DNA from: Pseudomonas sp. stari2
GTDB lineage: Bacteria; Pseudomonadota; Gammaproteobacteria; Pseudomonadales; Pseudomonadaceae
DNA: 64,000 bases
Direction of reading: 5' to 3'
NCBI RefSeq assembly: GCF_040760005.1
Contig: NZ_CP099760.1
Coordinates: forward strand, 1,235,501-1,299,500
Shown here: positions 1-64,000 of the stretch, one piece after another
Numbering within the stretch: position 1 is the stretch's first letter
How the letters are laid out: each line of letters begins with the position of its first letter
Made by a program: the position numbers and the translations under genes
The notes under the pieces: model-generated
What the model was told of the DNA's origin: nothing
Seen by the model: the letters and a program-made list of their open reading frames with translations, nothing else
Databases searched by the model: none

Positions 1-966
1 GCCGTTGTAGCCGTGGCGAATATGCTGCGCAGCCGCCGCCTGATCGTACGCCACCACGCCAAGACCCGAAGCCAGCGCCTCCAGCACGACGTTGCCGAAC
101 GTCTCGGTCATGCTCGGAAACAGGAACAGATCGCCGGACGCATAGTGCGCCGCCAATGCTTCGCCGCGTTGAGAGCCGCAGAAAATCGCGTCGGGCAATT
201 CCTTTTCCAGTGCCACCCGTTGCGGTCCGTCTCCGACGATGATCAGTTTCAGATTGCGCTTTGGATAAGCACTGGTGAGCTTTTCGAAGCAGCGTTTGAG
301 CAAGCCAAGGTTCTTTTCCGGCGCCAGGCGTCCTACGTGAATCACCGCGATGTCCTGCTCGCTCAGTCCCCATTGCTCACGCAGGGCGTTCAGGCGTTTG
401 GTCGGGTGGAACAACTGGCTGTCTACCCCCCGTGACAGCAGCGCCAGACGATCGAAATGCCGCCGCTCCAGTTCCAGTCGCTGGCTGACACTTGGCACCA
501 GGGTCAGCGCAGAACGATTGTGGAACCAGCGCAGATAATGAGTCAGTAAACGCGTCAGCAGGCCGAGACCGTACTGATTGGTGTACTGCTGGAAATTGGT
601 GTGGAAGCCGCTGACCACGGCGATGCCCAGGCGACGTGCCGCGCGCAGTGCTGACAACCCGAGCGGGCCTTCGGTGGCGATGTACAGCACGTCCGGGCGC
701 TGGTGTGTCCAGCGGCGCAGCAACTTGTGCATCGACGACTGACCCCACTGCAACCCCGGATAACCCGGGAGCGGCCAGCCCCGGCACAACAGCAGCGCAT
801 CGTCCTCAGTGCGATGCGGATCGTCCCCCTGACGCGGCCGCACCAGTTCCACCCTATGCCCGCGCGCGCGCAAGCCGTCGCACAAGCGGCCAAGGGTATT
901 GGCCACGCCGTTGATTTCCGGTGGGAAGGTTTCGCTGATCAGGGTGATATGTAGAGCTGTCGTCAT
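1..966 (-). CDS. Glycosyltransferase family 4 (GT-B) protein, 3' end beyond window
   Basis: I translated this frame directly from the minus strand. It begins MTTALHITLISETFPPEING and stays open for 322 codons to the window edge. The N-terminal SETFPPEINGVA loop and the later VIHVGRLAPEKN and TETFGNVVLEALASG segments are typical of GT-B retaining glycosyltransferases that use nucleotide sugars (GT4, PimA-like mannosyl/glucosyltransferases). The EX7E-like motif lies in TETFGNVVLEAL. The acceptor is unknown, perhaps a lipid or trehalose-type glycoside. The C-terminus is missing because the window starts inside the gene. It is transcribed in the same direction as cysZ, which lies 66 bp upstream. 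Confidence 0.88.
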   Translation of the reverse strand, partial: MTTALHITLISETFPPEINGVANTLGRLCDGLRARGHRVELVRPRQGDDPHRTEDDALLLCRGWPLPGYPGLQWGQSSMHKLLRRWTHQRPDVLYIATEGPLGLSALRAARRLGIAVVSGFHTNFQQYTNQYGLGLLTRLLTHYLRWFHNRSALTLVPSVSQRLELERRHFDRLALLSRGVDSQLFHPTKRLNALREQWGLSEQDIAVIHVGRLAPEKNLGLLKRCFEKLTSAYPKRNLKLIIVGDGPQRVALEKELPDAIFCGSQRGEALAAHYASGDLFLFPSMTETFGNVVLEALASGLGVVAYDQAAAAQHIRHGYNG

Positions 967-1032
967 GGCCTCAGTGTCGGCTGAGGCCATGTCGCGCTTG
1001 TGACGTTCGGATGATGGATTTGTGACGCGCGC

Positions 1033-1785
1033 TCAGCGTTGCGTCACGAGGTTTTCAGCACCGCGCTCGCGTACCCAGAACAACGTTGCCCCGGCCACCG
1101 CCGCTGGCATCATCAGGATGTTCACCACCGGGATCAGCAGCGCCAGGTAGACGATCCCCCCGAAGCTCATGCTCTGCCAGCGCTTCTGGCGCAGCCAGGC
1201 AAGCATTTCGTTCCAGCCCAGTTTGTGGTTGTCCGCCGGATAGTCGATGTACTGGATCGCCATCATCCATACGCCGAACAGCAGCCACAGCGGAGCGGCG
1301 ACAATGTTCACCATCGGGATGAACGACAGGATGAACAGGCCGATGGCCCGGGGCAGGAAGTAGCCCAGTTTGCGCATTTCCCGGGCGAGGGTGCGCGGGA
1401 TCATCGCAATCAGTTCGCCCCAGCTGAAGGCCGGGAAATCGTCGCTGCCACGCACCACGACTTCGACTTTTTCCGCGAGAAAACCGTTGAACGGCGCCGC
1501 GATCACGTTAGCCAGCATAGTGAAGGTGAAAAACACCATCAACGCCACCAGCACCACGAACAATGGCCACAGGATGTAGCTCAGGAAGCTCAGCCAGTCG
1601 GGGAGCGACGGCATCAGCGAATCGACCCACAGGCTGAACTGGTGGCCGGCGAAATAGATCAATCCGACGAACAGCACCAGGTTGATCGCCAGCGGCAGCA
1701 GCACGAACAGGCGCAGTCCTGGACTGAGGACCAGTTTCAGGCCTTCGCGCAGGTATTGCGGGCCGGAGAGAACAGGGGCGGGCAT
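1033..1785 (-). CDS. cysZ: Sulfate transporter CysZ
   Basis: This 250-residue integral membrane protein matches CysZ in length (E. coli about 253) and in pattern: a short hydrophilic N-terminus ([19 protein letters not shown]), several long hydrophobic helices, and the conserved central run NGFLAEKVE. CysZ imports sulfate across the inner membrane for cysteine synthesis. The start ATG at 1785 opens the protein directly at the conserved region. The gene is read away from trxB, with a 312-bp spacer between them, so the two are divergently transcribed. Both gene products serve sulfur/thiol metabolism. Confidence 0.9.
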
Positions 1786-3060
<1,275 letters not shown>

Positions 3061-3072
3061 GATCGCAGACAT

Positions 3073-3100
3073 AAAAAACCGGCCAATGGCCGGTTTTTTT
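3073..3100 (+). terminator. Rho-independent terminator of trxB
   Basis: The hairpin AACCGGCC-AAT-GGCCGGTT is followed by a run of seven T, shortly after the trxB stop codon. The A-run on the other side gives it a T-tail on the minus strand too, so it may also stop the convergent HopJ-like transcript. Confidence 0.9.
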
Positions 3101-3122
3101 GTACCTGCGATTCGCTCGGAAA

Positions 3123-3461
3123 TCAGCGGCGGGTCAGCGGTTGTGCTTCGAACTTCACACCGGCCAGACCGTGCTGGATCAGCGAACGGATATTGCCGTG
3201 GTCGCTGCCTTCAGGCGTTGCAACAACCGAACGGTAGTGCTCGCCGAACGCCAGCAGCGCTTCTTCATCGCTCAAGCCTTCCAGCAACGCCAGACCCAGC
3301 GTCTTGCACGAACCTTCGTTCTGCCCGGCCGCGTTTTCCAGGCCGCCGTTGTTGAACGCCTGAGGCTGGTAGTCGTAACCGGAGGCGACGAACGCCAGGG
3401 TGTCGGCAAAAACGTGTTCGCCGCTCTTGAGGCTGGCGCGCAGGGTGTTCAGATCACTCAT
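3123..3461 (-). CDS. HopJ type III effector family protein
   Basis: The 112-residue protein starts MSDLNTLRASLKSGEH and carries the conserved IAxY-like core (FVASGYDYQPQAFNNGGLENAAG). It also has the CKTLGLALLEGL and GEHYRSV segments of the HopJ family. HopJ was named from a Pseudomonas syringae effector screen, but the family is widespread in non-pathogens and its cellular role is unclear. I chose ATG 3461 because AAGGAAA precedes it and upstream codons are not conserved-looking. It overlaps the stop of the DUF1244 gene by 8 bp, so the two are translationally coupled. Confidence 0.85.
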   Translation of the reverse strand: MSDLNTLRASLKSGEHVFADTLAFVASGYDYQPQAFNNGGLENAAGQNEGSCKTLGLALLEGLSDEEALLAFGEHYRSVVATPEGSDHGNIRSLIQHGLAGVKFEAQPLTRR

Positions 3462-3750
3462 TGGGTTTTCCTTTGGCGAACGCCGCTTGTTGTTCGGCGC
3501 TGGCTTCTTGCTGATATCGGGCTTTCCACTCGGCGTACGGCATGCCGTAAACCACTTCGCGTGCATCGTCGAGGCTGACGTCGATCTGGCGCTCGTCGGC
3601 GGCGGCTTTGTACCACTTGGACAGGCAATTGCGGCAGAACCCGGAGAGGTTCATCAGGTCGATGTTCTGCACATCCTTGCGGCTGTCCAGGTGGGCGACC
3701 AGCCGGCGGAAGGCGGCGGCTTCGAGTTCGAGGCGTTGTTGCTCGGTCAT
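3454..3750 (-). CDS. DUF1244 family protein
   Basis: This 98-residue protein starts MTEQQRLELEAAAFRRLVAH. It contains the hallmark block HLDSRKDVQNIDLMNLSGFCRNCLSKW with two cysteines and C-terminal VYGMPYAEWKARYQ, as in DUF1244 (SMc04008-like) proteins. The fold is a small helical bundle and the biochemical role is not established. It lies in an operon with the HopJ-like gene, with an 8-bp overlap. DUF1244 and HopJ-like genes are commonly paired in Pseudomonas as I recall. Confidence 0.85.
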   Translation of the reverse strand: MTEQQRLELEAAAFRRLVAHLDSRKDVQNIDLMNLSGFCRNCLSKWYKAAADERQIDVSLDDAREVVYGMPYAEWKARYQQEASAEQQAAFAKGKPNE

Positions 3751-3818
3751 GGTGGGCTCTGTGCAGTCAAATCGTGGCGCGGATGATAAAAGTCTGACGC
3801 CCGGAGCGCCAGACACGT

Positions 3819-4190
3819 TCAGCGGCTGGCGGCGAGGGTGATCGACACCGATTCGGCAAAACGCAAGGCATGCGGCTTGTCGACTTCGACTTCGGCGTAC
3901 AGCACCGATTCGTTGGCCATCACCAGATCCAGCAGCTCCTGGGTCAGGCGTTCGAGCAGCGCGAAACGGTTGCCTTCCACGTGGGCGATGATCGCCTTGG
4001 TGATCGTGCGGTAGTTCAGCGCGTGGTCGATGTCGTTGTCACGCACCGCTTCCTGCGCGGCGTACAGGATGGTCAGGTTGATCAGCACATCCTGCTTGTT
4101 GAGGATTTCCTCCTCGTTGATCCCGATAAAGGTGCGCAGGCGCAGATCCTTGACCCGGATGCGCGCCATTCCCGGTTGAAGTTGTGGCAT
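3819..4190 (-). CDS. folX: Dihydroneopterin triphosphate 2'-epimerase FolX
   Basis: The 123-residue protein belongs to the FolB/FolX fold: [19 protein letters not shown] near the start, [13 protein letters not shown] in the centre and [15 protein letters not shown]. FolX epimerises dihydroneopterin triphosphate to dihydromonapterin triphosphate. Its position directly after folE and folM favours FolX over the folate enzyme FolB. Its ATG at 4190 abuts the stop of folE with no spacer, so it is probably translated by coupling. Together the three genes make tetrahydromonapterin, the cofactor for phenylalanine hydroxylase in pseudomonads. Confidence 0.93.
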
Positions 4191-4751
4191 TTACTTGCTC
4201 CGTCCAATCAATTGCAGGAACTCCTGGCGGGTGTTGCTCGACTCGCGGAAGGCGCCGAGCATGACCGAGGTGTTCATGGTCGAATTCTGTTTCTCGACAC
4301 CGCGCATCATCATGCACATGTGCCGGGCTTCGATGACCACCGCGACACCGGCGGCATCGGTGACTTGCTGGACCGCCTCGGCGATCTGTCGGGTGAGGTT
4401 TTCCTGGATCTGCAGGCGGCGGGCGAACATGTCCACCAGCCGTGCGATCTTCGACAGTCCCAGTACCTTGCCCGTCGGAATATAAGCCACATGGGCCTTG
4501 CCGATGAAGGGCAGCAGGTGATGTTCGCACAACGAATAGAGCTCGATGTCGGCGACGATGATCATCTCGTCGGTGTCGGAGGCAAACAGCGCGCCATTGA
4601 CGATTTCCTCGACGCTCTGTTCGTAGCCGTGACACAGGTACTGCATGGCCTTGGCCGCCCGCACCGGGGTGTCGAGCAATCCTTCGCGGTCAGGGTCTTC
4701 ACCGAGACCGATCAGGATCTCGCGGTAACTCTCGGGCAGGGAACGGGTCAT
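4191..4751 (-). CDS. folE: GTP cyclohydrolase I, zinc-dependent type
   Basis: This 186-residue enzyme converts GTP to 7,8-dihydroneopterin triphosphate. The zinc ligands of the type I enzyme are visible: Cys75 and His78 in SLCEHHLLP and Cys146 in [13 protein letters not shown]. The [19 protein letters not shown] and [12 protein letters not shown] blocks are canonical. It is the middle gene of folM-folE-folX and follows folM by 21 bp. In P. putida a folE gene is reported to be light-inducible; whether this copy is the equivalent is inference. Confidence 0.96.
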
Positions 4752-4772
4752 GGAGCATCCTCGCGGGGCGTA

Positions 4773-5483
4773 TTACTTGACGTGCCGCCCGCCGTTGACG
4801 GTCAGGGTCGTGCCGGTGACGTAAGGGTTGTCGAGCAGATAACGCAGGCTCTGATAAATCACTTCGCTGCCGGGTTCGATGCCCAGTGCGGACTTGGCCA
4901 GCGCCTTGGCGCGGTACGCTGCGTCGTCGTCGGGATTGAACAATAGCAGGGCTGGCGCGATGCCGTTGACCTTGATTGAGGGCGCGTAGCGCGCGGCGAA
5001 GGACAGCGTGAGACTGTCGAGCCCGGCCTTGCTGGCGCAATAGCCGATGTGTTTGCTGCTGCCCTTGCGGGTGACGTCGTCGCTGATATGGATGATGTCG
5101 GCGGGGTTCGAGCGTTGCAGCAGGCCGGCGCAATGCAGGTTGATCAGGTACGGCGCCAGCATGTGAACGTTAAACATGCGGCAGAAGGCTTCGGCTTCGC
5201 CGTCGTCGGTTTCCGCCAGCCACTGTGAGGCATTGTGCACGATGGCGCGCAGGCTGTCGGTGTGGGTCTTCAGTTCGGTAATGAACGCGAGGATCGAGGC
5301 TTCGCTGGAAAAGTCCGCGTGCAGCCCGAGGGCGCCCAGATCCCGCAAAGCCTTCACTCCCGGTCGTTCGCTGCGATAGGTGAAGATCACTCGATGGCCG
5401 TCGTCCAGCAGACGCTGCGCACAATGCAGGCCGACCCGCTGGCCGGCGCCGGTGATGAGGATGGGAGCTGTGGGAAAAGTCAT
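4773..5483 (-). CDS. folM: Dihydromonapterin reductase FolM (SDR)
   Basis: The 236-residue short-chain dehydrogenase has the cofactor motif ITGAGQRVG near residue 10, then VHNAS, catalytic Ser in IISDD-like IIHISDD, and YCASK with the catalytic Tyr and Lys. It ends in the family-typical TTLTVNGGRHVK. FolM reduces dihydromonapterin to tetrahydromonapterin with NADPH. It is the first gene of the operon, so the promoter lies just upstream (see 5489-5532). Context with folE and folX makes the assignment firmer than sequence alone would. Confidence 0.93.
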   Translation of the reverse strand: MTFPTAPILITGAGQRVGLHCAQRLLDDGHRVIFTYRSERPGVKALRDLGALGLHADFSSEASILAFITELKTHTDSLRAIVHNASQWLAETDDGEAEAFCRMFNVHMLAPYLINLHCAGLLQRSNPADIIHISDDVTRKGSSKHIGYCASKAGLDSLTLSFAARYAPSIKVNGIAPALLLFNPDDDAAYRAKALAKSALGIEPGSEVIYQSLRYLLDNPYVTGTTLTVNGGRHVK

Positions 5484-5488
5484 GTACG

Positions 5489-5532
5489 GCTCGCGTCGAA
5501 GTCAGAGCAAAAACTATAACAGCGACGCGAGC
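5489..5532 (-). promoter_or_regulatory. folM upstream region: TATAGT -10 inside a 10-bp inverted repeat
   Basis: On the minus strand a TATAGT hexamer (5519-5514) could be the -10 element for folM. It sits between the arms of a perfect inverted repeat: GCTCGCGTCG at 5489-5498 and CGACGCGAGC at 5523-5532, 24 bp apart. One arm would lie near or after the start of transcription and the other near the -35. That suggests an operator rather than an RNA hairpin, but this is inference. Confidence 0.4.
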
Positions 5533-5539
5533 GACGGCT

Positions 5540-6109
5540 TCAGCGATTTTGCGTAGAGGGCGCGGCGGGCAGCGGGCGCGCAGGCGCCGGGTTGAGCCAG
5601 CCGGCCAGCAGGCGGGTCGACAGCGGAATGAAGAAGTAGACCATCAACGGGGTCAGGCACAGCGTGCTGACGAAGACCCTCGGCAACAGGCTCATTTCAG
5701 CGAGCAGCGGCCCCAGCACGAAATTGAACAGCAGCGACACCGGGAAGAACGCCAGCCAGATTGCCACGGCCTGTTTCCAGCGCTGGGGGCGATGACCGGC
5801 AGCGCCGAACCAGCCTTCAATGCCGCTGACCCGATGTTCCGTCGGGTGGGCAAACAGATCGCTGCCACGGGCCAGCCATGCGGTGCGCGATGCCGAGTGT
5901 TCCCAGGCATGCAGGGTCTGTTCGTCGACGAAGCGGAATATGATCTGGAATTCATCGTCGCCGGGAGGCGGGGCCAGTACGCCGGAGCCGAGGTAACCGG
6001 GGAAGTCGGTGGCCAGTTGTTCGCCTTCTCGCAACCAGGCGATCAGATCCTGATAACGACCATTGGTGACGCGACGCGCGACCATCAGCGTGACGGGGGA
6101 AGTAGACAT
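5540..6109 (-). CDS. Antibiotic biosynthesis monooxygenase (ABM)-like membrane protein
   Basis: This 189-residue protein has an N-terminal ABM ferredoxin-like domain (residues about 5-100: MVARRVTNGRYQDLIAWL, FPGYLGSGVL, FQIIFRF, LHAWEHSASR). Two hydrophobic membrane segments follow (about 112-135 and 142-168) and then a Pro/Ala-rich tail. ABM domains act in small-molecule or haem oxidation, but the membrane-anchored subfamily has no assigned reaction. It is divergent from the LitR-like regulator at 6281 and lies upstream of folM on the same strand, suggesting it belongs to the light-related neighbourhood. Confidence 0.78.
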   Translation of the reverse strand: MSTSPVTLMVARRVTNGRYQDLIAWLREGEQLATDFPGYLGSGVLAPPPGDDEFQIIFRFVDEQTLHAWEHSASRTAWLARGSDLFAHPTEHRVSGIEGWFGAAGHRPQRWKQAVAIWLAFFPVSLLFNFVLGPLLAEMSLLPRVFVSTLCLTPLMVYFFIPLSTRLLAGWLNPAPARPLPAAPSTQNR

Positions 6110-6280
6110 TGTGTATCTCCGTATTGCATTGCGTCGCTCCGGGTAGGAGTTTCGCCTGACGCAGCGCCGGGTAGAGGGCTGCGTTTTTCGACAAGCAAGG
6201 ATTATTCCTCATCTGCGTGACAAACCAGAGACTTTCGTCTCATTTCACCGCTTGAACCGCTCAATGGCATCCGGAGTAGA

Positions 6281-7288
6281 ATGGGATCCACTACGCTCAC
6301 ACTCGCTAACGAGGACGTACCCGCGCAAATGCCTGTCATGACTGACGTTCGTCCTGCTTTCCCGGCCTCTGTTGCGCTGGAGCGCGAAGAGCTTTTCCCT
6401 ATCCGCGAAGTAGCGCGGCTGACCGGCGTGAACCCGGTTACGCTGCGCGCCTGGGAGCGTCGCTACGGTTTGATCCAGCCGACACGCACCGAAAGTGGGC
6501 ATCGTTTGTATTCGATGACCGATATCGAGCGCGTTCGCAGCATCGTCGACTGGATCGATCGGGGTGTCGCCGTGAGCAAGATCGGCAGGATTCTGGCCAA
6601 GACCGAGCCGATGAAAGTCCTGGCCCCGTTCATATCCGATGACAGTGTGCAGACGGACTACCTGCAGTGGCAGGAACAGGTTCGGCACGCGGTCGGTTCA
6701 TTCGACGATCAGGCGCTGGATCAGCTCTACGGCCAGATTTTCTCCTCCTATGCATTGCCTGTAGTGTTTCAGGACATCCTGATGCCGTTATGGCTGCAAA
6801 TGTTGCAGCGTCAGGACGCTTTCGGACAAACCAGCGAGTGGCTGTTCTTCGATGGTTTTCTGCGAGCGAAGGTGCTGCAGCGCATCGTCATGCTACGCGG
6901 CTCGCAACCGCGCAAGGTGATCGTCAGCGCACTGGCCGGTCAATGTCGTGAGCTTGAGTTACTGGTGGCGGCGCTGTTTCTCAGCGGCAATGACGCGGGT
7001 GTTCGTGTACTCACCACCGGCCAGCCGTTCGATGAACTGACGCTGGTGTGCGAAAAGACCAGGCCTCAGGCGCTGGTGCTGTTTTCCAATCATGCGCCGA
7101 CTGCAGAGCTGCCACGACGTCTGAATCGTCTGGCCTTGAGTCTGGATTGTCAGTTGATGCTGGCGGGCGATGCCGCCGATCTGGCGCAGGACAGCCTCGC
7201 CGGATCAGCGGTCGGCTGCCTGGGCAATGAAGGATCGACCATGCGTCAACGCATGAATCGGTTTCTGGCGGGGACGCTGGATACCTGA
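6281..7288 (+). CDS. MerR-family regulator, LitR/CarH-like without the cobalamin histidine motif
   Basis: The 335-residue protein has a MerR winged-helix domain at about residues 38-108 (FPIREVARLTGVNPVTLRAW, ERRYGLIQPTRTESGHRLYS). A helical-plus-Rossmann region follows that matches the CarH/LitR effector domain. In cobalamin-binding class I members a D/E-x-H-x-x-G loop supplies the cobalt ligand. Here the equivalent loop, residues 219-227, reads AGQCRELEL and lacks the histidine. That fits the B12-independent class II LitR proteins (PplR type) that work with a LOV protein in P. putida. GGAG sits 4 nt before ATG 6281; starts at codons 17 and 20 are possible alternatives. Confidence 0.82.
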   Translation: MGSTTLTLANEDVPAQMPVMTDVRPAFPASVALEREELFPIREVARLTGVNPVTLRAWERRYGLIQPTRTESGHRLYSMTDIERVRSIVDWIDRGVAVSKIGRILAKTEPMKVLAPFISDDSVQTDYLQWQEQVRHAVGSFDDQALDQLYGQIFSSYALPVVFQDILMPLWLQMLQRQDAFGQTSEWLFFDGFLRAKVLQRIVMLRGSQPRKVIVSALAGQCRELELLVAALFLSGNDAGVRVLTTGQPFDELTLVCEKTRPQALVLFSNHAPTAELPRRLNRLALSLDCQLMLAGDAADLAQDSLAGSAVGCLGNEGSTMRQRMNRFLAGTLDT

Positions 7289-7291
7289 GAC

Positions 7292-7897
7292 TCAGGTGTG
7301 CATGGCAGGGTGGGTCAGACGATGCTGTTGCAGGATGAACTGGCGCAGACGCTCGGTTTCGTCGGCATCGCTCTGACTTAGCTCGTAAGCATAAAAGCCG
7401 CTTTCGGTTTCCCGCTCGAACGTCCCGCGCAGGGAAATCCGCTCGTAGCCCGACGGGCTGAACCACAAGGCAAAATGCTTCGGTGGTTTGGTCTTGTTGC
7501 GCACTTCCAGCAGCACACCCTTGTGCGAAACCTCGTGAACCCACAGCGTACCGGGCTGGCCCTTGGCATTTTCCAGTGCCACCGGCTCTTCCAGGGTCAG
7601 GCGCCATGGACGCACCATCGGTCCGTCTTCATAGATGCTCGGTACACCCAGGCGCAGGTGCAGGGCGTGGAACTCGTCTTCCACCAGATGCAACGGGAAG
7701 GTCATCTGCTGATTTTCGAAGTTGGCCTGGATGGTGACTTGTTCATGGGCCGCCAGGCGCGTGAGCAGGTCACGGATCTGCGAACCACCGTTGACCAGCA
7801 GGCTCGACGTCGCATCCCGCACATTGAGCTGCGGGTTGTGTTGCATGGTCTGGATAAAATCCAGCTCGTCCTGGGTCAGGAGGGTGTCGCGTTGCAT
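7292..7897 (-). CDS. PilZ-like domain protein downstream of the LOV gene
   Basis: The 201-residue protein starts MQRDTLLTQDELDFIQTMQH, then has a YcgR-N-like beta region. A C-terminal PilZ-like segment at about residues 110-190 includes RPWRLTLEEPV and HEVSHKGVLLEVRNK. The second resembles the D/N-x-S-x-x-G c-di-GMP motif with Glu in the first position, so nucleotide binding is uncertain. I preferred ATG 7897 to the GTG at 7951, which directly follows the LOV stop codon. It lies 54 bp after the LOV gene on the same strand, a probable two-gene operon, and its end nearly meets the convergent LitR-like gene. Confidence 0.7.
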   Translation of the reverse strand: MQRDTLLTQDELDFIQTMQHNPQLNVRDATSSLLVNGGSQIRDLLTRLAAHEQVTIQANFENQQMTFPLHLVEDEFHALHLRLGVPSIYEDGPMVRPWRLTLEEPVALENAKGQPGTLWVHEVSHKGVLLEVRNKTKPPKHFALWFSPSGYERISLRGTFERETESGFYAYELSQSDADETERLRQFILQQHRLTHPAMHT

Positions 7898-7951
7898 GGC
7901 TAGCTCGAAATAAATAATTACAAAGTCATTGGTGATTGTAGTTAATGACAC

Positions 7952-8428
7952 TTAGTTCGCTGTTTTGTTTGCGCCGTTCGTCGCTTTGATGGCCGCCAGT
8001 TCTGCCTCGAGTGCCGCGACTTGGGCTTCCAGCTGCGCCACCCGCTGCTGCGCCTTGACCTGAACGGTCACGTCCTTTTGCACGCCGACGAAGTACGTCT
8101 GTCCATCGTCAGCATTTTTTACCGTTGATAGCGACAGCTCGTTCCAGAACGGTGTGCCGTCCTTGCGATAGTTGCGCAGGATCTCGCGGCATGAGCCGCC
8201 GTTTCTCAATACGCCGCGAATCAATTCCAGACTGGGCTGATCGCGATCTCCGGCCTGCAGGAAACGGCAGTCCTGATAAAGAATTTCTTCACTGGTATAG
8301 CCAGTCAGTTTTTCGAAAGCAGGATTCACGTAAATCAGAATGTTGTCCTGATCGCCTTCCTTTTCCGCCACCACGATTCCATCGTTCGACGCGTTGATCA
8401 CCATTTGCAGCAGGCTGGCATTGATCAT
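7952..8428 (-). CDS. Short LOV blue-light photoreceptor
   Basis: This 158-residue protein is one PAS/LOV domain with a C-terminal helix and no output domain. The photoactive cysteine is Cys54 in YQDCRFLQ. The flavin contacts Asn86 and Asn96 (RNYRKDGTPFWNEL) and Gln117 (FVGVQKDV) fall exactly one residue later than in P. putida PpSB1-LOV. A predicted coiled coil rich in Ala, Glu and Val (about residues 125-150) may dimerise it. Arg62 (PpSB1 Arg61) is kept, but PpSB1 Arg66, linked to very slow dark reversion, is Leu67 here. AAGGGA precedes the start. It is likely cotranscribed with the PilZ-like gene. Confidence 0.93.
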   Translation of the reverse strand: MINASLLQMVINASNDGIVVAEKEGDQDNILIYVNPAFEKLTGYTSEEILYQDCRFLQAGDRDQPSLELIRGVLRNGGSCREILRNYRKDGTPFWNELSLSTVKNADDGQTYFVGVQKDVTVQVKAQQRVAQLEAQVAALEAELAAIKATNGANKTAN

Positions 8429-8581
8429 CTTTGAATCCCTTCAGGGTTGTCGGTGGCAGGCATTCTAGAAGATCGATTGGCGCTGTCTACTGGCCATCAG
8501 CGCTTATCGAGAGCCAATCGCAACAGGGCGTCGCTGGCTGTTACTATCGCCGCTCTTTTTTTCAGTTTCAGGATCAGATTG

Positions 8582-9037
8582 ATGAAAGTCGCCATCCTCT
8601 CCGGCTCGGTGTACGGCACGGCCGAAGAAGTCGCTCGCCACGCTCAGAGCCTGTTGAACGCCGCCGGTTTTGAAACCTTCTACAACTCGCGCGCCAGCCT
8701 CGCCGATCTCCAGACTTTCGGCCCCGAGGCCTTGCTCGCCGTGACTTCGACCACCGGCATGGGCGAGTTGCCGGACAACCTGCAACCGCTGTACTCGAGC
8801 ATTCGCGACCAGTTGCCGGCGGCCTGGCGCGGTTTGCCCGGCGCAGTGATCGCCTTGGGCGACGCCAGTTACGGTGACACGTTCTGTGGCGGTGGCGAGC
8901 AGATGCGTGAATTGTTCAGTGAGCTGGGCGTGCGTGAAGTTCAGGACATGCTGCGTATTGACGCCAGCGAAAGCGTCACCCCGGAAACCGACGCGGAGCC
9001 ATGGCTCGAGCAGTTGATCGCCACGCTCAAGGGCTGA
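8582..9037 (+). CDS. mioC: MioC-like flavodoxin
   Basis: This 151-residue protein has the flavodoxin phosphate-binding loop SGSVYGTAEEVA near the N-terminus. The VTSTTGMGELPDNLQPLY and GDASYGDTFCGGGEQMRELF segments are those of MioC/sulfite-reductase-type flavodoxins. It binds FMN and transfers electrons; the physiological partner is unknown. ATG 8582 is preceded by AGGATCAG. It is divergent from the LOV gene (153-bp spacer), and its last 11 bp overlap the end of the convergent LysR gene. Confidence 0.87.
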   Translation: MKVAILSGSVYGTAEEVARHAQSLLNAAGFETFYNSRASLADLQTFGPEALLAVTSTTGMGELPDNLQPLYSSIRDQLPAAWRGLPGAVIALGDASYGDTFCGGGEQMRELFSELGVREVQDMLRIDASESVTPETDAEPWLEQLIATLKG

Positions 9038-9914
9038 TCCCGCGCTCGCGCAGCAGTGCGAGCCAGGCCTGCGCAGCCTTTGACAGATAGGCGCCCCGGC
9101 GCCAGATGAACGCGATATCCCAGCGCAGATAGTCGGGCGCCTTCAAGGTCAGGCGAACCACGCCTGGCCGCACCAGACCGCGGGCCACCACGCTGGGCAG
9201 CAGCACCACGCCCTGCCCGGCGGCCACCAGTGCCGCAAGAAAATCCGCCTGACCGCTACGGCCACCTTCTTTCGGGGTGAAGCCCATCTGCTGGCACGCC
9301 TGAAGCAAACGATCGTTGAGTACGAAACTGCGCTGATACAAAAGGAACGGCGTCTCAGCCAGTTCCTCCAGACCGATTTCACCTTTTGCCGCCAACGGGT
9401 GATCCCGCGGCAGCAGCGCATCGAGCGGTTCATCGCAGAATGGCTGGAAGTCGAACTGTGGGTCTTTCGGCCGCAGACTGCCCCCCAGCTCCAGTTCACC
9501 ACTCAATACCGCCTGTTCGATGTTTCGGCTGCCGCCTTCGAGTAACTGCACACTGATGTTCGGGTAACGCCGTCGGTATTCGGCGAACAGCCCGGCAAAC
9601 AGTGCATCGCTGCCGAGCAAGGGCAAACCGAGTCGCAGTTCGCCGCGCGCCAGATGACTGAGGTCATCCAGTTCCGTAAGCAATTCATCGCGCAAACGCA
9701 GCATGCCTTCGGCCCGTTGCAGCACCACGCTGCCGGCGGCGGTCAGGCGCAATTGCGAACCCAGGCGATCGAGCAGCGGGGTGCCGAGGCTCTGTTCGAG
9801 CTGGGCGATCTGTTTGCTCACGGCGGACTGACTGATGTGCAGGGTTTTCGCCGCCTGGGTGAAACCACCCTGATGCATGACTTCGACGAAGCTTTTGAGC
9901 TGTTTGAATTCCAT
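9027..9914 (-). CDS. LysR-type regulator, CidR-like
   Basis: The 295-residue LysR protein has its winged helix at residues 1-60 (MEFKQLKSFVEVMHQGGFTQ, LHISQSAVSKQIAQLEQSLG) and a typical co-inducer-binding domain. ATG 9914 is chosen because it begins the conserved LysR N-terminus; the longer frame to 10007 runs into the promoter region. It is divergent from cidAB with a 95-bp gap. This arrangement and the family suggest it controls the holin-like cidAB genes in response to acetate or related overflow metabolites. Confidence 0.85.
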   Translation of the reverse strand: MEFKQLKSFVEVMHQGGFTQAAKTLHISQSAVSKQIAQLEQSLGTPLLDRLGSQLRLTAAGSVVLQRAEGMLRLRDELLTELDDLSHLARGELRLGLPLLGSDALFAGLFAEYRRRYPNISVQLLEGGSRNIEQAVLSGELELGGSLRPKDPQFDFQPFCDEPLDALLPRDHPLAAKGEIGLEELAETPFLLYQRSFVLNDRLLQACQQMGFTPKEGGRSGQADFLAALVAAGQGVVLLPSVVARGLVRPGVVRLTLKAPDYLRWDIAFIWRRGAYLSKAAQAWLALLRERGISP

Positions 9915-10009
9915 GGCCTGATTCCGGATTGGAATGGCTTTGAGTCTAACAATTCGCTTCGGAGATGACAGTCGGGTTCGTAAAATAGGCGCCTGAAAGG
10001 AGCCCACCG

Positions 10010-10396
10010 ATGAAAGCCTCGACCCTCAAATACCTCTCTCGCCTGCTGGCCGAACTGGCCGTGCTGCTTGGTCTCTATCTGCTCGGCTGCCAGTTGGCTG
10101 CATGGCTGGCATGGCCGATCCCCGGCGGCGTGATCGGCATGGCGTTGCTACTGTTGGCTTTTGCGTTTGGCTGGGTCAAACCGGCGGCGCTGCAAATGGG
10201 CGCGGGACTGCTGATGGCCGAGATGCTGCTGTTCTTCATTCCGGCCCTGATGAGCCTGCTGGATTACGGCGCATTGCTGCGTAATGACGGCTGGCGAATT
10301 CTGCTGGTGATTGCGGCGAGTACGCTGATGGTGATGCTGGTGACGGCGTTCACCGTGGAACTGGCCGTGCGCCTGAGGCGGTCCCATGAAGTTTGA
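10010..10396 (+). CDS. cidA: CidA/LrgA holin-like protein
   Basis: The 128-residue protein has four predicted membrane helices and the CidA/LrgA signature: GLYLLGCQLAAWLAWPIPGG, VIGMALLLLAFAFG, and FFIPALMSLLDYGALLRND. CidA proteins are small holin-like membrane proteins associated with regulated cell lysis and, in more recent work, with export of small metabolites. AAAGGAGC precedes the ATG. Its last 11 bp overlap cidB. Confidence 0.92.
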   Translation: MKASTLKYLSRLLAELAVLLGLYLLGCQLAAWLAWPIPGGVIGMALLLLAFAFGWVKPAALQMGAGLLMAEMLLFFIPALMSLLDYGALLRNDGWRILLVIAASTLMVMLVTAFTVELAVRLRRSHEV

Positions 10397-11072
10397 GCTG
10401 ATGCCAATGTTCTGGCTGGCGTTCACGCTGCTGGCCTACCTGTTCAGTCGCTGGCTGTATCGCCGGACCGGTCGCTACGTGCTGTCGCCACTGATTCTGG
10501 TCCCCGCATTATTGCTGGCCCTCGCCGTGCCGCTGCATACCGCTTATGCGGAATACTCCAGCAATACCCACTGGCTGATGCTGGTGCTCGGCCCGGTCAC
10601 CGTCGCTTTTGCGGTGCCGATCTGGCAACAGCGGCGTCTGCTGGTGCGTCACTGGTCAGCGTTGCTGCTGGGCATGCTCGCCGGCAGTGCTGCATCGATT
10701 GCCACTTCGTTCGGTCTCGCGAAAGCGCTGGCGCTGGACAGCTCGGTGACGCTGTCACTGGTGCCGCGCTCGATCACCACGCCGTTTGCCATGCCGCTGG
10801 CGCAGGATCTGGGTGGCGTACCTGAACTGACGGCGGTGTTCGTGATGTTCACCGGGGTGTTCGGCGCGATGCTGGGCGGGGTGTTGCTCAAGTGGCTGCC
10901 GCTGCGCAGTGCCCTGGCGCGCGGCGCCCTGTTTGGCGTTGGCGCTCATGGTGCGGGCGTCAGTCGCGCCCATGAAGTGGGGGGCGAAGAAGGTTCGGTG
11001 GCGGGGCTGGTCATGGTGCTCACCGGGCTGCTCAATCTGTTCGCCGCACCTTTGTTGGCGTCGTTGCTTTGA
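10386..11072 (+). CDS. cidB: CidB/LrgB family protein
   Basis: The 228-residue membrane protein carries LrgB hallmarks: the ALALDSSVTLSLVPRSITTP segment with FAMPLAQDLGG, then GVFGAMLGGVLLKWL and GVGAHGAGVSRAHEVGGEEG. It partners with CidA in the inner membrane. It begins inside the end of cidA (11-bp overlap), so the two are translationally coupled. Confidence 0.93.
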   Translation: MKFELMPMFWLAFTLLAYLFSRWLYRRTGRYVLSPLILVPALLLALAVPLHTAYAEYSSNTHWLMLVLGPVTVAFAVPIWQQRRLLVRHWSALLLGMLAGSAASIATSFGLAKALALDSSVTLSLVPRSITTPFAMPLAQDLGGVPELTAVFVMFTGVFGAMLGGVLLKWLPLRSALARGALFGVGAHGAGVSRAHEVGGEEGSVAGLVMVLTGLLNLFAAPLLASLL

Positions 11073-11203
11073 CATGGATCCAAGCGGTTTGCGCAGCTGA
11101 CCCGCTCAGTCATCAAGCTGGCTGCCAATGCAACTACGCGAAACCCCGGGGCTGACTAGACTGCTGACACCTGCCGAAAAAAACAAAAACAGAGGTGCAT
11201 ACA

Positions 11204-11986
11204 GTGAGCGTAGCCCCCGTCCCTTCCTCCTTGAATGTCAAAGATCAGGTCAGTGCCGCGGAGTGGCAGACCCGGGTCGATCTCGCCGCCTGCTATCGAC
11301 TGGTCGCCCTGCATGGCTGGGACGATCTGATCTTCACCCACATTTCGGCCAAGGTGCCGGGCACCGAAGACTTCCTGATCAACCCGTTCGGCCTGATGTT
11401 CCATGAGATCACTGCGTCCAGCCTGGTGAAGGTCGATCAGGCCGGCAACAAACTCATGGACAGCCCCTACGAGATCAACCCCGCCGGTTACACCATTCAC
11501 AGTGCCGTCCATGAAGTGCGCCATGACGTGGCCTGCGTGCTGCATACCCACACTGCTTCCGGCGTTGCGGTGTCGGCGCAGAAACAGGGGGTGTTGCCGA
11601 TCAGTCAGCAATCGTTGTTCGTGTTGTCGAGCCTGGCCTTTCACGCTTATGAAGGCGTGGCACTCAATCACGAAGAGAAGGCCCGGTTGCAGGCCGACCT
11701 CGGCGAAAACAATTTCCTGATGCTGCACAACCACGGCTTGCTGACCTGCGGCGGCACCATCGCCGACACGTTCCTGATGATGTTCACTTTCCAGCGTGCC
11801 TGCGACATCCAGGTCATGGCGCAAACCGGCGGTGCCGAACTGATCGCCATCGAGCCGCAGATTCTGGCAGGCGCCAAGGCGATGATCGCCGGCGTCACCA
11901 AAAGTGCTCAAGGCATGGGTGGCGCGCTGGCCTGGCCGGCGTTGCTGCGCAAACTCGATAAACAAGACCCGGGGTATAAACTGTAA
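11204..11986 (+). CDS. Class II aldolase/adducin family protein
   Basis: This 260-residue protein has the class II aldolase fold: LAACYRLVALHGWDDLIFTH near the start, the zinc-binding HTHTASGVAVS, and FLMLHNHGLLTCGGTI with its metal-binding histidine. Family members cleave or dehydrate small sugar phosphates or hydroxy acids; the substrate here is unknown. The start is GTG 11204, set by AGAGGTG 6 nt upstream; the in-frame GTG at 11195 overlaps that Shine-Dalgarno sequence. Its stop overlaps the ATG of the hydrolase gene (TAATG). Confidence 0.85.
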   Translation: MSVAPVPSSLNVKDQVSAAEWQTRVDLAACYRLVALHGWDDLIFTHISAKVPGTEDFLINPFGLMFHEITASSLVKVDQAGNKLMDSPYEINPAGYTIHSAVHEVRHDVACVLHTHTASGVAVSAQKQGVLPISQQSLFVLSSLAFHAYEGVALNHEEKARLQADLGENNFLMLHNHGLLTCGGTIADTFLMMFTFQRACDIQVMAQTGGAELIAIEPQILAGAKAMIAGVTKSAQGMGGALAWPALLRKLDKQDPGYKL

Positions 11987-12888
11987 TGCCTCTCGCCGAG
12001 ATTCCTCTGAGTGCCTGGCGCAAACGCAGCCAGACGTTTGTCTTTCGTGGCCAGCCGATCCGTTACTGGACGGCCGGGCAGGGCGAGCCGCTGCTGCTGA
12101 TCCACGGCTTCCCGACGGCCAGCTGGGACTGGCATTACCTGTGGCAGCCGCTGGCCCAGCGCTTTCGGGTGATCGCCTGCGACATGCTCGGTTTCGGCGA
12201 CTCGGCCAAACCGTTGAACCACACCTACAGCCTGCTGGAACAGGCCGATCTGCAGCAGGCGTTGCTCGCGCATCTCCAGATCGAGCAACCGGTGCATATC
12301 CTCGCCCATGACTATGGCGACAGCGTTGCCCAGGAACTGCTGGCCCGGCATTACGAGGATCTGATCGAAGTTGCCAGTTGCGTGTTCCTCAACGGTGGTC
12401 TGTTTCCGGAAACCCATCGGCCATTGTTGACGCAAAAACTCTTGCTGAGTCCGTTGGGCTGGATGATCGGCCGCGCTTTTTCCCGCGATGCGCTGGTGAA
12501 GAGTTTTCATCAGATCTTCGGCCCGGACACCCGGCCGAGTGAAAGTGAAATGGATGATTTCTGGAGCCTGATCGAGTGCAATCGCGGCCCGCGCATCATG
12601 CACAAACTGATCACTTACATCCCCGAACGCCGGGTGCGGCGTGACCGTTGGGTGGCGGCAATGCAGCGCGGCGAGGTGCCGCTGCGGGTGATCGATGGCG
12701 AAGTCGATCCGATCTCCGGCGCTCATATGGTCGAGCGTTATCGCGAACTGATTCCCGACGCGGACACCGTGCTGTTGCCCGGCATCGGTCATTACCCGCA
12801 AAGCGAAGCGCCAGTGCAGGTGCTCAAGTACTACCTCGAATTTCGTGATCACTTCGTGTTGCCGCCGCGCAAAGTGGCGTGCTCCTGA
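11986..12888 (+). CDS. Alpha/beta hydrolase with Asp nucleophile (epoxide hydrolase/haloalkane dehalogenase-like)
   Basis: The 300-residue alpha/beta hydrolase has the oxyanion motif HGFPTASWDWHYLW and a nucleophile elbow AHDYGD in which Asp109 takes the nucleophile place. Asp is the nucleophile in epoxide hydrolases and haloalkane dehalogenases, whereas esterases use Ser. The acid is probably Asp in DGEVDPISG and the base His in GIGHYPQSEAP. The substrate is unknown. Coupling to the aldolase gene and the SDR downstream suggest one catabolic route. A 7-bp hairpin (GAGGCGC/GCGCCTC) follows the stop. Confidence 0.83.
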   Translation: MPLAEIPLSAWRKRSQTFVFRGQPIRYWTAGQGEPLLLIHGFPTASWDWHYLWQPLAQRFRVIACDMLGFGDSAKPLNHTYSLLEQADLQQALLAHLQIEQPVHILAHDYGDSVAQELLARHYEDLIEVASCVFLNGGLFPETHRPLLTQKLLLSPLGWMIGRAFSRDALVKSFHQIFGPDTRPSESEMDDFWSLIECNRGPRIMHKLITYIPERRVRRDRWVAAMQRGEVPLRVIDGEVDPISGAHMVERYRELIPDADTVLLPGIGHYPQSEAPVQVLKYYLEFRDHFVLPPRKVACS

Positions 12889-13040
12889 TCGACGGGCGGA
12901 GGCGCATTGCGCCTCTGGACCGTTTCATCATCCCCCAGCCTTATCGCGCACCATTCAGCCTCAGTCGTGTTCGTTGTGACCGCACGCGTCGTGCCTGACA
13001 CTCAGGGACACTGTCCCTCAGGCCTGCTGGAGTTGCCCCG

Positions 13041-13952
13041 ATGAATGAGTCTGTGCGTTTCGAAGATAAAGTCGTGATCGTCACCGGAGCCGGTGGTGGC
13101 CTGGGGCGCGCTCACGCTTTGCTGTTCGCCAAACAGGGCGCCAAAGTGCTGGTGAATGACCTCGGCGGCTCGACCCAGGGCGAAGGCGCCAACGCCTCGG
13201 CCGCCGACCGCGTGGTAGCGGAAATCCGTGAGGCCGGCGGCATCGCCGAGGCCAACCATGACTCGGTGACCGACGGCGACAAACTGGTGCAGAACGCCCT
13301 CGATGTATTCGGTCGCGTCGATGTGGTGGTCAACAACGCCGGCATCCTGCGGGACAAGACTTTCCACAAGATGGAGGATGCCGACTGGGATCTGGTCTAT
13401 CGCGTCCACGTCGAAGGCGCCTACAAAGTGACCCGCGCCGCATGGCCACACCTGCGCGAGCAAAACTACGGGCGAGTAATCTTCACCGCCTCGACCTCGG
13501 GCATTTACGGCAACTTCGGCCAGTCCAACTACGGCATGGCCAAGCTGGGTCTCTACGGTTTGACCCGTACCCTGGCCATCGAAGGTCGCAAGAACAACAT
13601 CCTGGTCAACGCCATCGCACCCACCGGCGGCACGCGCATGACCGAAGGCTTGATCCCGCCGCAAGTGTTCGAACAACTCAAACCGGAACTGGTCAGCCCG
13701 CTGGTGGTGTACCTGGCCAGCGAGCAATGCCAGGAAACCTCGGGCCTGTTCGAAGTCGGCGGCGGCTGGATGGGCAAGGTGCGCTGGGAGCGCAGCCTGG
13801 GCGCCGGGTTCGATCCGCGCGTGGGGTTCTCACCGGAAGATGTGGCGGCGCACTGGCAGCAGATTTGTGATTTCGAAGGGGCGGCGCATCCGAAGGACAA
13901 CATCGAGGCGCTGAAGGAAATGATGGCGAATTTGCAGAAGTATTCGTTGTAG
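13041..13952 (+). CDS. SDR family dehydrogenase, peroxisomal multifunctional-enzyme type
   Basis: This 303-residue SDR has TGAGGGLGRAHALLFAKQGA (NAD(P) binding), DLGGSTQGEG, NNAGILRDKTFHKM, STSGIYGNFGQSNYGMAKLG (catalytic Ser, Tyr, Lys) and VNAIAP. This layout matches the (3R)-hydroxyacyl-CoA dehydrogenase domain of HSD17B4/Fox2-type proteins, so a hydroxyacyl-CoA substrate is likely. The C-terminal extension of about 60 residues is usual in this subfamily. A 13-bp palindrome GGGACACTGTCCC lies about 22 bp upstream of the start. It follows the aldolase-hydrolase pair by 152 bp. Confidence 0.85.
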   Translation: MNESVRFEDKVVIVTGAGGGLGRAHALLFAKQGAKVLVNDLGGSTQGEGANASAADRVVAEIREAGGIAEANHDSVTDGDKLVQNALDVFGRVDVVVNNAGILRDKTFHKMEDADWDLVYRVHVEGAYKVTRAAWPHLREQNYGRVIFTASTSGIYGNFGQSNYGMAKLGLYGLTRTLAIEGRKNNILVNAIAPTGGTRMTEGLIPPQVFEQLKPELVSPLVVYLASEQCQETSGLFEVGGGWMGKVRWERSLGAGFDPRVGFSPEDVAAHWQQICDFEGAAHPKDNIEALKEMMANLQKYSL

Positions 13953-13959
13953 GTGGAGA

Positions 13960-13987
13960 GGGCCACCCAGTTGATACTGGGTGGCCC
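13960..13987. terminator. Strong hairpin between convergent SDR and immunity genes
   Basis: A perfect 12-bp stem, GGGCCACCCAGT with loop TGAT and its complement, sits in the 44-bp gap between two convergent genes. There is no clear T-tract on either strand, so termination is likely but not proven. Confidence 0.55.
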
Positions 13988-13996
13988 GTCGCTCTG

Positions 13997-14254
13997 CTAA
14001 GCGTATTTGTTGTTTGACATGAAATCAGGAGCTTTCCAGTTCGGGCCTTTGGTAGCGATTGGCCCATCACCATTGGCGAGCACGCCCTCCTCGAAAAGCC
14101 TGGCGTAGGTTTTCAGTAACTCACCATTTTCGATGACTTCGTATCGATACCGTCCAAACATTCGATCTAGCGACGGAATCGCGGAGCCGAGTGCGAAGAC
14201 AGTCAGGACATCTTCTACCGTTTCATTTTTGACGATCTGTTCGATGATGCTCAC
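13997..14254 (-). CDS. Probable bacteriocin immunity protein
   Basis: The 85-residue protein (start MSIIEQIVKNETVEDVLTVF) has no family I recognise. I call it immunity from context. It starts with GTG at 14254 overlapping the stop of the S-type bacteriocin gene (GTGA), behind an excellent AAGGAGG sequence located in the toxin's last codons. Its small size and cotranscription fit a cognate inhibitor of the toxin's C-terminal killing domain. Base composition is lower in GC than in flanking housekeeping genes. Direct evidence of binding is lacking. Confidence 0.65.
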   Translation of the reverse strand: MSIIEQIVKNETVEDVLTVFALGSAIPSLDRMFGRYRYEVIENGELLKTYARLFEEGVLANGDGPIATKGPNWKAPDFMSNNKYA

Positions 14255-16488
14255 TGCTTGCCTCCTTTTAACAAGTTTCTAAAAAACAATTCGTCTTGTT
14301 TGTCCGCAGCCGCTATGGCGTCTTTCGAATAGAGCAGTGACTCATTATCTTCCAGCTTGAAATCTTCCAATGTCGCAGTGTGTGCGTTGTTCCACATGGG
14401 AGATTCTCTGTCGGGTCGGAAGGCATCACTCAAGCCCAGCGCTCGAAACCGTTCAAGCTCCCTGTTTTCATGAGTGTAATAGCGTAGATCCGTATCCGTG
14501 AAAGCCAGCCGTCCGCTGAGAATTTCTTCTAATCGCTGGATCATCACGTCATTGGCATCTGATTGATCGAGGCGTGCGATATGCAGCTTCACCGCATCGA
14601 TTCCGGCGCGACTTATGACCGCAGATCGCCAGTCCAGATCAAGTACTGGCCCGCCAGCTTGGTTCGGATTGAAAACGCGGCCACTGAATTTCCCTCTGAC
14701 GAACGCCCCGTCATAAGGACTGCTGAAAACCACATACAGCGGCGGTATCCCCGACTCAATCGGAAAAACCGTGATAAACCCACCCAACTCATACCGATCC
14801 AGTTCAGGAAACGGATCAACCCGCCCCTCTGCAGGAACCACTTCAGCGCCGTCGTAAACCGGCAGTTCCGAATCGACCTGCGGTAAATCCGTCGAGGGAT
14901 TCAGTGGATTGACCAATGGCGTCCAGGTCAGCGTGGGGCCGTTGGTGTCACTGGCGGTGGAAACATAGGTATTTGTGCGAGCGTCGAAGTGAGCAGCCCT
15001 GACGGGCACATTGGCGGGAACAGTCAGACCATCTGTGGTGACTACGACGAACTCGATTTTGTCGCCTATCGTCGACGAACCCAGCCTGACCGGCAGATCG
15101 ACTTCCCCTCCAATGGCGGCCAACTGATACAGCTCATCGCTGCTCAAGTCGGGTGCCAGGTCTGACAGTGGAACGCTGGCAGAGTAAAGATCGCCGTTGC
15201 CCAGTTTCGAGGGCGCGAGCAAAGCGGCGAACCCGACGATCACCGGCGCCGCCGCTGTGGAGATGGCCGCCAGCGCCAGGGACACCGCCGTTCGCAGCGA
15301 CGTTCTGAGTGCCAGCGTGGTTGCCGGGTTGTTGCCAAAAACACCGAGCGGCCCGGTAAAGGTCGGGCCGAATGCGGCCATCGATCCGGCATTGGCAAAG
15401 ACGGGAGATTGTCCGCTCAGGGCGTTTTCTGCTTGCCGTCGGGCTTGCTCCCTGGCGGTCTTGCGCGCTTTTTTGCGGCGTCTTTTTTGTGCCTTTCGCA
15501 GCGCTTTCTGCTGTTTTTCCTGGCGTGTTTTTTCAGCCAGCAGTTGGCGCTCTTCCATGCGGCGCTGAGCATCGGCCTGCGCTTGCTGGCGTGCCTGTTC
15601 GGCAGCAATCTGTTGCGCGGCAGCGTCGGCGGCGATTTGCGCCTGCTCAGCAGCAAGCCGTTGTGCTTCAGCCAGCGCTGCAAGGCGCGCCTCTTCACGA
15701 GCCTGGATTTCCTCTTGTTCCTTTTGCTGCCGTGCCGCCTCTGCGAGTGCTTGCTGACGGTGTTGTTCGGCGGCAACTTGCTCTCGCTCGGCCACTACGC
15801 GTGCAGCTTGTGCCAGCGCTTCAAGTCGAGCTTGTTCATTGATCCGCGCCAGTTCGGCAGCGGCTCTCTGCGCTTGTTGCTCGGCGGCGATTCGCGCTTG
15901 GTCGTTGGCCTGAACGGTCGCCAGCCAGTTGAGTACATTGACTTGCTGCTGGTTGAGCAACTGCAACGATTGCGACAAGAGCCTCGCTTCGTGAGCAGCT
16001 CTGTATGAAAACGACCAGGTCTGAAAGGCAATGCCATCTGGCTTGAGAGGGCGCTCCATCGTTCGCGCCCGCGCAGTGAAATCGTTCAACGGCCGGTTCA
16101 GGGGATCGCTGCCATAAAACGTGTTGCCCAAGGCGGTCTGGCGATGGAACTCGGCAGTCTTGCGCGCCATCAGCGTATTGCGAACACCGAGCTCGCGAAT
16201 GATTGCCTCGGCGGGTGGCAGAGGGTGAGTTGGAACTTCAAGTCTGGCGGCGGCAAGTTCATGTTCGAGGGTTTGTGCAAGTTGACTGGATCTGACCTGA
16301 AACTCCTGATCCAGCACTTGAGCGGTGCCTTTCACGATATGTACGTTGCCCGCAAACGCAGGCGGCCGTTGAAAGGCGCCGCTACTGCTGACATCAAATG
16401 TAGTTGCGGGTAACGGGTTGTAGCCGGGAGGCGCTGGTGCTGTCGTGTGGATAGCTTCGGTCAGCTCCCATGCAGGAGGCCTTTGCAT
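14251..16488 (-). CDS. S-type pyocin-like bacteriocin
   Basis: The protein is 745 residues from ATG 16488. I prefer this start to ATG 16494 because AAGGA lies 7 nt before the former but almost touches the latter. Order (residues approximate): N-terminal receptor/import region 1-190; Ala/Gln/Glu/Arg coiled coil 193-355 ending in a basic KAQKRRRKKARK stretch; hydrophobic helix region 390-428; pyocin-S translocation-type domain 433-595 (TLTWTPL, LPVYDGAEVVPAEGRVD, GIPPLYVVFSSP); C-terminal domain 596-745. The last contains GGPVLDLDWRSA, DTDLRYYTHENRELERFRAL and WNNAHTATLEDF. It has no HNH motif of the DNase colicins. A killing function for this domain is inferred. The gene is read with its immunity gene behind a LexA box. 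Confidence 0.85.
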   Translation of the reverse strand: MQRPPAWELTEAIHTTAPAPPGYNPLPATTFDVSSSGAFQRPPAFAGNVHIVKGTAQVLDQEFQVRSSQLAQTLEHELAAARLEVPTHPLPPAEAIIRELGVRNTLMARKTAEFHRQTALGNTFYGSDPLNRPLNDFTARARTMERPLKPDGIAFQTWSFSYRAAHEARLLSQSLQLLNQQQVNVLNWLATVQANDQARIAAEQQAQRAAAELARINEQARLEALAQAARVVAEREQVAAEQHRQQALAEAARQQKEQEEIQAREEARLAALAEAQRLAAEQAQIAADAAAQQIAAEQARQQAQADAQRRMEERQLLAEKTRQEKQQKALRKAQKRRRKKARKTAREQARRQAENALSGQSPVFANAGSMAAFGPTFTGPLGVFGNNPATTLALRTSLRTAVSLALAAISTAAAPVIVGFAALLAPSKLGNGDLYSASVPLSDLAPDLSSDELYQLAAIGGEVDLPVRLGSSTIGDKIEFVVVTTDGLTVPANVPVRAAHFDARTNTYVSTASDTNGPTLTWTPLVNPLNPSTDLPQVDSELPVYDGAEVVPAEGRVDPFPELDRYELGGFITVFPIESGIPPLYVVFSSPYDGAFVRGKFSGRVFNPNQAGGPVLDLDWRSAVISRAGIDAVKLHIARLDQSDANDVMIQRLEEILSGRLAFTDTDLRYYTHENRELERFRALGLSDAFRPDRESPMWNNAHTATLEDFKLEDNESLLYSKDAIAAADKQDELFFRNLLKGGKQ

Positions 16489-16582
16489 ATTCATATCCTT
16501 TTGAATGTGCGCTGTTTGAAAGTGATGAGTTGTTCTGCCATTAGAAGTTACAGGTGAACCGTCGGGCGCGGGTCCGAGAGTC

Positions 16583-16598
16583 CTGTAGGCAGTTACAG
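16583..16598. promoter_or_regulatory. LexA (SOS) box upstream of bacteriocin
   Basis: CTGTAGGCAGTTACAG fits the proteobacterial LexA consensus CTGT-N8-ACAG exactly. It lies 95 bp upstream of the chosen bacteriocin start. DNA-damage induction is the rule for colicins and several pyocins. A second exact box precedes yebG in this window. Confidence 0.75.
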
Positions 16599-16623
16599 AA
16601 GAGTGCGGCAGAAAATTCGGTGA

Positions 16624-16654
16624 TAAATAACGAATAGAAGTTGTTCGTTATTTA
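16624..16654. repeat. 11-bp inverted repeat upstream of bacteriocin
   Basis: TAAATAACGAA (16624-16634) and TTCGTTATTTA (16644-16654) form a perfect inverted repeat with a 9-bp spacer, about 26 bp upstream of the LexA box relative to the bacteriocin. The AT-rich palindrome could be an activator site or part of a promoter; no matching regulator is identified. Confidence 0.6.
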
Positions 16655-16747
16655 AATAAGGAAGTTTCCGAAAAGGATTCAGGAAGCATCTGACAGTGGC
16701 GAGGGGAGTGACAGATTGCTGACACGACGCGATAAACCATCGCCCAT

Positions 16748-16775
16748 AAAAAAGGCCGCTGCAAACGCAGCGGCC
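16748..16775 (-). terminator. Orphan Rho-independent terminator (minus strand)
   Basis: GGCCGCTGC-GTTT-GCAGCGGCC followed by six T on the minus strand is a textbook terminator. No recognised minus-strand gene lies within the roughly 400 bp that would feed into it, so it may end a small RNA or a short unrecognised gene. Confidence 0.75.
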
Positions 16776-16972
16776 AAGGTAAGACGTTGGATCAAGGAGC
16801 TACAAATCAACGTCAGTGAACACCGGGGGCGATGGATCGAAAACGCTTCAAACCATCAGAAATCGGTTGCCGACGACTCGGTCGCGGACTTTCTGCTTCG
16901 TGGCGGTCTGCCGTGAAAGCCCGCTCAGAATAAGGGCTTGAAGCCAAAGGAAAAATAGCGATTCCGGACATG

Positions 16973-16997
16973 CACTGTTACGGGGCATGTAACAGTG
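16973..16997. repeat. 9-bp inverted repeat, possible operator
   Basis: CACTGTTAC (16973-16981) and GTAACAGTG (16989-16997) are perfectly complementary with a 7-bp centre, about 190 bp upstream of the DUF1302 gene. Arm spacing is too wide for LexA. It may bind a regulator of DUF1302/DUF1329 or of a minus-strand transcript. Confidence 0.5.
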
Positions 16998-17189
16998 TCG
17001 CGTCCCGAGGCGGGCATCATCCGTTGAATTGATCATGGGTTATCCAGCCTGCCCATGCCTCGCGGCAAGCCCCGTTCCAGGCGGGGATTCATCCTTTCGA
17101 GCGACAGCGCGAATACCTCCTTGGTGCGCTTATCGTCCCCGTGCGGCGGCAGTAGGGTGGGGCCTTCTGTCACTCACCGGGGAAGACGC

Positions 17190-18983
17190 ATGACAAAAAC
17201 AACAATGCGCGCCATCTTCAAACCGCAGGCGCTGGCGGCTGCGGTCGCCTTGGGTTGCTGTGCCCAGGCCCATGCGGTCGATTTCAACATCGGCGAAATC
17301 GAAGGCACGTTCGACTCATCACTGTCGGTCGGCGCGAGCTGGGGCATGCGCGATGCGGACAAGTCGCTGGTCGGCACGGTCAATGGCGGTACGGGCCAGT
17401 CTTCGACCGGTGATGACGGGCGCTTGAACTTCAAGAAAGGCGAGACCTTTTCCAAGATCTTCAAGGGCATCCACGACCTTGAACTGAAGTACGGCGACAC
17501 CGGTGTGTTCGTGCGCGGCAAGTACTGGTACGACTTCGAACTCAAGGACGAAGACCGCGAGTTCAAGCCCATCAGCGACAAGGGCCGAAAGGAAGGCGCC
17601 AAGTCTTCCGGCGGGCAGATTCTCGACGCGTTCGTCTATCACAACTACTCCATCGCCGATCTGCCGGGCACCGTGCGCGCCGGCAAACAGGTGGTGAGCT
17701 GGGGCGAAAGTACCTTCATCGGCAACTCGATCAACAGCATCAACCCGATCGACGTTTCGGCCTTCCGCCGGCCCGGTGCGGAGATCAAGGAAGGCCTGAT
17801 TCCGGTAAACATGCTGTTCGGCTCGCAAAGCCTGACTGACAAGCTCTCGGTCGAAGGCTTCTACCAATTGGAGTGGGATCAGACTGTTCTCGACAACTGC
17901 GGCACCTTCTTCGGTGTCGACGTCGCGGCGGATGGTTGCAACAACGGTTACACCGTCGGCAGCCCGGCGATTGCTCCGCTGGCGCCGTTGGCCGCTGCCT
18001 TCGGGCAACCCATCCAGGTCACTCGCGAAGGCGTGGTCGTACCCCGGGGCGGTGACCGTGATGCGCGGGATTCCGGGCAGTGGGGTACGGCGTTGCGCTG
18101 GCTCGGCGACGATACCGAATATGGCCTCTATTTCCTGAACTACCACAGCCGTACGCCCACGGTTGGCACCACCACGGCCGGCCTGTCGACTCTGGCGGCA
18201 TTGCCGGGGATGGTCAGCACTGCCAACCGCCTCGCTCCCGGCAGCGGTTCCGGGCTGGCGCAAAGCGTGATGCTCGGGCGTGGTCAGTACTACCTCGAAT
18301 ACCCCGAAGACATCCGTCTGTATGGCGCGAGTTTCGCCACCACATTGCCCACCGGCACGGCATGGACCGGTGAGCTCAGCTACCGGCCCAACGCTCCGGT
18401 GCAGGTCAACACCAACGACCTGACCCTGGCCTTGCTCAACCCGATCGCCGGCGGCGCGGCATCCCCGCTGACCACCTCGCCGGGCGCCGACAACAAGGGC
18501 TACCGGCGCAAGGAAGTGACGCAACTGCAGAGCACCCTCACGCACTTCTTCGATCAGGTGCTGGGTGCCGAACGCCTGACCGTGGTCGGTGAGGCTGCGG
18601 TGGTCCGGGTCGGTGGTCTGGAGTCGCGCAGCAAGCTGCGTTACGGCCGAGATTCGGTGTACGGCCAGTACGGATTCGGTGGCGACACTGGCGGTTTCGT
18701 CACCTCGACCTCCTGGGGTTACCGCGCCCGGGCCATCCTCGATTACGCCAACGTGATCGGTGGGATCAACCTCAAGCCCAACTTGTCCTGGTCCCATGAC
18801 GTTTCCGGTTACGGTCCCAACGGGTTGTTCAACGAAGGCGCCAAGGCCATCAGCGTCGGGGTCGATGCCGACTACCGCAATACCTACACCGCGAGCCTCA
18901 GTTACACCGACTTTTTCGGCGGCGATTACAACGTTCTCACTGACCGTGACTTCGTGGCCCTGAGCTTCGGCGTGAACTTCTGA
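17190..18983 (+). CDS. DUF1302 family outer-membrane protein
   Basis: The 597-residue protein starts MTKTTMRAIFKPQALAAAVA with a Sec signal peptide ending near AQAHA (about residue 29), then VDFNIGEIEGTFDSSLSVGA. The body shows DUF1302 features: GKQVVSWGESTFIGNSINSI, NPIDVSAFRRPGAEIKEGLI, and repeated amphipathic beta strands ending in VALSFGVNF, an outer-membrane barrel C-terminus. The start is set by GGGGAAG 5 nt upstream; the frame is open further to 17055 but without signal-like sequence. DUF1302 and DUF1329 proteins are usually adjacent and linked to envelope transport of hydrophobic compounds, but no substrate is proven. Confidence 0.87.
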   Translation: MTKTTMRAIFKPQALAAAVALGCCAQAHAVDFNIGEIEGTFDSSLSVGASWGMRDADKSLVGTVNGGTGQSSTGDDGRLNFKKGETFSKIFKGIHDLELKYGDTGVFVRGKYWYDFELKDEDREFKPISDKGRKEGAKSSGGQILDAFVYHNYSIADLPGTVRAGKQVVSWGESTFIGNSINSINPIDVSAFRRPGAEIKEGLIPVNMLFGSQSLTDKLSVEGFYQLEWDQTVLDNCGTFFGVDVAADGCNNGYTVGSPAIAPLAPLAAAFGQPIQVTREGVVVPRGGDRDARDSGQWGTALRWLGDDTEYGLYFLNYHSRTPTVGTTTAGLSTLAALPGMVSTANRLAPGSGSGLAQSVMLGRGQYYLEYPEDIRLYGASFATTLPTGTAWTGELSYRPNAPVQVNTNDLTLALLNPIAGGAASPLTTSPGADNKGYRRKEVTQLQSTLTHFFDQVLGAERLTVVGEAAVVRVGGLESRSKLRYGRDSVYGQYGFGGDTGGFVTSTSWGYRARAILDYANVIGGINLKPNLSWSHDVSGYGPNGLFNEGAKAISVGVDADYRNTYTASLSYTDFFGGDYNVLTDRDFVALSFGVNF

Positions 18984-19006
18984 TCTGCCCGAGAAGGATG
19001 AAATCA

Positions 19007-20374
19007 ATGCGCAAGATGATTCTGCAATGCGGTGTCCTGGCCCTCAGTCTGCTGGCCGCCAACGTGATCGCGGCGGTGTCGCCTCAAGAGGCCGACAAGC
19101 TTGGCACCAGCCTGACGCCGCTGGGCGCCGAGAAGGCCGGTAACGCTGACGGTTCGATTCCAGCCTGGACCGGTGGCATCCCGAAAAACGCCGGGGCGGT
19201 GGACAGCAAGGGCTTTCTCGCCGACCCGTTCGCCAGCGAAAAACCACTGTTCACAATCACCGCGGCTAACGTCGACCAATACAAGGCCAAACTTTCCGAA
19301 GGCCAGGTGGCGATGTTCAAACGCTATCCGGATACCTACAAGATCCCGGTCTACCCGACCCACCGCACCGTTGCCGTGCCGCCGGAAATCTACGAATCGG
19401 CCAAGCGCAGCGCGTTGAACGTTACCTCGATCAACGACGGCAACGGCCTGGCCAATTTCACCGGCAATCGCTACTACGCCTTCCCGATTCCGAAGAACGG
19501 CGTCGAGGTGCTGTGGAACCACATCACCCGTTATCACGGCGGTAACCTGCGGCGGATCATCACACAGGTGACACCGCAGACCAACGGCAGCTACACACCG
19601 ATCCGCTTCGAGGAAGAGATCGCCGTGCCGCAGTTGATGAAGGATCTGGACCCGCAGCAGGCGGCCAACGTGCTGACTTTTTTCAAGCAGTCGGTGACCG
19701 CGCCGGCGCGCCTTGCCGGCAACGTGTTGCTGGTGCACGAAACCCTCGATCAGGTGAAGGAGCCGCGTCTGGCCTGGATCTACAACGCCGGGCAGCGTCG
19801 GGTTCGCCGTGCGCCGCAGGTGGCGTATGACGGGCCGGGCACCGCCGCCGATGGCCTGCGTACTTCGGACAACTTCGACATGTTCTCCGGTGCACCGGAT
19901 CGTTATGACTGGAAGCTGATCGGCAAGAAGGAGATGTACATTCCATACAACAGCTACAAACTCGACTCACCGAAGCTCAAGTACGACGACATCGTCAAGG
20001 CCGGGCACATCAATCAGGACCTGACCCGCTACGAACTGCACCGGGTCTGGGAAGTGATCGGCACGGTAAAACCGAGCGAGCGGCACATCTATGCCAAGCG
20101 CCACATGTACATCGACGAGGACAGCTGGCAAGTGGCGCTGGCCGATCACTACGACGGTCGCGGACAGTTGTGGCGGGTGGCCGAAGGGCATGCCCAGTAC
20201 TACTACGATCACCAGGCCCAGGCCTACACGCTGGAAGCGCTCTACGACATCATCGCCGGTCGCTACATTGCATTGGGCATGAAGAACGAGGAGAAGCACA
20301 GCTTCGAATTCGGCTTCGAAGCCAAGGCGGCCGACTTCACACCTTCGGCCCTGCGCGCCGAGGGCGTCCGGTAA
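19007..20374 (+). CDS. DUF1329 family periplasmic/outer-membrane lipid-associated protein
   Basis: The 455-residue protein starts MRKMILQCGVLALSLLAANV, a signal peptide cleaved after about VIA/AVS. The mature part begins SPQEADKLGTSLTPLGAEKA and carries DUF1329 blocks such as GSIPAWTGGIPK, AGQRRVRRAPQVAYD and ERHIYAKRHMYIDEDSWQVA. The fold is related to the LolB/outer-membrane lipoprotein-sorting group. ATG 19007 has GAGAAGG 9 nt upstream, whereas ATG 18998 is too close to it. It follows DUF1302 by 23 bp in one operon and has a strong terminator. Confidence 0.88.
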   Translation: MRKMILQCGVLALSLLAANVIAAVSPQEADKLGTSLTPLGAEKAGNADGSIPAWTGGIPKNAGAVDSKGFLADPFASEKPLFTITAANVDQYKAKLSEGQVAMFKRYPDTYKIPVYPTHRTVAVPPEIYESAKRSALNVTSINDGNGLANFTGNRYYAFPIPKNGVEVLWNHITRYHGGNLRRIITQVTPQTNGSYTPIRFEEEIAVPQLMKDLDPQQAANVLTFFKQSVTAPARLAGNVLLVHETLDQVKEPRLAWIYNAGQRRVRRAPQVAYDGPGTAADGLRTSDNFDMFSGAPDRYDWKLIGKKEMYIPYNSYKLDSPKLKYDDIVKAGHINQDLTRYELHRVWEVIGTVKPSERHIYAKRHMYIDEDSWQVALADHYDGRGQLWRVAEGHAQYYYDHQAQAYTLEALYDIIAGRYIALGMKNEEKHSFEFGFEAKAADFTPSALRAEGVR

Positions 20375-20399
20375 AGGGAGCGATACACTTGCGAGACAG

Positions 20400-20425
20400 A
20401 AGGCGACCGGCTGGTCGCCTTTTTT
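20400..20425 (+). terminator. Rho-independent terminator of DUF1302-DUF1329 operon
   Basis: AAGGCGACC-GGCT-GGTCGCCTT followed by T-run, 25 bp after the DUF1329 stop codon. Confidence 0.9.
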
Positions 20426-20513
20426 ATGGGCAGCAATCAGCGTACTGAATACTCGTCAACAAGCATCGGGGAGAGGGCTAGGGTGAACGTACAACGATAA
20501 AAAGGCGCACCTG

Positions 20514-23060
20514 ATGACCGCCATGACACCCCTTCTGGATCGACCGGATTTTCTCCCGAGACTGTCTCCCCATCACTTGCCCCGTCCGCGTCTTTGCGAG
20601 GCACTGCTCGAGTCCGCGGCACGGGTCCGACTGATCTGCGCGCCGGCCGGTTGCGGTAAAACCGCGCTGCTCACCGAATGCCTGCTGCAGGCCCCCGTCA
20701 ATTGCACCGTCTGCTGGTTGCCGCTGGCAGGGGCTTCCTTGAGTGTCGGCGAATGTTGCGAACGGCTTGCGCGTGCGATGGGGCTGACAACCTGGGACGA
20801 GGCGTCGCTGCTGTATGAACTGGCGCGACGGTCTACTGCTACCTGGGTGCTGATCGACGATTACTGCCGATACCCGGAGCCGGCGCTGGATGCATTGCTC
20901 GACCGAATGCTGGCGGTCAGCAGTCCGGCTGTGACGTGGTGGATCGGCACTCGGCGCCGCCCGTCCTGCAACTGGCCGCGCCTGCTGCTCGACGATGCCT
21001 TGTACGAATGTGAAGGCACGGCGTTGGCGCTGACCCGGTACGAGATTGCACAAGTGTTGCGCCACTTGCCTCCCGCCCAGGCCGACAGCGTGGCCGGGCG
21101 CATCTTTCAGCGCAGCGCCGGTTGGTGCGCCGGAGTACGGATGCTGATGATGCAAAAATGCGACTGGTCGCAAAAGACCCTGCCGCAGCAACGCATGGAC
21201 ACCTTGCTGGATTACTTGCAACACGAACTGTTCAGCGGACTGAGTCCGGAGCTGGCCGAGGCCTGGCGGGTGCTGGCGCAATTGCCGCGCTTCAATGCCA
21301 GCCTTTGCGATCACCTGTTCGGTGCCGGGGACGGGGCGCAATGGATGCGTACTCTGCAAACGCTGGGATGCTTTATCGAACCCTGGCGAGGATCTCCGGA
21401 CTGGTTGCAGGTATGTGCGCCGCTGTCGCGCTTGATGCGTGACGAACCCTGGCCTGCCGGACGTTCCTGGCATCGCCGGGCCTGTCAGTGGTTTGCCGCC
21501 GGACAGCATTGGAAATGCGCCTTTGAGCAGGCGTTGCTGGCCGAAGAGTACGAGGTTGCGGTGAGCTTGTTGCAACACTTCAGTTTCGAGCATCTGTTCG
21601 AGGAACAGACGGTCGTGCTGTTGCTGCGTCTTTATGAGCAACGCGGTGAAGAATTGCTGCTGGGCTCTGCGCAATTGGTCGGTTTGATCACGGCGGCGTT
21701 GCTGTTCGCCGGGCGTTTTGCGCAGGCGGCAGATTGCATCGGGCAACTGTCGCGTTTCTTGCCGCCACCGTCGGCTGGCCAGCAACGGCAATTGATCGCC
21801 CGCTGGCAGGCTCAGCAAGGCTGGCTGTTGCACCTGCAAGGACGGATGGAGGAGGCGCGTGAACATTTCGAGCAAGCCTTGATCGATCTGTCGCCGCAGG
21901 CCTGGACTGCGCGTCTGCTATGTCTCTCGGGCCGCACACAGCAGGCGTTGCTGTGCGGTGATCTGGAGTTGGCTCACTCGATCAATCGTGAAGCGCTTTG
22001 CCTGGCCCGGGCTGAAGGTTCTCTGTTGTTTGAAGCGTTGCTGGAACTTGATCACGCCCAGTTGCTGGAGCAGCGTGGTGGGGCCGCCCGGGCCGAAGAG
22101 TTGCTGGCCAATCTTTGCGAAATGCTCGACTCGTCCGTCGAGCGACCGACGCCACTGCTGGGGCGCATCGCCCTGCGCCGGGGGCGACTGGCATTGAGCA
22201 TGGGGCAACCAGGCCGGGCAGCCGAGTTCTTTCAGCAAGGGCTCGACGACTGTCTGCGCAGCTTTGACAAGCGTGTGCTTTACGGTTTTCTTGGTCAGGC
22301 GCAACTGGCCGCCGATCAGGGGAATTACGCTTACGCCTTCATGCGACTGCGGGACGCCGAACGGTTGATGCAGCAGCGACAGATTCCGGACACGGTTTAT
22401 CGCGGCGTCCTGTTGCAGGTCAGCAGCGAGTTCTGGTTGCAACAAGGACGACCCGAACTGGCTCACGAGGCGTTGAGCCGGGTGCTCAGACATTATCGTG
22501 GCCCATGTGCAAGGCAGGCACCGCCGGCGACGCTGGAGCTGATTCCGCGCATAGAGTGTTTGCTGATTCTGGCAGAGGCCCGGTTGCAGCAGGCGCAACA
22601 GCCAGTGGTGCGATTGCAGTCTTTGCTCGAGCAGGCTCACGCCAGCCGGATGATCGTGCTTGAGGCCGAGTTGCTGTTGGCGATGAGCGAGGTGGTCTCG
22701 CTGCTTGATGACCCGGAGTCGGCCCGCCAGTGCTTTGACAAGGGTCGTACATTAGCCAGTCAATTCAACCTGTCGCGATTGTTGATGAGGTTTGAGGAAC
22801 AGGCGCCAGGCATTTATCCCGATTCGACACTGGACAAGCAACATCCAGATAATAATAACGATGAAAGTTCATTGAGTTTGCGTGAATCGCAGGTTTTGCG
22901 ATTAATCGCGTCGGGAAGTTCAAATCAGCAAATAGCGGACAAGTTATTCATCTCATTGCACACAGTTAAAACTCATGTCAGGCGAATTCATGCAAAGTTG
23001 GGCGTGGAACGCCGGACTCATGCGGTGGCGCGTGCAAGAGTTCTGGGTTTGTGCGTTTGA
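20514..23060 (+). CDS. MalT/LAL-type LuxR transcriptional activator
   Basis: The 848-residue protein combines an N-terminal STAND ATPase (Walker A APAGCGKT at 43-50; Walker B-like TWVLIDDY), a long TPR-like helical region, and a C-terminal LuxR helix-turn-helix at about 785-848 ([40 protein letters not shown]). These regulators bind a ligand and ATP and activate neighbouring genes. The likely targets are the DUF1302/DUF1329 operon upstream and possibly the DUF6543 gene downstream. The last approximately 200 bp are AT-richer than the rest. Confidence 0.87.
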   Translation: MTAMTPLLDRPDFLPRLSPHHLPRPRLCEALLESAARVRLICAPAGCGKTALLTECLLQAPVNCTVCWLPLAGASLSVGECCERLARAMGLTTWDEASLLYELARRSTATWVLIDDYCRYPEPALDALLDRMLAVSSPAVTWWIGTRRRPSCNWPRLLLDDALYECEGTALALTRYEIAQVLRHLPPAQADSVAGRIFQRSAGWCAGVRMLMMQKCDWSQKTLPQQRMDTLLDYLQHELFSGLSPELAEAWRVLAQLPRFNASLCDHLFGAGDGAQWMRTLQTLGCFIEPWRGSPDWLQVCAPLSRLMRDEPWPAGRSWHRRACQWFAAGQHWKCAFEQALLAEEYEVAVSLLQHFSFEHLFEEQTVVLLLRLYEQRGEELLLGSAQLVGLITAALLFAGRFAQAADCIGQLSRFLPPPSAGQQRQLIARWQAQQGWLLHLQGRMEEAREHFEQALIDLSPQAWTARLLCLSGRTQQALLCGDLELAHSINREALCLARAEGSLLFEALLELDHAQLLEQRGGAARAEELLANLCEMLDSSVERPTPLLGRIALRRGRLALSMGQPGRAAEFFQQGLDDCLRSFDKRVLYGFLGQAQLAADQGNYAYAFMRLRDAERLMQQRQIPDTVYRGVLLQVSSEFWLQQGRPELAHEALSRVLRHYRGPCARQAPPATLELIPRIECLLILAEARLQQAQQPVVRLQSLLEQAHASRMIVLEAELLLAMSEVVSLLDDPESARQCFDKGRTLASQFNLSRLLMRFEEQAPGIYPDSTLDKQHPDNNNDESSLSLRESQVLRLIASGSSNQQIADKLFISLHTVKTHVRRIHAKLGVERRTHAVARARVLGLCV

Positions 23061-23210
23061 CGGTTGTGGTTTTTTGTAAAAACATAGTGCGCCGGAATGG
23101 ATCCAAATTATTTGTGATGATTGTCGGGTGTGTTCGTTTTTTTATCTTGGTTAGTTTATAGGCGGTCAAGCCGAAGCCTGTCTTGCTTTATAACTTCCAA
23201 GGGTATTTAA

Positions 23211-25604
23211 ATGAATGTTGCATTGAATGAAAAACTTCTGTCGGAGAGCTATCCAGCCTGGCTGGAACGGTTGGGACAGACGGAAAGGAGAACTTATCTC
23301 GAACAAAGTAGGGTGTCCGAACTCAGCGACACCAGACTTCAGGACTTGTTGGCACCTTATACCTCTTTGAAAGACTATGCCCGTCATGTGGTGAGAGAGG
23401 TTCTGCAACTTGAGTTCGGACGTGAATTCGACGCCGATGAAATCCAGTGCAGTTGCCGATACACCTTCAGTGTGGGGAATCGGCAAGTCGTTCAGGAGGA
23501 TACCCGATCGCTGACTGAGCAATTCATTATAGGTCTGCATGAAGAGGAACAGAGGGGGGAGATCTCCATTAAAGGCCGGGATCTTCCTTCAAGCCTGAAC
23601 CAACAATGGCTGGAGGACATACTCGTTCGTGATGTTCGCTCGGTCTACGGTGCCGAACTCGGCAAATTGTACCAACGTGCTGATGTTATTGACGCCATGA
23701 AGAACGCGCTGCGTGAAAAACTCCTGTTAAGCGCATTGGCAGCTCGATATCAGGGCCACATCAGCAAAGACGATTATCTCTCGAGCGTTCAGCGTGCCGT
23801 AATGGGGGACAATGCCTTTGTGATAGATGGCATTCGCATAATCGAAGATACGCGACCATTGTCTCAGATGCTGGTCATCGGGGCTCGCAAGGGTAATGGC
23901 GAACCATTGTTTCTTTATGCACCTGACTCTCCCGGCGGTCAGACCTGGTACGAATGCCGCAGCTTGCGCCAGGTCGATATCACAGTGATCGACTGGACAA
24001 GGGAGCAGGCGGGGCGCGATTTCATTGCTTCCCGCGCTCATGCCTTGAACCGTCGTCAGATTGTGGGCTTTCTGAAAAAGCTCGAGAAAATGCCCAGTCT
24101 CTGGAGAGGCATAATTTCGGCATCGACACCGCACATGGCCGACGAGGCCTTGAACGGCATCGTTGAAAATGCTCGTGCCTGGCGGATTTCCGAAGAAGAA
24201 AGCCTGCGCCCCTATGGATATCGAACAGCGTCCATAGATCAACGCCAGAGCTATGCCCGCATCAATTGCGAACTCAAGGCATTGCAGACGCTGATGGTGC
24301 GTGAAGGCGGTTTTGTCACGTATGAGCGGTTCTGCTTTGATCTGATCAAGGAGCGCGTCGAGCAGGTGCTACTCGAGAAAGGAGAACAGATCACGATCAA
24401 TCCCGACCGGATTTTCGTTGACGTCAGCCCGCAAGTGCAGATGACACTGACGGAGTTGATCATCACCGAAACCCATTTTTATGCAAACGATGCAGGTTCC
24501 CCCTGGAGTTATCCCCGATTCACATTGGCGCATGATCATCTGCCTGTGATGAATCTGGATATCCGCCATATTGCCAGTTGGTCACGAACACTACGCCCGG
24601 GTGAAAAATACATTGCAATGCTGCATGAGAAATACCTCGATCCTGACCATGCCGAAGGTGCTCTCAAACGTCTGATCCACAAACAAGTCGCGCGTCGCCA
24701 TATGCAGATCGGCATTTTGCAGGAGCGCTTTCACGGACGTCTGAGGGCCGCGCAATTCGATCAGCTCATGCGGATTGTTGATGCCAGCGAAAACGTCGAT
24801 ACCCGCCCGTTGTTCTCCATTGGGTTCGAAGAGCCCGGGTTGTTCCAGTTCGAGATAAGGGATCGACCGGTAGTGGGAAACTTTGTTTTTCGCTGGGTGA
24901 CAGCAGGGCAGGTCGAGAGTTATCTCTTCACTCCGGATGCACCCGACGGTCGTTCGATCCGGCCGTTTTCGGAGTTCGTTTCGGCCGTCAAGACACTTGA
25001 GCTTGGGCAGTATTTTTACGAGCGGGTGATGTACAAGGATCAGAAAGTTGTCGGAACCTATATCACCGATCTTGAACAACTGGAAAATTTCACTCAGATG
25101 CCGGTTGTTCAGCCGTATGCCCGAGCCACGGACTTCAGTGGTGATTTCGATGGTTTGATCCAGCGGACCATTTCCGATGTCGACGAGAAAACAGAAAGCC
25201 TCAATGAGATCATTTTCAAACTGGTCTTCAAAGCGGTGGAAGCAGCGGCTACGGCGATCAGCATAGTCATTCCGCCTGTGGGTATTGCGGTGAGTGTAGC
25301 GTTGCTGACAAAAAACCTTTGGGAGGCCGCCGAAGCTTACAAGGATGGCGATCGTGTGACGGCGCAAGTCCATATTTTCTGGGCATTGGTCGAACTGGCT
25401 TCGCTGGGCAAGGCCGGTTATAGCCGTCTGGCTCCAACGAAAACGCAGAAGGATCTCATCGGGTTGCTGGGTGATGTCTATACCATCGAGAAATTCTTCT
25501 CTCAGGCGACCGGACAGCAGAGACTGCCGTTGCAGGCGCTGGCGATCATTCAGTCAGTTCTCGATGATCCGGATTCCTTCGCCAGCAGGACCTACCTCAG
25601 GTAA
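23211..25604 (+). CDS. DUF6543 / dermonecrotic-toxin-like protein
   Basis: The 797-residue protein resembles the DUF6543 'dermonecrotic toxin domain' proteins of Pseudomonas: LQDLLAPYTSLKDYARHVVR, LEFGREFDADEI, and LYAPDSPGGQTW (about residue 237). A second copy-like block YLFTPDAPDGRSIRPFSEF lies at about 572-590. A hydrophobic segment at about 690-720 (AATAISIVIPPVGIAVSVAL) could insert in a membrane. Many relatives are much longer, so this may be a compact form. Activity is unproven. AAGGG precedes ATG 23211. Base composition is visibly lower in GC than the hmg genes next door, suggesting acquisition. Confidence 0.68.
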   Translation: MNVALNEKLLSESYPAWLERLGQTERRTYLEQSRVSELSDTRLQDLLAPYTSLKDYARHVVREVLQLEFGREFDADEIQCSCRYTFSVGNRQVVQEDTRSLTEQFIIGLHEEEQRGEISIKGRDLPSSLNQQWLEDILVRDVRSVYGAELGKLYQRADVIDAMKNALREKLLLSALAARYQGHISKDDYLSSVQRAVMGDNAFVIDGIRIIEDTRPLSQMLVIGARKGNGEPLFLYAPDSPGGQTWYECRSLRQVDITVIDWTREQAGRDFIASRAHALNRRQIVGFLKKLEKMPSLWRGIISASTPHMADEALNGIVENARAWRISEEESLRPYGYRTASIDQRQSYARINCELKALQTLMVREGGFVTYERFCFDLIKERVEQVLLEKGEQITINPDRIFVDVSPQVQMTLTELIITETHFYANDAGSPWSYPRFTLAHDHLPVMNLDIRHIASWSRTLRPGEKYIAMLHEKYLDPDHAEGALKRLIHKQVARRHMQIGILQERFHGRLRAAQFDQLMRIVDASENVDTRPLFSIGFEEPGLFQFEIRDRPVVGNFVFRWVTAGQVESYLFTPDAPDGRSIRPFSEFVSAVKTLELGQYFYERVMYKDQKVVGTYITDLEQLENFTQMPVVQPYARATDFSGDFDGLIQRTISDVDEKTESLNEIIFKLVFKAVEAAATAISIVIPPVGIAVSVALLTKNLWEAAEAYKDGDRVTAQVHIFWALVELASLGKAGYSRLAPTKTQKDLIGLLGDVYTIEKFFSQATGQQRLPLQALAIIQSVLDDPDSFASRTYLR

Positions 25605-25607
25605 CGG

Positions 25608-26402
25608 TCAGTCCGACTTGTTCTCGGGTTGATACCCCATCCGCCAACTCACGGCCCGCGTCACCGCCAGCAACCGTTGCGCCGCCGGGCCGTTTTCGTC
25701 GGCGTGGAACAACGAAGTCGGGCCGACGATGGTCAACACCGCCTCGATCTGCCCGAGGGCGTTGAACACCGGCGCCGACAGGGCATCGACGCCGGGCATC
25801 AGCAAGCCGTGTACATGATGCAGACCGCGTTCGCGGATCTGTTCGCACAGCACTGCATAGGCTTTTTCGTCGGCCAATGGGTGAGCGCCAACAGCGATTT
25901 CCTGTTCGCGCAATTCGTCGGTTTCCCGGTGCGGCAGGTACGCGCCGAAGACCAGACCGGTGGATGAACTGAGCAGCGGTAATACCGAGCCAAGTTGTGT
26001 CACTACGGTCACCGCGCGCACCGCCGGCTCGATGTGTACAACGGTCGCGCCCTGATTGCCCCACACCGCCAGGAAACAGGTTTCGTTGAGCTCGTCGCGC
26101 AGTTCGGCCAGGGGCAGGGCGGCGACTTTCAGCACGTCCATACTGTTGAGTGCCGCCAGGCCAACGCGCAGCGCTTCACGGCCGAGGCCGTAATGGTTGG
26201 TGGCGGTGTTCTGCTCGGCGAAGCCGCTGGCGATCAATGCCTGCAGATAACGATGAACCTTGCTTGCCGGCATCTGCACATGTTCGGCCAGACGCGACAG
26301 CGAAGTGGACGGCGACAACTCGGCCAGGGCCTTGAGGATGTCGGTGCCGACCTCGGCGGAGCGGACTTTCTGTTTGCCGTTGCTGTCGCTGGTTTTTTCC
26401 AT
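25608..26402 (-). CDS. hmgR: IclR-family repressor of homogentisate genes
   Basis: The 264-residue IclR protein has an N-terminal winged helix (VGTDILKALAELSPSTSLSR, VQMPASKVHRYLQALIASGF) and a C-terminal effector domain (HIEPAVRAVTVV, LSSSTGLVFGAYL, SAPVFNALGQIEAVLTI). In P. putida HmgR represses hmgABC and is released by homogentisate. The gene is divergent from hmgA, and a perfect 17-bp palindrome lies between them. It ends 3 bp after the convergent DUF6543 gene. Confidence 0.92.
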   Translation of the reverse strand: MEKTSDSNGKQKVRSAEVGTDILKALAELSPSTSLSRLAEHVQMPASKVHRYLQALIASGFAEQNTATNHYGLGREALRVGLAALNSMDVLKVAALPLAELRDELNETCFLAVWGNQGATVVHIEPAVRAVTVVTQLGSVLPLLSSSTGLVFGAYLPHRETDELREQEIAVGAHPLADEKAYAVLCEQIRERGLHHVHGLLMPGVDALSAPVFNALGQIEAVLTIVGPTSLFHADENGPAAQRLLAVTRAVSWRMGYQPENKSD

Positions 26403-26463
26403 GGTGCTGCCGTGTCCCGGAACGAATGGGCGTCTTTATAGCTTGACGCTGGATAGCGAGCAA

Positions 26464-26480
26464 ATTACGTTATGCGTAAT
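26464..26480. promoter_or_regulatory. HmgR operator palindrome
   Basis: ATTACGTTATGCGTAAT is a perfect 17-bp palindrome (arms ATTACG/CGTAAT, 5-bp centre) in the hmgR-hmgA intergenic region. A 17-bp palindromic operator is described for HmgR of P. putida. A third half-site ATTACG lies at 26484-26489, one helical turn away. Confidence 0.8.
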
Positions 26481-26565
26481 TGAATTACGATAAAAATAAC
26501 CCCGGCGTGCCAAGACCTCCGATCCAGAGCGTCCGGCCATGCCGACTCCCTGTTCAGGAGGCTCC

Positions 26566-27861
26566 ATGAACCTCGATTCAGCCCTGGCTTACCAGTCCGG
26601 TTTCGGCAACGAATTCAGCTCCGAAGCGTTGCCCGGCGCACTGCCCGTCGGCCAGAACTCCCCGCAGAAAGCCCCGTACGGTCTCTACACCGAACTGTTC
26701 TCCGGCACCGCGTTCACCATGACCCGCAGCGAAGCGCGGCGTACCTGGATGTACCGGATCCAGCCGTCGGCCAATCACCCGGCCTTCGTCAAACTGGAGC
26801 GGCAACTGGCAGGCGGTCCGTTGGGTGAAGTGACCCCCAATCGCCTGCGCTGGAACCCGCTGGACATCCCGGCCGAACCCACCGATTTCATCGATGGTCT
26901 GGTGAGCATGGCGGCCAACTCCGCTGCCGAAAAACCGGCCGGCATCAGCATCTATCACTATTGCGCCAACCGTTCGATGGAACGCGTTTTCTTCAACGCC
27001 GACGGCGAGCTGCTGCTGGTGCCGCAACTGGGTCGCCTGCGCATCGTCACCGAACTGGGTGTGCTGGAAGTGGCGCCGCTGGAAATCGCCGTGCTGCCAC
27101 GGGGTTTGAAATTCCGCGTCGAACTGCTCGATCCGCAAGCGCGCGGCTACGTCGCCGAGAACCATGGCGCGCCGCTGCGCCTGCCGGACCTGGGGCCGAT
27201 CGGCAGCAATGGTCTGGCCAATCCGCGAGACTTTCTGACCCCGGTCGCCGCCTACGAAAACCTGCAACAACCGACCACGCTGGTGCAGAAATTCCTTGGC
27301 CAGCTGTGGGGCACCGAACTCAATCATTCGCCGCTGAACGTGGTCGCCTGGCACGGCAACAACGTGCCGTACAAATATGACCTGCGCCGCTTCAACACCA
27401 TCGGCACCGTCAGTTTCGATCACCCGGACCCGTCGATCTTCACCGTGCTGACCTCGCCGACCAGCGTCCACGGCCTGGCCAACCTCGAGTTCGTGATCTT
27501 CCCGCCGCGCTGGATGGTGGCCGAGAACACCTTCCGTCCGCCGTGGTTCCACCGCAACCTGATGAACGAATTCATGGGCCTGATCCAGGGCGAGTACGAC
27601 GCCAAGGCCGAAGGTTTTGTGCCCGGCGGCGCATCTCTGCACAGCTGCATGAGCGCCCACGGCCCGGACGGCGAGACCTGCACCAAAGCCATCAACGCGG
27701 ACCTGAAGCCGGCGAAGATCGACAACACCATGGCGTTCATGTTCGAGACCAGCCAGGTGCTGCGCCCAAGCCGCTTCGCCCTCGACTGCCCGCAACTGCA
27801 ATCCACTTACGACGCCTGCTGGGCCACGCTGCCCGCCACGTTCGACCCGACCCGGAGATAA
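26566..27861 (+). CDS. hmgA: Homogentisate 1,2-dioxygenase
   Basis: The 431-residue iron enzyme opens homogentisate to maleylacetoacetate. [19 protein letters not shown] at the N-terminus and [11 protein letters not shown] are hallmark blocks. The iron site lies in the stretch from [20 protein letters not shown] to [12 protein letters not shown], with its histidines and glutamate. ATG 26566 has CAGGAGG upstream; the frame starting at 26539 adds no conserved sequence. It is first in hmgA-fahA-maiA, with fahA 3 bp downstream. Confidence 0.96.
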
Positions 27862-27864
27862 CCC

Positions 27865-29169
27865 ATGACTCAGAATTCCATCACCCGCAGTTGGGTCGCT
27901 TCGGCCAACGGCCACACCGATTTCCCGTTGCAGAACCTTCCGCTGGGTGTGTTCAGCCTCAACGGCTCGGCGCCGCGCGCGGGCGTGGCGATTGGCGAAC
28001 ATATCTTTGATCTGCAAGTGGCGCTGGAGGCGGGGCTGTTCGACGGCGCCGCGCGTAGGGCGGTCGAAGCCATGCACGGCGGTCAGTTGAACGCCTTCTT
28101 CGAACTCGGCCGCGATGCCCGCGTTGCGTTGCGTGAACGCCTGCTGGAGCTGTTCAGCGAAGGCAGCACTCATCGCGGCAACATCGAAGCCCAGGGTGCA
28201 AAACTGCTGCCATTGGCCGCCGATTGCCAACTGCATCTGCCGGCGCGTATCAGTGACTACACGGACTTCTACGTCGGCATCGAGCACGCGCAGAACGTCG
28301 GCAAACTGTTCCGCCCGGACAACCCGCTACTGCCGAACTACAAACACGTGCCGATCGGTTACCACGGTCGTGCCTCCACCGTGCGTGCTTCCGGCACCGA
28401 TGTGCGCCGTCCGAAAGGCCAGACCTTGCCGGCCGGTGCGACTGAGCCGACTTTCGGCCCGTGCGCGCGTCTGGACTATGAGCTGGAGCTGGGCATCTGG
28501 ATCGGGCAGGGCAACGAGATGGGCGAGCCGATTGCCATTGGCGATGCAGCCGAACACATTGCCGGTTTCTGCTTGCTCAACGACTGGTCGGCCCGTGATA
28601 TCCAGGCTTGGGAATATCAGCCGCTCGGCCCGTTCCTGTCCAAGAGCTTCATCACCAGCGTCTCGCCATGGGTGGTGACTGCCGAAGCGCTGGCGCCATT
28701 CCGCATCGCGCAACCGCCGCGCCCGGAAGGTGATCCGCAGCCATTGCCGTACCTGTTCGACAAGCGCGATCAGGATGGCGGTGGCTTCGACATCGAACTG
28801 GAAGTGCTGCTGCTCACCGAGAAAATGCGCGAGCAAAACCTGCCGGCCCATCGCCTGACCCTGAGCAACACCCGCTACATGTACTGGACCGTTGCACAAA
28901 TGGTCGCGCACCACAGCGTCAACGGTTGCCAGTTGCAGGCAGGTGACCTGTTCGGTTCGGGCACTTTGTCTGGCCCTGAAAGCGGCCAGTTCGGCAGCCT
29001 GCTGGAAATTACCGAGGGCGGTAAAAAGCCGATCGAGCTGGCGTCCGGCGAAGTGCGCAAATTCCTCGAAGATGGCGACGAAATCATCCTGCGCGCTCGC
29101 TGCGCCCGCGAAGGTTTTGCCTCGATCGGTTTCGGCGAATGCCGTGGCACCGTGCTGGCGGCACGCTGA
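27865..29169 (+). CDS. fahA: Fumarylacetoacetase
   Basis: The 434-residue hydrolase splits fumarylacetoacetate to fumarate and acetoacetate. The N-terminal SH3-like domain is followed by the catalytic part: ISDYTDFYVGIEHAQNVGKL, PIGYHGRASTV, DYELELGIWIG (metal-binding acids) and CLLNDWSARDIQAWEYQPLG. Its ribosome site GGAGAT lies in the last codons of hmgA, so translation is closely linked. In Pseudomonas the gene is also called hmgB. Confidence 0.95.
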   Translation: MTQNSITRSWVASANGHTDFPLQNLPLGVFSLNGSAPRAGVAIGEHIFDLQVALEAGLFDGAARRAVEAMHGGQLNAFFELGRDARVALRERLLELFSEGSTHRGNIEAQGAKLLPLAADCQLHLPARISDYTDFYVGIEHAQNVGKLFRPDNPLLPNYKHVPIGYHGRASTVRASGTDVRRPKGQTLPAGATEPTFGPCARLDYELELGIWIGQGNEMGEPIAIGDAAEHIAGFCLLNDWSARDIQAWEYQPLGPFLSKSFITSVSPWVVTAEALAPFRIAQPPRPEGDPQPLPYLFDKRDQDGGGFDIELEVLLLTEKMREQNLPAHRLTLSNTRYMYWTVAQMVAHHSVNGCQLQAGDLFGSGTLSGPESGQFGSLLEITEGGKKPIELASGEVRKFLEDGDEIILRARCAREGFASIGFGECRGTVLAAR

Positions 29170-29181
29170 CAGGAGCGGGTC

Positions 29182-29820
29182 ATGGAACTCTATACCTATT
29201 ACCGTTCCACCTCGTCGTACCGGGTGCGGATCGCGCTGGCGCTCAAGGGCCTCGACTATCAGGCGTTGCCGGTCAATCTGATCGCAGCGCCCGGTGGCGA
29301 ACATCGGCAACCGGCGTATCTGGCGATCAATCCTCAGGGCCGGGTACCGGCGCTGCGCACTGACGAAGGCAAGTTGCTGATCCAGTCGCCGGCGATCATC
29401 GAGTACCTGGAAGAGCGTTATCCACAGGTGCCGTTGCTGCCCGAAGACCTCGTTGCCCGTGCCCAGGTGCGCGGTGTGGCGGCGGTGATTGGCTGCGACG
29501 TGCATCCGCTGCACAACGTCAGCGTGCTCAATCGCCTGCGCGGGTTGGGGCATGACGAGTCGCAGGTCAACGAGTGGATCGGCCACTGGATCAGTCAGGG
29601 GCTGGCGACGGTGGAGCAATTGATCGGCGATAGCGGTTTCTGTTTTGGCGAGTGGCCCTGTGTGGCTGACGTGTACCTGATTCCGCAGTTGTACGCGGCC
29701 GAGCGGTTCAGTGTTTCGCTGGAGGCGTATCCACGGATCCGTCGGGTGGCCGCGTTGGCCGCTGAACATCCGGCGTTTATCGCGGCGCATCCGGCGAACC
29801 AGCCGGACACGCCGAAGTAG
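29182..29820 (+). CDS. maiA: Maleylacetoacetate isomerase (zeta-class GST)
   Basis: This 212-residue zeta-class glutathione transferase isomerises maleylacetoacetate to fumarylacetoacetate using glutathione. YYRSTSSYRVRIALALKGL contains the active-site Ser-rich motif; NPQGRVPAL and LLIQSPAIIEYLEERYP are the glutathione-site blocks. IGCDVHPLHN and the helix before FCFGEWPCVADVYLIPQLY complete the family. A GGAG site lies before the ATG and the gap to fahA is 12 bp. Also named hmgC. Confidence 0.95.
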   Translation: MELYTYYRSTSSYRVRIALALKGLDYQALPVNLIAAPGGEHRQPAYLAINPQGRVPALRTDEGKLLIQSPAIIEYLEERYPQVPLLPEDLVARAQVRGVAAVIGCDVHPLHNVSVLNRLRGLGHDESQVNEWIGHWISQGLATVEQLIGDSGFCFGEWPCVADVYLIPQLYAAERFSVSLEAYPRIRRVAALAAEHPAFIAAHPANQPDTPK

Positions 29821-29826
29821 CATTTG

Positions 29827-29855
29827 ATGGCGCCCGTGCAAGGCTCGGGCGCCAT
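29827..29855 (+). terminator. Hairpin after maiA
   Basis: ATGGCGCCCG and CGGGCGCCAT form a 10-bp stem with a 9-base loop, 7 bp after the maiA stop. It lacks a clear T-tail, so it may attenuate rather than stop readthrough into the MFS gene. Confidence 0.5.
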
Positions 29856-29901
29856 TCCGGTTACCCGCAAAAAATCATAAAAACAAAACAGGTACCTTGC
29901 G

Positions 29902-31299
29902 ATGCACAACCAGATTGCCAGCTTCCGGGCGGCACTCGACGCCCGTCCTGTGTCCCGCTTTCAGTGGTTGCTCCTGATTCTTCTCGCCTTGCTGCTGGTC
30001 ACCGACGGCTACGACACCCAGGTGCTCGGTTACGTGGTGCCTGCGCTGGCGCAGGACTGGGGCCTGGAGAAATCGGCGTTCGGCCCGGTGTTCAGCGCCA
30101 ACCTGCTCGGCCTGACGCTAGGCTCGCTCGCCGTGACGCCGCTGGCCGACCGCTTCGGTGTGCGGCGGATTCTGCTCGCCTGCGTACTGATCTACGCCAG
30201 CCTCACCGTGCTGATGGTGTTCGCCGACTCCCTGAATACTCTGATGATCGCGCGCTTCATTTGCGGCATCGGCATGGGCGGCGCGATGCCCAGCGCCATG
30301 GCGTTGATGTCGGAGTATTCCCCGCCACGCCTGCGCACGCTGATGGTGACGCTGGCGGCGTGCGGTTTCTCTTTCGGCGGGGCGGCGGGTGGTTTTGTCG
30401 CGGCCGGTTTTATCGACCGTTTTGGCTGGCAAGCGGTGTTCCTCGCCGGTGGTGTCACGCCGTTGCTGCTGTTTCCGTTTCTCTGGTGGATGCTGCCGGA
30501 ATCCTTGCCGCGTCTTCTACGTGATGCGCCGCCCTATGCGCGCCTGCGCAAGGTCACCGCACGCATGCTGCCGGAGTGGCAACCGCCCGCCGCATCGGTC
30601 GAGCAGAACGAACGCGAGCAGGGCAGCAAGCTGACCGTGGTGGAATTGTTCCGCAACGGTTATGCGCGTCCGACCTTGCTGATCTGGGCAACCTTTTTTG
30701 TCAGCCTGATCCTGCTGTATTTCATGATCAGTTGGCTGCCGTCGCTGCTGCTGGAAAGTGGCTTGCAACTCAATGAGGCGAACCTGGTGACGTCGATGTT
30801 CCTGTTCGCCGGTACGCTGGGGGCGATCTGCATGGCGTGGTTCGCTGATCGGTTGAAAAGCAAAGTGCGTCTGCTGTCCGGTGTGCTGGCCGGTGCAGCG
30901 CTGTGCACCATTCTGTTGGGCCTGAATCACGACAACCCGCGTTATCTGGTGGCCTGTGTTTTCGCGGCGGGGTTCTGCATCATCGGCGGCCAACTGACTC
31001 TGAATGCCTTCGCCAGCAATTTCTATCCGGCCCACGTGCGCGCCACCGGTACCGGTTGGGCGTTGGGAGTGGGGCGTTTCGGCTCGATTCTCGGGCCGCT
31101 GTTCGGCAGCCTGTTGCTGGCGATGCATATTCCGGTGGAGCAGATTTTCTTCTTCTGCGCGATTCCGGCGGTGATCGCGGCGTTGCTGATCATTCAGGTG
31201 CGTTCGCCAGTTACTGCGCCGTTCAGTGGACAACCGCGTTCGGCGGCAGATGCCCCAGCCGCTCCGTCAGGCGAAGTCGCTGAATCGGGTCGTCACTGA
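29902..31299 (+). CDS. MFS aromatic acid:H+ symporter (AAHS family)
   Basis: The 465-residue carrier has 12 predicted helices. The first helix bears the aromatic-acid family motif LLLVTDGYDTQVLGYVVPAL with its conserved Asp residues; LADRFGVRRILL is the loop 2-3 MFS signature and ARFICGIGMGGAMPSAMALM the helix 4 region. This places it with PcaK/BenK-type carriers. Its position after maiA suggests uptake of homogentisate, 4-hydroxyphenylpyruvate or a related acid. Its last 77 bp overlap the convergent SirB1 gene. Confidence 0.85.
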   Translation: MHNQIASFRAALDARPVSRFQWLLLILLALLLVTDGYDTQVLGYVVPALAQDWGLEKSAFGPVFSANLLGLTLGSLAVTPLADRFGVRRILLACVLIYASLTVLMVFADSLNTLMIARFICGIGMGGAMPSAMALMSEYSPPRLRTLMVTLAACGFSFGGAAGGFVAAGFIDRFGWQAVFLAGGVTPLLLFPFLWWMLPESLPRLLRDAPPYARLRKVTARMLPEWQPPAASVEQNEREQGSKLTVVELFRNGYARPTLLIWATFFVSLILLYFMISWLPSLLLESGLQLNEANLVTSMFLFAGTLGAICMAWFADRLKSKVRLLSGVLAGAALCTILLGLNHDNPRYLVACVFAAGFCIIGGQLTLNAFASNFYPAHVRATGTGWALGVGRFGSILGPLFGSLLLAMHIPVEQIFFFCAIPAVIAALLIIQVRSPVTAPFSGQPRSAADAPAAPSGEVAESGRH

Positions 31300-32026
31300 G
31301 CAACAGCGCGTGCTCCAGATCGAAACGCTCGGCGTTCGGGCAATCGAGGCGCTGGTACAGACTGGCCCGGGCCAGGTAATCGGCGGCGCTGGCGTTACCC
31401 AGTTCGAGTACGCGCTCGGCATCAATCAGCGCCGCGATGAAATCGTCGTGGGTCAGGTGCAACTGGCGCAGGTTGCGTGACAGACGCTGAAGCATCTGCA
31501 CCGGCTCGGCAGTCAGCAGGTGGTCGGCGTTGAGTTTCATTTGATGGCCGTACTGGCGATGCAACAGTTCGCGGCAATCGTTCGGATACAGGCGCCGTCC
31601 GCCGCACGGATCGAGCAGGTGATCGGCTCCGGGCACCTTCAGCAGGAAATGCCCGGGGAAGTTCACGCCAACCAGCGGGATCTCCAGACCACGGGCCAGT
31701 TCCAGGGCGATCAGTGCCAGCGCCAGCGGCTGGCCGCGTTTGGTCTGCATGACTTTGTGCACCATCGCGGCCTGCGGACGCAGCGGTACGAAATCATCCT
31801 GGGCAAAACCGAGGTCGGTCATGCGCCGCAGCAACGGTTGCGCCAGCTCGCTGACCGGAAGCAACGGCAAGCCATAACTGACTCGCTGCTGCAGTTCCTT
31901 GAATTCCTGCAACAGCGCTTCGGGATCGGCTTGTTTGTCGTGTTCGGCGGCCATCCACAACGCGGCTTCGAACAGCGCGGGCGGTGAACGGTGCAGACAA
32001 TCGAAGAAACGTTGGCGCGGACTCAT
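31223..32026 (-). CDS. SirB1 family protein (transglutaminase-like/TPR)
   Basis: The 267-residue protein contains the SirB1 core KRGQPLALALIALELARGLE, IPLVGVNFPGHFLLKV and LLDPCGGRRLYPNDCRELL, followed by a TPR-like C-terminus (ADYLARASLYQRLDCPNAER). The fold is transglutaminase-like without a proven enzyme activity. The coding sequence is convincing to its end, so the 77-bp overlap with the MFS carrier on the other strand appears real. Confidence 0.82.
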   Translation of the reverse strand: MSPRQRFFDCLHRSPPALFEAALWMAAEHDKQADPEALLQEFKELQQRVSYGLPLLPVSELAQPLLRRMTDLGFAQDDFVPLRPQAAMVHKVMQTKRGQPLALALIALELARGLEIPLVGVNFPGHFLLKVPGADHLLDPCGGRRLYPNDCRELLHRQYGHQMKLNADHLLTAEPVQMLQRLSRNLRQLHLTHDDFIAALIDAERVLELGNASAADYLARASLYQRLDCPNAERFDLEHALLLSDDPIQRLRLTERLGHLPPNAVVH

Positions 32027-32211
32027 CTAAATCTCCGGGGCATGCCTCGTTTTAGCCCCGTCTTTGCCATTCGTCCAGTGTCGGGGCCGCTCTGCCATCG
32101 GGTTATGCCGCAACACATTGGTCGCTGTCGGGCCTTATTCCCGTGCGCTTCAGCAATTTTTGGGCGCAAGCCTATACTGGCGACTACCAGAAGTGATTCG
32201 GGAGCCTGCCG

Positions 32212-33231
32212 ATGTTCGCTCTCATGCAAAGCACTCGCCTGGAATCGCTGCACCTTAGCGTTGATCCGGTCTCCGGATTGAAGGCGGTCATTGCCATCCA
32301 TAACAGTCGCCTCGGGCCAGCCCTGGGCGGATGTCGCTATCTTGCCTATCCGAATGACGAGTCCGCCGTCGCGGACGCCATACGCCTGGCTCAGGGTATG
32401 AGCTACAAGGCCGCGCTGGCCGGTCTGGCCCAGGGCGGCGGCGTGGCCGTGATCGTGCGGCCGGCCCATGTGGAAAACCGTGGCGCGCTGTTCGAAGCAT
32501 TCGGTCGTTGCATCGATCAACTCGACGGCCGCTACATCACCGCCATCGACAGCGGCACTTCGGTGGCGGACATGGACTGCATCGCCCAGCAGACCCAGCA
32601 CGTCACCAGTACCACCTCGGCCGGCGACCCGGCACCGCACGCGGCAATGGGCGTGTTCACCGGGATTCGCGCCACGGCCATGGCGCGGTTGGGCAGCGAC
32701 AACCTCGAAGGTTTGCGCGTGGCGATTCAGGGGCTGGGCAATGTCGGTTACGCACTGGCCGAACAGCTGCATGCCGCTGGCGCCGAACTGCTGGTCAGCG
32801 ATATCGACCACGGCAAGGTGCAACTGGCGATGGAACAGCTCAACGCTCATCCGATTGCCAACGACGCCTTGCTCAGCACACCGTGCGACATCCTTGCGCC
32901 GTGCGGCCTGGGCGGTGTGCTCAACAGCCACACCGTCACCCAGTTGCGCTGCTCGGCGGTGGCGGGGTCGGCCAACAATCAACTGACGCATCTGGATGTG
33001 GCCGATCAGCTGGAACGGCGCGGCATCCTGTATGCGCCGGATTACGTGATCAATGCCGGTGGCTTGATCTACGTATCCCTCAAGCACCGTGGCGAAGAAC
33101 TGACGACCATCACCGCGCATCTGTCGAAAATCAGTTCGCGACTGACCGAAGTGTTTGCCCACGCCCAGGCAGAAAAACGTTCGCCGGCGCGGGTGGCGGA
33201 TGAACTGGCGGAGAAAGTGTTGTACCGCTGA
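32212..33231 (+). CDS. ldh: Leucine dehydrogenase homologue with altered catalytic site
   Basis: The 339-residue protein belongs to the Glu/Leu/Phe/Val dehydrogenases: LGPALGGCRYLAYPND, MSYKAALAGLAQGGG, DGRYITAIDSGTSVADMDCI, the NAD-binding IQGLGNVGYALAEQL and YAPDYVINAGGLIYV. In active leucine dehydrogenases two lysines 12 residues apart (Lys68 and Lys80 in the Bacillus enzyme) bind and process substrate. Here the first is Lys66 but the second, position 78, is Val (codon GTG at 32443-32445). Catalysis by the usual mechanism is therefore doubtful. A -10-like TATACT lies about 40 bp upstream. Confidence 0.87.
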   Translation: MFALMQSTRLESLHLSVDPVSGLKAVIAIHNSRLGPALGGCRYLAYPNDESAVADAIRLAQGMSYKAALAGLAQGGGVAVIVRPAHVENRGALFEAFGRCIDQLDGRYITAIDSGTSVADMDCIAQQTQHVTSTTSAGDPAPHAAMGVFTGIRATAMARLGSDNLEGLRVAIQGLGNVGYALAEQLHAAGAELLVSDIDHGKVQLAMEQLNAHPIANDALLSTPCDILAPCGLGGVLNSHTVTQLRCSAVAGSANNQLTHLDVADQLERRGILYAPDYVINAGGLIYVSLKHRGEELTTITAHLSKISSRLTEVFAHAQAEKRSPARVADELAEKVLYR

Positions 33232-33251
33232 GGTTTGTCTTGGCATGAAAA

Positions 33252-33279
33252 AGCCCCTGAGTCTTGCAACTCAGGGGCT
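33252..33279. terminator. Bidirectional terminator between ldh and yebG
   Basis: AGCCCCTGAGT-CTTGCA-ACTCAGGGGCT has a perfect 11-bp stem between two convergent genes. The T-run is on the minus strand, so it is best placed to end yebG, and it probably also ends ldh. Confidence 0.85.
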
Positions 33280-33297
33280 ATTCAATTCAGGTGTCGA

Positions 33298-33642
33298 TTA
33301 CTTCGCAGTTTTCGCCGCCTTGGCAGGTTTGGCTGGCGTTTCTACCGGTTCGGCCGCGTCTGCCGTCTCGGTCGCCACAACCGGCGCAGCAGGTGCGTTG
33401 ATCAGCTCCGACAGGGCATCAGGCTGGCTCTTGAACGCCCGGGCGAACACATCGCGGTTCTTCGCCATGAAGATCCCGACTTCTTCCACTTGCTGCTCGC
33501 TCAACGAAGGAACGGCTTTTTCCAGCACTTCGGCCAACAGTTCGGCCAGTTCGAGCATTTTGTCATGACGGTCAGCTTCGGCTTTATCCATGAACAAGCG
33601 CTCCAGATCTCGGCTGCTGCGGTATACCACTTCGACGGCCAT
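33298..33642 (-). CDS. yebG: YebG family SOS-inducible protein
   Basis: The 114-residue protein starts MAVEVVYRSSRDLERLFMDK, the YebG hallmark, continues ADRHDKMLELAELLAEVL and VEEVGIFMAKNRDVF, and ends in an Ala/Lys/Pro-rich tail. YebG is a DNA-damage-induced protein of unknown biochemical role. AGGTGG precedes the ATG, and a perfect LexA box lies 44 bp upstream. Confidence 0.9.
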   Translation of the reverse strand: MAVEVVYRSSRDLERLFMDKAEADRHDKMLELAELLAEVLEKAVPSLSEQQVEEVGIFMAKNRDVFARAFKSQPDALSELINAPAAPVVATETADAAEPVETPAKPAKAAKTAK

Positions 33643-33685
33643 TCACCACCTCACATGCCTTCACATTAAGTTGTCTTTGCGACTA

Positions 33686-33701
33686 CTGTATCTATATACA
33701 G
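33686..33701. promoter_or_regulatory. LexA (SOS) box of yebG
   Basis: CTGTATCTATATACAG matches CTGT-N8-ACAG, with the AT alternation of strong LexA sites. It lies 44 bp upstream of the yebG start. Confidence 0.88.
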
Positions 33702-33935
33702 CGAAAAGAATAAGCGAATCCCTGCGCTTTGGGTAGTGGCTTTTTAATGTAGACCGGATTCGGATTTTTTCAGCCCGACGGTTATGTACAGGTGCGACCA
33801 AACGCCACGGCGCGGGTTTCGCGGCGCCTCGCCATGATGGCGTGGCCTCTTTTCTGCATGCATATGAGTACGTGTGCAATAACCGTCACGTCCAATGCGC
33901 AACATCCGCTCGAACCGGGCTAAGGAACCTTCATC

Positions 33936-34436
33936 GTGAAAATCAACTGGGCCGAGAAACTGCGGCAAAACGTGCATCAACTGGCCGAGTCCCTGGGCAA
34001 CCTGTTCGTCGAGACTTTCCACTACCTGGCGCTGTTCGCCATTGGTGCGGTGACTGCCTGGGCGGCGGTGATGGAATTTCTCGGGATGCTCGAGGAAGGG
34101 CACATCAAGATCGATGACATTCTGTTGCTGTTCATCTATCTGGAACTGGGGGCGATGGTCGGGATTTATTTCAAGACCAATCACATGCCGGTGCGCTTCC
34201 TGATCTATGTGGCGATCACCGCACTGACGCGGTTGCTGATCTCCAACGTCTCGCACCACAACCCGCCAGACATGGGCATCATCTACCTGTGCGGCGGGAT
34301 TCTGTTGCTGGCGTTTTCGATCCTGGTGGTACGTTACGCCTCGTCGCAATTCCCTTCGGTGAAAATCGAGAAGCCGCAACGCAAGCTCGGTGCGGGCTCC
34401 GGTGAACACCCTGAGATCGAGAAAGGCGAGCTCTAA
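33936..34436 (+). CDS. psiE: PsiE family phosphate-starvation-inducible membrane protein
   Basis: The 166-residue protein has four predicted helices and PsiE blocks: DDILLLFIYLELGAMVGIYF, KTNHMPVRFLIYVAITALTR and LLISNVSHHNPPDMGIIYLC. The role of PsiE is not known; in E. coli it is induced by phosphate starvation. The start is GTG 33936 with AAGGAAC upstream. The stop overlaps by 3 bp the stop of the convergent DUF3509 gene (CTAA). Confidence 0.85.
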   Translation: MKINWAEKLRQNVHQLAESLGNLFVETFHYLALFAIGAVTAWAAVMEFLGMLEEGHIKIDDILLLFIYLELGAMVGIYFKTNHMPVRFLIYVAITALTRLLISNVSHHNPPDMGIIYLCGGILLLAFSILVVRYASSQFPSVKIEKPQRKLGAGSGEHPEIEKGEL

Positions 34437-34750
34437 AGACCGATTGACGGCCGGTGCTGCCCCTTGATCTGGCGCGGTGGCGGGGTGAGCCCGTCGCCGC
34501 GGGTCATGGCCTCCAGGATCGCCATGGCGCTGTGGCCTTGTTCGATGGCGATGCCGAACTGAATGCTTTGTACCAGCCGTTTCAAGCGCTTGGGATCGTT
34601 GCGCTGTTCGGCGCTGATCATCCGTTTGGCGACGATCCGGCCGCTGTTGGAGAGGGTCAGCATGATGCTGCCGTCGAGGCCCTGAATGCTCAGGTTGATC
34701 TGATAGTCCGGCGCAAAAGCATCGGTAATGATCTGAAAAGGATTGTCCAT
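34433..34750 (-). CDS. DUF3509 domain protein
   Basis: The 105-residue protein starts MDNPFQIITDAFAPDYQINL and shows the DUF3509 pattern of a beta-sheet followed by a helix (GSIMLTLSNSGRIVAKRMIS, DPKRLKRLVQSIQFGIAIEQ). It seems restricted to pseudomonads and relatives; no function is known. It has no operon partner here and is convergent with psiE. Confidence 0.75.
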   Translation of the reverse strand: MDNPFQIITDAFAPDYQINLSIQGLDGSIMLTLSNSGRIVAKRMISAEQRNDPKRLKRLVQSIQFGIAIEQGHSAMAILEAMTRGDGLTPPPRQIKGQHRPSIGL

Positions 34751-34904
34751 GATGCGTCACCGCCTGATTGAACGTGCAGTTGTTGACCGGCCTTGATCGG
34801 GTTGGTTCGCCAAACCTGACCGTCGGCCCTTCCGTGGTCCTGTGTACTTCAGCGATGTAGCAAGGGACATGCCGGGAATATTGTCGAACAATGAAACCGG
34901 CCAA

Positions 34905-34935
34905 AAAGAAGGCGAGCCCATGGCTCGCCTTCTTT
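34905..34935. terminator. Bidirectional terminator downstream of sdaC
   Basis: A perfect 14-bp stem (AAAGAAGGCGAGCC, loop CAT, complement) with T-rich ends on both strands lies 14 bp beyond the sdaC stop. Confidence 0.9.
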
Positions 34936-34949
34936 GTTTGCGGCCCGTT

Positions 34950-36251
34950 TCAGGGCAGAACCGAATAGATGATCGCCGACAGTGCAATCAGGCCGATCAG
35001 CACCACGAACACGTTGGATACCTGGCCCGAATACTGGCGCAAGGATGGCACGCGGCGGATCGCGTACATCGGCATCAGGAACAACAGGCAGGCAATCACC
35101 GGCCCGCCGAGGGTTTCGATCATGCCGAGGATGCTCGGGTTGAAAGTCGCCACGGCCCAGCAACTGAGGATCATGAACAGCGCGGTCGCACGGTTCAGCC
35201 AGCTCGCCGACACCACCCGGCCACGACCCCGCAGGCTTTTGACGATCATGCCCTGGAAGCCTTCGCTGGCGCCGATGTAGTGGCCGAGGAAGGATTTGGT
35301 GATCGCCACCAGCGCAATCAGCGGCGCGGCGTAAGCGATGACCGGGGTCTGGAAGTGGTTGGCCAGGTACGACAGGATCGAAATGTTCTGCGCCTTGGCC
35401 GCTGCCAGATCCGCCGGCGACAGCGCCAGCACGCAACTGAAGCAGAAGAACATCACCGTGACGACCATCATGCCGTGAGCCATGGCGAGAATGCCGCTGC
35501 TCTTGCGCTCGGCCTGATCGCCATAGCGCTGTTTCTGGTCGACGGCGAACGCGGAAATGATCGGCGAATGGTTGAACGAGAACACCATCACCGGGATCGC
35601 CAGCCACAGGGTTTTAATGAACACCGACATTTGCATTGGTTCCTGGGTGCTGGCGAAGAATGCACCGTTCCAGTTCGGAATCAGGCTGATGCCGAGCAGC
35701 AGCAACGCGGCGACGAACGGATACACCAGCACGCTCATGGCTTTGACGATCACGCTCTGACCGCAACGCACGATGGCCATCAGGCTGAGGATCAGCGCCA
35801 GCGACAGCACCGCGCGCGGCGGCGGGGCGATGTGCAACTGGTGTTCGAGGAAGCTGGTCAGGGTGTTGGTCAGCGCCACGCTGTACACCAGCAGGATCGG
35901 GAAGATCGCGAAAAAATACAGCAGCGTGATCAGTTTGCCGGCGCCAATGCCGAAGTGTTCTTCCACCACTTCGGTGATGTCACCGGAGCGGCCCGACAGC
36001 ACGAAGCGGGTCAGGCCCCGGTGCGCAAAGAAGGTCATCGGGAACGCCAGCAACGCCAGGATCAGCAACGGCCAGAAGCCGCCGACACCGGCGTTGATCG
36101 GCAGGAACAGTGTACCGGCACCGATGGCCGTGCCGTACAGGCCGAGCATCCAGGTGGTGTCGAATTTGCTCCAGCCCTTGTGGGCGGTTTCGTCATTGCG
36201 TGTGCGGTCTACAGCAGGATTTTCGGCAGCAGGTGTACGTACATCGGTCAT
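34950..36251 (-). CDS. sdaC: HAAAP-family serine transporter SdaC
   Basis: The 433-residue protein has about 11 helices. TTWMLGLYGTAIGAGTLFLP is the HAAAP (SdaC/TdcC) entry motif; FPMTFFAHRGLTRFVLSG and SVFIKTLWLAIPVMVFSFNH with SPIISAFAV are further family blocks. It imports L-serine with H+. I chose ATG 36251, with GAGG 8 nt before it, instead of the GTG at 36287. It follows sdaA by 63 bp, forming a serine uptake-and-deamination operon. Confidence 0.9.
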   Translation of the reverse strand: MTDVRTPAAENPAVDRTRNDETAHKGWSKFDTTWMLGLYGTAIGAGTLFLPINAGVGGFWPLLILALLAFPMTFFAHRGLTRFVLSGRSGDITEVVEEHFGIGAGKLITLLYFFAIFPILLVYSVALTNTLTSFLEHQLHIAPPPRAVLSLALILSLMAIVRCGQSVIVKAMSVLVYPFVAALLLLGISLIPNWNGAFFASTQEPMQMSVFIKTLWLAIPVMVFSFNHSPIISAFAVDQKQRYGDQAERKSSGILAMAHGMMVVTVMFFCFSCVLALSPADLAAAKAQNISILSYLANHFQTPVIAYAAPLIALVAITKSFLGHYIGASEGFQGMIVKSLRGRGRVVSASWLNRATALFMILSCWAVATFNPSILGMIETLGGPVIACLLFLMPMYAIRRVPSLRQYSGQVSNVFVVLIGLIALSAIIYSVLP

Positions 36252-36314
36252 CGTTTTTGCCTCGTTATTATTCTTGCTCGGGCTCACGTGTTACGGGCAG
36301 TCAGGGAGCGCTCC

Positions 36315-37691
36315 TCAGCACTCCACCCAGCTCACGGCCAGGCCGCCCCGTGAAGTCTCTTTGTATTTGTCATGCATGTCGGCGCCGGTGTCGCGCATGG
36401 TGCGGATGACCCGGTCGAGGGAAATGAAGTGTTTGCCGTCGCCGCGCAGGGCCATTTGTGTGGCGTTGATCGCCTTCACCGCAGCGATGGCGTTGCGCTC
36501 GATGCACGGCACCTGCACGAGCCCGCCGACTGGGTCGCAGGTCAGGCCGAGGTTGTGTTCCAGGCCGATTTCGGCGGCGTTTTCCAGTTGTTCCGGGGTG
36601 GCGCCGAGCACATCGGCGAGCCCCGCAGCGGCCATCGCACAGGCAGAGCCGACTTCGCCCTGGCAGCCGACTTCGGCGCCGGAGATCGAAGCGTTTTTCT
36701 TGCACAGGATGCCGACCGCTGCCGCGCCCAGAAAGAACGCAACCACGTCATCGTCGGACGCGTCCGGATTGAATTTCATGTAGTAGTGCAGGACGGCCGG
36801 AATGATCCCGGCGGCACCGTTGGTCGGCGCGGTGACCATGCGCCCGCCGGCGGCGTTTTCTTCGTTGACGGCGAGGGCGAACAGGTTGACCCACTCCATC
36901 GCCGACAGGGTCGAACTGATGACGTTCGGCTTACCGATTTCCAGCAGGCTGCGGTGCAATTTCGCCGCACGACGCGGAACATTCAGACCGCCAGGCAGGA
37001 CGCCTTCGTGACGCAGGCCCTGCTCGACGCACTCGCGCATCACCGACCAGATATGCAGCAGGCCCTGACGGATCTCGGCGTCGCTGCGCCAGGCCCGTTC
37101 GTTGGCCATCATCAGTTCGGACACCCGCAGGTTGTGCTGCTTGCACAGCGCCAGCAGTTCGACAGCGCTGGAGAATTCGTAAGGCAACTCGACGTCGCCG
37201 GTCGGCGCTACGCCAGATTCGGCTTCGGCCGCTTCGATGATGAAACCGCCGCCGACCGAGTAGTACGTTTGCTCGAACAGTTGCCCGGATGCACCGAAGG
37301 CTGTCAGCGACATGGCGTTCGGGTGGTAGGGCAGGCTCTCGTCCAGCAACAGGAGATCGTGCTGCCAGTTGAAGGCAATCGAGCGTTCACCGACCAGAGA
37401 CAGTTGACCCGTTTCGCGCAGTTGCTGGATGCGTGGCTCGATGGTCGACGGATCGATGCTGTCTGGCCATTCGCCCATCAGACCCATGACCGTCGCGCGG
37501 TCAGTGGCATGGCCGACGCCGGTGGCGGAAAGCGAGCCGTACAAACGGATTTCCACCCGCTGCACATCGAGCAGCAAATGTTGATCGATCAGGGCCTGGG
37601 CGAAGGTCGCGGCGGCGCGCATCGGGCCGACGGTGTGGGAACTGGACGGACCGATGCCGACTTTGAATAGATCGAAAACACTGATAGCCAT
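36315..37691 (-). CDS. sdaA: L-serine ammonia-lyase, iron-sulfur-dependent
   Basis: The 458-residue single-chain enzyme deaminates L-serine to pyruvate. The beta domain is N-terminal ([20 protein letters not shown]); the alpha domain holds the [4Fe-4S] cysteines in [17 protein letters not shown] and [15 protein letters not shown]. The protein ends in Cys458 (SWVEC). In the Legionella enzyme the C-terminal cysteine tail occupies the active site as fourth cluster ligand, so the same autoregulation is likely here. It is divergent from a LysR gene and upstream of sdaC. Confidence 0.95.
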
Positions 37692-37815
37692 GCTAAAGCC
37701 TTACAAGCAATGGAGTAGGAATCGCCGCCATTTTTTGTAGGACAAGCGCAATGTCGGCGATACTGCCTACCTCGCTTCAACGTGACTAACGAAACTTCCT
37801 AAGTAAGCCTTTAGC
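37692..37815. promoter_or_regulatory. sdaA-LysR divergent promoter with symmetrical end sites
   Basis: Near-identical inverted 12-mers border the region: GCTAAAGCCTTA at 37692-37703, next to the sdaA start, and TAAGCCTTTAGC at 37804-37815, next to the LysR start. They match in 11 of 12 positions when one is reversed. Each overlaps a leader/ribosome-site region, which suggests a shared regulator or looping. Confidence 0.4.
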
Positions 37816-37826
37816 AGGACTAAACA

Positions 37827-38774
37827 ATGAGTCGTCAATTGCATGCCCAGACTTACGTCTGGCTGCAGGTGTTTTCCTGTGCCGCGCGGCACCTGTCATT
37901 CACCCGGTGTGCCGAAGAATTGCACATCACCCCGGGGGCGGTGAGTCAGCAAATCCGACAGCTGGAAGAGCGTCTGGGTTTTCGCCTGTTTCACCGTCGT
38001 GCCCGGGGCGTGGAGTTGAGCGCGGAAGGGCAGCGACTGGCGATCACGGTCAACGAGGCTTACGGCAGCATCGATGCTGAGTTACGTCGTCTGGATGCGG
38101 GGATGATCAGCGGGATTCTGAGGGTACGCTCGATTCCCTCATTCCTCAGCAAATGGCTGACCCCGCGTCTGCCGCGCCTGCAACAGCGTTACCCGGACAT
38201 CCAGCTGCGGCTGGTGGCCGAAGACAGCAGCGTGCCGTTGCATGAAGGGGATTTCGACCTGGCCATCGATCTTAACGACGGCAGCTATCCGGGCCTGTTA
38301 TCCACAGCCCTGCTCGACGAGCAGATTTTCCCGGTGTGTGCGCCGAGCCTGTTGCGCGGACGGCCGCCGTTGCACGGGCCGGCGGATCTTGTGCATTTCC
38401 CGTTGCTGCACGACATCACGGCCTGGCGGGGCAGTTATGAATACGCGGAGTGGGAGTTTTATCTCAACGCCATCGGTTTCGATGGTGCCGACGTACGGCG
38501 CGGGCACACGTTCAATCGCAACCATTTGACCATCGAAGCGGCGATTGCCGGGATGGGGGTGGCGATTGCTCGGCGCACACTGCTTAACGATGAGTTGGAG
38601 CGGGGGACTTTGATCGTGCCGTTCGGAATTTCGGTGCCCAATCACAAGCGCTATGTATTGCTCTATGCGCCGGGTGCGCTGAGCCATCCGGGCGTGCGCG
38701 CGGTGCATGACTGGCTGGTGGAAGAAGCGGGGATTTTCCGCAGCCTGCACCCGTTAAGTGATGGCCAATTGTGA
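37827..38774 (+). CDS. LysR-type regulator (GcvA/DsdC group), likely of serine catabolism
   Basis: The 315-residue protein has the N-terminal winged helix (CAARHLSFTRCAEELHITPG, AVSQQIRQLEERLGFRLFHR) typical of the GcvA-like subgroup. Its effector domain includes PDIQLRLVAEDSSVPLHEGD and GMGVAIARRTLL. It is divergent from sdaA-sdaC, so control of serine uptake and deamination is inferred. The start ATG 37827 has AGCAGGA upstream. Confidence 0.85.
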   Translation: MSRQLHAQTYVWLQVFSCAARHLSFTRCAEELHITPGAVSQQIRQLEERLGFRLFHRRARGVELSAEGQRLAITVNEAYGSIDAELRRLDAGMISGILRVRSIPSFLSKWLTPRLPRLQQRYPDIQLRLVAEDSSVPLHEGDFDLAIDLNDGSYPGLLSTALLDEQIFPVCAPSLLRGRPPLHGPADLVHFPLLHDITAWRGSYEYAEWEFYLNAIGFDGADVRRGHTFNRNHLTIEAAIAGMGVAIARRTLLNDELERGTLIVPFGISVPNHKRYVLLYAPGALSHPGVRAVHDWLVEEAGIFRSLHPLSDGQL

Positions 38775-38974
38775 GCAGATTTTTCAGAGCGACGGGGCGA
38801 TGCAACTCCCGACCTTACCAGCGCTTCACTCGGTTGTCCGGCTTTTTTTGCGTATGAATATTTATCTTTTTTCAGGGGTTGAAATGTTCGTCACACGGGC
38901 CGATTGTTGTAATCAAGAGGTCACGAAATCCTGTTCAAGGCCTCTTGCGAGCTAGCTGAAATAAGGGATGAACT

Positions 38975-39382
38975 ATGCAAATCCAAGTCAACAGCGACAA
39001 CCATATTCAAAGCAGCAAACGACTGGAGGAGTGGGTACGAACCACAATTGAGAGCACGCTCGACCGTTATGAGGAAGACCTGACCCGTGTCGAAGTCCAT
39101 CTGAGCGACGAGAACGGTGACAAACCGGGTCCCCATGATTTGCGCTGCCAACTGGAGGCGCGGCCAAAAGGCCATCAACCGATTTCCGTCACCCACAAAG
39201 CCGATTCGCTGGAACAGGCGATCGATGGTGCAGCCGAAAAACTGGAGCACGCGCTGGAGCACCTGTTTGGCAAACTGCGCGGAAAACCGCGAGCCGCTGT
39301 GGTGCCGTTCGAAAGAAAGGCGAATGACCGGTTGCTGGAGGAAGAGTTTCTGGAAAACGAACAGGCAGCGATCAACAGTTGA
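38975..39382 (+). CDS. HPF/RaiA family ribosome-associated protein
   Basis: The 135-residue protein starts MQIQVNSDNHIQSSKRLEEW and shows the HPF/YfiA fold: VEVHLSDENGDKPGPHDLRC, KADSLEQAIDGAAEKLEHAL, then FGKLRGKPR. Such proteins dock in the small subunit during stress and block or pair ribosomes. This is a stand-alone member, distinct from the hpf gene usually near rpoN. AAGGGATG precedes the ATG. An AT-rich Fur-like segment lies about 110 bp upstream. Confidence 0.85.
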   Translation: MQIQVNSDNHIQSSKRLEEWVRTTIESTLDRYEEDLTRVEVHLSDENGDKPGPHDLRCQLEARPKGHQPISVTHKADSLEQAIDGAAEKLEHALEHLFGKLRGKPRAAVVPFERKANDRLLEEEFLENEQAAINS

Positions 39383-39411
39383 TGCGCTGATTTTATAAGT
39401 CACCCAATGAG

Positions 39412-39447
39412 AACGGGCCTGCGATTGCAGGCCCGTTTCGTTTTATT
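39412..39447 (+). terminator. Rho-independent terminator of the HPF-like gene
   Basis: AACGGGCCTGC-GATT-GCAGGCCCGTT with a T-rich tail (TCGTTTTATT), 29 bp after the stop codon. A run of eight G follows at 39448-39455. Confidence 0.88.
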
Positions 39448-39476
39448 GGGGGGGGTGATCGGCTCGTATATGAAAC

Positions 39477-39497
39477 CCCTTTCCCTTCGGGAGAGGG
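39477..39497. repeat. CCCTYTCC/GGAGAGGG repeat hairpin
   Basis: CCCTTTCCC-TTC-GGGAGAGGG (one G-T wobble pair) precedes the fecA stop. The same GGAGAGGG motif occurs at 20467-20482 (half only) and at 53918-53937, so it looks like a dispersed Pseudomonas repeat. Confidence 0.5.
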
Positions 39498-39514
39498 CCG
39501 GGTGCATTTAGATA

Positions 39515-41848
39515 TCAGAAGGCAACGGATGTCTGCACATACACCGTGCGCGGCTCACCGACATACTTGCCCTTGTTGTTGTCATCGAACGAGCGAGTGA
39601 AGTATTGGGTGTTGAAGATGTTCTTCACCCCCACTGCTACGTTCAGGTCCGACAGCTGCGGGCCGAAGTCATAACCGGCGCGGCTGCTGAACAGCATGTA
39701 GCCCGGGATCTTGCCGGTGCTGCCGTCGGCGCTTTCCTTCGAGGTGTTGGCGTTGTCGGCGAACTGGTCGCTCTGGAAGCTGCTGTCCAGATTCAGTTTC
39801 CACGGCCCTTCGGTGTAACCGACGCCGATCGTGCCTTTGTGTTTCGACGAGAACGGCACACGATTGCCCTTGTTCGGACCGTCCTCGCGGATGGTCGCGT
39901 CGACATAGGCATAAGTGGCGTAGACATCGAAGCCGGCCAGTGCCGGACTCAAGTCATCCAGCGCGTAATTGACGCTGGTCTCGATGCCTTGATGGCGGGT
40001 TTCGCCACGGGCGATTACCGAATCGTTGGTCTGGTTGCTTTCGTACTGGTTGTCGAAGTTGATCAGGAACGCGCCGATTTCCGCGCGCAGCGCACCGTTG
40101 TCGTAACGGGTGCCGAGTTCCCAGGTGCGGGCCTTCTCCGGTTTCACTTCGCCGCTGCTTACGCGGTTGGGCATCTGGCTGTATTGCACGCTGCCGAACG
40201 AACCTTCGGTGTTGGCGTACAGGTTCCAGGTGTCGGTCAGGTGATACAGCACGTTCAACGCCGGCAGTGCGGTGTTGTAGTCGCCCTTGTATTTGACGTT
40301 GGTCAGGTTGTTGGTCTGCTGCGATTCGATCATCTCGTAGCGCACGCCCGGTGTGATCGTCCACTTGCCGATGTCGATCCGGTCATCGACGAAGAACGCA
40401 TTGGCCTCGGTGCCGCCACGAGTGTCGCGGTCGTTGCGGCTGTTGGTGGTCGGGAATTCGTTGCTGGCGATCGATGTGCGATAGCGCAACTCGTGGCCGG
40501 CCTCGTTGATGTAGCGATAGCCGACACCGACTTCATGGCTGGTCGGGCCGATGTCGAAGCCTTGGGCGAAACGGGTTTCCAGACCGCGAACCCAGTATTC
40601 GCGTGGTGACAGCGACAGGAACGTGCCCTGATCCAGATAACCGCTGCGCAGGGTCTTGGTGAAGAAGGTGTTGGCGGTGAATTCGCGGCGATCTTCCTGG
40701 TAGCGATAGCCGAAGTTGAACATCGTGCGACGGCCCCAGAACTGGTCTTTCGGCCGGGTCGACTGATACGGGTCGGCATCGTAATCGGCGACATTCAGGC
40801 CACCGGGCATGTCGGCCTTGCCTTCGTAATACTGGGCCATGGCGTTGAAACTGTTGGCTTCGTCGAGCTGGTATTTGCCCTTGAGGATCAGGTCGTCGAT
40901 TTCCGTGTCGCTGTGTTCGCGCCAGTCGCCACCGCGCGTGCCGGAATACAGTATCGCACCGCCCAGTCCGTTCTCGTTGGTGCCGCCGGCCAGCAGGTTG
41001 GCGCTGGTCTTGAAGCCGTCATGGCTGGACGATGGACTGGTTTCGGTCTGGAATCCGCCCTTGACGGTCGGCTCGTCCGGAATCGCCCGGGTCACAAAGT
41101 TGACCACGCCGCCGACGTTTTGCGGGCCGTAACGCACGGCGCCGCCACCTCGCACGACGTCCACCGCGTCCATGTTGCCCATGCTGATCGGTGCGAACGA
41201 CAACTGTGGTTGACCGTAAGGCGCGAACGGCACCGGAATGCCGTCCATCAAAACGGTCGAACGTGCGGCCAGGCGCGGGTTGAGGCCGCGTATGCCGAAG
41301 TTCAGCGCCATGTCGTGGCTGCCGGTGCCGTTGTTTTCCGGGGCGTTGACACCGGGAATACGATTGAGCACGTCACGGGCCTGGGTTGCGCCCTGGCGTT
41401 CGAATTCTTCGCGACGGATCACGTCACGAGCGCCGGGATGTTCAAAAACGTTGACCTGAGCGGCTTCACCCAGCCAGTCGCCAACCACTTTCGAGGTGTC
41501 CAGCTCCAGCGCCGTATCGCTCGATGGTTGGAGGCTGAACGCATTGCCGCCTTCGGCGCGGGCTTGCAGGCCGGTGCCTTGGAGCAGCGCGTTCAGACCT
41601 TGTTCCGCTGTGTAGTTGCCTTCCAGCCCACGGCTTTTCACACCGCTGGTGACCTGCGAGCCAAACGAGATCAGCACACCAGCCTCACGGCCGAACTGGT
41701 TGAGGGCGTTTTCCAGCGGCGACGGGGCGATGTGGTAAGCCTTGGTGTCGGCGGCCTGCGCAAAGGGCAGGGCGCTGAAGCTCAGACTGGCGCCGAGGAC
41801 GAGATTGCACAGGGTTCGGGCCAGCGGCGTGAGGCGGTTGGAGTGCAT
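39515..41848 (-). CDS. fecA: FecA-like TonB-dependent transducer
   Basis: The 777-residue outer-membrane receptor has a signal peptide to about residue 32 (FAQA/AD). An STN signalling domain follows at about 38-105 (SPLENALNQFGREAGVLISF, NYTAEQGLNALLQGTGLQ), then plug blocks (ARDVLNRIPGVNAPENNGTG, FGIRGLNPRLAARSTVLMDG, RYGPQNVGGVVNFVTR) and a barrel ending TVYVQTSVAF. It is closest to FecA receptors for ferric dicitrate. The STN domain signals through the FecR/FecI pair encoded directly upstream. Confidence 0.9.
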   Translation of the reverse strand: MHSNRLTPLARTLCNLVLGASLSFSALPFAQAADTKAYHIAPSPLENALNQFGREAGVLISFGSQVTSGVKSRGLEGNYTAEQGLNALLQGTGLQARAEGGNAFSLQPSSDTALELDTSKVVGDWLGEAAQVNVFEHPGARDVIRREEFERQGATQARDVLNRIPGVNAPENNGTGSHDMALNFGIRGLNPRLAARSTVLMDGIPVPFAPYGQPQLSFAPISMGNMDAVDVVRGGGAVRYGPQNVGGVVNFVTRAIPDEPTVKGGFQTETSPSSSHDGFKTSANLLAGGTNENGLGGAILYSGTRGGDWREHSDTEIDDLILKGKYQLDEANSFNAMAQYYEGKADMPGGLNVADYDADPYQSTRPKDQFWGRRTMFNFGYRYQEDRREFTANTFFTKTLRSGYLDQGTFLSLSPREYWVRGLETRFAQGFDIGPTSHEVGVGYRYINEAGHELRYRTSIASNEFPTTNSRNDRDTRGGTEANAFFVDDRIDIGKWTITPGVRYEMIESQQTNNLTNVKYKGDYNTALPALNVLYHLTDTWNLYANTEGSFGSVQYSQMPNRVSSGEVKPEKARTWELGTRYDNGALRAEIGAFLINFDNQYESNQTNDSVIARGETRHQGIETSVNYALDDLSPALAGFDVYATYAYVDATIREDGPNKGNRVPFSSKHKGTIGVGYTEGPWKLNLDSSFQSDQFADNANTSKESADGSTGKIPGYMLFSSRAGYDFGPQLSDLNVAVGVKNIFNTQYFTRSFDDNNKGKYVGEPRTVYVQTSVAF

Positions 41849-41940
41849 GGAAGACGGTCCTGAGAAGGTTGAATCAAGGGGGGGCTTTCCTTCTCTGTCA
41901 CGCCAGATCTGAAAAACGGCTCATTTATTTTTGCGGTTGA

Positions 41941-42870
41941 TCAAACCTTGGCTTCGACCGTCACCCAGTAACGGGTAAAGCGTTTCACTTTTACCGGCAG
42001 GCTGATTTCCAGCAGATCGAGAATCCGCTCGCTGTCGTCCAGTGGATAAGTCCCGGAGATCAACAAGTCAGCCACTTTCGCATCGCAATTGAGCTGCCCG
42101 CGACGATAGCGGCCGAGTTCGTCGAGGAAGTCACCCAGGCGCATGTGCGCGGCCACCAGCATGCCGTCGGCCCAGGCGCCGCTGTTGGCGTCCAGCGGTT
42201 CGGCTTCGCCGACAGAGGTGGCGCTGAAACTCAATTGCCGTGCGACCGGCAGCAACATCGGAGCGCGATCCTGTGTGCTCAACTCGACTCGACCCTCAAA
42301 CAACGCAACCTGCGTGCGGTCGGCAAACTGCCGAACATTGATCCGCGCCCCTCGAGTTTTCAGCAGGCATTGGGCGGTTTGCACTTCGAAGGATTGAGTG
42401 GCGGTCAGCAGCATTTCGCCTTCGAGCAGACGGATCAGACCGTCACCGCTGACATCCGCCGCACTCGCGGTGTTGAGTTGCAACTGGCCTCCTGCGCCAA
42501 GCGAAATCTTGCGCCGCTGACCGATCGGGCTGCGGTATTCGGCCAGCAGTGACGGCAACGGATTGTGCTCGCGCATTCCCCAGGTAACTGCCGAGCCGGC
42601 GCCGAGAATCAGCAACAACTTCAGCGCCTGACGCCGGCTATTGGACTTCGGCGCGTTCAACGCGGCATGGGCCAGAGGCGATGACAATCCGCGCAACCGC
42701 GAATTGACCCGCTGAATGTGTTCCCAGGCGCGGCGATGTTCGCTGTGGGCGTCGATCCATTGTTGCCAGGCTTGTTGCTGGCGCGGATTCAACGGGCCCT
42801 GCTGCATTTCCAGCAGCCAGTGCACCGCCTGCTCGGCGACCTGTGCGGAAAAATCCATCGGCGGGTTCAC
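41941..42870 (-). CDS. fecR: FecR-type anti-sigma/sigma-activator protein
   Basis: The 309-residue protein has an N-terminal cytoplasmic FecR domain (AEQAVHWLLEMQQGPLNPRQ, WQQWIDAHSEHRRAWEHIQR), one membrane helix (LKLLLILGAGSAVTWGM), and a periplasmic part with the FecR motif EYRSPIGQRRKISLGAGGQL. It relays the signal from the FecA STN domain to FecI. I keep the GTG at 42870 because it overlaps the fecI stop (GTGA); ATG 42858 is possible. Confidence 0.87.
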   Translation of the reverse strand: MNPPMDFSAQVAEQAVHWLLEMQQGPLNPRQQQAWQQWIDAHSEHRRAWEHIQRVNSRLRGLSSPLAHAALNAPKSNSRRQALKLLLILGAGSAVTWGMREHNPLPSLLAEYRSPIGQRRKISLGAGGQLQLNTASAADVSGDGLIRLLEGEMLLTATQSFEVQTAQCLLKTRGARINVRQFADRTQVALFEGRVELSTQDRAPMLLPVARQLSFSATSVGEAEPLDANSGAWADGMLVAAHMRLGDFLDELGRYRRGQLNCDAKVADLLISGTYPLDDSERILDLLEISLPVKVKRFTRYWVTVEAKV

Positions 42871-43361
42871 AGGGCGAAGTAGCAGCGCATTGCCGCTTTG
42901 TTCAGATGACGTTTGACCGTGGCCACGGAGATGCCCAGTTCAGCGGCAATCTGCGGGTACGTCAGGCCATCGACCTGTGCCAGCAGAAATGCACGTTTGA
43001 CCGCACGCGGCAGACCGTCGAGCAACTGATCCAGCTCCATCAGGGTTTGAAGGATGATCGCTTTCTCTTCTTCCGAAGGCGCGACCACTTCCGGCATCTG
43101 CGCGAGGGTGTCGAGGTAGGCGCGCTCCAGATCCTGGCGACGGTAATGGTTGAACAGCACGCGCTTGGCCAGGGTGGTGAGAAACGCCCGGGGCTCGATG
43201 ATCACCGGTGGTTCTCGTGCGGTCAGCACCCGGATGAACGTGTCCTGGGCCAGATCGGCGGCGCTGTCCGGGCAGCCGAGTTTGCGCCGCAGCCAGCCGG
43301 TGAGCCAGCTGTGATGGGCCTGATACAGCGATTCGACGGGATGGGCGGACGACAACGGCAT
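42867..43361 (-). CDS. fecI: FecI-type ECF sigma factor
   Basis: The 164-residue sigma factor has region 2 (SLYQAHHSWLTGWLRRKLGC, AADLAQDTFIRVL) and region 4 (RAFLLAQVDGLTYPQIAAEL, GISVATVKRHLNKAAMRCYF). It directs transcription of fecA. ATG 43361 is preferred over GTG 43364 because of GGAG spacing. A Fur-like box lies 34 bp upstream. Confidence 0.9.
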   Translation of the reverse strand: MPLSSAHPVESLYQAHHSWLTGWLRRKLGCPDSAADLAQDTFIRVLTAREPPVIIEPRAFLTTLAKRVLFNHYRRQDLERAYLDTLAQMPEVVAPSEEEKAIILQTLMELDQLLDGLPRAVKRAFLLAQVDGLTYPQIAAELGISVATVKRHLNKAAMRCYFAL

Positions 43362-43394
43362 CACTCCGGGCGCATGCGGGATGCGTTAGAGAAC

Positions 43395-43413
43395 AAGAAT
43401 GGTTCGCATTGTA
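43395..43413 (-). promoter_or_regulatory. Fur-like box upstream of fecI
   Basis: On the minus strand TACAATGCGAACCATTCTT matches 13 of 19 positions of GATAATGAGAATCATTATC, a Fur consensus variant, by my count. The position before an ECF sigma gene for iron uptake supports it. Confidence 0.55.
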
Positions 43414-43448
43414 GGGTTGCGAATGCATGCCGGCAATCAGACTCTTTT

Positions 43449-43467
43449 GCGTATGAGAATATTTATC
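43449..43467 (+). promoter_or_regulatory. Fur-like box upstream of DUF3649-PepSY operon
   Basis: GCGTATGAGAATATTTATC matches 14 of 19 positions of GATAATGAGAATCATTATC by my count and continues into ATTAATATC. It lies 65 bp before the DUF3649 start. Confidence 0.6.
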
Positions 43468-43531
43468 ATTAATATCGCATGCCTGTCGTCTCGGTCAGTT
43501 TCCCGGACGTTAACCGTTTCAGGGTCGAAAC

Positions 43532-43837
43532 ATGAAAGCCAAACCCGCCGCACTCCCTATGTCCTATCGTCTGGCCGTCACTTCGCGGGTACTCGCGGCG
43601 GTGTTTGGTGGCTATCTGGTCGCGGCGCTGGCCAGTGTCACGCTGACCCTGTGGTTGCCGCTGAACCGCGCCGAAGCGGTCATCACCGGCATGACCGTCT
43701 CGTTCCTCGTCTATCTGGTAGCCGTGCTCTGGTGCTTCGCCTGCCGCAGCGCTTGGGCAGCGTGGGTCGGCTTGCTGGTGCCGAGCGTCATTCTGGCGAC
43801 GATCTCCGGCGCCGCTCGGGGTCTGGGTTACGCATGA
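43532..43837 (+). CDS. DUF3649 small membrane protein
   Basis: The 101-residue protein has three hydrophobic helices (VLAAVFGGYLVAALASVTLT, ITGMTVSFLVYLVAVLWCFA, WVGLLVPSVILATISG). DUF3649 genes accompany PepSY and DUF3325 genes in iron-siderophore loci. The function is unknown, perhaps a subunit of a reductase in the inner membrane. Its stop overlaps the start of the PepSY gene (ATGA). Confidence 0.8.
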   Translation: MKAKPAALPMSYRLAVTSRVLAAVFGGYLVAALASVTLTLWLPLNRAEAVITGMTVSFLVYLVAVLWCFACRSAWAAWVGLLVPSVILATISGAARGLGYA

Positions 43838-45420
43838 AAGAAGGTTTTCGCCAGGCGATGGCCTGGCTGCACACCTGGACCGGACTGGTCTTCGGTTGGC
43901 TGCTGTTCGCGATTTTCCTGACCGGGACGCTGGCCTATTTCAAGGACGAGACCAATCACTGGATGCAGCCGGAAATCCCGTCACGCCCGCTCAATGCCGA
44001 ATCGAGCCTGACGCTGGCGCAAGCCTACCTGCAACAGCGTGCGGCCGACGCGCCGAGTTGGCAGATCACACTTCCCGATGCGCGCGAGCCCAGGGTCTCT
44101 GTAGGTTGGCAAGCCCCTGGCAAACCCGGCGCGCGCGGCCGATTCACCGAAAAAATCCTCGACGCCCAGACCGGTGCCGAAGTGCCTGTGCGCAAAAGCT
44201 TCGGCGGCGAATTCTTCTACCGCTTCCACTTCCAGCTGCAAATGCCTTATCCATGGGGCCGCTGGCTGGCGACCAGTGCCGCGATGGTGATGTTCATCGC
44301 GCTGATTACCGGCATCATCACCCACAAGAAAATCTTCAAGGACTTCTTCACCTTCCGTCCGCGCAAAGGCCAGCGCACCTGGCTCGACGGGCACAACGCG
44401 GTGGGTGTGCTGGTGCTGCCCTTTCACCTGATGATCACCTACAGCAGCCTGGTGATCTTCATGGCGATGGTTATGCCGGCGAGCCTTTTGGCGTCCTACG
44501 GCAACGATCGCAGTGCGTTTTACGACGAAGTGTTTCCCGAAGCGCCGACCCCGAAGCGTGCAGGCGTACCCTCCACGTTGCCGGTGATGGCGCCGTTGCT
44601 GGCACGTGCGAGCGAGCACTGGGGCGGCGGACATGCAGCGCGGGTGACCGTGAACAATCCCGGCGACGCCAATGCCTCGGTGCAGGTGTCGCGTGCCAGC
44701 TCCGACAAGATCACCTACGAATACGGCAGCGACGTGACCTTCAACGCCGTGACCGGGCAAATCCTCGGTGCGACCCCGGCCAAACCGCTGCCGATGACGA
44801 TTGCTGGCAGTTTCTATGGTCTGCACATCGGCCACTTTGCCGGCCCGATGCTGCGTTGGCTGTATTTCATTTGCGGCTTGGCCGGCACGGCAATGATCGG
44901 TACCGGACTGGTGATCTGGCTTGGCAAACGTCAGCTCAAACATGCCAAGACCGGGGTCATGCCGTTCGAGTTGCGGCTGGTCGAAGTGCTGAACATCGCC
45001 AGCATGGTCGGGCTGGTCAGTGCGGTTGCGGCGTTCTTCTGGGCCAACCGTCTGTTGCCACTGAGCCTCGACGGCCGGGCCAATTGGGAAGTGAACGCGT
45101 TCTTCATCGCTTGGGGTTTGAGCATCGTGCATGCGTTGCTCCGGCCCGGTCGCAAAGCCTGGGTCGAGCAATTGACGCTGGCAGCATTGCTGTTCACCAC
45201 GGTGCCGTTGCTCAACGCATTGACCACCTCGCATCACCTCGGCGTGACGTTGAAACAGGGTGACTGGGCATTGGCCGGTTTCGACCTGACCTGCCTCGGC
45301 GCCGGTCTGTTTCTGGCGTGGGCTGCCTGGAAAATGCAGTGTGCAGACCACGCCGTTCGAGTGAAAAAAACACCTCGCGAAACACCCCGGCCGATCACGC
45401 TTGAGCAGGGGACCCACTGA
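43834..45420 (+). CDS. PepSY-associated TM protein (PiuB/FoxB-like)
   Basis: The 528-residue protein starts MKEGFRQAMAWLHTWTGLVF, the PepSY_TM signature with a helix-1 histidine; HKKIFKDFFTFRPRKGQRTW, LDGHNAVGVLVLPFHLMITY and FYGLHIGHFAGPMLRW supply further membrane histidines. These proteins are thought to reduce ferric siderophores at the inner membrane. ATG 43834 overlaps the DUF3649 stop; the longer frame from 43399 is not supported. Its stop overlaps DUF3325. Confidence 0.88.
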   Translation: MKEGFRQAMAWLHTWTGLVFGWLLFAIFLTGTLAYFKDETNHWMQPEIPSRPLNAESSLTLAQAYLQQRAADAPSWQITLPDAREPRVSVGWQAPGKPGARGRFTEKILDAQTGAEVPVRKSFGGEFFYRFHFQLQMPYPWGRWLATSAAMVMFIALITGIITHKKIFKDFFTFRPRKGQRTWLDGHNAVGVLVLPFHLMITYSSLVIFMAMVMPASLLASYGNDRSAFYDEVFPEAPTPKRAGVPSTLPVMAPLLARASEHWGGGHAARVTVNNPGDANASVQVSRASSDKITYEYGSDVTFNAVTGQILGATPAKPLPMTIAGSFYGLHIGHFAGPMLRWLYFICGLAGTAMIGTGLVIWLGKRQLKHAKTGVMPFELRLVEVLNIASMVGLVSAVAAFFWANRLLPLSLDGRANWEVNAFFIAWGLSIVHALLRPGRKAWVEQLTLAALLFTTVPLLNALTTSHHLGVTLKQGDWALAGFDLTCLGAGLFLAWAAWKMQCADHAVRVKKTPRETPRPITLEQGTH

Positions 45421-45743
45421 TGCTGCTGGCGTTGTTGCTGTGCTACGCCGGATTCATGTCGCTGTGTCTGTCGATGCCGCGGCATCACGACGAGCTGCTG
45501 GGCCACAAGTCTTCCACCCGACGCGCAAAAAGTCTGAAATTCGCCGGTTGGTTGCTGCTGTGCCTTTCACTCTGGGTCGCCGTGGCTGCCAACGGCTGGG
45601 GGTTCGGGCTGGTCGACTGGTTCGCTGTGTTGATGTTCAGCGCATTGGTGCTGGTGCTGCTGATGCCTTATCGACCGAAACTGGCATTGGTGCTGGCGGC
45701 GTTGAGTCTGTTGGCAACGCCGGTCGCCGCATGGGTATGGTGA
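45420..45743 (+). CDS. DUF3325 small membrane protein
   Basis: The 107-residue protein has three to four hydrophobic helices and the DUF3325 N-terminal pattern LLCYAGFMSLCLSMPRHHDE. It overlaps the PepSY stop (TGATG). DUF3649, PepSY and DUF3325 form a compact unit, probably one membrane complex. Confidence 0.8.
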   Translation: MLLALLLCYAGFMSLCLSMPRHHDELLGHKSSTRRAKSLKFAGWLLLCLSLWVAVAANGWGFGLVDWFAVLMFSALVLVLLMPYRPKLALVLAALSLLATPVAAWVW

Positions 45744-45747
45744 TGCA

Positions 45748-46314
45748 ATGCTGATCGGTCACCCCCCTGAATCCCGCGACGACGAACCGAGTGGTGCGCG
45801 TGCACATTTTCTTCAGGTGTTCCTCTCGCAGCGTCCGCAGATGGAAGCGTTGGTGAACCGCCGCGTCGGTTGCCGGGCGACGGCAGCAGACCTGGTGCAG
45901 GATCTGTTCTTGCGATTCTGGCGCCGGCCGCTCGTTCAGGTGGAAGAACTCAGCACTTATCTTCTGCGCTGTGCCGGCAACATCGCCATCGATCATTTGC
46001 GCAGCGAAGGTGCGCGGGTGCGGGTCAACGAAGGCTGGCAGCCGGATGAGCCGGACAGCAGTGCCAGCGAACCGCAGGCGGCGCTCGAAGCGGGCAACGA
46101 TTTGCGCCACGTCGAAGCGGCTTTGCGTGCGTTGCCCGAACGCACGCGGCAGATCTTTTTGCTCAATCGCATCCACGGGCGCAAGTACGCCGAAATCGCC
46201 AAGGCCATGGGCCTGTCCCAAAGCGCTGTGGAAAAACATATGATGCGCGCCCTCGAGGCCTGCAAGGCCAGCCTGCGCGAACCCGCGCCACGCCTGCCAG
46301 GGAAAGCACCGTGA
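45748..46314 (+). CDS. ECF sigma factor, FecI-like
   Basis: The 188-residue protein has region 2 (QMEALVNRRVGCRATAADLV, QDLFLRFWRRPL, YLLRCAGNIAIDHLRSEGAR) and region 4 (LRALPERTRQIFLLNRIHGR, YAEIAKAMGLSQSAVEKHMM). It starts 5 bp after DUF3325, so it belongs to the same operon. It is followed by a FecR gene (GTGA overlap) and a siderophore receptor. Confidence 0.9.
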   Translation: MLIGHPPESRDDEPSGARAHFLQVFLSQRPQMEALVNRRVGCRATAADLVQDLFLRFWRRPLVQVEELSTYLLRCAGNIAIDHLRSEGARVRVNEGWQPDEPDSSASEPQAALEAGNDLRHVEAALRALPERTRQIFLLNRIHGRKYAEIAKAMGLSQSAVEKHMMRALEACKASLREPAPRLPGKAP

Positions 46315-47300
46315 ACAACACCGACCACGTCATCCCGACGCCCGCTCAGGAGCAGGCTGCTTTCGCCTGGCTGAGCCTGCTGCACGACCGCCCGAGCACC
46401 GGTGATCAAGTGACTTTCAGCCAGTGGCTGCACGCTGACCCGGCCCACGCCGAGGCATACGCCCAGGCGCAAGTTGTATGGGAAATGAGCGAGGGACCGG
46501 CCCGCACTCTAGCCGATGAAGAAGCGTTCGCCCTGCAGGGCTATTTGAATGCGATGGACCGGCCGCGCCGTCCGCAGATTCGACGTTGGGCCGGAGCGCT
46601 GGCAATGGCGGCCTGTCTGTTGTTGATGGTCAGCCTCGGCACCGGTTGGCAGCCGCAGCGCTGGATCGATGATCTGGGCGCCGATTACGTTTCGGCACCC
46701 GGTGAAATCCGCACCGTGACCTTGGCCGATCAGTCCCTGGTCACACTGGACGCCGACAGCGCCATCGCCGTGGATTTCAGTCATGGCGAACGGCATGTTC
46801 AGGTACGTCGGGGCGCCGGTTTTTTCAGCGTGACCCACACCGGCGAGCCGTTCGTGGTCGAGGCCGAAAAGGGCCAGGCGCGGGTGCTTGGTACGCAGTT
46901 CGAAGTACGTCTGCAACCGCATGGCACACAAGTCACCGTTCTGTCCGGGCGCGTCGGTGTGACGGCGGCGCGTGATGCCGAACAGCAGGTTCTCACCGCC
47001 GGCCAGCAAGTGGCATATGGCAAAGGCATCGCGGAAAAACTGCACGCCGTGGACAGCGAAGCGCAACTGGCCTGGCGTCAAGGTTGGCTGACTTACTACA
47101 AGTCGACACTGGCCGATGTGGTGCAGGATCTGCGGCGTTATTACCCCGGACGGATCGTGTTGCTCAACGACGAACTGGGCGCGCGAAAGGTCAGCGGCAG
47201 CTTTCCGAGCAAGGATCCACAAGCCGTGTTGACCTCGCTGCAAGGGGTATTGGGATTCGAGCAGCATGAAGTGTTGGGCAAGCTGATCATCCTGCGCTGA
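46311..47300 (+). CDS. FecR-type sigma regulator
   Basis: The 329-residue protein has the cytoplasmic DUF4880/FecR-N part (QEQAAFAWLSLLHDRPSTGD, FSQWLHADPAHAEAYAQAQ), one membrane helix (WAGALAMAACLLLMVSLGTG), and the periplasmic FecR domain (DYVSAPGEIRTVTLADQSLV, LDADSAIAVDF, RVLGTQFEVRL). The start is GTG 46311, overlapping the sigma stop. It should respond to the STN domain of the receptor encoded 104 bp downstream. Confidence 0.9.
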   Translation: MNNTDHVIPTPAQEQAAFAWLSLLHDRPSTGDQVTFSQWLHADPAHAEAYAQAQVVWEMSEGPARTLADEEAFALQGYLNAMDRPRRPQIRRWAGALAMAACLLLMVSLGTGWQPQRWIDDLGADYVSAPGEIRTVTLADQSLVTLDADSAIAVDFSHGERHVQVRRGAGFFSVTHTGEPFVVEAEKGQARVLGTQFEVRLQPHGTQVTVLSGRVGVTAARDAEQQVLTAGQQVAYGKGIAEKLHAVDSEAQLAWRQGWLTYYKSTLADVVQDLRRYYPGRIVLLNDELGARKVSGSFPSKDPQAVLTSLQGVLGFEQHEVLGKLIILR

Positions 47301-47403
47301 AAATATTTTCAAAATGTGATGAGGTAAATCCCGACGCCATCCGTGTAGTGACTGAAACTGCGAGTCATTCGCATCCGTTGCGGTTCTACACAGGTCATGA
47401 GCA

Positions 47404-49833
47404 ATGAAGTCCAGGGCAAAATCGGGTTCGGTCAAACAATGGTTCGGTGCCTCGGCGCTGAGTTTTGCGGCGCTGGCGTTGCTGCCGATGAGCGTGGCGC
47501 AGGCCGCTGAAAGCAACAGCAGCCAGCCACAGAAACAGTTCAGTTTTTCCCTGGCCGCCAAACCGCTGCCGCAAGCCTTGAGCGACTTCAGTCGCGTGAC
47601 CGGCCAGAGCGTGGTCTACACCGTCGAAGCGCCGTACGGCCTCGACGCGCCAGCGGTCAACGGGCAGATGAGCGCCGAACAGGCGCTGCAACGATTGCTC
47701 ACCGGTTCCGGCCTGACCTTCCGCCGCACCGACAGCCATACCCTGGCCCTCGAACCGCAACCGACCGCAGGCGCGTTGAACCTCGGCGCGACGAACATCA
47801 CCTCGGTCATGGATCAGCCGATGAGTTACCAGCCACCGGAAACCAGTTCGGTGATGCGCTCCTCGGCCTCGCTTCAGGAAATCCCGCAGACCGTCAACGT
47901 GATCCCGGCCCAGGTCATTCGCGACCAGGCACCGCGCAATCTCGATGATGCGCTGGCCAACGTCAGCGGCATCACTCAGGGCAACACGTTGGGCAGCACC
48001 CAGGATTCGGTGATGACCCGTGGCTTCGGCGACAACCGCAACGGCTCGATCATGCGCGACAGCATGCCGGTGGTGCAGGGCCGTGGCATGAACGCCACCG
48101 TGGATCGCGTCGAAGTGCTCAAGGGCCCGGCCTCGCTGCTGTACGGGATTCAGGACCCGGGCGGCGTGGTCAACATGGTCAGCAAGAAGCCTGAACTGAC
48201 CCAGTACAACGCCTTGACGTTGCGTGGCTCGACCTACGGCGACGGCAAGAACGGCAGCGGTGGTTCCTTCGACAGCACCGGTGCGCTGGGGGACTCCGAT
48301 CTGGCGTATCGCATGGTGCTGGACCATGAAGACGAAGATTACTGGCGCAACTTCGGTACCCACCGCGAAAGTCTGATTGCGCCGTCGCTGGCCTGGTACG
48401 GCGAGCGCACCAAGCTGTTGTTCGCGTATGAGCATCGGGAATTCCTGACGCCGTTCGACCGTGGCACCCTGATCGATCCGCGCACCAACCATCCGCTGGA
48501 CATCTCGCGCAACGAACGTCTAGACGAGAAATTCAACGACATGGAAGGGCGCTCGGACCTCTATCACTTTGAGGCCGACCACGAACTCAACGACGACTGG
48601 AAAGCCCATTTCGGCTACAGCTGGAACCGCGAGACCTATGACGCCAGTCAGGTCCGTGTGACGGCCATCGACACCAAGAAAGGCACCCTGACTCGCAGCA
48701 TGGATGGCACTCAGGGCGCGATCAGCACCGACCGTTTCACCACCGCCAGCCTCGAAGGCAAGGTCAACGTGCTGGGCATGCAGCATGACCTGGTGTTCGG
48801 CGTCGACGACGAGTACCGCAAGATCTACCGCGCCGACCTGATCCGCCAGAAAAGCCTGAGCACTTTCAGCTACGTCAATCCGGTGTACGGCCGTGAAGTC
48901 GCCGGCACCACCGTCAGCCCGGCGGACAGTGCACAGACCGATCTGCTGCGCAGTGATTCGGTGTTCCTGCAGGACTCGATTCACCTCAACGACCAGTGGA
49001 TTCTGGTGGCCGGTGGGCGCTTCCAGGAGTACGACCAGTACGCCGGCAAAGGCGTGCCGTTCAAGGCCAATACCGACAACAACGGTCAGAAGTGGGTGCC
49101 GCGTGCGGGCCTGGTGTATCGCTACACCGACGCGTTGTCGTTCTACGGCAGCTACACCGAGTCGTTCAAACCGAACTCGACCATCGCCCCGTTGAGCGGC
49201 AGCAGCACCGTGCTCGACGGCAGCATCGCGCCGGAAGAAGCCAAGTCTTGGGAGCTGGGTGCACGCCTCGACATTCCGGGCCGTGTTACCGGCAACATTG
49301 CCTTGTTCGACATCAAGAAACGCAACGTGCTGGTGGCCAACGCCGAAGGCCCGACCACGATCTACAGCGCTGCCGGTGAAGTGCGTTCCCGTGGTCTGGA
49401 AATGGACCTGACCGGCCAACTCAGCGATCGCTGGAGCATGATCGGCAGCTACGCCTATACCGACGCCGAGGTCACGGAAGATCCGGACTACAAAGGCAAC
49501 AAGCTGCAAAACGTGGCGAAGAATAGCGGCTCGCTGTCGGCGGTCTACGACTTCGGCAGCGTAATCGGCGGCGACCAACTTCGGGTCGGCGCCGGCGCGC
49601 GATATGTCGGCGAGCGAGCGGGTAACGCGGTGAATGATTTCGAGCTGCCGAGCTACACGGTGGCCGATGCGTTCGCCACGTACGACACCAAACTCGAAGG
49701 GCAGAAGGTCAAGTTCCAGCTCAACGTGAAGAACCTGTTCGACCGCACTTACTACACTTCGGCGGCCAGCCGGTTCTTCGTGTCGATGGGCGATTCGCGG
49801 CAGATTTCTTTGTCGAGCACGCTGGAGTTCTGA
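47404..49833 (+). CDS. TonB-dependent siderophore receptor with STN domain (FoxA/FpvA-like)
   Basis: The 809-residue receptor has a signal peptide to about residue 35 (AQA/AES), then an STN domain (FSLAAKPLPQALSDFSRVTG, GQMSAEQALQRLLTGSGLTF). Plug blocks follow (SSASLQEIPQTVNVIPAQVI, DDALANVSGITQGNTLGSTQ, VEVLKGPASLLYGIQDPGG), then a barrel ending SLSSTLEF. The protein is of the hydroxamate/pyoverdine type that signals through FecR/sigma. With PepSY and DUF3649/3325 in one operon it resembles ferrioxamine loci; the ligand is not certain. Confidence 0.9.
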   Translation: MKSRAKSGSVKQWFGASALSFAALALLPMSVAQAAESNSSQPQKQFSFSLAAKPLPQALSDFSRVTGQSVVYTVEAPYGLDAPAVNGQMSAEQALQRLLTGSGLTFRRTDSHTLALEPQPTAGALNLGATNITSVMDQPMSYQPPETSSVMRSSASLQEIPQTVNVIPAQVIRDQAPRNLDDALANVSGITQGNTLGSTQDSVMTRGFGDNRNGSIMRDSMPVVQGRGMNATVDRVEVLKGPASLLYGIQDPGGVVNMVSKKPELTQYNALTLRGSTYGDGKNGSGGSFDSTGALGDSDLAYRMVLDHEDEDYWRNFGTHRESLIAPSLAWYGERTKLLFAYEHREFLTPFDRGTLIDPRTNHPLDISRNERLDEKFNDMEGRSDLYHFEADHELNDDWKAHFGYSWNRETYDASQVRVTAIDTKKGTLTRSMDGTQGAISTDRFTTASLEGKVNVLGMQHDLVFGVDDEYRKIYRADLIRQKSLSTFSYVNPVYGREVAGTTVSPADSAQTDLLRSDSVFLQDSIHLNDQWILVAGGRFQEYDQYAGKGVPFKANTDNNGQKWVPRAGLVYRYTDALSFYGSYTESFKPNSTIAPLSGSSTVLDGSIAPEEAKSWELGARLDIPGRVTGNIALFDIKKRNVLVANAEGPTTIYSAAGEVRSRGLEMDLTGQLSDRWSMIGSYAYTDAEVTEDPDYKGNKLQNVAKNSGSLSAVYDFGSVIGGDQLRVGAGARYVGERAGNAVNDFELPSYTVADAFATYDTKLEGQKVKFQLNVKNLFDRTYYTSAASRFFVSMGDSRQISLSSTLEF

Positions 49834-50709
49834 TCAGCGCAAAAACGCCTGGCGATAGTCGCCGGGCGTTCCACCCAGCACCTGGCGAAAGCGGTTGGTG
49901 AAGTGGCTGGCACTGGCAAATCCGCACGCCAGGGCAATCTCACCCAACGGCAACGCTGTGCCCCGCAACAACTCCCGCGCCCGGCTCAAACGCCGCGCCA
50001 GCACATATTGATGTGGCGGCAAGCCGAAGCTCACCCGGAACATCCGCGCAAAGTGGTATTCCGACAACGCACATAACCCCGCCAGTTGCCCGAGGCTGAT
50101 CGGCTCGGCCAGTTGGTTGTCGATGAACTCCACCAGTTGCCGGCGCTGGTGCGGTGCCAATCCACCTTTCAGACGCAAGCCCTGACGCACGCCGACCTGG
50201 CTCAACAGAGTATGGCTGATCAATTCGTGGGCCAGGCTGCTGGTCAGCAAGCGCTCGGCAGGCTCGTCCCAGTTCAAGGTCAGTAGCTGGCGAAACCGTT
50301 GGGCCTGCTGCGGATCTTCAAGAAAAGTCTGTTCGCGCAGCTGCATTTCCCGAGGCTCGCGATCCAGCAGCGTGACGCAGCCCAGGGCAAATTGTTCGGC
50401 ACTGAAATACAGGTGAGCGAGGCGAATGTCGCCGTTGATGACCCAACCCGATTCGTGATCGGCCGGCAGGATGCACAGCTTGTCCGGGCCGCCCTTGTGG
50501 CCGGGCTCGCCACGGCGAAAGGTGCCGGTGCCGCCGACGATGTAGCAGGAGAGGGTGTGATGGCTCGGCGCTTCGTACTCCTGCGCGTCGTGATGATTGG
50601 TCCACAAGGCAGCGGACAGGCCGTCACCCAACTCGGCGCTGTGCACGAGGCGTGCATTGGGCGAGTTGTTGAGGGCTTGGAAGACTTGCAAGGTATCGAT
50701 GGCGGCCAT
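49834..50709 (-). CDS. AraC-family regulator with cupin-type sensor
   Basis: The 291-residue protein has an N-terminal AraC-binding cupin part (HHTLSCYIVGGTGTFRRGEP) and two C-terminal helix-turn-helices (LAGLCALSEYHFARMFRVSF, EIALACGFASASHFTNRFRQ). It is divergent from the EamA exporter, which is its likely target. Its stop codon directly abuts the stop of the siderophore receptor gene, with no spacer and no terminator. Confidence 0.87.
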   Translation of the reverse strand: MAAIDTLQVFQALNNSPNARLVHSAELGDGLSAALWTNHHDAQEYEAPSHHTLSCYIVGGTGTFRRGEPGHKGGPDKLCILPADHESGWVINGDIRLAHLYFSAEQFALGCVTLLDREPREMQLREQTFLEDPQQAQRFRQLLTLNWDEPAERLLTSSLAHELISHTLLSQVGVRQGLRLKGGLAPHQRRQLVEFIDNQLAEPISLGQLAGLCALSEYHFARMFRVSFGLPPHQYVLARRLSRARELLRGTALPLGEIALACGFASASHFTNRFRQVLGGTPGDYRQAFLR

Positions 50710-50848
50710 GATCGGTTCTCTTCAACGCCTTGCATCCTACTCCCTGGGTTTCGCGCTGCCAGCCTGTGGCCCGACAAAAGCGCAAGTTTATGCAAGCGCG
50801 GGTAGATGGCGTGGGCGGACACTGAAACCCAATCGAGGAGTGTCTGCC

Positions 50849-51751
50849 ATGAACCTGTCGTTGTATTTGTTGACCGTGCTGATCTGGGGCACGACCTGGA
50901 TCGCCCTGAAGTGGCAATTGGGCGTGGTGGCGATTCCGGTGTCGATCGTCTATCGCTTCGGTCTCGCCGCACTGGTGCTGTTTGCGCTGTTGTTGCTCAG
51001 CCGTCGCCTGCAACCAATGAACCGGCGCGGGCATTTGATCTGCGTGGCGCAGGGCTTGTGCCTGTTCTGCGTCAATTTCATGTGTTTCCTGACCGCCAGT
51101 CAGTGGATTCCCAGCGGTCTGGTGGCGGTGGTTTTTTCCACCGCGACCTTGTGGAACGCCCTGAATGCGCGGGTGTTCTTCGGTCAACGCATCGCGCGCA
51201 ATGTGTTGATGGGTGGGGCGCTGGGGCTGGGTGGTCTGGGCCTGTTGTTCTGGCCGGAGCTGGCGGGGCATCACGCCACTCCCCAAACCCTGCTCGGCCT
51301 CGGCCTGGCGCTCTGCGGCACCCTGTGCTTTTCGGCGGGCAACATGTTATCGAGCCTGCAACAGAAGGCCGGCTTCAAACCGCTGACCACCAATGCCTGG
51401 GGCATGGCCTACGGCGCGGCGATGCTGTCGGTGTGGTGCCTGGCCAAAGGCATTCCGTTCGAGATGGAATGGACGTCGCGCTACATTGGCGCACTGCTGT
51501 ACCTGGTCATCCCGGGTTCGGTGATCGGCTTCACCGCGTACCTGACCCTGGTCGGTCGTATGGGCCCGGAACGCGCAGCGTATTGCACGGTGCTGTTCCC
51601 GGTGGTGGCGTTGAACGTTTCGGCGTTTGCCGAAGGCTACCAGTGGACGGCGCCGGCGTTGGCGGGGTTGGTGCTGGTGATGCTGGGCAATGTGCTGGTG
51701 TTTCGCAAACCCCGCGCACCGATACTGCCGACTCAAGGCAAACTGGCCTGA
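50849..51751 (+). CDS. EamA/DMT-family transporter
   Basis: The 300-residue protein has ten predicted helices in two EamA repeats (LLTVLIWGTTWIALKWQLGV; GLALCGTLCFSAGNMLSSLQ). Such drug/metabolite transporters export amino acids or drugs; the substrate is unknown. ATG 50849 is chosen with CGAGGAG 9 nt upstream; the long frame from 50597 runs back into the AraC gene. It is divergent from the AraC regulator. Confidence 0.87.
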   Translation: MNLSLYLLTVLIWGTTWIALKWQLGVVAIPVSIVYRFGLAALVLFALLLLSRRLQPMNRRGHLICVAQGLCLFCVNFMCFLTASQWIPSGLVAVVFSTATLWNALNARVFFGQRIARNVLMGGALGLGGLGLLFWPELAGHHATPQTLLGLGLALCGTLCFSAGNMLSSLQQKAGFKPLTTNAWGMAYGAAMLSVWCLAKGIPFEMEWTSRYIGALLYLVIPGSVIGFTAYLTLVGRMGPERAAYCTVLFPVVALNVSAFAEGYQWTAPALAGLVLVMLGNVLVFRKPRAPILPTQGKLA

Positions 51752-51758
51752 TGCGCAT

Positions 51759-51780
51759 GAGCGCTGAATGTTCAGCGCTC
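51759..51780. terminator. Hairpin between convergent EamA and DUF2165 genes
   Basis: GAGCGCTGAA-TG-TTCAGCGCTC is a 10-bp stem lying between the two stop codons and covering the last codons of DUF2165. No T-tail is visible. Confidence 0.45.
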
Positions 51781-52281
51781 AACTTTCATGACGATGTAAA
51801 TCAATAACGGAAATATGAAATCGACAATGTGCCGGGCCCAGTCCTTGGCATTCCATGTTTGCGAAGTGTCCATGTCGAACCATTCAACACCGATGGTTTG
51901 CAGGCCGACGTAATATACAAACATGGCGATCATCAAGCCAATGAGCGAGAGTTTCTTGGCTTCGTGGAACGCTTCGGCTGAATCGTTGATTTTCTGATAG
52001 AGATGATAAGTGCCCAGCAGGCAGCAAACGGTGTAAATTACCTCCAACGTAATGATCAGCCAGTATATGCGGTGGTGCAGCATGGGTGAGGTGATTGCCC
52101 GATATCGTATGTTTTCGTTGATCTGGGTTGTGTCCATGCTGAGGATGTGCCCGACATATTCATAGTTTGACGAATAGTCGGTGAAGTTACTGTGCATCAC
52201 GAGAAGACCGAAGAAGCTGATATAAGCCATGAGTATGACTTTGCTGTAGCGGACAAGTTGATCGGTGGTCAGGCTTTTCAA
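51772..52281 (-). CDS. DUF2165 small integral membrane protein
   Basis: The 169-residue protein has four predicted helices and the DUF2165 N-terminal pattern: FFGLLVMHSNFTDYSSNYEY, VGHILSMDTTQINENIRYRA and IT. The function is unknown. AT-rich codon use (GC visibly below neighbours) suggests different ancestry. It stands alone on the minus strand. Confidence 0.78.
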   Translation of the reverse strand: MKSLTTDQLVRYSKVILMAYISFFGLLVMHSNFTDYSSNYEYVGHILSMDTTQINENIRYRAITSPMLHHRIYWLIITLEVIYTVCCLLGTYHLYQKINDSAEAFHEAKKLSLIGLMIAMFVYYVGLQTIGVEWFDMDTSQTWNAKDWARHIVDFIFPLLIYIVMKVER

Positions 52282-52383
52282 AGTTGATGTTCTCCAGAAA
52301 GTTTTAATTTCTGGAGAGTCTATAGCGACAGTGTCTGTTTCGTTGTTCAGTTCAATTGCAAGTTATGTGTGCCGGATAAATGA

Positions 52384-52419
52384 TCGGGCAAGTGCCGTAC
52401 AGCACTTGCCCGATTTTTT
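52384..52419. terminator. Hairpin downstream of the 2-hydroxyacid dehydrogenase gene
   Basis: TCGGGCAAGTGC-CGTACA-GCACTTGCCCGA forms a 12-bp stem. The T6 run follows it on the plus strand, whereas the adjacent gene ends on the minus strand, where the tail is only weakly T-rich. Confidence 0.65.
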
Positions 52420-53392
52420 ATACGCGCCAGACCTGTGGGTTGACCAGATCCTGCGGCCGCTCACCAAGCAGGGCGCTGCGCAGATTGGCCAGCGCGCGAT
52501 TGGCCATGGCTTCGCGGGTTTCATTCGTGGCCGAGCCAATGTGCGGCAGGGTTACGGCATTTTTCAGCTGGAACAGCGGCGATTCGGCCAGCGGTTCTTT
52601 CTCGTAGACGTCGAGACCGGCGCCGCGAATGCGGTGGTTCTGCAATGCTTCGATCAATGCCGGTTCGTCGACCACCGGACCGCGGGAGATATTCACCAGA
52701 ATCGCGCTCGGCTTCATCAGCGCCAGTTCGCGATGGCTGATCAGATGACGGGTCTTGTCGCTGAGCGGCACTACCAGGCAGACGAAGTCGGCTTCGGCCA
52801 ACAGTTGGTCAAGGCTGCGGAACTGTGCGCCGAGTTCCTGTTCCAGTTCGGTCTTGCGGCTGTTGCCGCTGTAGAGGATCGGCATGTTGAAACCGAAACG
52901 TCCGCGACGCGCGACGGCGGCGCCGATGTTGCCCATGCCGACGATGCCCAAGGTCTTGCCGTGCACGTCGCAACCGAACAGCGGTGCGCCGACGCTGGCC
53001 TGCCATTGGCCGGCCTTGGTCCAGGCGTCCAGTTCGGCGACGCGGCGGGCGCTGCTCATGATCAGCGCGAAGGCCAGGTCGGCGGTGCTTTCGGTGAGGA
53101 CGTCCGGGGTGTTGGTGAGCATGATCCCGCGTTCGTTGAAGTAGGCGAGGTCATAGTTGTCGTAGCCGACGGAGACGCTGGAGACCACTTCGAGTTTTGC
53201 GGCGTTTTCCAGTTGGGCCTTGCCGAGTTTGCGACCGACGCCGATCAGGCCGTGGGCGTGGGGCAGGGCTTCGTTGAACTGGGCGTTGACGTCGCCGTTT
53301 TTTGGGTTGGGGACGATGACTTCGAAGTCCTGTTGCAGGCGTTCGATCATGGGCGGGGTGATGCGGCTGAAGGCCAGGACTGTTTTTTTCAT
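52418..53392 (-). CDS. D-2-hydroxyacid dehydrogenase (glyoxylate/hydroxypyruvate/2-ketogluconate reductase type)
   Basis: The 324-residue enzyme has the dinucleotide motif GMGNIG (152-157) and the catalytic triad Arg237 (NISRGPVVDE), Glu266 (LDVYEKEP) and His284 (LPHIGSAT). Closest types are GhrB and TkrA, which reduce glyoxylate, hydroxypyruvate or 2-ketogluconate with NADPH. ATG 53392 starts MKKTVLAFSRI. There is no clear Shine-Dalgarno sequence: upstream bases belong to the repeat-like element that begins at 53394, so an upstream start such as MLACLASSP cannot be excluded. Confidence 0.88.
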   Translation of the reverse strand: MKKTVLAFSRITPPMIERLQQDFEVIVPNPKNGDVNAQFNEALPHAHGLIGVGRKLGKAQLENAAKLEVVSSVSVGYDNYDLAYFNERGIMLTNTPDVLTESTADLAFALIMSSARRVAELDAWTKAGQWQASVGAPLFGCDVHGKTLGIVGMGNIGAAVARRGRFGFNMPILYSGNSRKTELEQELGAQFRSLDQLLAEADFVCLVVPLSDKTRHLISHRELALMKPSAILVNISRGPVVDEPALIEALQNHRIRGAGLDVYEKEPLAESPLFQLKNAVTLPHIGSATNETREAMANRALANLRSALLGERPQDLVNPQVWRV

Positions 53393-53989
53393 TGGCTTTG
53401 GGCTCGGCTTTGGACTTGATGCTAAGCAAGCTAACATTTTCTGTTTGGGGTTGTCTTGGCGGCCTCTGGGCCGACCAGGCTTTTGGGGCTTTGGGGGTAT
53501 ATCCGTTGCTTCGGGTGCTGCGGCTGGCGGTTTCGCTCTTACAGCGACTCCCTTTGGCAAACGCCCCAAAGGAAGCAAAGGTCTGGGCCCCGGCGTTCGG
53601 CACCTCGCCTAGGCTCGGTGTTCCTTCGTTCCGGGACTCATCCGGGGGCACCGCCTCCGGTTTGCTTCGCTGCACCTCCTCTCGGTTTGTTCGGCTTCGC
53701 CAAACGGCGCTTCGCGCCCACCCCCGGATGAATCCCTCCACTCAGCCTGCCGAAGGGGCCAGCACGTCAAAAGCGGTACTCGAGCTAACGCTCATTGTGT
53801 TGAGTGGTGGAAAGCCAAAGCCAAAGCCAAAGCAGGTGCGGGATGTGGGCTTTTTAAGACCCGAATTCACCTCGGTATGTCACGTCGGCGTACCTCTCCC
53901 AAACAGCTCGGTCAGTTCCCTCTCCTCGGGGAGAGGGTTAGGGTGAGGGGTGGCGCTCTCAACATCACACCAATTTCAGGAGGACCAAC
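53393..53989. repeat. 597-bp intergenic region with repeat-like element
   Basis: Left edge GGCTTTGGGCTCGGCTTTGG (53394-53413) is mirrored by tandem CCAAAGCCAAAGCCAAAGC (53815-53833) on the right, giving inverted ends around about 440 bp. The interior is rich in small hairpins such as GGCGC-TTC-GCGCC near 53713. Long frames occur on both strands (up to 196 codons), but they are low-complexity, basic and overlapping. I recall closely similar intergenic sequences in other Pseudomonas genomes. A GGAGAGGG hairpin follows at 53918-53937. Confidence 0.6.
53918..53937. repeat. CCCTCTCC/GGAGAGGG repeat hairpin
   Basis: CCCTCTCC-TCGG-GGAGAGGG is a perfect 8-bp stem, followed by TTAGGGTGAGGGG. Part of the same string, GGGGAGAGGG-YTAGGGTGA, recurs at 20468-20485, and a variant lies at 39477-39497. 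Confidence 0.6.
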
Positions 53990-54958
53990 TCAATTCGCCA
54001 CCCGAACCCCCGCCAGACTCCCACTCATCTCATAAGCCGCCAATTCCGCCTGATGCCCCGCCAGAATCTCCGGCAACGACCCACGAAGGTACTCGACCCA
54101 GGTCTTGATCTTCGCATCCAGATATTGCCGCGACGGGTAGATCGCATACAGGTTCAGCTCCTGCGAACGGTAGTTCGGCATCACTCTTACCAACGAGCCA
54201 TTGCGCAAGCCTTCAATGGCGGCGTACACCGGCAACACGCCGACCCCCATCCCACTGGTGATCGCGGTTTTCATCGCGTCGGCGGAGTTCACCAGGAACG
54301 GTGAGCTGTTGATGGTGACCATTTCCTGGCCGTCCGGGCCGTCGAAGGCCCATTTTTCCAGGGGGATCACCGGGCTCACCAGGCGCAGGCAGGCGTGGTT
54401 CAGCAGGTCGCTGGGTTTTTGTGCGCAGCCGTTGGCTTTCACGTAGGCCGGGGAGGCGCAGACGATGCTGTAGGTGATGCCCAGGCGTTGCGAGACGAAG
54501 CCCGAGTCCGGCAACTCGCGAGCGAGGACGATGGACACGTCGTACCCTTCGTCGAGCAGGTCCGGCACGCGGTTGGCCATGGTCAGGTCGAAGGTCACAT
54601 CCGGGTGGGTCTTGCGGTAGCGGGCGATGGCGTCGATCACGAAGTGCTGGCCGATACCGGTCATGGTATGCACTTTCAATTGTCCGGCCGGGCGCGCGTG
54701 GGCTTCGCTGGCTTCGGCTTCGGCCTCTTCGACGTAGGCGAGTATCTGCTCGCAGCGCAGCAGGTAGCGCTTGCCGGCTTCGGTGAGCGCGATGCGCCGC
54801 GTCGTGCGGTTCAGCAGGCGGGTTTGCAGGTGGGCCTCAAGGTTGGAGACCGCGCGCGAGACGTTGGCGGTGGTGGTGTCGAGTTGCACGGCGGCGGCGG
54901 TGAAGCTACCCGCTTCGGCAACACAACTGAAGGCGCGCATGTTTTGCAATGTGTCCAT
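53990..54958 (-). CDS. LysR-type regulator (AaeR-like position)
   Basis: The 322-residue LysR protein has the winged helix MRAFSCVAEAGSFTAAAVQL / TTTANVSRAVSNLEAHLQTR and an effector domain with PDVTFDLTMANRVPDLLDEG and GMGVGVLPVYAAIEG. It is divergent from the efflux operon beginning at 55141. The arrangement copies E. coli aaeR-aaeXAB, so activation by aromatic acids is a fair inference. Confidence 0.87.
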   Translation of the reverse strand: MDTLQNMRAFSCVAEAGSFTAAAVQLDTTTANVSRAVSNLEAHLQTRLLNRTTRRIALTEAGKRYLLRCEQILAYVEEAEAEASEAHARPAGQLKVHTMTGIGQHFVIDAIARYRKTHPDVTFDLTMANRVPDLLDEGYDVSIVLARELPDSGFVSQRLGITYSIVCASPAYVKANGCAQKPSDLLNHACLRLVSPVIPLEKWAFDGPDGQEMVTINSSPFLVNSADAMKTAITSGMGVGVLPVYAAIEGLRNGSLVRVMPNYRSQELNLYAIYPSRQYLDAKIKTWVEYLRGSLPEILAGHQAELAAYEMSGSLAGVRVAN

Positions 54959-55140
54959 GGGGTGCTCTCAAGGGAGATGGCAAATTGTGACACGAAGTTT
55001 CAGGGGCTGAGACCCCCGACCAAGGGATTATCTCGTTAACCGTAACAAAGATTCGCAGAAAACCCAGCTTATCGCCGTTCAGGGCGCCCCCTAGAATTGC
55101 GCCCACCTCGAAACATCTCCCACCTCAGGAATTCGCAGCA

Positions 55141-56652
55141 GTGCCGCGTCGCATCAACAGAGCGCTTTTGCCGCTCAGTGTTCTGGCTATTTCGTTAGGT
55201 CTCAGCGGCTGCATCGGAACCGGAGGCATTGCCCCGCAGGGCAAGGCTCTGGAGGCCAATGAACTGGCCACCGACGAGGCCATCGCCCACGCCGCCCGTG
55301 ACGCAAACTGGCCCACCGCCCAATGGTGGCAAGCCTATGGCGACCCGCAACTCGATCATTGGATCGACCTTGCCGTGCAAGGCAGCCCGACCCTGGCGAT
55401 GGCCGCCGCGCGAGTGCGTCAGGCCCGGTCCATGGCCGGTGTCGCCGAAGCCGCCGAGTCGTTGCAGATCAACGGCGAGTCGACCCTCAAGCGCCACAAC
55501 TGGCCGACCGACCAGTTCTACGGCCCCGGTGAGCTGGCCAATACCACGACTTGGGACAACAACGCCGCGCTGGGTTTCAGTTACGCCCTCGACCTCTGGG
55601 GTCGTGAAAGCAACAGCACCGAGCGGGCGGTCGATCTGGCGCACATGAGCGCTGCCGAGGCGCGTCAGGCGCAGCTTGAGTTGCAGAACAACATCGTGCG
55701 CGCCTACATCGAGCTCTCGCTGCATTACGCCCAGCGCGACATCGTCGCGGCGACACTCAAGCAGCAACAGCAGATTCTCGAGCTGGCGCAAAAACGCCTG
55801 AACGGCGGAATCGGCACGCACTTCGAAGTCAGTCAGGCTGAAACCCCGCTGCCGGAAACCCATCGGCAACTGGATGCGCTGGACGAGGAAATCGCCCTGA
55901 GCCGCAACCAGATCGCCGCGCTGGCCGGCAAAGGCCCGGGCGCCGGTGCGCAATTGCAGCGTCCGACACTGTCGCTTGGCGCGGCGCTGAAGTTGCCGTC
56001 GGCACTGCCTGCCGAGCTGCTTGGCCAGCGTCCGGACGTAGTCGCCAGTCGCTGGCAAGTGGCGGCGCAGGCGCGCGGGATCGATGTCGCGCATGCCGGG
56101 TTCTACCCGAACGTCGATCTGGTCGGCAGCCTCGGCTACATGGCCACCGGCGGCGGGGCGCTGGAGTTCCTGACCGGCAAGAAGCTCAACTACAACGTCG
56201 GGCCGGCGATCTCGCTGCCGATCTTCGACGGCGGGCGACTGCGTGCCGAACTCGGTGAGGCCTCGGCGGGTTATGACATCGCCGTCGCGCATTACAACCA
56301 GACCCTGGTCAATGCGCTGAAGAACATCTCCGACCAGTTGATCCGCCGTGAGTCTATGGACAAGCAGCAGACATTCGCTGCCGAGTCCGTGGCTACCGCG
56401 CAGAAGACTTACGACATCGCGATGATCGCTTATCAGCGCGGGCTCACCGATTACCTCAACGTGCTCAACGCCCAGACCCTGCTGTTCAAACAGCAACAGG
56501 TTCAGCAGCAAGTGCAGGCGGCGCGCTTGAGCGCCCATGCGGAACTGGTGACGGCATTGGGTGGCGGTCTTGGCGCGGGTAAGGACGTGCCGACTGCCGA
56601 GCAGACCGCCGCACCGAAAACCCCGGCCCTTCTTCAAGCCCTCGACCACTGA
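55141..56652 (+). CDS. Outer-membrane efflux lipoprotein (NodT/OprM family)
   Basis: The 503-residue protein begins with GTG 55141 and a lipoprotein signal with lipobox LSGC (Cys24). TolC-type repeats follow: WWQAYGDPQLDHWIDLAVQG, FSYALDLWGRESNSTERAVD, AELLGQRPDVVASRW and PAISLPIFDGGRLRAELGEA. It forms the outer-membrane exit duct. It is first in a four-gene operon with FUSC, DUF1656 and HlyD genes. Confidence 0.9.
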   Translation: MPRRINRALLPLSVLAISLGLSGCIGTGGIAPQGKALEANELATDEAIAHAARDANWPTAQWWQAYGDPQLDHWIDLAVQGSPTLAMAAARVRQARSMAGVAEAAESLQINGESTLKRHNWPTDQFYGPGELANTTTWDNNAALGFSYALDLWGRESNSTERAVDLAHMSAAEARQAQLELQNNIVRAYIELSLHYAQRDIVAATLKQQQQILELAQKRLNGGIGTHFEVSQAETPLPETHRQLDALDEEIALSRNQIAALAGKGPGAGAQLQRPTLSLGAALKLPSALPAELLGQRPDVVASRWQVAAQARGIDVAHAGFYPNVDLVGSLGYMATGGGALEFLTGKKLNYNVGPAISLPIFDGGRLRAELGEASAGYDIAVAHYNQTLVNALKNISDQLIRRESMDKQQTFAAESVATAQKTYDIAMIAYQRGLTDYLNVLNAQTLLFKQQQVQQQVQAARLSAHAELVTALGGGLGAGKDVPTAEQTAAPKTPALLQALDH

Positions 56653-56662
56653 GCAAGCCTTA

Positions 56663-58855
56663 ATGACTCCCTTGCCCGCACCTTTGCGCTGGCTCTACTC
56701 CCTGGAATGGCGCCGGGGCTTTTTCGACTGGGCGCGCAGCGACGGCGTGACCTGGGTCTACATCTTCAAGGTGTTGATTGCCGCATTCCTGACCCTGTGG
56801 CTGGCGATGCGCCTGGAACTGCCGCAACCGCGCACGGCGATGATCACCGTGTTCATCGTCATGCAGCCGCAGAGCGGTCAGGTGTTCGCCAAGAGCTTCT
56901 ATCGTTTCCTCGGCACCCTGGCCGGGTCGGCGATGATGGTCACGCTGATTTCGCTATTCGCCCAGAACACTGAACTGTTCCTCGGCTCGCTGGCGATCTG
57001 GGTCGGTATCTGCTCGGCCGGCGCCGCCCGTTGCCGCAACTTCCGCGCCTACGGTTTTGTGCTGGCCGGGTATACGGCGGCGATGGTCGGCCTGCCGGCG
57101 CTCGCCCATCCCGATGGCGCGTTCATGGCAGCGGTGTGGCGGGTGCTGGAGATTTCGCTGGGGATTCTCTGCTCGACGCTGGTCAGCGCCGCGATCCTGC
57201 CGCAAACCGCCAGCGCGGCGATGCGCAACGCCTTGTATCAGCGCTTCGGCGTGTTCGCCCTGTTCGTCACCGACGGCTTGCGCGGGCGCAGCAAACCGGA
57301 GTCGTTCGAGGCCAGCAACGTGCGCTTTATCGCCGAAGCGGTGGGGCTGGAAGGGCTGCGCAGCGTGACCGTGTTCGAAGACCCGCACATGCGTCGGCGC
57401 AACGGTCGCCTCAGTCGCCTGAACAGCGAGTTCATGGGCGTCACCACCCGTTTCAACGCCTTGCATCAGTTGCTCGAACGCTTGCGCCGCAACGGTGCCG
57501 ATCATGTGGAAGCGGCGATCAAACCGGGTCTGCAGGATCTGGCCGAAGTACTCGACGGTTTCAGCGGTCGCGCCCTGACCAGCCCGGATGCGGCGCGTCT
57601 GGTGCTGGCGCTGACGGCTTACAAGGAAGGCTTGCCGACGCGGGTGCGCAGTCTGCGGGCGGCCTTCCAAGAGAGCGATCCGAGCGACGCCGAGCTGCTG
57701 GATTTCCACACGGCGTATGAACTGCTTTATCGCTTCGTCGATGACCTGCACAGTTATGCACAGACCCACGCTTCGCTGGCCGATCACAGCCACGAACGCG
57801 AGCGCTGGGACGAGCCGTTCACCCCGCAGACCAGTTGGTGGGCCGCAGCGGCTTCGGGGATTCGTGCCGCGTTCATTCTGGTCGTGCTCGGCAGTTACTG
57901 GGTCGCCACCGCGTGGCCGAGCGGTGCGACCATGACCCTGATCGCTGCCGCCACCGTGGGCCTTTCCGCCGCCACGCCGAACCCGAAACGCATGGCGTTT
58001 CAAATGGCGTGCGGCACGTTCCTCGGGGCGTTGATCGGCTTCGTCGAAATGTTTTTCATCTTCCCGTGGATCGATGGTTTCCCGCTGCTGTGCGTGATGC
58101 TTGCGCCGGTGATCGTGCTCGGCTCGTTCCTCACTTCGCGGCCGCAATACGCCGGTGTCGGTCTTGGCTTGCTGATCTTTTTCAGCACCGGTTCGGTGCC
58201 GGACAACCTGACCATCTACAACCCCTACACCTTCATCAACGACTACATCGCCATGGTCATGGGCATGCTGGTCTGCGCGGCGGCGGGGGCGATCATTCTG
58301 CCGCCGAACAGCCGCTGGTTGTGGCAGCGTCTGGAACAGGATTTGCGCGGGCAAGTGGTTTACGCGATCAGCGGCAAACTCAAGGGGTTGGCGTCGAGTT
58401 TCGAAAGCCGTACCCGCGACTTGATGCATCAGGCTTACGGTCTGGCGGCCGGTCAGCCGCTGGTGCAGAAAAACCTGCTGCGCTGGATGTTCGTGGTGCT
58501 GGAAGTCGGCCACGCGATCATCGAGCTGCGCAAGGAACAGGCGATCCTGCCGGTGCATCCGGCCTATGCCGAATCGCAGCCATGGCGCCAGGCAATCCGG
58601 GTCATGGGGCGCTCGCTGGTGCGCCTGTTCCTGCAACCGAATTCGAGCAATCTGGAACGTGCGCTGGTGGCGGTCGATCACGCGATCAGCCGGGTCGCCG
58701 CCACTGACGAACCGTTCGCGCCGCACTTCGATACCTCGGCCCTGCGGCGGGTGAAAAGCTACCTGCACTTCATCCGCACCTCATTGCTCGACCCGCAATC
58801 GCCCCTTGCTGCCTACGCCATCGCCAAGCCCGAAGGACTTGCCCATGCCTCGTGA
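56663..58855 (+). CDS. FUSC family inner-membrane transporter (AaeB-like)
   Basis: The 730-residue protein has two blocks of about five to six helices (YIFKVLIAAFLTLWLAMRLE; AAASGIRAAFILVVLGSYWV) separated by a cytoplasmic domain, as in AaeB aromatic carboxylic acid efflux proteins. RTAMITVFIVMQPQSGQVFA and FYRFLGTLAGSAMMV are the fusaric-acid-resistance motif. ATG 56663 follows the lipoprotein stop by 10 bp. Confidence 0.9.
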   Translation: MTPLPAPLRWLYSLEWRRGFFDWARSDGVTWVYIFKVLIAAFLTLWLAMRLELPQPRTAMITVFIVMQPQSGQVFAKSFYRFLGTLAGSAMMVTLISLFAQNTELFLGSLAIWVGICSAGAARCRNFRAYGFVLAGYTAAMVGLPALAHPDGAFMAAVWRVLEISLGILCSTLVSAAILPQTASAAMRNALYQRFGVFALFVTDGLRGRSKPESFEASNVRFIAEAVGLEGLRSVTVFEDPHMRRRNGRLSRLNSEFMGVTTRFNALHQLLERLRRNGADHVEAAIKPGLQDLAEVLDGFSGRALTSPDAARLVLALTAYKEGLPTRVRSLRAAFQESDPSDAELLDFHTAYELLYRFVDDLHSYAQTHASLADHSHERERWDEPFTPQTSWWAAAASGIRAAFILVVLGSYWVATAWPSGATMTLIAAATVGLSAATPNPKRMAFQMACGTFLGALIGFVEMFFIFPWIDGFPLLCVMLAPVIVLGSFLTSRPQYAGVGLGLLIFFSTGSVPDNLTIYNPYTFINDYIAMVMGMLVCAAAGAIILPPNSRWLWQRLEQDLRGQVVYAISGKLKGLASSFESRTRDLMHQAYGLAAGQPLVQKNLLRWMFVVLEVGHAIIELRKEQAILPVHPAYAESQPWRQAIRVMGRSLVRLFLQPNSSNLERALVAVDHAISRVAATDEPFAPHFDTSALRRVKSYLHFIRTSLLDPQSPLAAYAIAKPEGLAHAS

Positions 58856-59045
58856 AATCGCCTTCCACGGCGTGTACATGCCGACCATGACCCTGATGTT
58901 TTTCATCGCCGCGGCACTGGCCTGGGCGCTGGATCGGTTCTTGTCCGGGTTCGATCTGTACCGCTTCTTCTGGCACCCGGCGCTGCTGCGCCTGAGCCTG
59001 TTTACCTGTCTGTTCGGCGCGATGGCGCTGACTGTCTACCGTTGA
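58845..59045 (+). CDS. DUF1656 (AaeX-like) membrane protein
   Basis: The 66-residue protein starts MPREIAFHGVYMPTMTLMFF and has two helices. It matches the AaeX/DUF1656 size and N-terminus. It overlaps the FUSC stop by 11 bp and precedes the HlyD gene, the usual context of this family in aromatic-acid pumps. Confidence 0.87.
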   Translation: MPREIAFHGVYMPTMTLMFFIAAALAWALDRFLSGFDLYRFFWHPALLRLSLFTCLFGAMALTVYR

Positions 59046-59062
59046 GTCTGAGAATTGTCCCG

Positions 59063-59926
59063 ATGAAAAAGTTTTTCAGCCTGCTCGCGACCCTGCTGGT
59101 GCTGGCCCTGGCGCTGTGGATCGGCCGCACGTTGTGGGAGCACTACATGAACACCCCGTGGACCCGCGACGGTCGGGTGCGCGCCGATATCATCAACGTC
59201 GCCGCCGACGTCACCGGTGAAGTGGTGGATGTGCCGGTACGCGACAACCAGTTGGTGAAGAAAGGTGATCTGCTGATGCAGATCGACCCCGAGCATTACC
59301 GCCTCGCGGTGAAACAGGCGCAGTCACTGGTGGCTTCGCGCAAGGCCACCTGGGAGATGCGCAAGGTCAACGCCCATCGCCGCGCCGACCTCGACAATCT
59401 GGTGATCTCCAAGGAAAACCGCGACGACGCCAGCAACATCGCCGACTCCGCACTGGCCGATTACCAACAGGCCCAGGCGCAACTGGAAGCCGCTGAACTC
59501 AACCTCAAACGCACCGAAGTGCGGGCGGCGGTGGACGGCTACGTGACCAACCTCAACGTTCATCGCGGCGACTACGCCCGTATCGGCGAAGCGAAAATGG
59601 CCGTGGTCGACATGAATTCTTTTTGGGTCTACGGATTTTTCGAAGAAACCAAACTGCCTCACGTGCGGGTCGGTGATAAAGCTGACATGCAGCTGATGAG
59701 CGGCGAAGTCCTTAAGGGCCACGTGGAGAGCATTTCCCGCGGCATCTACGACCGTGACAACCCGGAAAGCCGCGAGCTGATCGCCGACGTGAACCCGACG
59801 TTCAACTGGGTGCGCCTGGCGCAACGGGTGCCGGTGCGGATTCACATCGATGAAGTGCCGGAGGGTGTGCTGCTGGCGGCGGGGATTACCTGCACCGTTG
59901 TTGTGAAACAGGAAACTGTCGAGTAA
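59063..59926 (+). CDS. HlyD/AaeA-type membrane fusion protein
   Basis: The 287-residue protein has an N-terminal anchor helix (FFSLLATLLVLALALWIGRT), a biotinyl-lipoyl-like half (INVAADVTGEVVDVPVRDNQ, LVKKGDLLMQIDP), a short hairpin and the second lipoyl half (LNLKRTEVRAAVDGYVTNLN). It links the FUSC pump to the outer-membrane duct. ATG 59063 starts MKKFFSLL. Confidence 0.9.
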   Translation: MKKFFSLLATLLVLALALWIGRTLWEHYMNTPWTRDGRVRADIINVAADVTGEVVDVPVRDNQLVKKGDLLMQIDPEHYRLAVKQAQSLVASRKATWEMRKVNAHRRADLDNLVISKENRDDASNIADSALADYQQAQAQLEAAELNLKRTEVRAAVDGYVTNLNVHRGDYARIGEAKMAVVDMNSFWVYGFFEETKLPHVRVGDKADMQLMSGEVLKGHVESISRGIYDRDNPESRELIADVNPTFNWVRLAQRVPVRIHIDEVPEGVLLAAGITCTVVVKQETVE

Positions 59927-59931
59927 TTCGT

Positions 59932-59957
59932 TGGCGAGGGGGCAGGCTCCCTCGCCA
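59932..59957. repeat. REP-like hairpin after the efflux operon
   Basis: TGGCGAGGG-GGCAGGCT-CCCTCGCCA forms a 9-bp stem 5 bp after the HlyD stop codon. The sequence resembles short extragenic palindromes common between genes in P. fluorescens and may also act as a terminator. Confidence 0.55.
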
Positions 59958-59970
59958 TGACCGGGCGGTG

Positions 59971-60369
59971 TCAGTCTTGGTAAAACGTCTCATGCAGATG
60001 CCGCCAGATCACCCGTCCGGATTCGGTTTTTTCAAACACCACGGTTGAACGCCGATCCGTGTGCAATTCACTTGCGTCGGTCTGCTGCTCGCGGTAACTC
60101 ACCGTTGCACCGTGTTCATGCAAGGCAATCCCTTGAAGCTCGTCGAGTTCGATCCTGAACCCGCTCTTCTTCCCGCCCGCCATTTGAAACAGCGCACGCA
60201 ACGCCTCGAAATCCAGCACACGTCCCAGCGGCGTCACCATGGAAAACCGTGGCGAAAAACGTGTCAGCAATCGTTCCAGCGCAGCTTCTTCTTCCTCCAC
60301 CGCAAACCATCGTTCGATGGCCTCGTGGGCCTGGATCACTTCGTCAAAGTAGTCGGTGTAGTCAGTCAT
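59971..60369 (-). CDS. NTF2/SnoaL-like protein (DUF4440 type)
   Basis: The 132-residue protein starts MTDYTDYFDEVIQAHEAIER. It shows a cone-shaped NTF2-like pattern: helices first, then RFSMVTPLGRVLDFEALRAL and alternating strands ending RVIWRHLHETF. The ligand or reaction is unknown. Its ATG overlaps the stop of the MFS gene (ATGA), so they are coupled. Confidence 0.72.
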   Translation of the reverse strand: MTDYTDYFDEVIQAHEAIERWFAVEEEEAALERLLTRFSPRFSMVTPLGRVLDFEALRALFQMAGGKKSGFRIELDELQGIALHEHGATVSYREQQTDASELHTDRRSTVVFEKTESGRVIWRHLHETFYQD

Positions 60370-61736
60370 GTGGATGTTTCCTGAAGGGGAGGTGAGTTCA
60401 GCAGGGCGAACACTTTCGTGGAGTCAAAACGCAGCACGGCGACCATCGGCAACAGCGTCAGCAACGCGGCGGCGAGAAAGCAGTATTTGAAACCGTTGGG
60501 GCCCAGTGCGCCCAGCAATGAGCTGAGCAGCGCCGCGCCGAGGCAGAAACCGAGCTGACGGTTGATGTTCCACAGGGCGCTGGAGTGGCCCATTTTGTCT
60601 GGCGTGATGCCGACAAACGCCAGGGTCTGCGCGGTGACGCTGCACAGACTGCCGCCCAGTCCCATCAGGGCATAGGCAAGGATCAACGGGCTGCTGGCGG
60701 GTTGGTCGATCTGCATCAGCACGACAATGCCCAGGCATTGCAGCAGCATCCCGGCGATCAGCAACGGCTTGGGGCCGATCCGGTTGAAGCTGCGTTTGCC
60801 CAACATGATCGCCACGCCTGAAGCCGCCGCCCAGGACAGCATCAGCGCTCCGGTGTGTGCTGCACCGAAACCGAGATCGTGCAGATACAACACGGCGATC
60901 ATGTTGGTGCCGGTAAAGATGCCGGGCACGAACAGATAGATCAGCATCGCCAGGCGTAACGAGGGGTTCTTGATGAGTTGCAGGTCAAGGACCGCCCCGG
61001 GTTTGTCCCAGCCATCACGCAGGTATATCCACAGGGTTATGGCGCTGAGCAAAAGGACACCGCCCGCGAGTCGACGGGTTTCGGGGGCGCTCGCCAGACT
61101 GACGGCCATCAACAACAGACTCAGGGTCGACACGGCCAACAGAAGGCCACGTGCGTCCAGTGCCGGGCGTTCGCTCGTTATTTGATCCGCTTTCAACCAG
61201 AGCAGGCCCAATCCGAAAGCCAAGAGCGCCACCGGCAGGTTCAGGTAGAAAATCCAGCGCCACGACAACGCTTCTACGATCAAACCGCCCGCCGCCGGTG
61301 ACAGGGCCGGCACCATCAGCGCTACCAGCAAAACCACACCAGTGAAATGCGCGCGCTGTGTCGCTGGAAACTCTCGATAAGCCAGCGCCTGACCGACCGG
61401 CAGCAACAACCCGCCACCCAGTCCTTGCAGCAGTCGCCAGCCGATCAGGCTTTCAATCGAACTCGCCTGAGCGACGAGCCCGGAGGCGATCCCGAACATC
61501 AGCAACGAACCGAGGATCAGCCGCCGCTCGCCGATCCTTGCCGCCAGCCACACGCTCATCGGAATGATCAGCGTCAGCCCGAGCATGTAGGCGTTGGTGA
61601 TCCACGCCAGTTGCGTCACCGAGGCCTGCAATTGCGCGGCAATGTCCGGGTAGGCAATGCTGGCGGCGAACATGTTCAGCAGGTCGAGGGCGAACCCCAA
61701 CAGATACACCAGCGCGACTTTCGAGCGATAGGCCAT
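60366..61736 (-). CDS. MFS drug exporter (DHA2-like)
   Basis: The 456-residue protein has about 12-14 helices. LLNMFAASIAYPDIAAQLQA and WITNAYMLGLTLIIPMSVWL match the DHA2 family entry (EmrB-like), and GWRLLQGLGGGLLLPVGQAL contains motif C-like glycine-rich sequence. The substrate is unknown. GGGAAG precedes ATG 61736. It is divergent from a LysR gene, with a 19-bp palindrome between them. Confidence 0.85.
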   Translation of the reverse strand: MAYRSKVALVYLLGFALDLLNMFAASIAYPDIAAQLQASVTQLAWITNAYMLGLTLIIPMSVWLAARIGERRLILGSLLMFGIASGLVAQASSIESLIGWRLLQGLGGGLLLPVGQALAYREFPATQRAHFTGVVLLVALMVPALSPAAGGLIVEALSWRWIFYLNLPVALLAFGLGLLWLKADQITSERPALDARGLLLAVSTLSLLLMAVSLASAPETRRLAGGVLLLSAITLWIYLRDGWDKPGAVLDLQLIKNPSLRLAMLIYLFVPGIFTGTNMIAVLYLHDLGFGAAHTGALMLSWAAASGVAIMLGKRSFNRIGPKPLLIAGMLLQCLGIVVLMQIDQPASSPLILAYALMGLGGSLCSVTAQTLAFVGITPDKMGHSSALWNINRQLGFCLGAALLSSLLGALGPNGFKYCFLAAALLTLLPMVAVLRFDSTKVFALLNSPPLQETST

Positions 61737-61811
61737 GGCAGCTTCCCTGTGATGAAGCGTGCAGGGTAGGGCGCTGGCGGCGATAGAAATACGCTGGTTT
61801 GGCTGCTAGTT

Positions 61812-61830
61812 TGTCAAAATTATTTTGACA
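61812..61830. promoter_or_regulatory. Perfect 19-bp palindrome, probable LysR operator
   Basis: TGTCAAAATTATTTTGACA is perfectly symmetrical (9-bp arms around one T). It lies 15 bp before the LysR start and 75 bp before the MFS start. Symmetry and location between divergent regulator and target genes fit an autoregulatory operator. The TTGACA it contains might also be a -35 element. Confidence 0.65.
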
Positions 61831-61845
61831 GTGAGCGTAGGGAAC

Positions 61846-62727
61846 ATGGTCAGTCTGGATCGATTCGATACCTTCAAAGCCGTGGTCGAGGCTGGCTCGC
61901 TGACCGCCGCCGCCGATACGCTGGGGCAGACGCGGGCGGTAGTGAGCTTCAACCTCAAGCGGCTGGAAGAAGAGCTGGGCGTCACCTTGCTCACACGCAA
62001 TACCCGACAACTGGCCCTGACCGATGCTGGTGAGCGTTTTTACCGACGCTGTCTGCGCACGCTGGACGAAGCGCGGCTGGCCATCGAGGAAGCACGTTCG
62101 GAGCACTCGCAGCTCAAGGGCACATTGCGCATCACCACGACCGTGGAGTTCGCGCTGGCTCAAGTGGTGCCGGCGCTGGAAGTGTTTCGACAACAGCAGC
62201 CGCAACTGAACATTCACTTGTCCACGTCCTCGACCCACGCCGATCTGATCTCCGAACGCTTTGACATGGCGATCCGCCTGGGACGCATGCACGACTCCAA
62301 TCTTCGCGCGGTGCGGTTGTCGACGTTCGAAGTGTTTGCCGTGGCGGCGCCGGGGTTGGTTGAGCGATTTTCGCCGGTCAACACGCTGGCGGTGCTGGAG
62401 TCGATGCCAACGCTGGGACATGGGCGTGTGCCGGAAATGACGGTCAACGACCCGGCCGGCACCGAGCATATCTACCAGTCAAAACCGGGAACCACCGCTA
62501 TCGTCGCCGACAATTCCGCGACCCTGCGTGCGTTTGCACTGACCGGGCAAGGCGTGGCAATTCTGCCGCAGTGGTTGATTCAGGAAGACCTGGACGCCGG
62601 GCGGTTACAGCGCTTGTTGCCGGATTTCCGCTTCGCCCAACAAGGCGTGTATGCGCTGTATCCGGACACCCGGCACCTGCCGCTGAAGGTGCGGGCGTTC
62701 ATTGATTTCATGAAAGGGTGGGGCTGA
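61846..62727 (+). CDS. LysR-type regulator of the divergent MFS gene
   Basis: The 293-residue LysR protein has the winged helix FDTFKAVVEAGSLTAAADTL / GQTRAVVSFNLKRLEEELGV and an effector domain of the CrgA type (TTTVEFALAQVVPALEVFRQ, SERFDMAIRLGRMHDSNLRA). ATG 61846 has AGGGA upstream; the TTG start at 61825 would lie in the palindrome. It probably regulates the MFS exporter and the NTF2-like gene. Confidence 0.87.
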   Translation: MVSLDRFDTFKAVVEAGSLTAAADTLGQTRAVVSFNLKRLEEELGVTLLTRNTRQLALTDAGERFYRRCLRTLDEARLAIEEARSEHSQLKGTLRITTTVEFALAQVVPALEVFRQQQPQLNIHLSTSSTHADLISERFDMAIRLGRMHDSNLRAVRLSTFEVFAVAAPGLVERFSPVNTLAVLESMPTLGHGRVPEMTVNDPAGTEHIYQSKPGTTAIVADNSATLRAFALTGQGVAILPQWLIQEDLDAGRLQRLLPDFRFAQQGVYALYPDTRHLPLKVRAFIDFMKGWG

Positions 62728-62734
62728 CTCGATC

Positions 62735-63559
62735 TCAGAGTTGCCCACGCAAGCCGAAGCGCTTCATCAACGTCGATTCCAACAACCCTTTCGGCAACAG
62801 CGTCGCCAGCAACGGCAACGCCCGGCTGCCATTGCCGATGCGGATCAGCCGTGGCGGCTTGCTTTGCTGCACAGCCTTGAGCAACTCGGCGGCAAAGTCG
62901 CTGGCCGGCGTTGGTTTGTCCTGGGACGCCTTGGCCCGCGCCCGGATGCCTTCGCGCAGTGGAAACCACGGCGATTGTTCGTTGATCAGTTGTTCGGCTT
63001 CATGCCCGGCATTCTTGGCGAAGCTCGATTGAATCGCCCCCGGCTGCACTTCCATCACGCGAATCCCGAACGGTGCCAGCTCCATGCGCAAGGCATCGCT
63101 CAACGCATGCACCGCCGCTTTCGACGCGCAATAGGCACCGGCGAACGGCGTGACGAGTACTCCGGAAACACTGCCGACGTTCACCACCAGACCTTTGGCC
63201 CGGCGCAGTACCGGGAACAGCACACGGGTCACGCCGACAATCGAAAACACGTTGGTTTCGAACTGGCGCTGCATGGCCGCCACGCCGCCGTCGAGCAGCG
63301 GGCCCATGGCGCCGTAACCGGCATTGTTGATCAGCACGTCGAGGCCGCCGTGTTGCTGGTTGATACGCTCGGCGAGTTGCTCCAGCGCTGCGTTGTCATT
63401 GACGTCGAGCTGCACGGCCGTGAACCCGGCAGCGGCGAGTGCCGCGACGTCTTCAGCCTTGCGCGCACTGGCCCAGACCTCAAAGCCAGCCGACTTGAAC
63501 TCATCTGCAAGAGCGCGGCCGATGCCGCTGGAACAACCGGTAATCAACGCAACGGGCAT
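62735..63559 (-). CDS. SDR family oxidoreductase
   Basis: The 274-residue classical SDR has ITGCSSGIGRALADEF, NNAGYGAMGPL, VGSVSGVL, YCASKAAVHALSDAL and VQPGAIQSSF. It resembles retinol-dehydrogenase-like SDRs that use NADP; the substrate is unknown. ATG 63559 has AAGGA upstream. It is convergent with the LysR gene (7-bp gap). Confidence 0.85.
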   Translation of the reverse strand: MPVALITGCSSGIGRALADEFKSAGFEVWASARKAEDVAALAAAGFTAVQLDVNDNAALEQLAERINQQHGGLDVLINNAGYGAMGPLLDGGVAAMQRQFETNVFSIVGVTRVLFPVLRRAKGLVVNVGSVSGVLVTPFAGAYCASKAAVHALSDALRMELAPFGIRVMEVQPGAIQSSFAKNAGHEAEQLINEQSPWFPLREGIRARAKASQDKPTPASDFAAELLKAVQQSKPPRLIRIGNGSRALPLLATLLPKGLLESTLMKRFGLRGQL

Positions 63560-63594
63560 GGCGCATTCCTTGTGCAAAGTGTGAGGGGAGGGGA

Positions 63595-64000
63595 TCAGTC
63601 GGAGAAACTACCCTGCAATCGCTCGGCGCGAAACTCCAGGGTTTGCGGGCGATAACCGGGACGCAGCGGCGGCATCGGCAAGCAGTCCTCCCAATTGCCG
63701 CCTGCCTGCAGTTCGCCGGGGCCGCGATAGCGTGGGGCGGCGTATTGATTGTCGGCCAGATTCACCGTGTCGCCCGGCGCGTACGCTGCGATGCGCCAGC
63801 GCAGTTCGGTCAAAGGCACGTCGTTGCCATTGTTCATCTTCAGCTGCAACGGGCGATCCGCCGGGCATTTCTCAGGTGCGTACGTGATGCGCAACTCAAG
63901 CCGCGCCAGTTGTTTTATCTCGCGGTTGTCCAGCCACACCACCCACATCGCCACCAGCCCGAGGCCGACCGCGGCCGCCATGGACACCGGCAAGGCCTTG
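63595..64000 (-). CDS. Membrane-anchored protein of unknown function, start at or beyond window edge
   Basis: The frame is open to the window edge, where it reads KALPVSMAAAVGLGLVAMWV: one hydrophobic anchor followed by a periplasmic-looking domain (ITYAPEKCPADRPLQLKMNN, WRIAAYAPGDTVNLADNQYA) and no further helices. I do not recognise the family. The true start may be an ATG just outside the window, with internal TTG 63993 or ATG 63981 as alternatives. It lies 35 bp upstream of the SDR gene on the same strand, so the two may be cotranscribed. Confidence 0.6.
   Translation of the reverse strand, partial: KALPVSMAAAVGLGLVAMWVVWLDNREIKQLARLELRITYAPEKCPADRPLQLKMNNGNDVPLTELRWRIAAYAPGDTVNLADNQYAAPRYRGPGELQAGGNWEDCLPMPPLRPGYRPQTLEFRAERLQGSFSD

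Follow-up and report, generated by a model that had tools for sequence, protein, structure and literature searches.

Which genes does blue light control where a short LOV photoreceptor lies beside a LitR-like regulator, a PilZ-like gene and tetrahydromonapterin genes? The question is raised by a locus of the soil bacterium Pseudomonas sp. stari2, analysed in a window of 64,000 nucleotides, the whole stretch of DNA under study (contig NZ_CP099760.1). An earlier note had listed here a LOV protein, a B12-less LitR, a PilZ-like protein, an ABM protein and the tetrahydromonapterin genes, and domain and family matches together with residue checks confirmed this inventory (Table 1). We consider it probable that the locus is the sensor half of the Pseudomonas class II LitR/short LOV blue-light switch, whose likely targets are distal, with a fol operon that is probably uncoupled and a PilZ-like gene that is inherited separately.

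Table 1. Features of the locus in window coordinates
Feature	Position	Strand	Evidence or remark
folX, dihydroneopterin triphosphate 2'-epimerase	3819..4190	-	NCBIfam NF008418, 196.8 bits (cut-off 152)
folE, GTP cyclohydrolase I	4191..4751	-	TIGR00063, 256.1 bits (cut-off 181.6)
folM, dihydromonapterin reductase	4773..5483	-	NF005066, 357.4 bits (cut-off 249)
folM promoter region	5484..5543	-	extended -10 core CTGTTATAGTTTT; operator left arm absent
ABM-domain protein, function unassigned; between folM and litR2	5540..6109	-	Pfam PF03992, 1.9e-5
litR2, class II LitR-like MerR regulator without B12 domain	6329..7288	+	ORF from 6281
PilZ-like protein, 201 aa from conserved ATG	7292..7897	-	ORF from 7951; RPWR / ExSxxG, non-canonical
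Short LOV photoreceptor, Cys54, 158 aa	7952..8428	-	Pfam, NCBIfam and residue check
mioC-like flavodoxin, divergent from LOV-PilZ pair	8582..9037	+	NF004343, 299.1 bits (cut-off 204)

The LOV protein matches PAS_9 of Pfam (4.6e-22) and the YtvA family of NCBIfam (2.6e-41, under the family cut-off), and in its 158 residues PAS families alone score above the Pfam cut-off, with no fused effector. Its flavin site is complete, with the adduct cysteine Cys54 and the flavin contacts Asn86, Asn96 and Gln117, each at the position claimed before; judged by its sequence it is a short LOV photoreceptor, for which flavin binding and a photocycle are predicted. The regulator LitR2 has a MerR_1 helix-turn-helix (Pfam, 1.2e-16), its best NCBIfam match is MlrA (7.8e-24), and it matches the CarH model across 37-299 (4.3e-20), the last two matches being partial and under the cut-off. 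No B12-binding domain was found in it by Pfam at E <= 1, neither E/D-x-H-x-x-G nor W-x9-EH occurs in it, and the four-helix domain B12-binding_2, unmatched in LitR2, has a match (1.8e-7) in the LitR1 that this genome also encodes; its earlier description as a MerR/LitR protein without the cobalamin histidine motif is thus correct. The conserved start of litR2 is the ATG at 6329 and not that at 6281 (24 rows, 20 genomes). The mioC-like flavodoxin scores under the cut-off of the MioC model itself (NCBIfam), and the ABM gene is present at 121 of the 141 PilZ-bearing orthologous loci of the genus, some of which are short stretches.

The core formed by LOV, LitR and fol genes is already published for P. 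mendocina, whose locus includes folX, folE, folM, the hypothetical gene PME15555, pmlR2, PME15565 and the LOV gene (PMC9758184); as in the window, a class II LitR lies near a short LOV, folM, folE, folX and two hypothetical genes. PME15565, left unannotated, should be the PilZ-like gene, because it is numbered between pmlR2 and LOV. In experiments in vitro, illuminated PmSB-LOV was seen to bind the adjacent PmlR2, to inhibit the binding of PmlR2 to DNA and to lift repression; as to whether the lit complex then comes off the DNA, gel shift and SPR gave conflicting answers (PMC9758184). PmSB-LOV acts as an anti-repressor, and the LOV protein of the window would have the same role. For P. putida KT2440, with PplR1-3, PpSB1-LOV and PpSB2-LOV, PMC9758184 summarises a class II LitR regulon that likewise depends on LOV and includes phrB, ufaM, cryB and folE; against the three PplR and the two short LOV proteins of KT2440, the genome studied here has one LitR2-type, one LitR1-type and one short LOV protein. 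Among the best 80 of 432 related loci in named genomes, all from Pseudomonas and 90-98% identical, P. mendocina and KT2440 were absent.

The short LOV and LitR2-type genes are inherited together. Both were present in 131 of 149 genomes of the genus, with LOV alone in 2, LitR alone in 0 and neither in 16; in the family sample (n = 119) the corresponding numbers were 68, 10, 0 and 41, that is, a LitR2-type regulator never occurs without a short LOV (0/149 and 0/119). Outside the own genus, the paired genes start within 6 kb of each other in 56 of 57 cases. Presence cut-offs were chosen by us from the listed values: in the genus, a best E of 2.9e-47 or better for the short LOV (next value 3.6e-30) and of 3.1e-57 or better for the LitR2-type (next 4.1e-43), the latter including four genomes in which a more distant LitR lies next to a LOV elsewhere; in the family, at least 137 bits for LOV and at least 177 bits for LitR. 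That LOV and LitR form one light switch, as had been proposed, is supported, the homologous pair of P. mendocina having been demonstrated biochemically (PMC9758184).

The genes, the operators and their inheritance are established here; the biochemistry was established by others in P. mendocina, and by analogy we infer that this locus works alike, which genes are its targets and that fol has lost its light control. In the dark, LitR2 would repress promoters that bear operators of the type TGTACA-N12-TGTACA. Blue light would give rise to the Cys54-FMN adduct in LOV, and the lit LOV would bind LitR2, which would then come off the DNA.

For the fol operon next door, the earlier note had suggested a link from light to pterin supply. 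This link is supported in P. mendocina, where light induces folM about 2.4-fold and folE up to 3.3-fold and the folM promoter is bound by PmlR2 (PMC9758184), and is likely in the relatives that keep the folM operator. Many relatives retain TGTACA-N12-GGTATA on this promoter; exact or with one mismatch, it was found in 33 of the 122 regions examined, a set that includes 'folM' matches of about 43% identity which are probably other reductases. The filtered set comprised 89 regions from 88 genomes (one genome twice), and after removal of 9 without the core, a perfect left arm at a spacer of 12 bp was seen for 25 of the remaining 80 promoter cores, as against 0.1% of 2800 control windows at other spacers. 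In contrast to P. mendocina, with an operator on its folM promoter, the window keeps the core CTGTTATAGTTTT and has 0/6 matching bases in the left arm (L206 and L207, 0/6; L209, 1/6; L208, 4/6). Since the left arm is missing, the link of fol to light has probably been lost in this genome, and the operon, its promoter core kept, would be free of light control.

The operator, T(G/A)TACA-N12-TGTA(C/T)A, was defined with PplR1 and PmlR2 and not with the LitR2 of the window. The idea that the local promoters carry a consensus operator was rejected, there being no match at <= 3 mismatches in 5484-5539, 6110-6328 and 8429-8581. The whole window has 35 matches at this level, each with 2 or 3 mismatches (shuffle mean 16.3; 0/100 shuffles with as many), and none of them falls in these promoters, in agreement with the earlier note. 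A degenerate site could yet allow LitR2 to bind the promoter of fol or of ABM, and one may suppose that the neighbouring genes ABM-folM-folE-folX are under the control of LitR2 and LOV by a divergent or non-consensus site, so that light still drives pterin supply. The induction reported for P. mendocina, the operators of the relatives and a block conserved upstream of litR2 on the side of ABM agree with this supposition; it is at odds with the absence of sites upstream of fol, ABM and litR2 in the window, with the folM left arm, and with the counts at <= 2 mismatches in the upstream regions, which compare with those of the reversed control as 2 to 3 for ABM (of 125), 5 to 3 for litR2 (of 124) and 0 to 0 for LOV (of 129). 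We regard it as unlikely.

In the preferred reading, namely a sensor locus with distal targets, operators should lie elsewhere in the genome, and the earlier note's guess of targets elsewhere is supported by perfect sites. Two perfect operators were found in tandem before the gene row rudS-litR1-phrB (rudS carrying 2-thiour_desulf and DUF1722 domains), and one before a DPRP photolyase-related gene; these are the likely targets. The last of the 4 perfect sites falls inside an OprD porin gene. A weaker candidate would be an epimerase gene that is followed by a ferrochelatase gene and preceded by the one-mismatch site TGTACA-N12-GGTATA; this site coincides with the start of a divergent FAD-oxidase-like ORF as well, and that ORF could be the target in place of the epimerase gene. 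One-mismatch sites are weak, because the genome has 15 sites at <= 1 mismatch as compared with 8 for the control pattern.

The PilZ-like gene has its conserved start at ATG 7897 (Met19 of the ORF opening at 7951), which gives the gap of 54 bp to LOV, on the same strand, that had been reported before. The window protein has no Pfam match; of the 42 sequences in the orthologue alignment, 21 match PF07238 (best 1.6e-7), and when the PDB was searched by sequence, neither the PilZ alignment nor one divergent member gave any match. In Foldseek the predicted structure resembles MrkH, YcgR and MotI. The N-terminal half of the model is weak and full-length matches to YcgR and MotI have an rmsd of 15-17, therefore the fold claim is limited to the PilZ barrel, which according to the model this protein has. 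Unlike MrkH, YcgR, Alg44 and MotI, it has Val113 in place of the first Arg of RxxxR, followed by the invariant Arg114-x-Trp116-Arg117 (RPWR), and Glu140 where Asp or Asn is expected in [D/N]xSxxG (E140-V-S142-H-K-G145). In 139 of 142 PilZ rows (three gapped at the motif were omitted), R113 and R117 occur together in 5, D/NxSxxG in 19 and ExSxxG in 107. Operator-like matches with two mismatches were observed upstream of 6 of 142 PilZ-like genes, and of 2 in the reversed control.

The earlier note had proposed LOV and PilZ as a functional unit. Among the open-licence papers listed for these terms, no title or abstract opening names the pairing, and passages of the P. cichorii LOV1 paper (PMC11231323) mention neither PilZ, LitR nor c-di-GMP. 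On this proposal LOV would have two outputs, LitR2 and an operon partner, and blue light would also tune a surface or motility response. The short gap, the resemblance of the modelled fold to MrkH, YcgR and MotI, and the adjacency of both genes at 123 of the 141 genus loci with PilZ point in this direction, and in the family LOV and PilZ co-occur somewhat above chance (p = 0.005, and p = 0.02 when the own genus is left out). In the genus, however, both are present in 128 genomes, LOV alone in 5, PilZ alone in 14 and neither in 2 (p = 0.17, n = 149); all these p values overstate independence because the genomes are related and 5 are common to both samples. PilZ as an obligate partner of LOV is rejected by the 14 genus genomes with PilZ and no short LOV and the 5 with the reverse. 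Of the family genomes, 49 carry LOV and lack PilZ, and among the 29 that carry both, the two genes are unlinked in 14; RPWR is kept by 14 of 14 orthologues from LOV-less genus genomes, and the constant neighbour of PilZ is the flavodoxin gene (141/141 loci).

In KT2440, the MerR gene PP_4630 adjoins PP_4629, which we take to be PpSB1-LOV. With a transposon in PP_4630, one mutant no longer showed the crinkly, flocculating and biofilm phenotypes that go with high c-di-GMP (PMC4951495), a result in favour of a second output; nonetheless, it concerns the regulator and not PilZ, and the main text of that paper has no light treatment (the word 'light' is used twice). Inheritance does not support a functional unit, a direct LOV-PilZ link is not favoured, and we consider the two-output proposal improbable. 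Improbable too is that, in the Pseudomonas lineages where the pair is kept, LOV gained its second output by binding a PilZ-like protein whose RPWR reads a ligand or a flagellar partner in a new manner, connecting blue light to surface behaviour beside the LitR switch. To judge by its inheritance, the PilZ-like gene is more likely a neighbour with a history of its own than a member of the light circuit, though it may share a transcript with LOV.

This analysis places the locus within a light switch that has been solved, and extends the dependence of LitR on LOV to samples of 149 genomes of the genus and 119 of the family. The conserved gene between LOV and LitR encodes a PilZ-fold protein with an invariant non-canonical motif, and in this genome the fol operon appears to be disconnected from light control while the sensor has been retained.

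The locus (see table) is a well conserved example of a light switch that has already been published. In Pseudomonas mendocina, the class II LitR protein PmlR2 is the direct effector of a short LOV photoreceptor encoded nearby; once illuminated, this LOV associates with PmlR2, prevents it from binding DNA in SPR and lifts repression in vitro (PMC9758184). As in the window, folM, folE and folX adjoin the class II LitR gene of P. mendocina, where PmlR2 binds the folM promoter and light brings about an increase of about 2.4-fold for folM and 1.6- to 3.3-fold for folE; the pmlR2-PME15565-LOV cluster was described as conserved in Pseudomonas (PMC9758184).

Genes of the light-switch locus in their order along the window
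Feature	Window position	Strand
folX	within 3819-9037	minus
folE	within 3819-9037	minus
folM	within 3819-9037	minus
ABM-domain gene	within 3819-9037	minus
litR2 (class II LitR-like regulator)	within 3819-9037	plus
PilZ-like gene	within 3819-9037	minus
short LOV gene	within 3819-9037	minus
mioC-like flavodoxin	8582-9037	plus

The gene content described in the earlier note was borne out. The LOV protein carries Cys54, Asn86, Asn96 and Gln117; LitR2 has a MerR domain with partial, below cut-off matches to MlrA and CarH, and a B12 motif, looked for in its sequence, was absent. The PilZ-like gene lies 54 bp behind LOV, counted from its most likely start, Met19 (7897). An alignment of 24 upstream regions from 20 genomes, the window among them, places the litR2 start at 6329. 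Upstream of it, a TTGAA-N19-TAGAATGGGATCC block (6252-6289), largely retained across the 20 genomes, looks like a long-spacer (MerR-type) promoter, which could point to autoregulation.

Among 149 Pseudomonas genomes, 131 carry both LOV and a LitR2-type gene, two LOV only, none LitR2-type only and 16 neither; for LOV and the PilZ-like gene the counts are 128 (both), 5 (LOV only), 14 (PilZ only) and 2 (neither). In 119 Pseudomonadaceae genomes the corresponding figures are 68, 10, 0 and 41 for LOV and LitR, and 29, 49, 5 and 36 for LOV and PilZ; the latter association (p=0.005 overall, p=0.02 outside the own genus) indicates some co-occurrence. LOV and LitR starts lie less than 6 kb apart in 66 of 68 family pairs, whereas LOV and PilZ starts do so for just 15/29 pairs, and for 4/18 beyond the own genus. 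At the orthologous genus loci with PilZ, LOV adjoins the PilZ gene in 123/141 and LitR2 lies within 2.5 kb of it in 118/141, and the flavodoxin is present in 141/141, as well as in 18/18 further family-sample loci. From these counts we conclude that LOV and LitR2 are inherited together and that PilZ is not tied to them.

Individual loci show several arrangements. The flavodoxin is divergent from LOV-PilZ or the PilZ gene at all 141 genus loci, LOV-less ones included. Four genomes (L176-L179) are without the PilZ-like gene alone and retain LOV, LitR2, the flavodoxin and an exact folM operator; four others (G024, G025, G065, G102) retain PilZ at the old locus and have LOV and LitR only elsewhere. 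A short LOV elsewhere in the genome is close to a folE copy (L181, L183) or adjoins a more distant LitR (L184). Short LOV genes without a LitR2-type regulator occur in G091 and G142 (L150, L149) and in ten g18 genomes of the family sample.

The PilZ-fold neighbour is an uncharacterised protein. PP_4630 of P. putida KT2440 is, we assume, the LitR adjoining PpSB1-LOV (PP_4629). One transposon mutant in this MerR gene lost the crinkly colonies, flocculation and increased biofilm seen with a diguanylate cyclase gene in extra copies (PMC4951495). This result concerns the regulator, and the PilZ gene is convergent to litR2 in the window, so it gives no evidence for a role of PilZ. The main text of PMC9758184 contains neither 'PilZ' nor 'c-di-GMP'.

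No operator of the PplR/PmlR2 type (TGTACA-type arms, 12-bp spacer) was found in the promoter regions (5484-5539, 6110-6328, 8429-8581) of the genes at 3819-9037 at up to three mismatches, in agreement with the earlier note, which had suggested that the targets could be elsewhere. Four perfect operators occur genome-wide, and the intergenic ones fit that suggestion: two in tandem (L020, 8128-8201) lie 22 bp and 72 bp upstream of the start of rudS (tRNA s4U desulfidase family), which is followed by the second LitR gene, litR1, then phrB and further genes up to a cyclopropane-synthase-like gene; another lies 86 bp upstream of a DPRP photolyase-related ORF. The fourth, within an OprD porin gene, is taken as chance. 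An operon with PhrB, LitR and RudS has been linked to light control (PMC11417400). A one-mismatch site, TGTACA-N12-GGTATA, lies 126 bp upstream of an epimerase gene, which is followed by a ferrochelatase gene; the site also falls where a divergent FAD-oxidase-like ORF begins. Since sites at up to one mismatch number 15 genome-wide versus 8 for a control pattern, trust was placed mainly in the perfect intergenic sites. Across the window, matches at up to three mismatches number 35 versus a shuffle mean of 16.3; those placed near the locus fall inside genes, so codon usage may account for the excess.

In relatives, TGTACA-N12-GGTATA overlaps the extended -10 core upstream of folM; among 122 regions it is exact in 22, with one mismatch in 11, two in 13 and more in 76. 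The general consensus at up to two mismatches is found in 35/113 folM regions versus 0/113 reversed, and the left arm (the first six bases) is exact at the 12-bp spacer in 25 of 80 recognised cores versus 0.1% at other spacers. The window folM core is CTGTTATAGTTTT, with a left arm matching at 0/6 positions; the arm scores 0/6 in L206 and L207, 1/6 in L209 and 4/6 in L208. Among the 80 cores it is 0/6 in 20, which indicates that decay of the left arm is wider than the window's clade. A perfect folM operator, presumably read by LitR1, is retained in two genomes (L120, L121) that have neither a short LOV nor a LitR2-type gene. Judging from the operator sequence, light control of fol appears to have been lost here, wholly or largely. 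The analysis places the switch's operators in this genome and points to a likely regulatory loss at fol.
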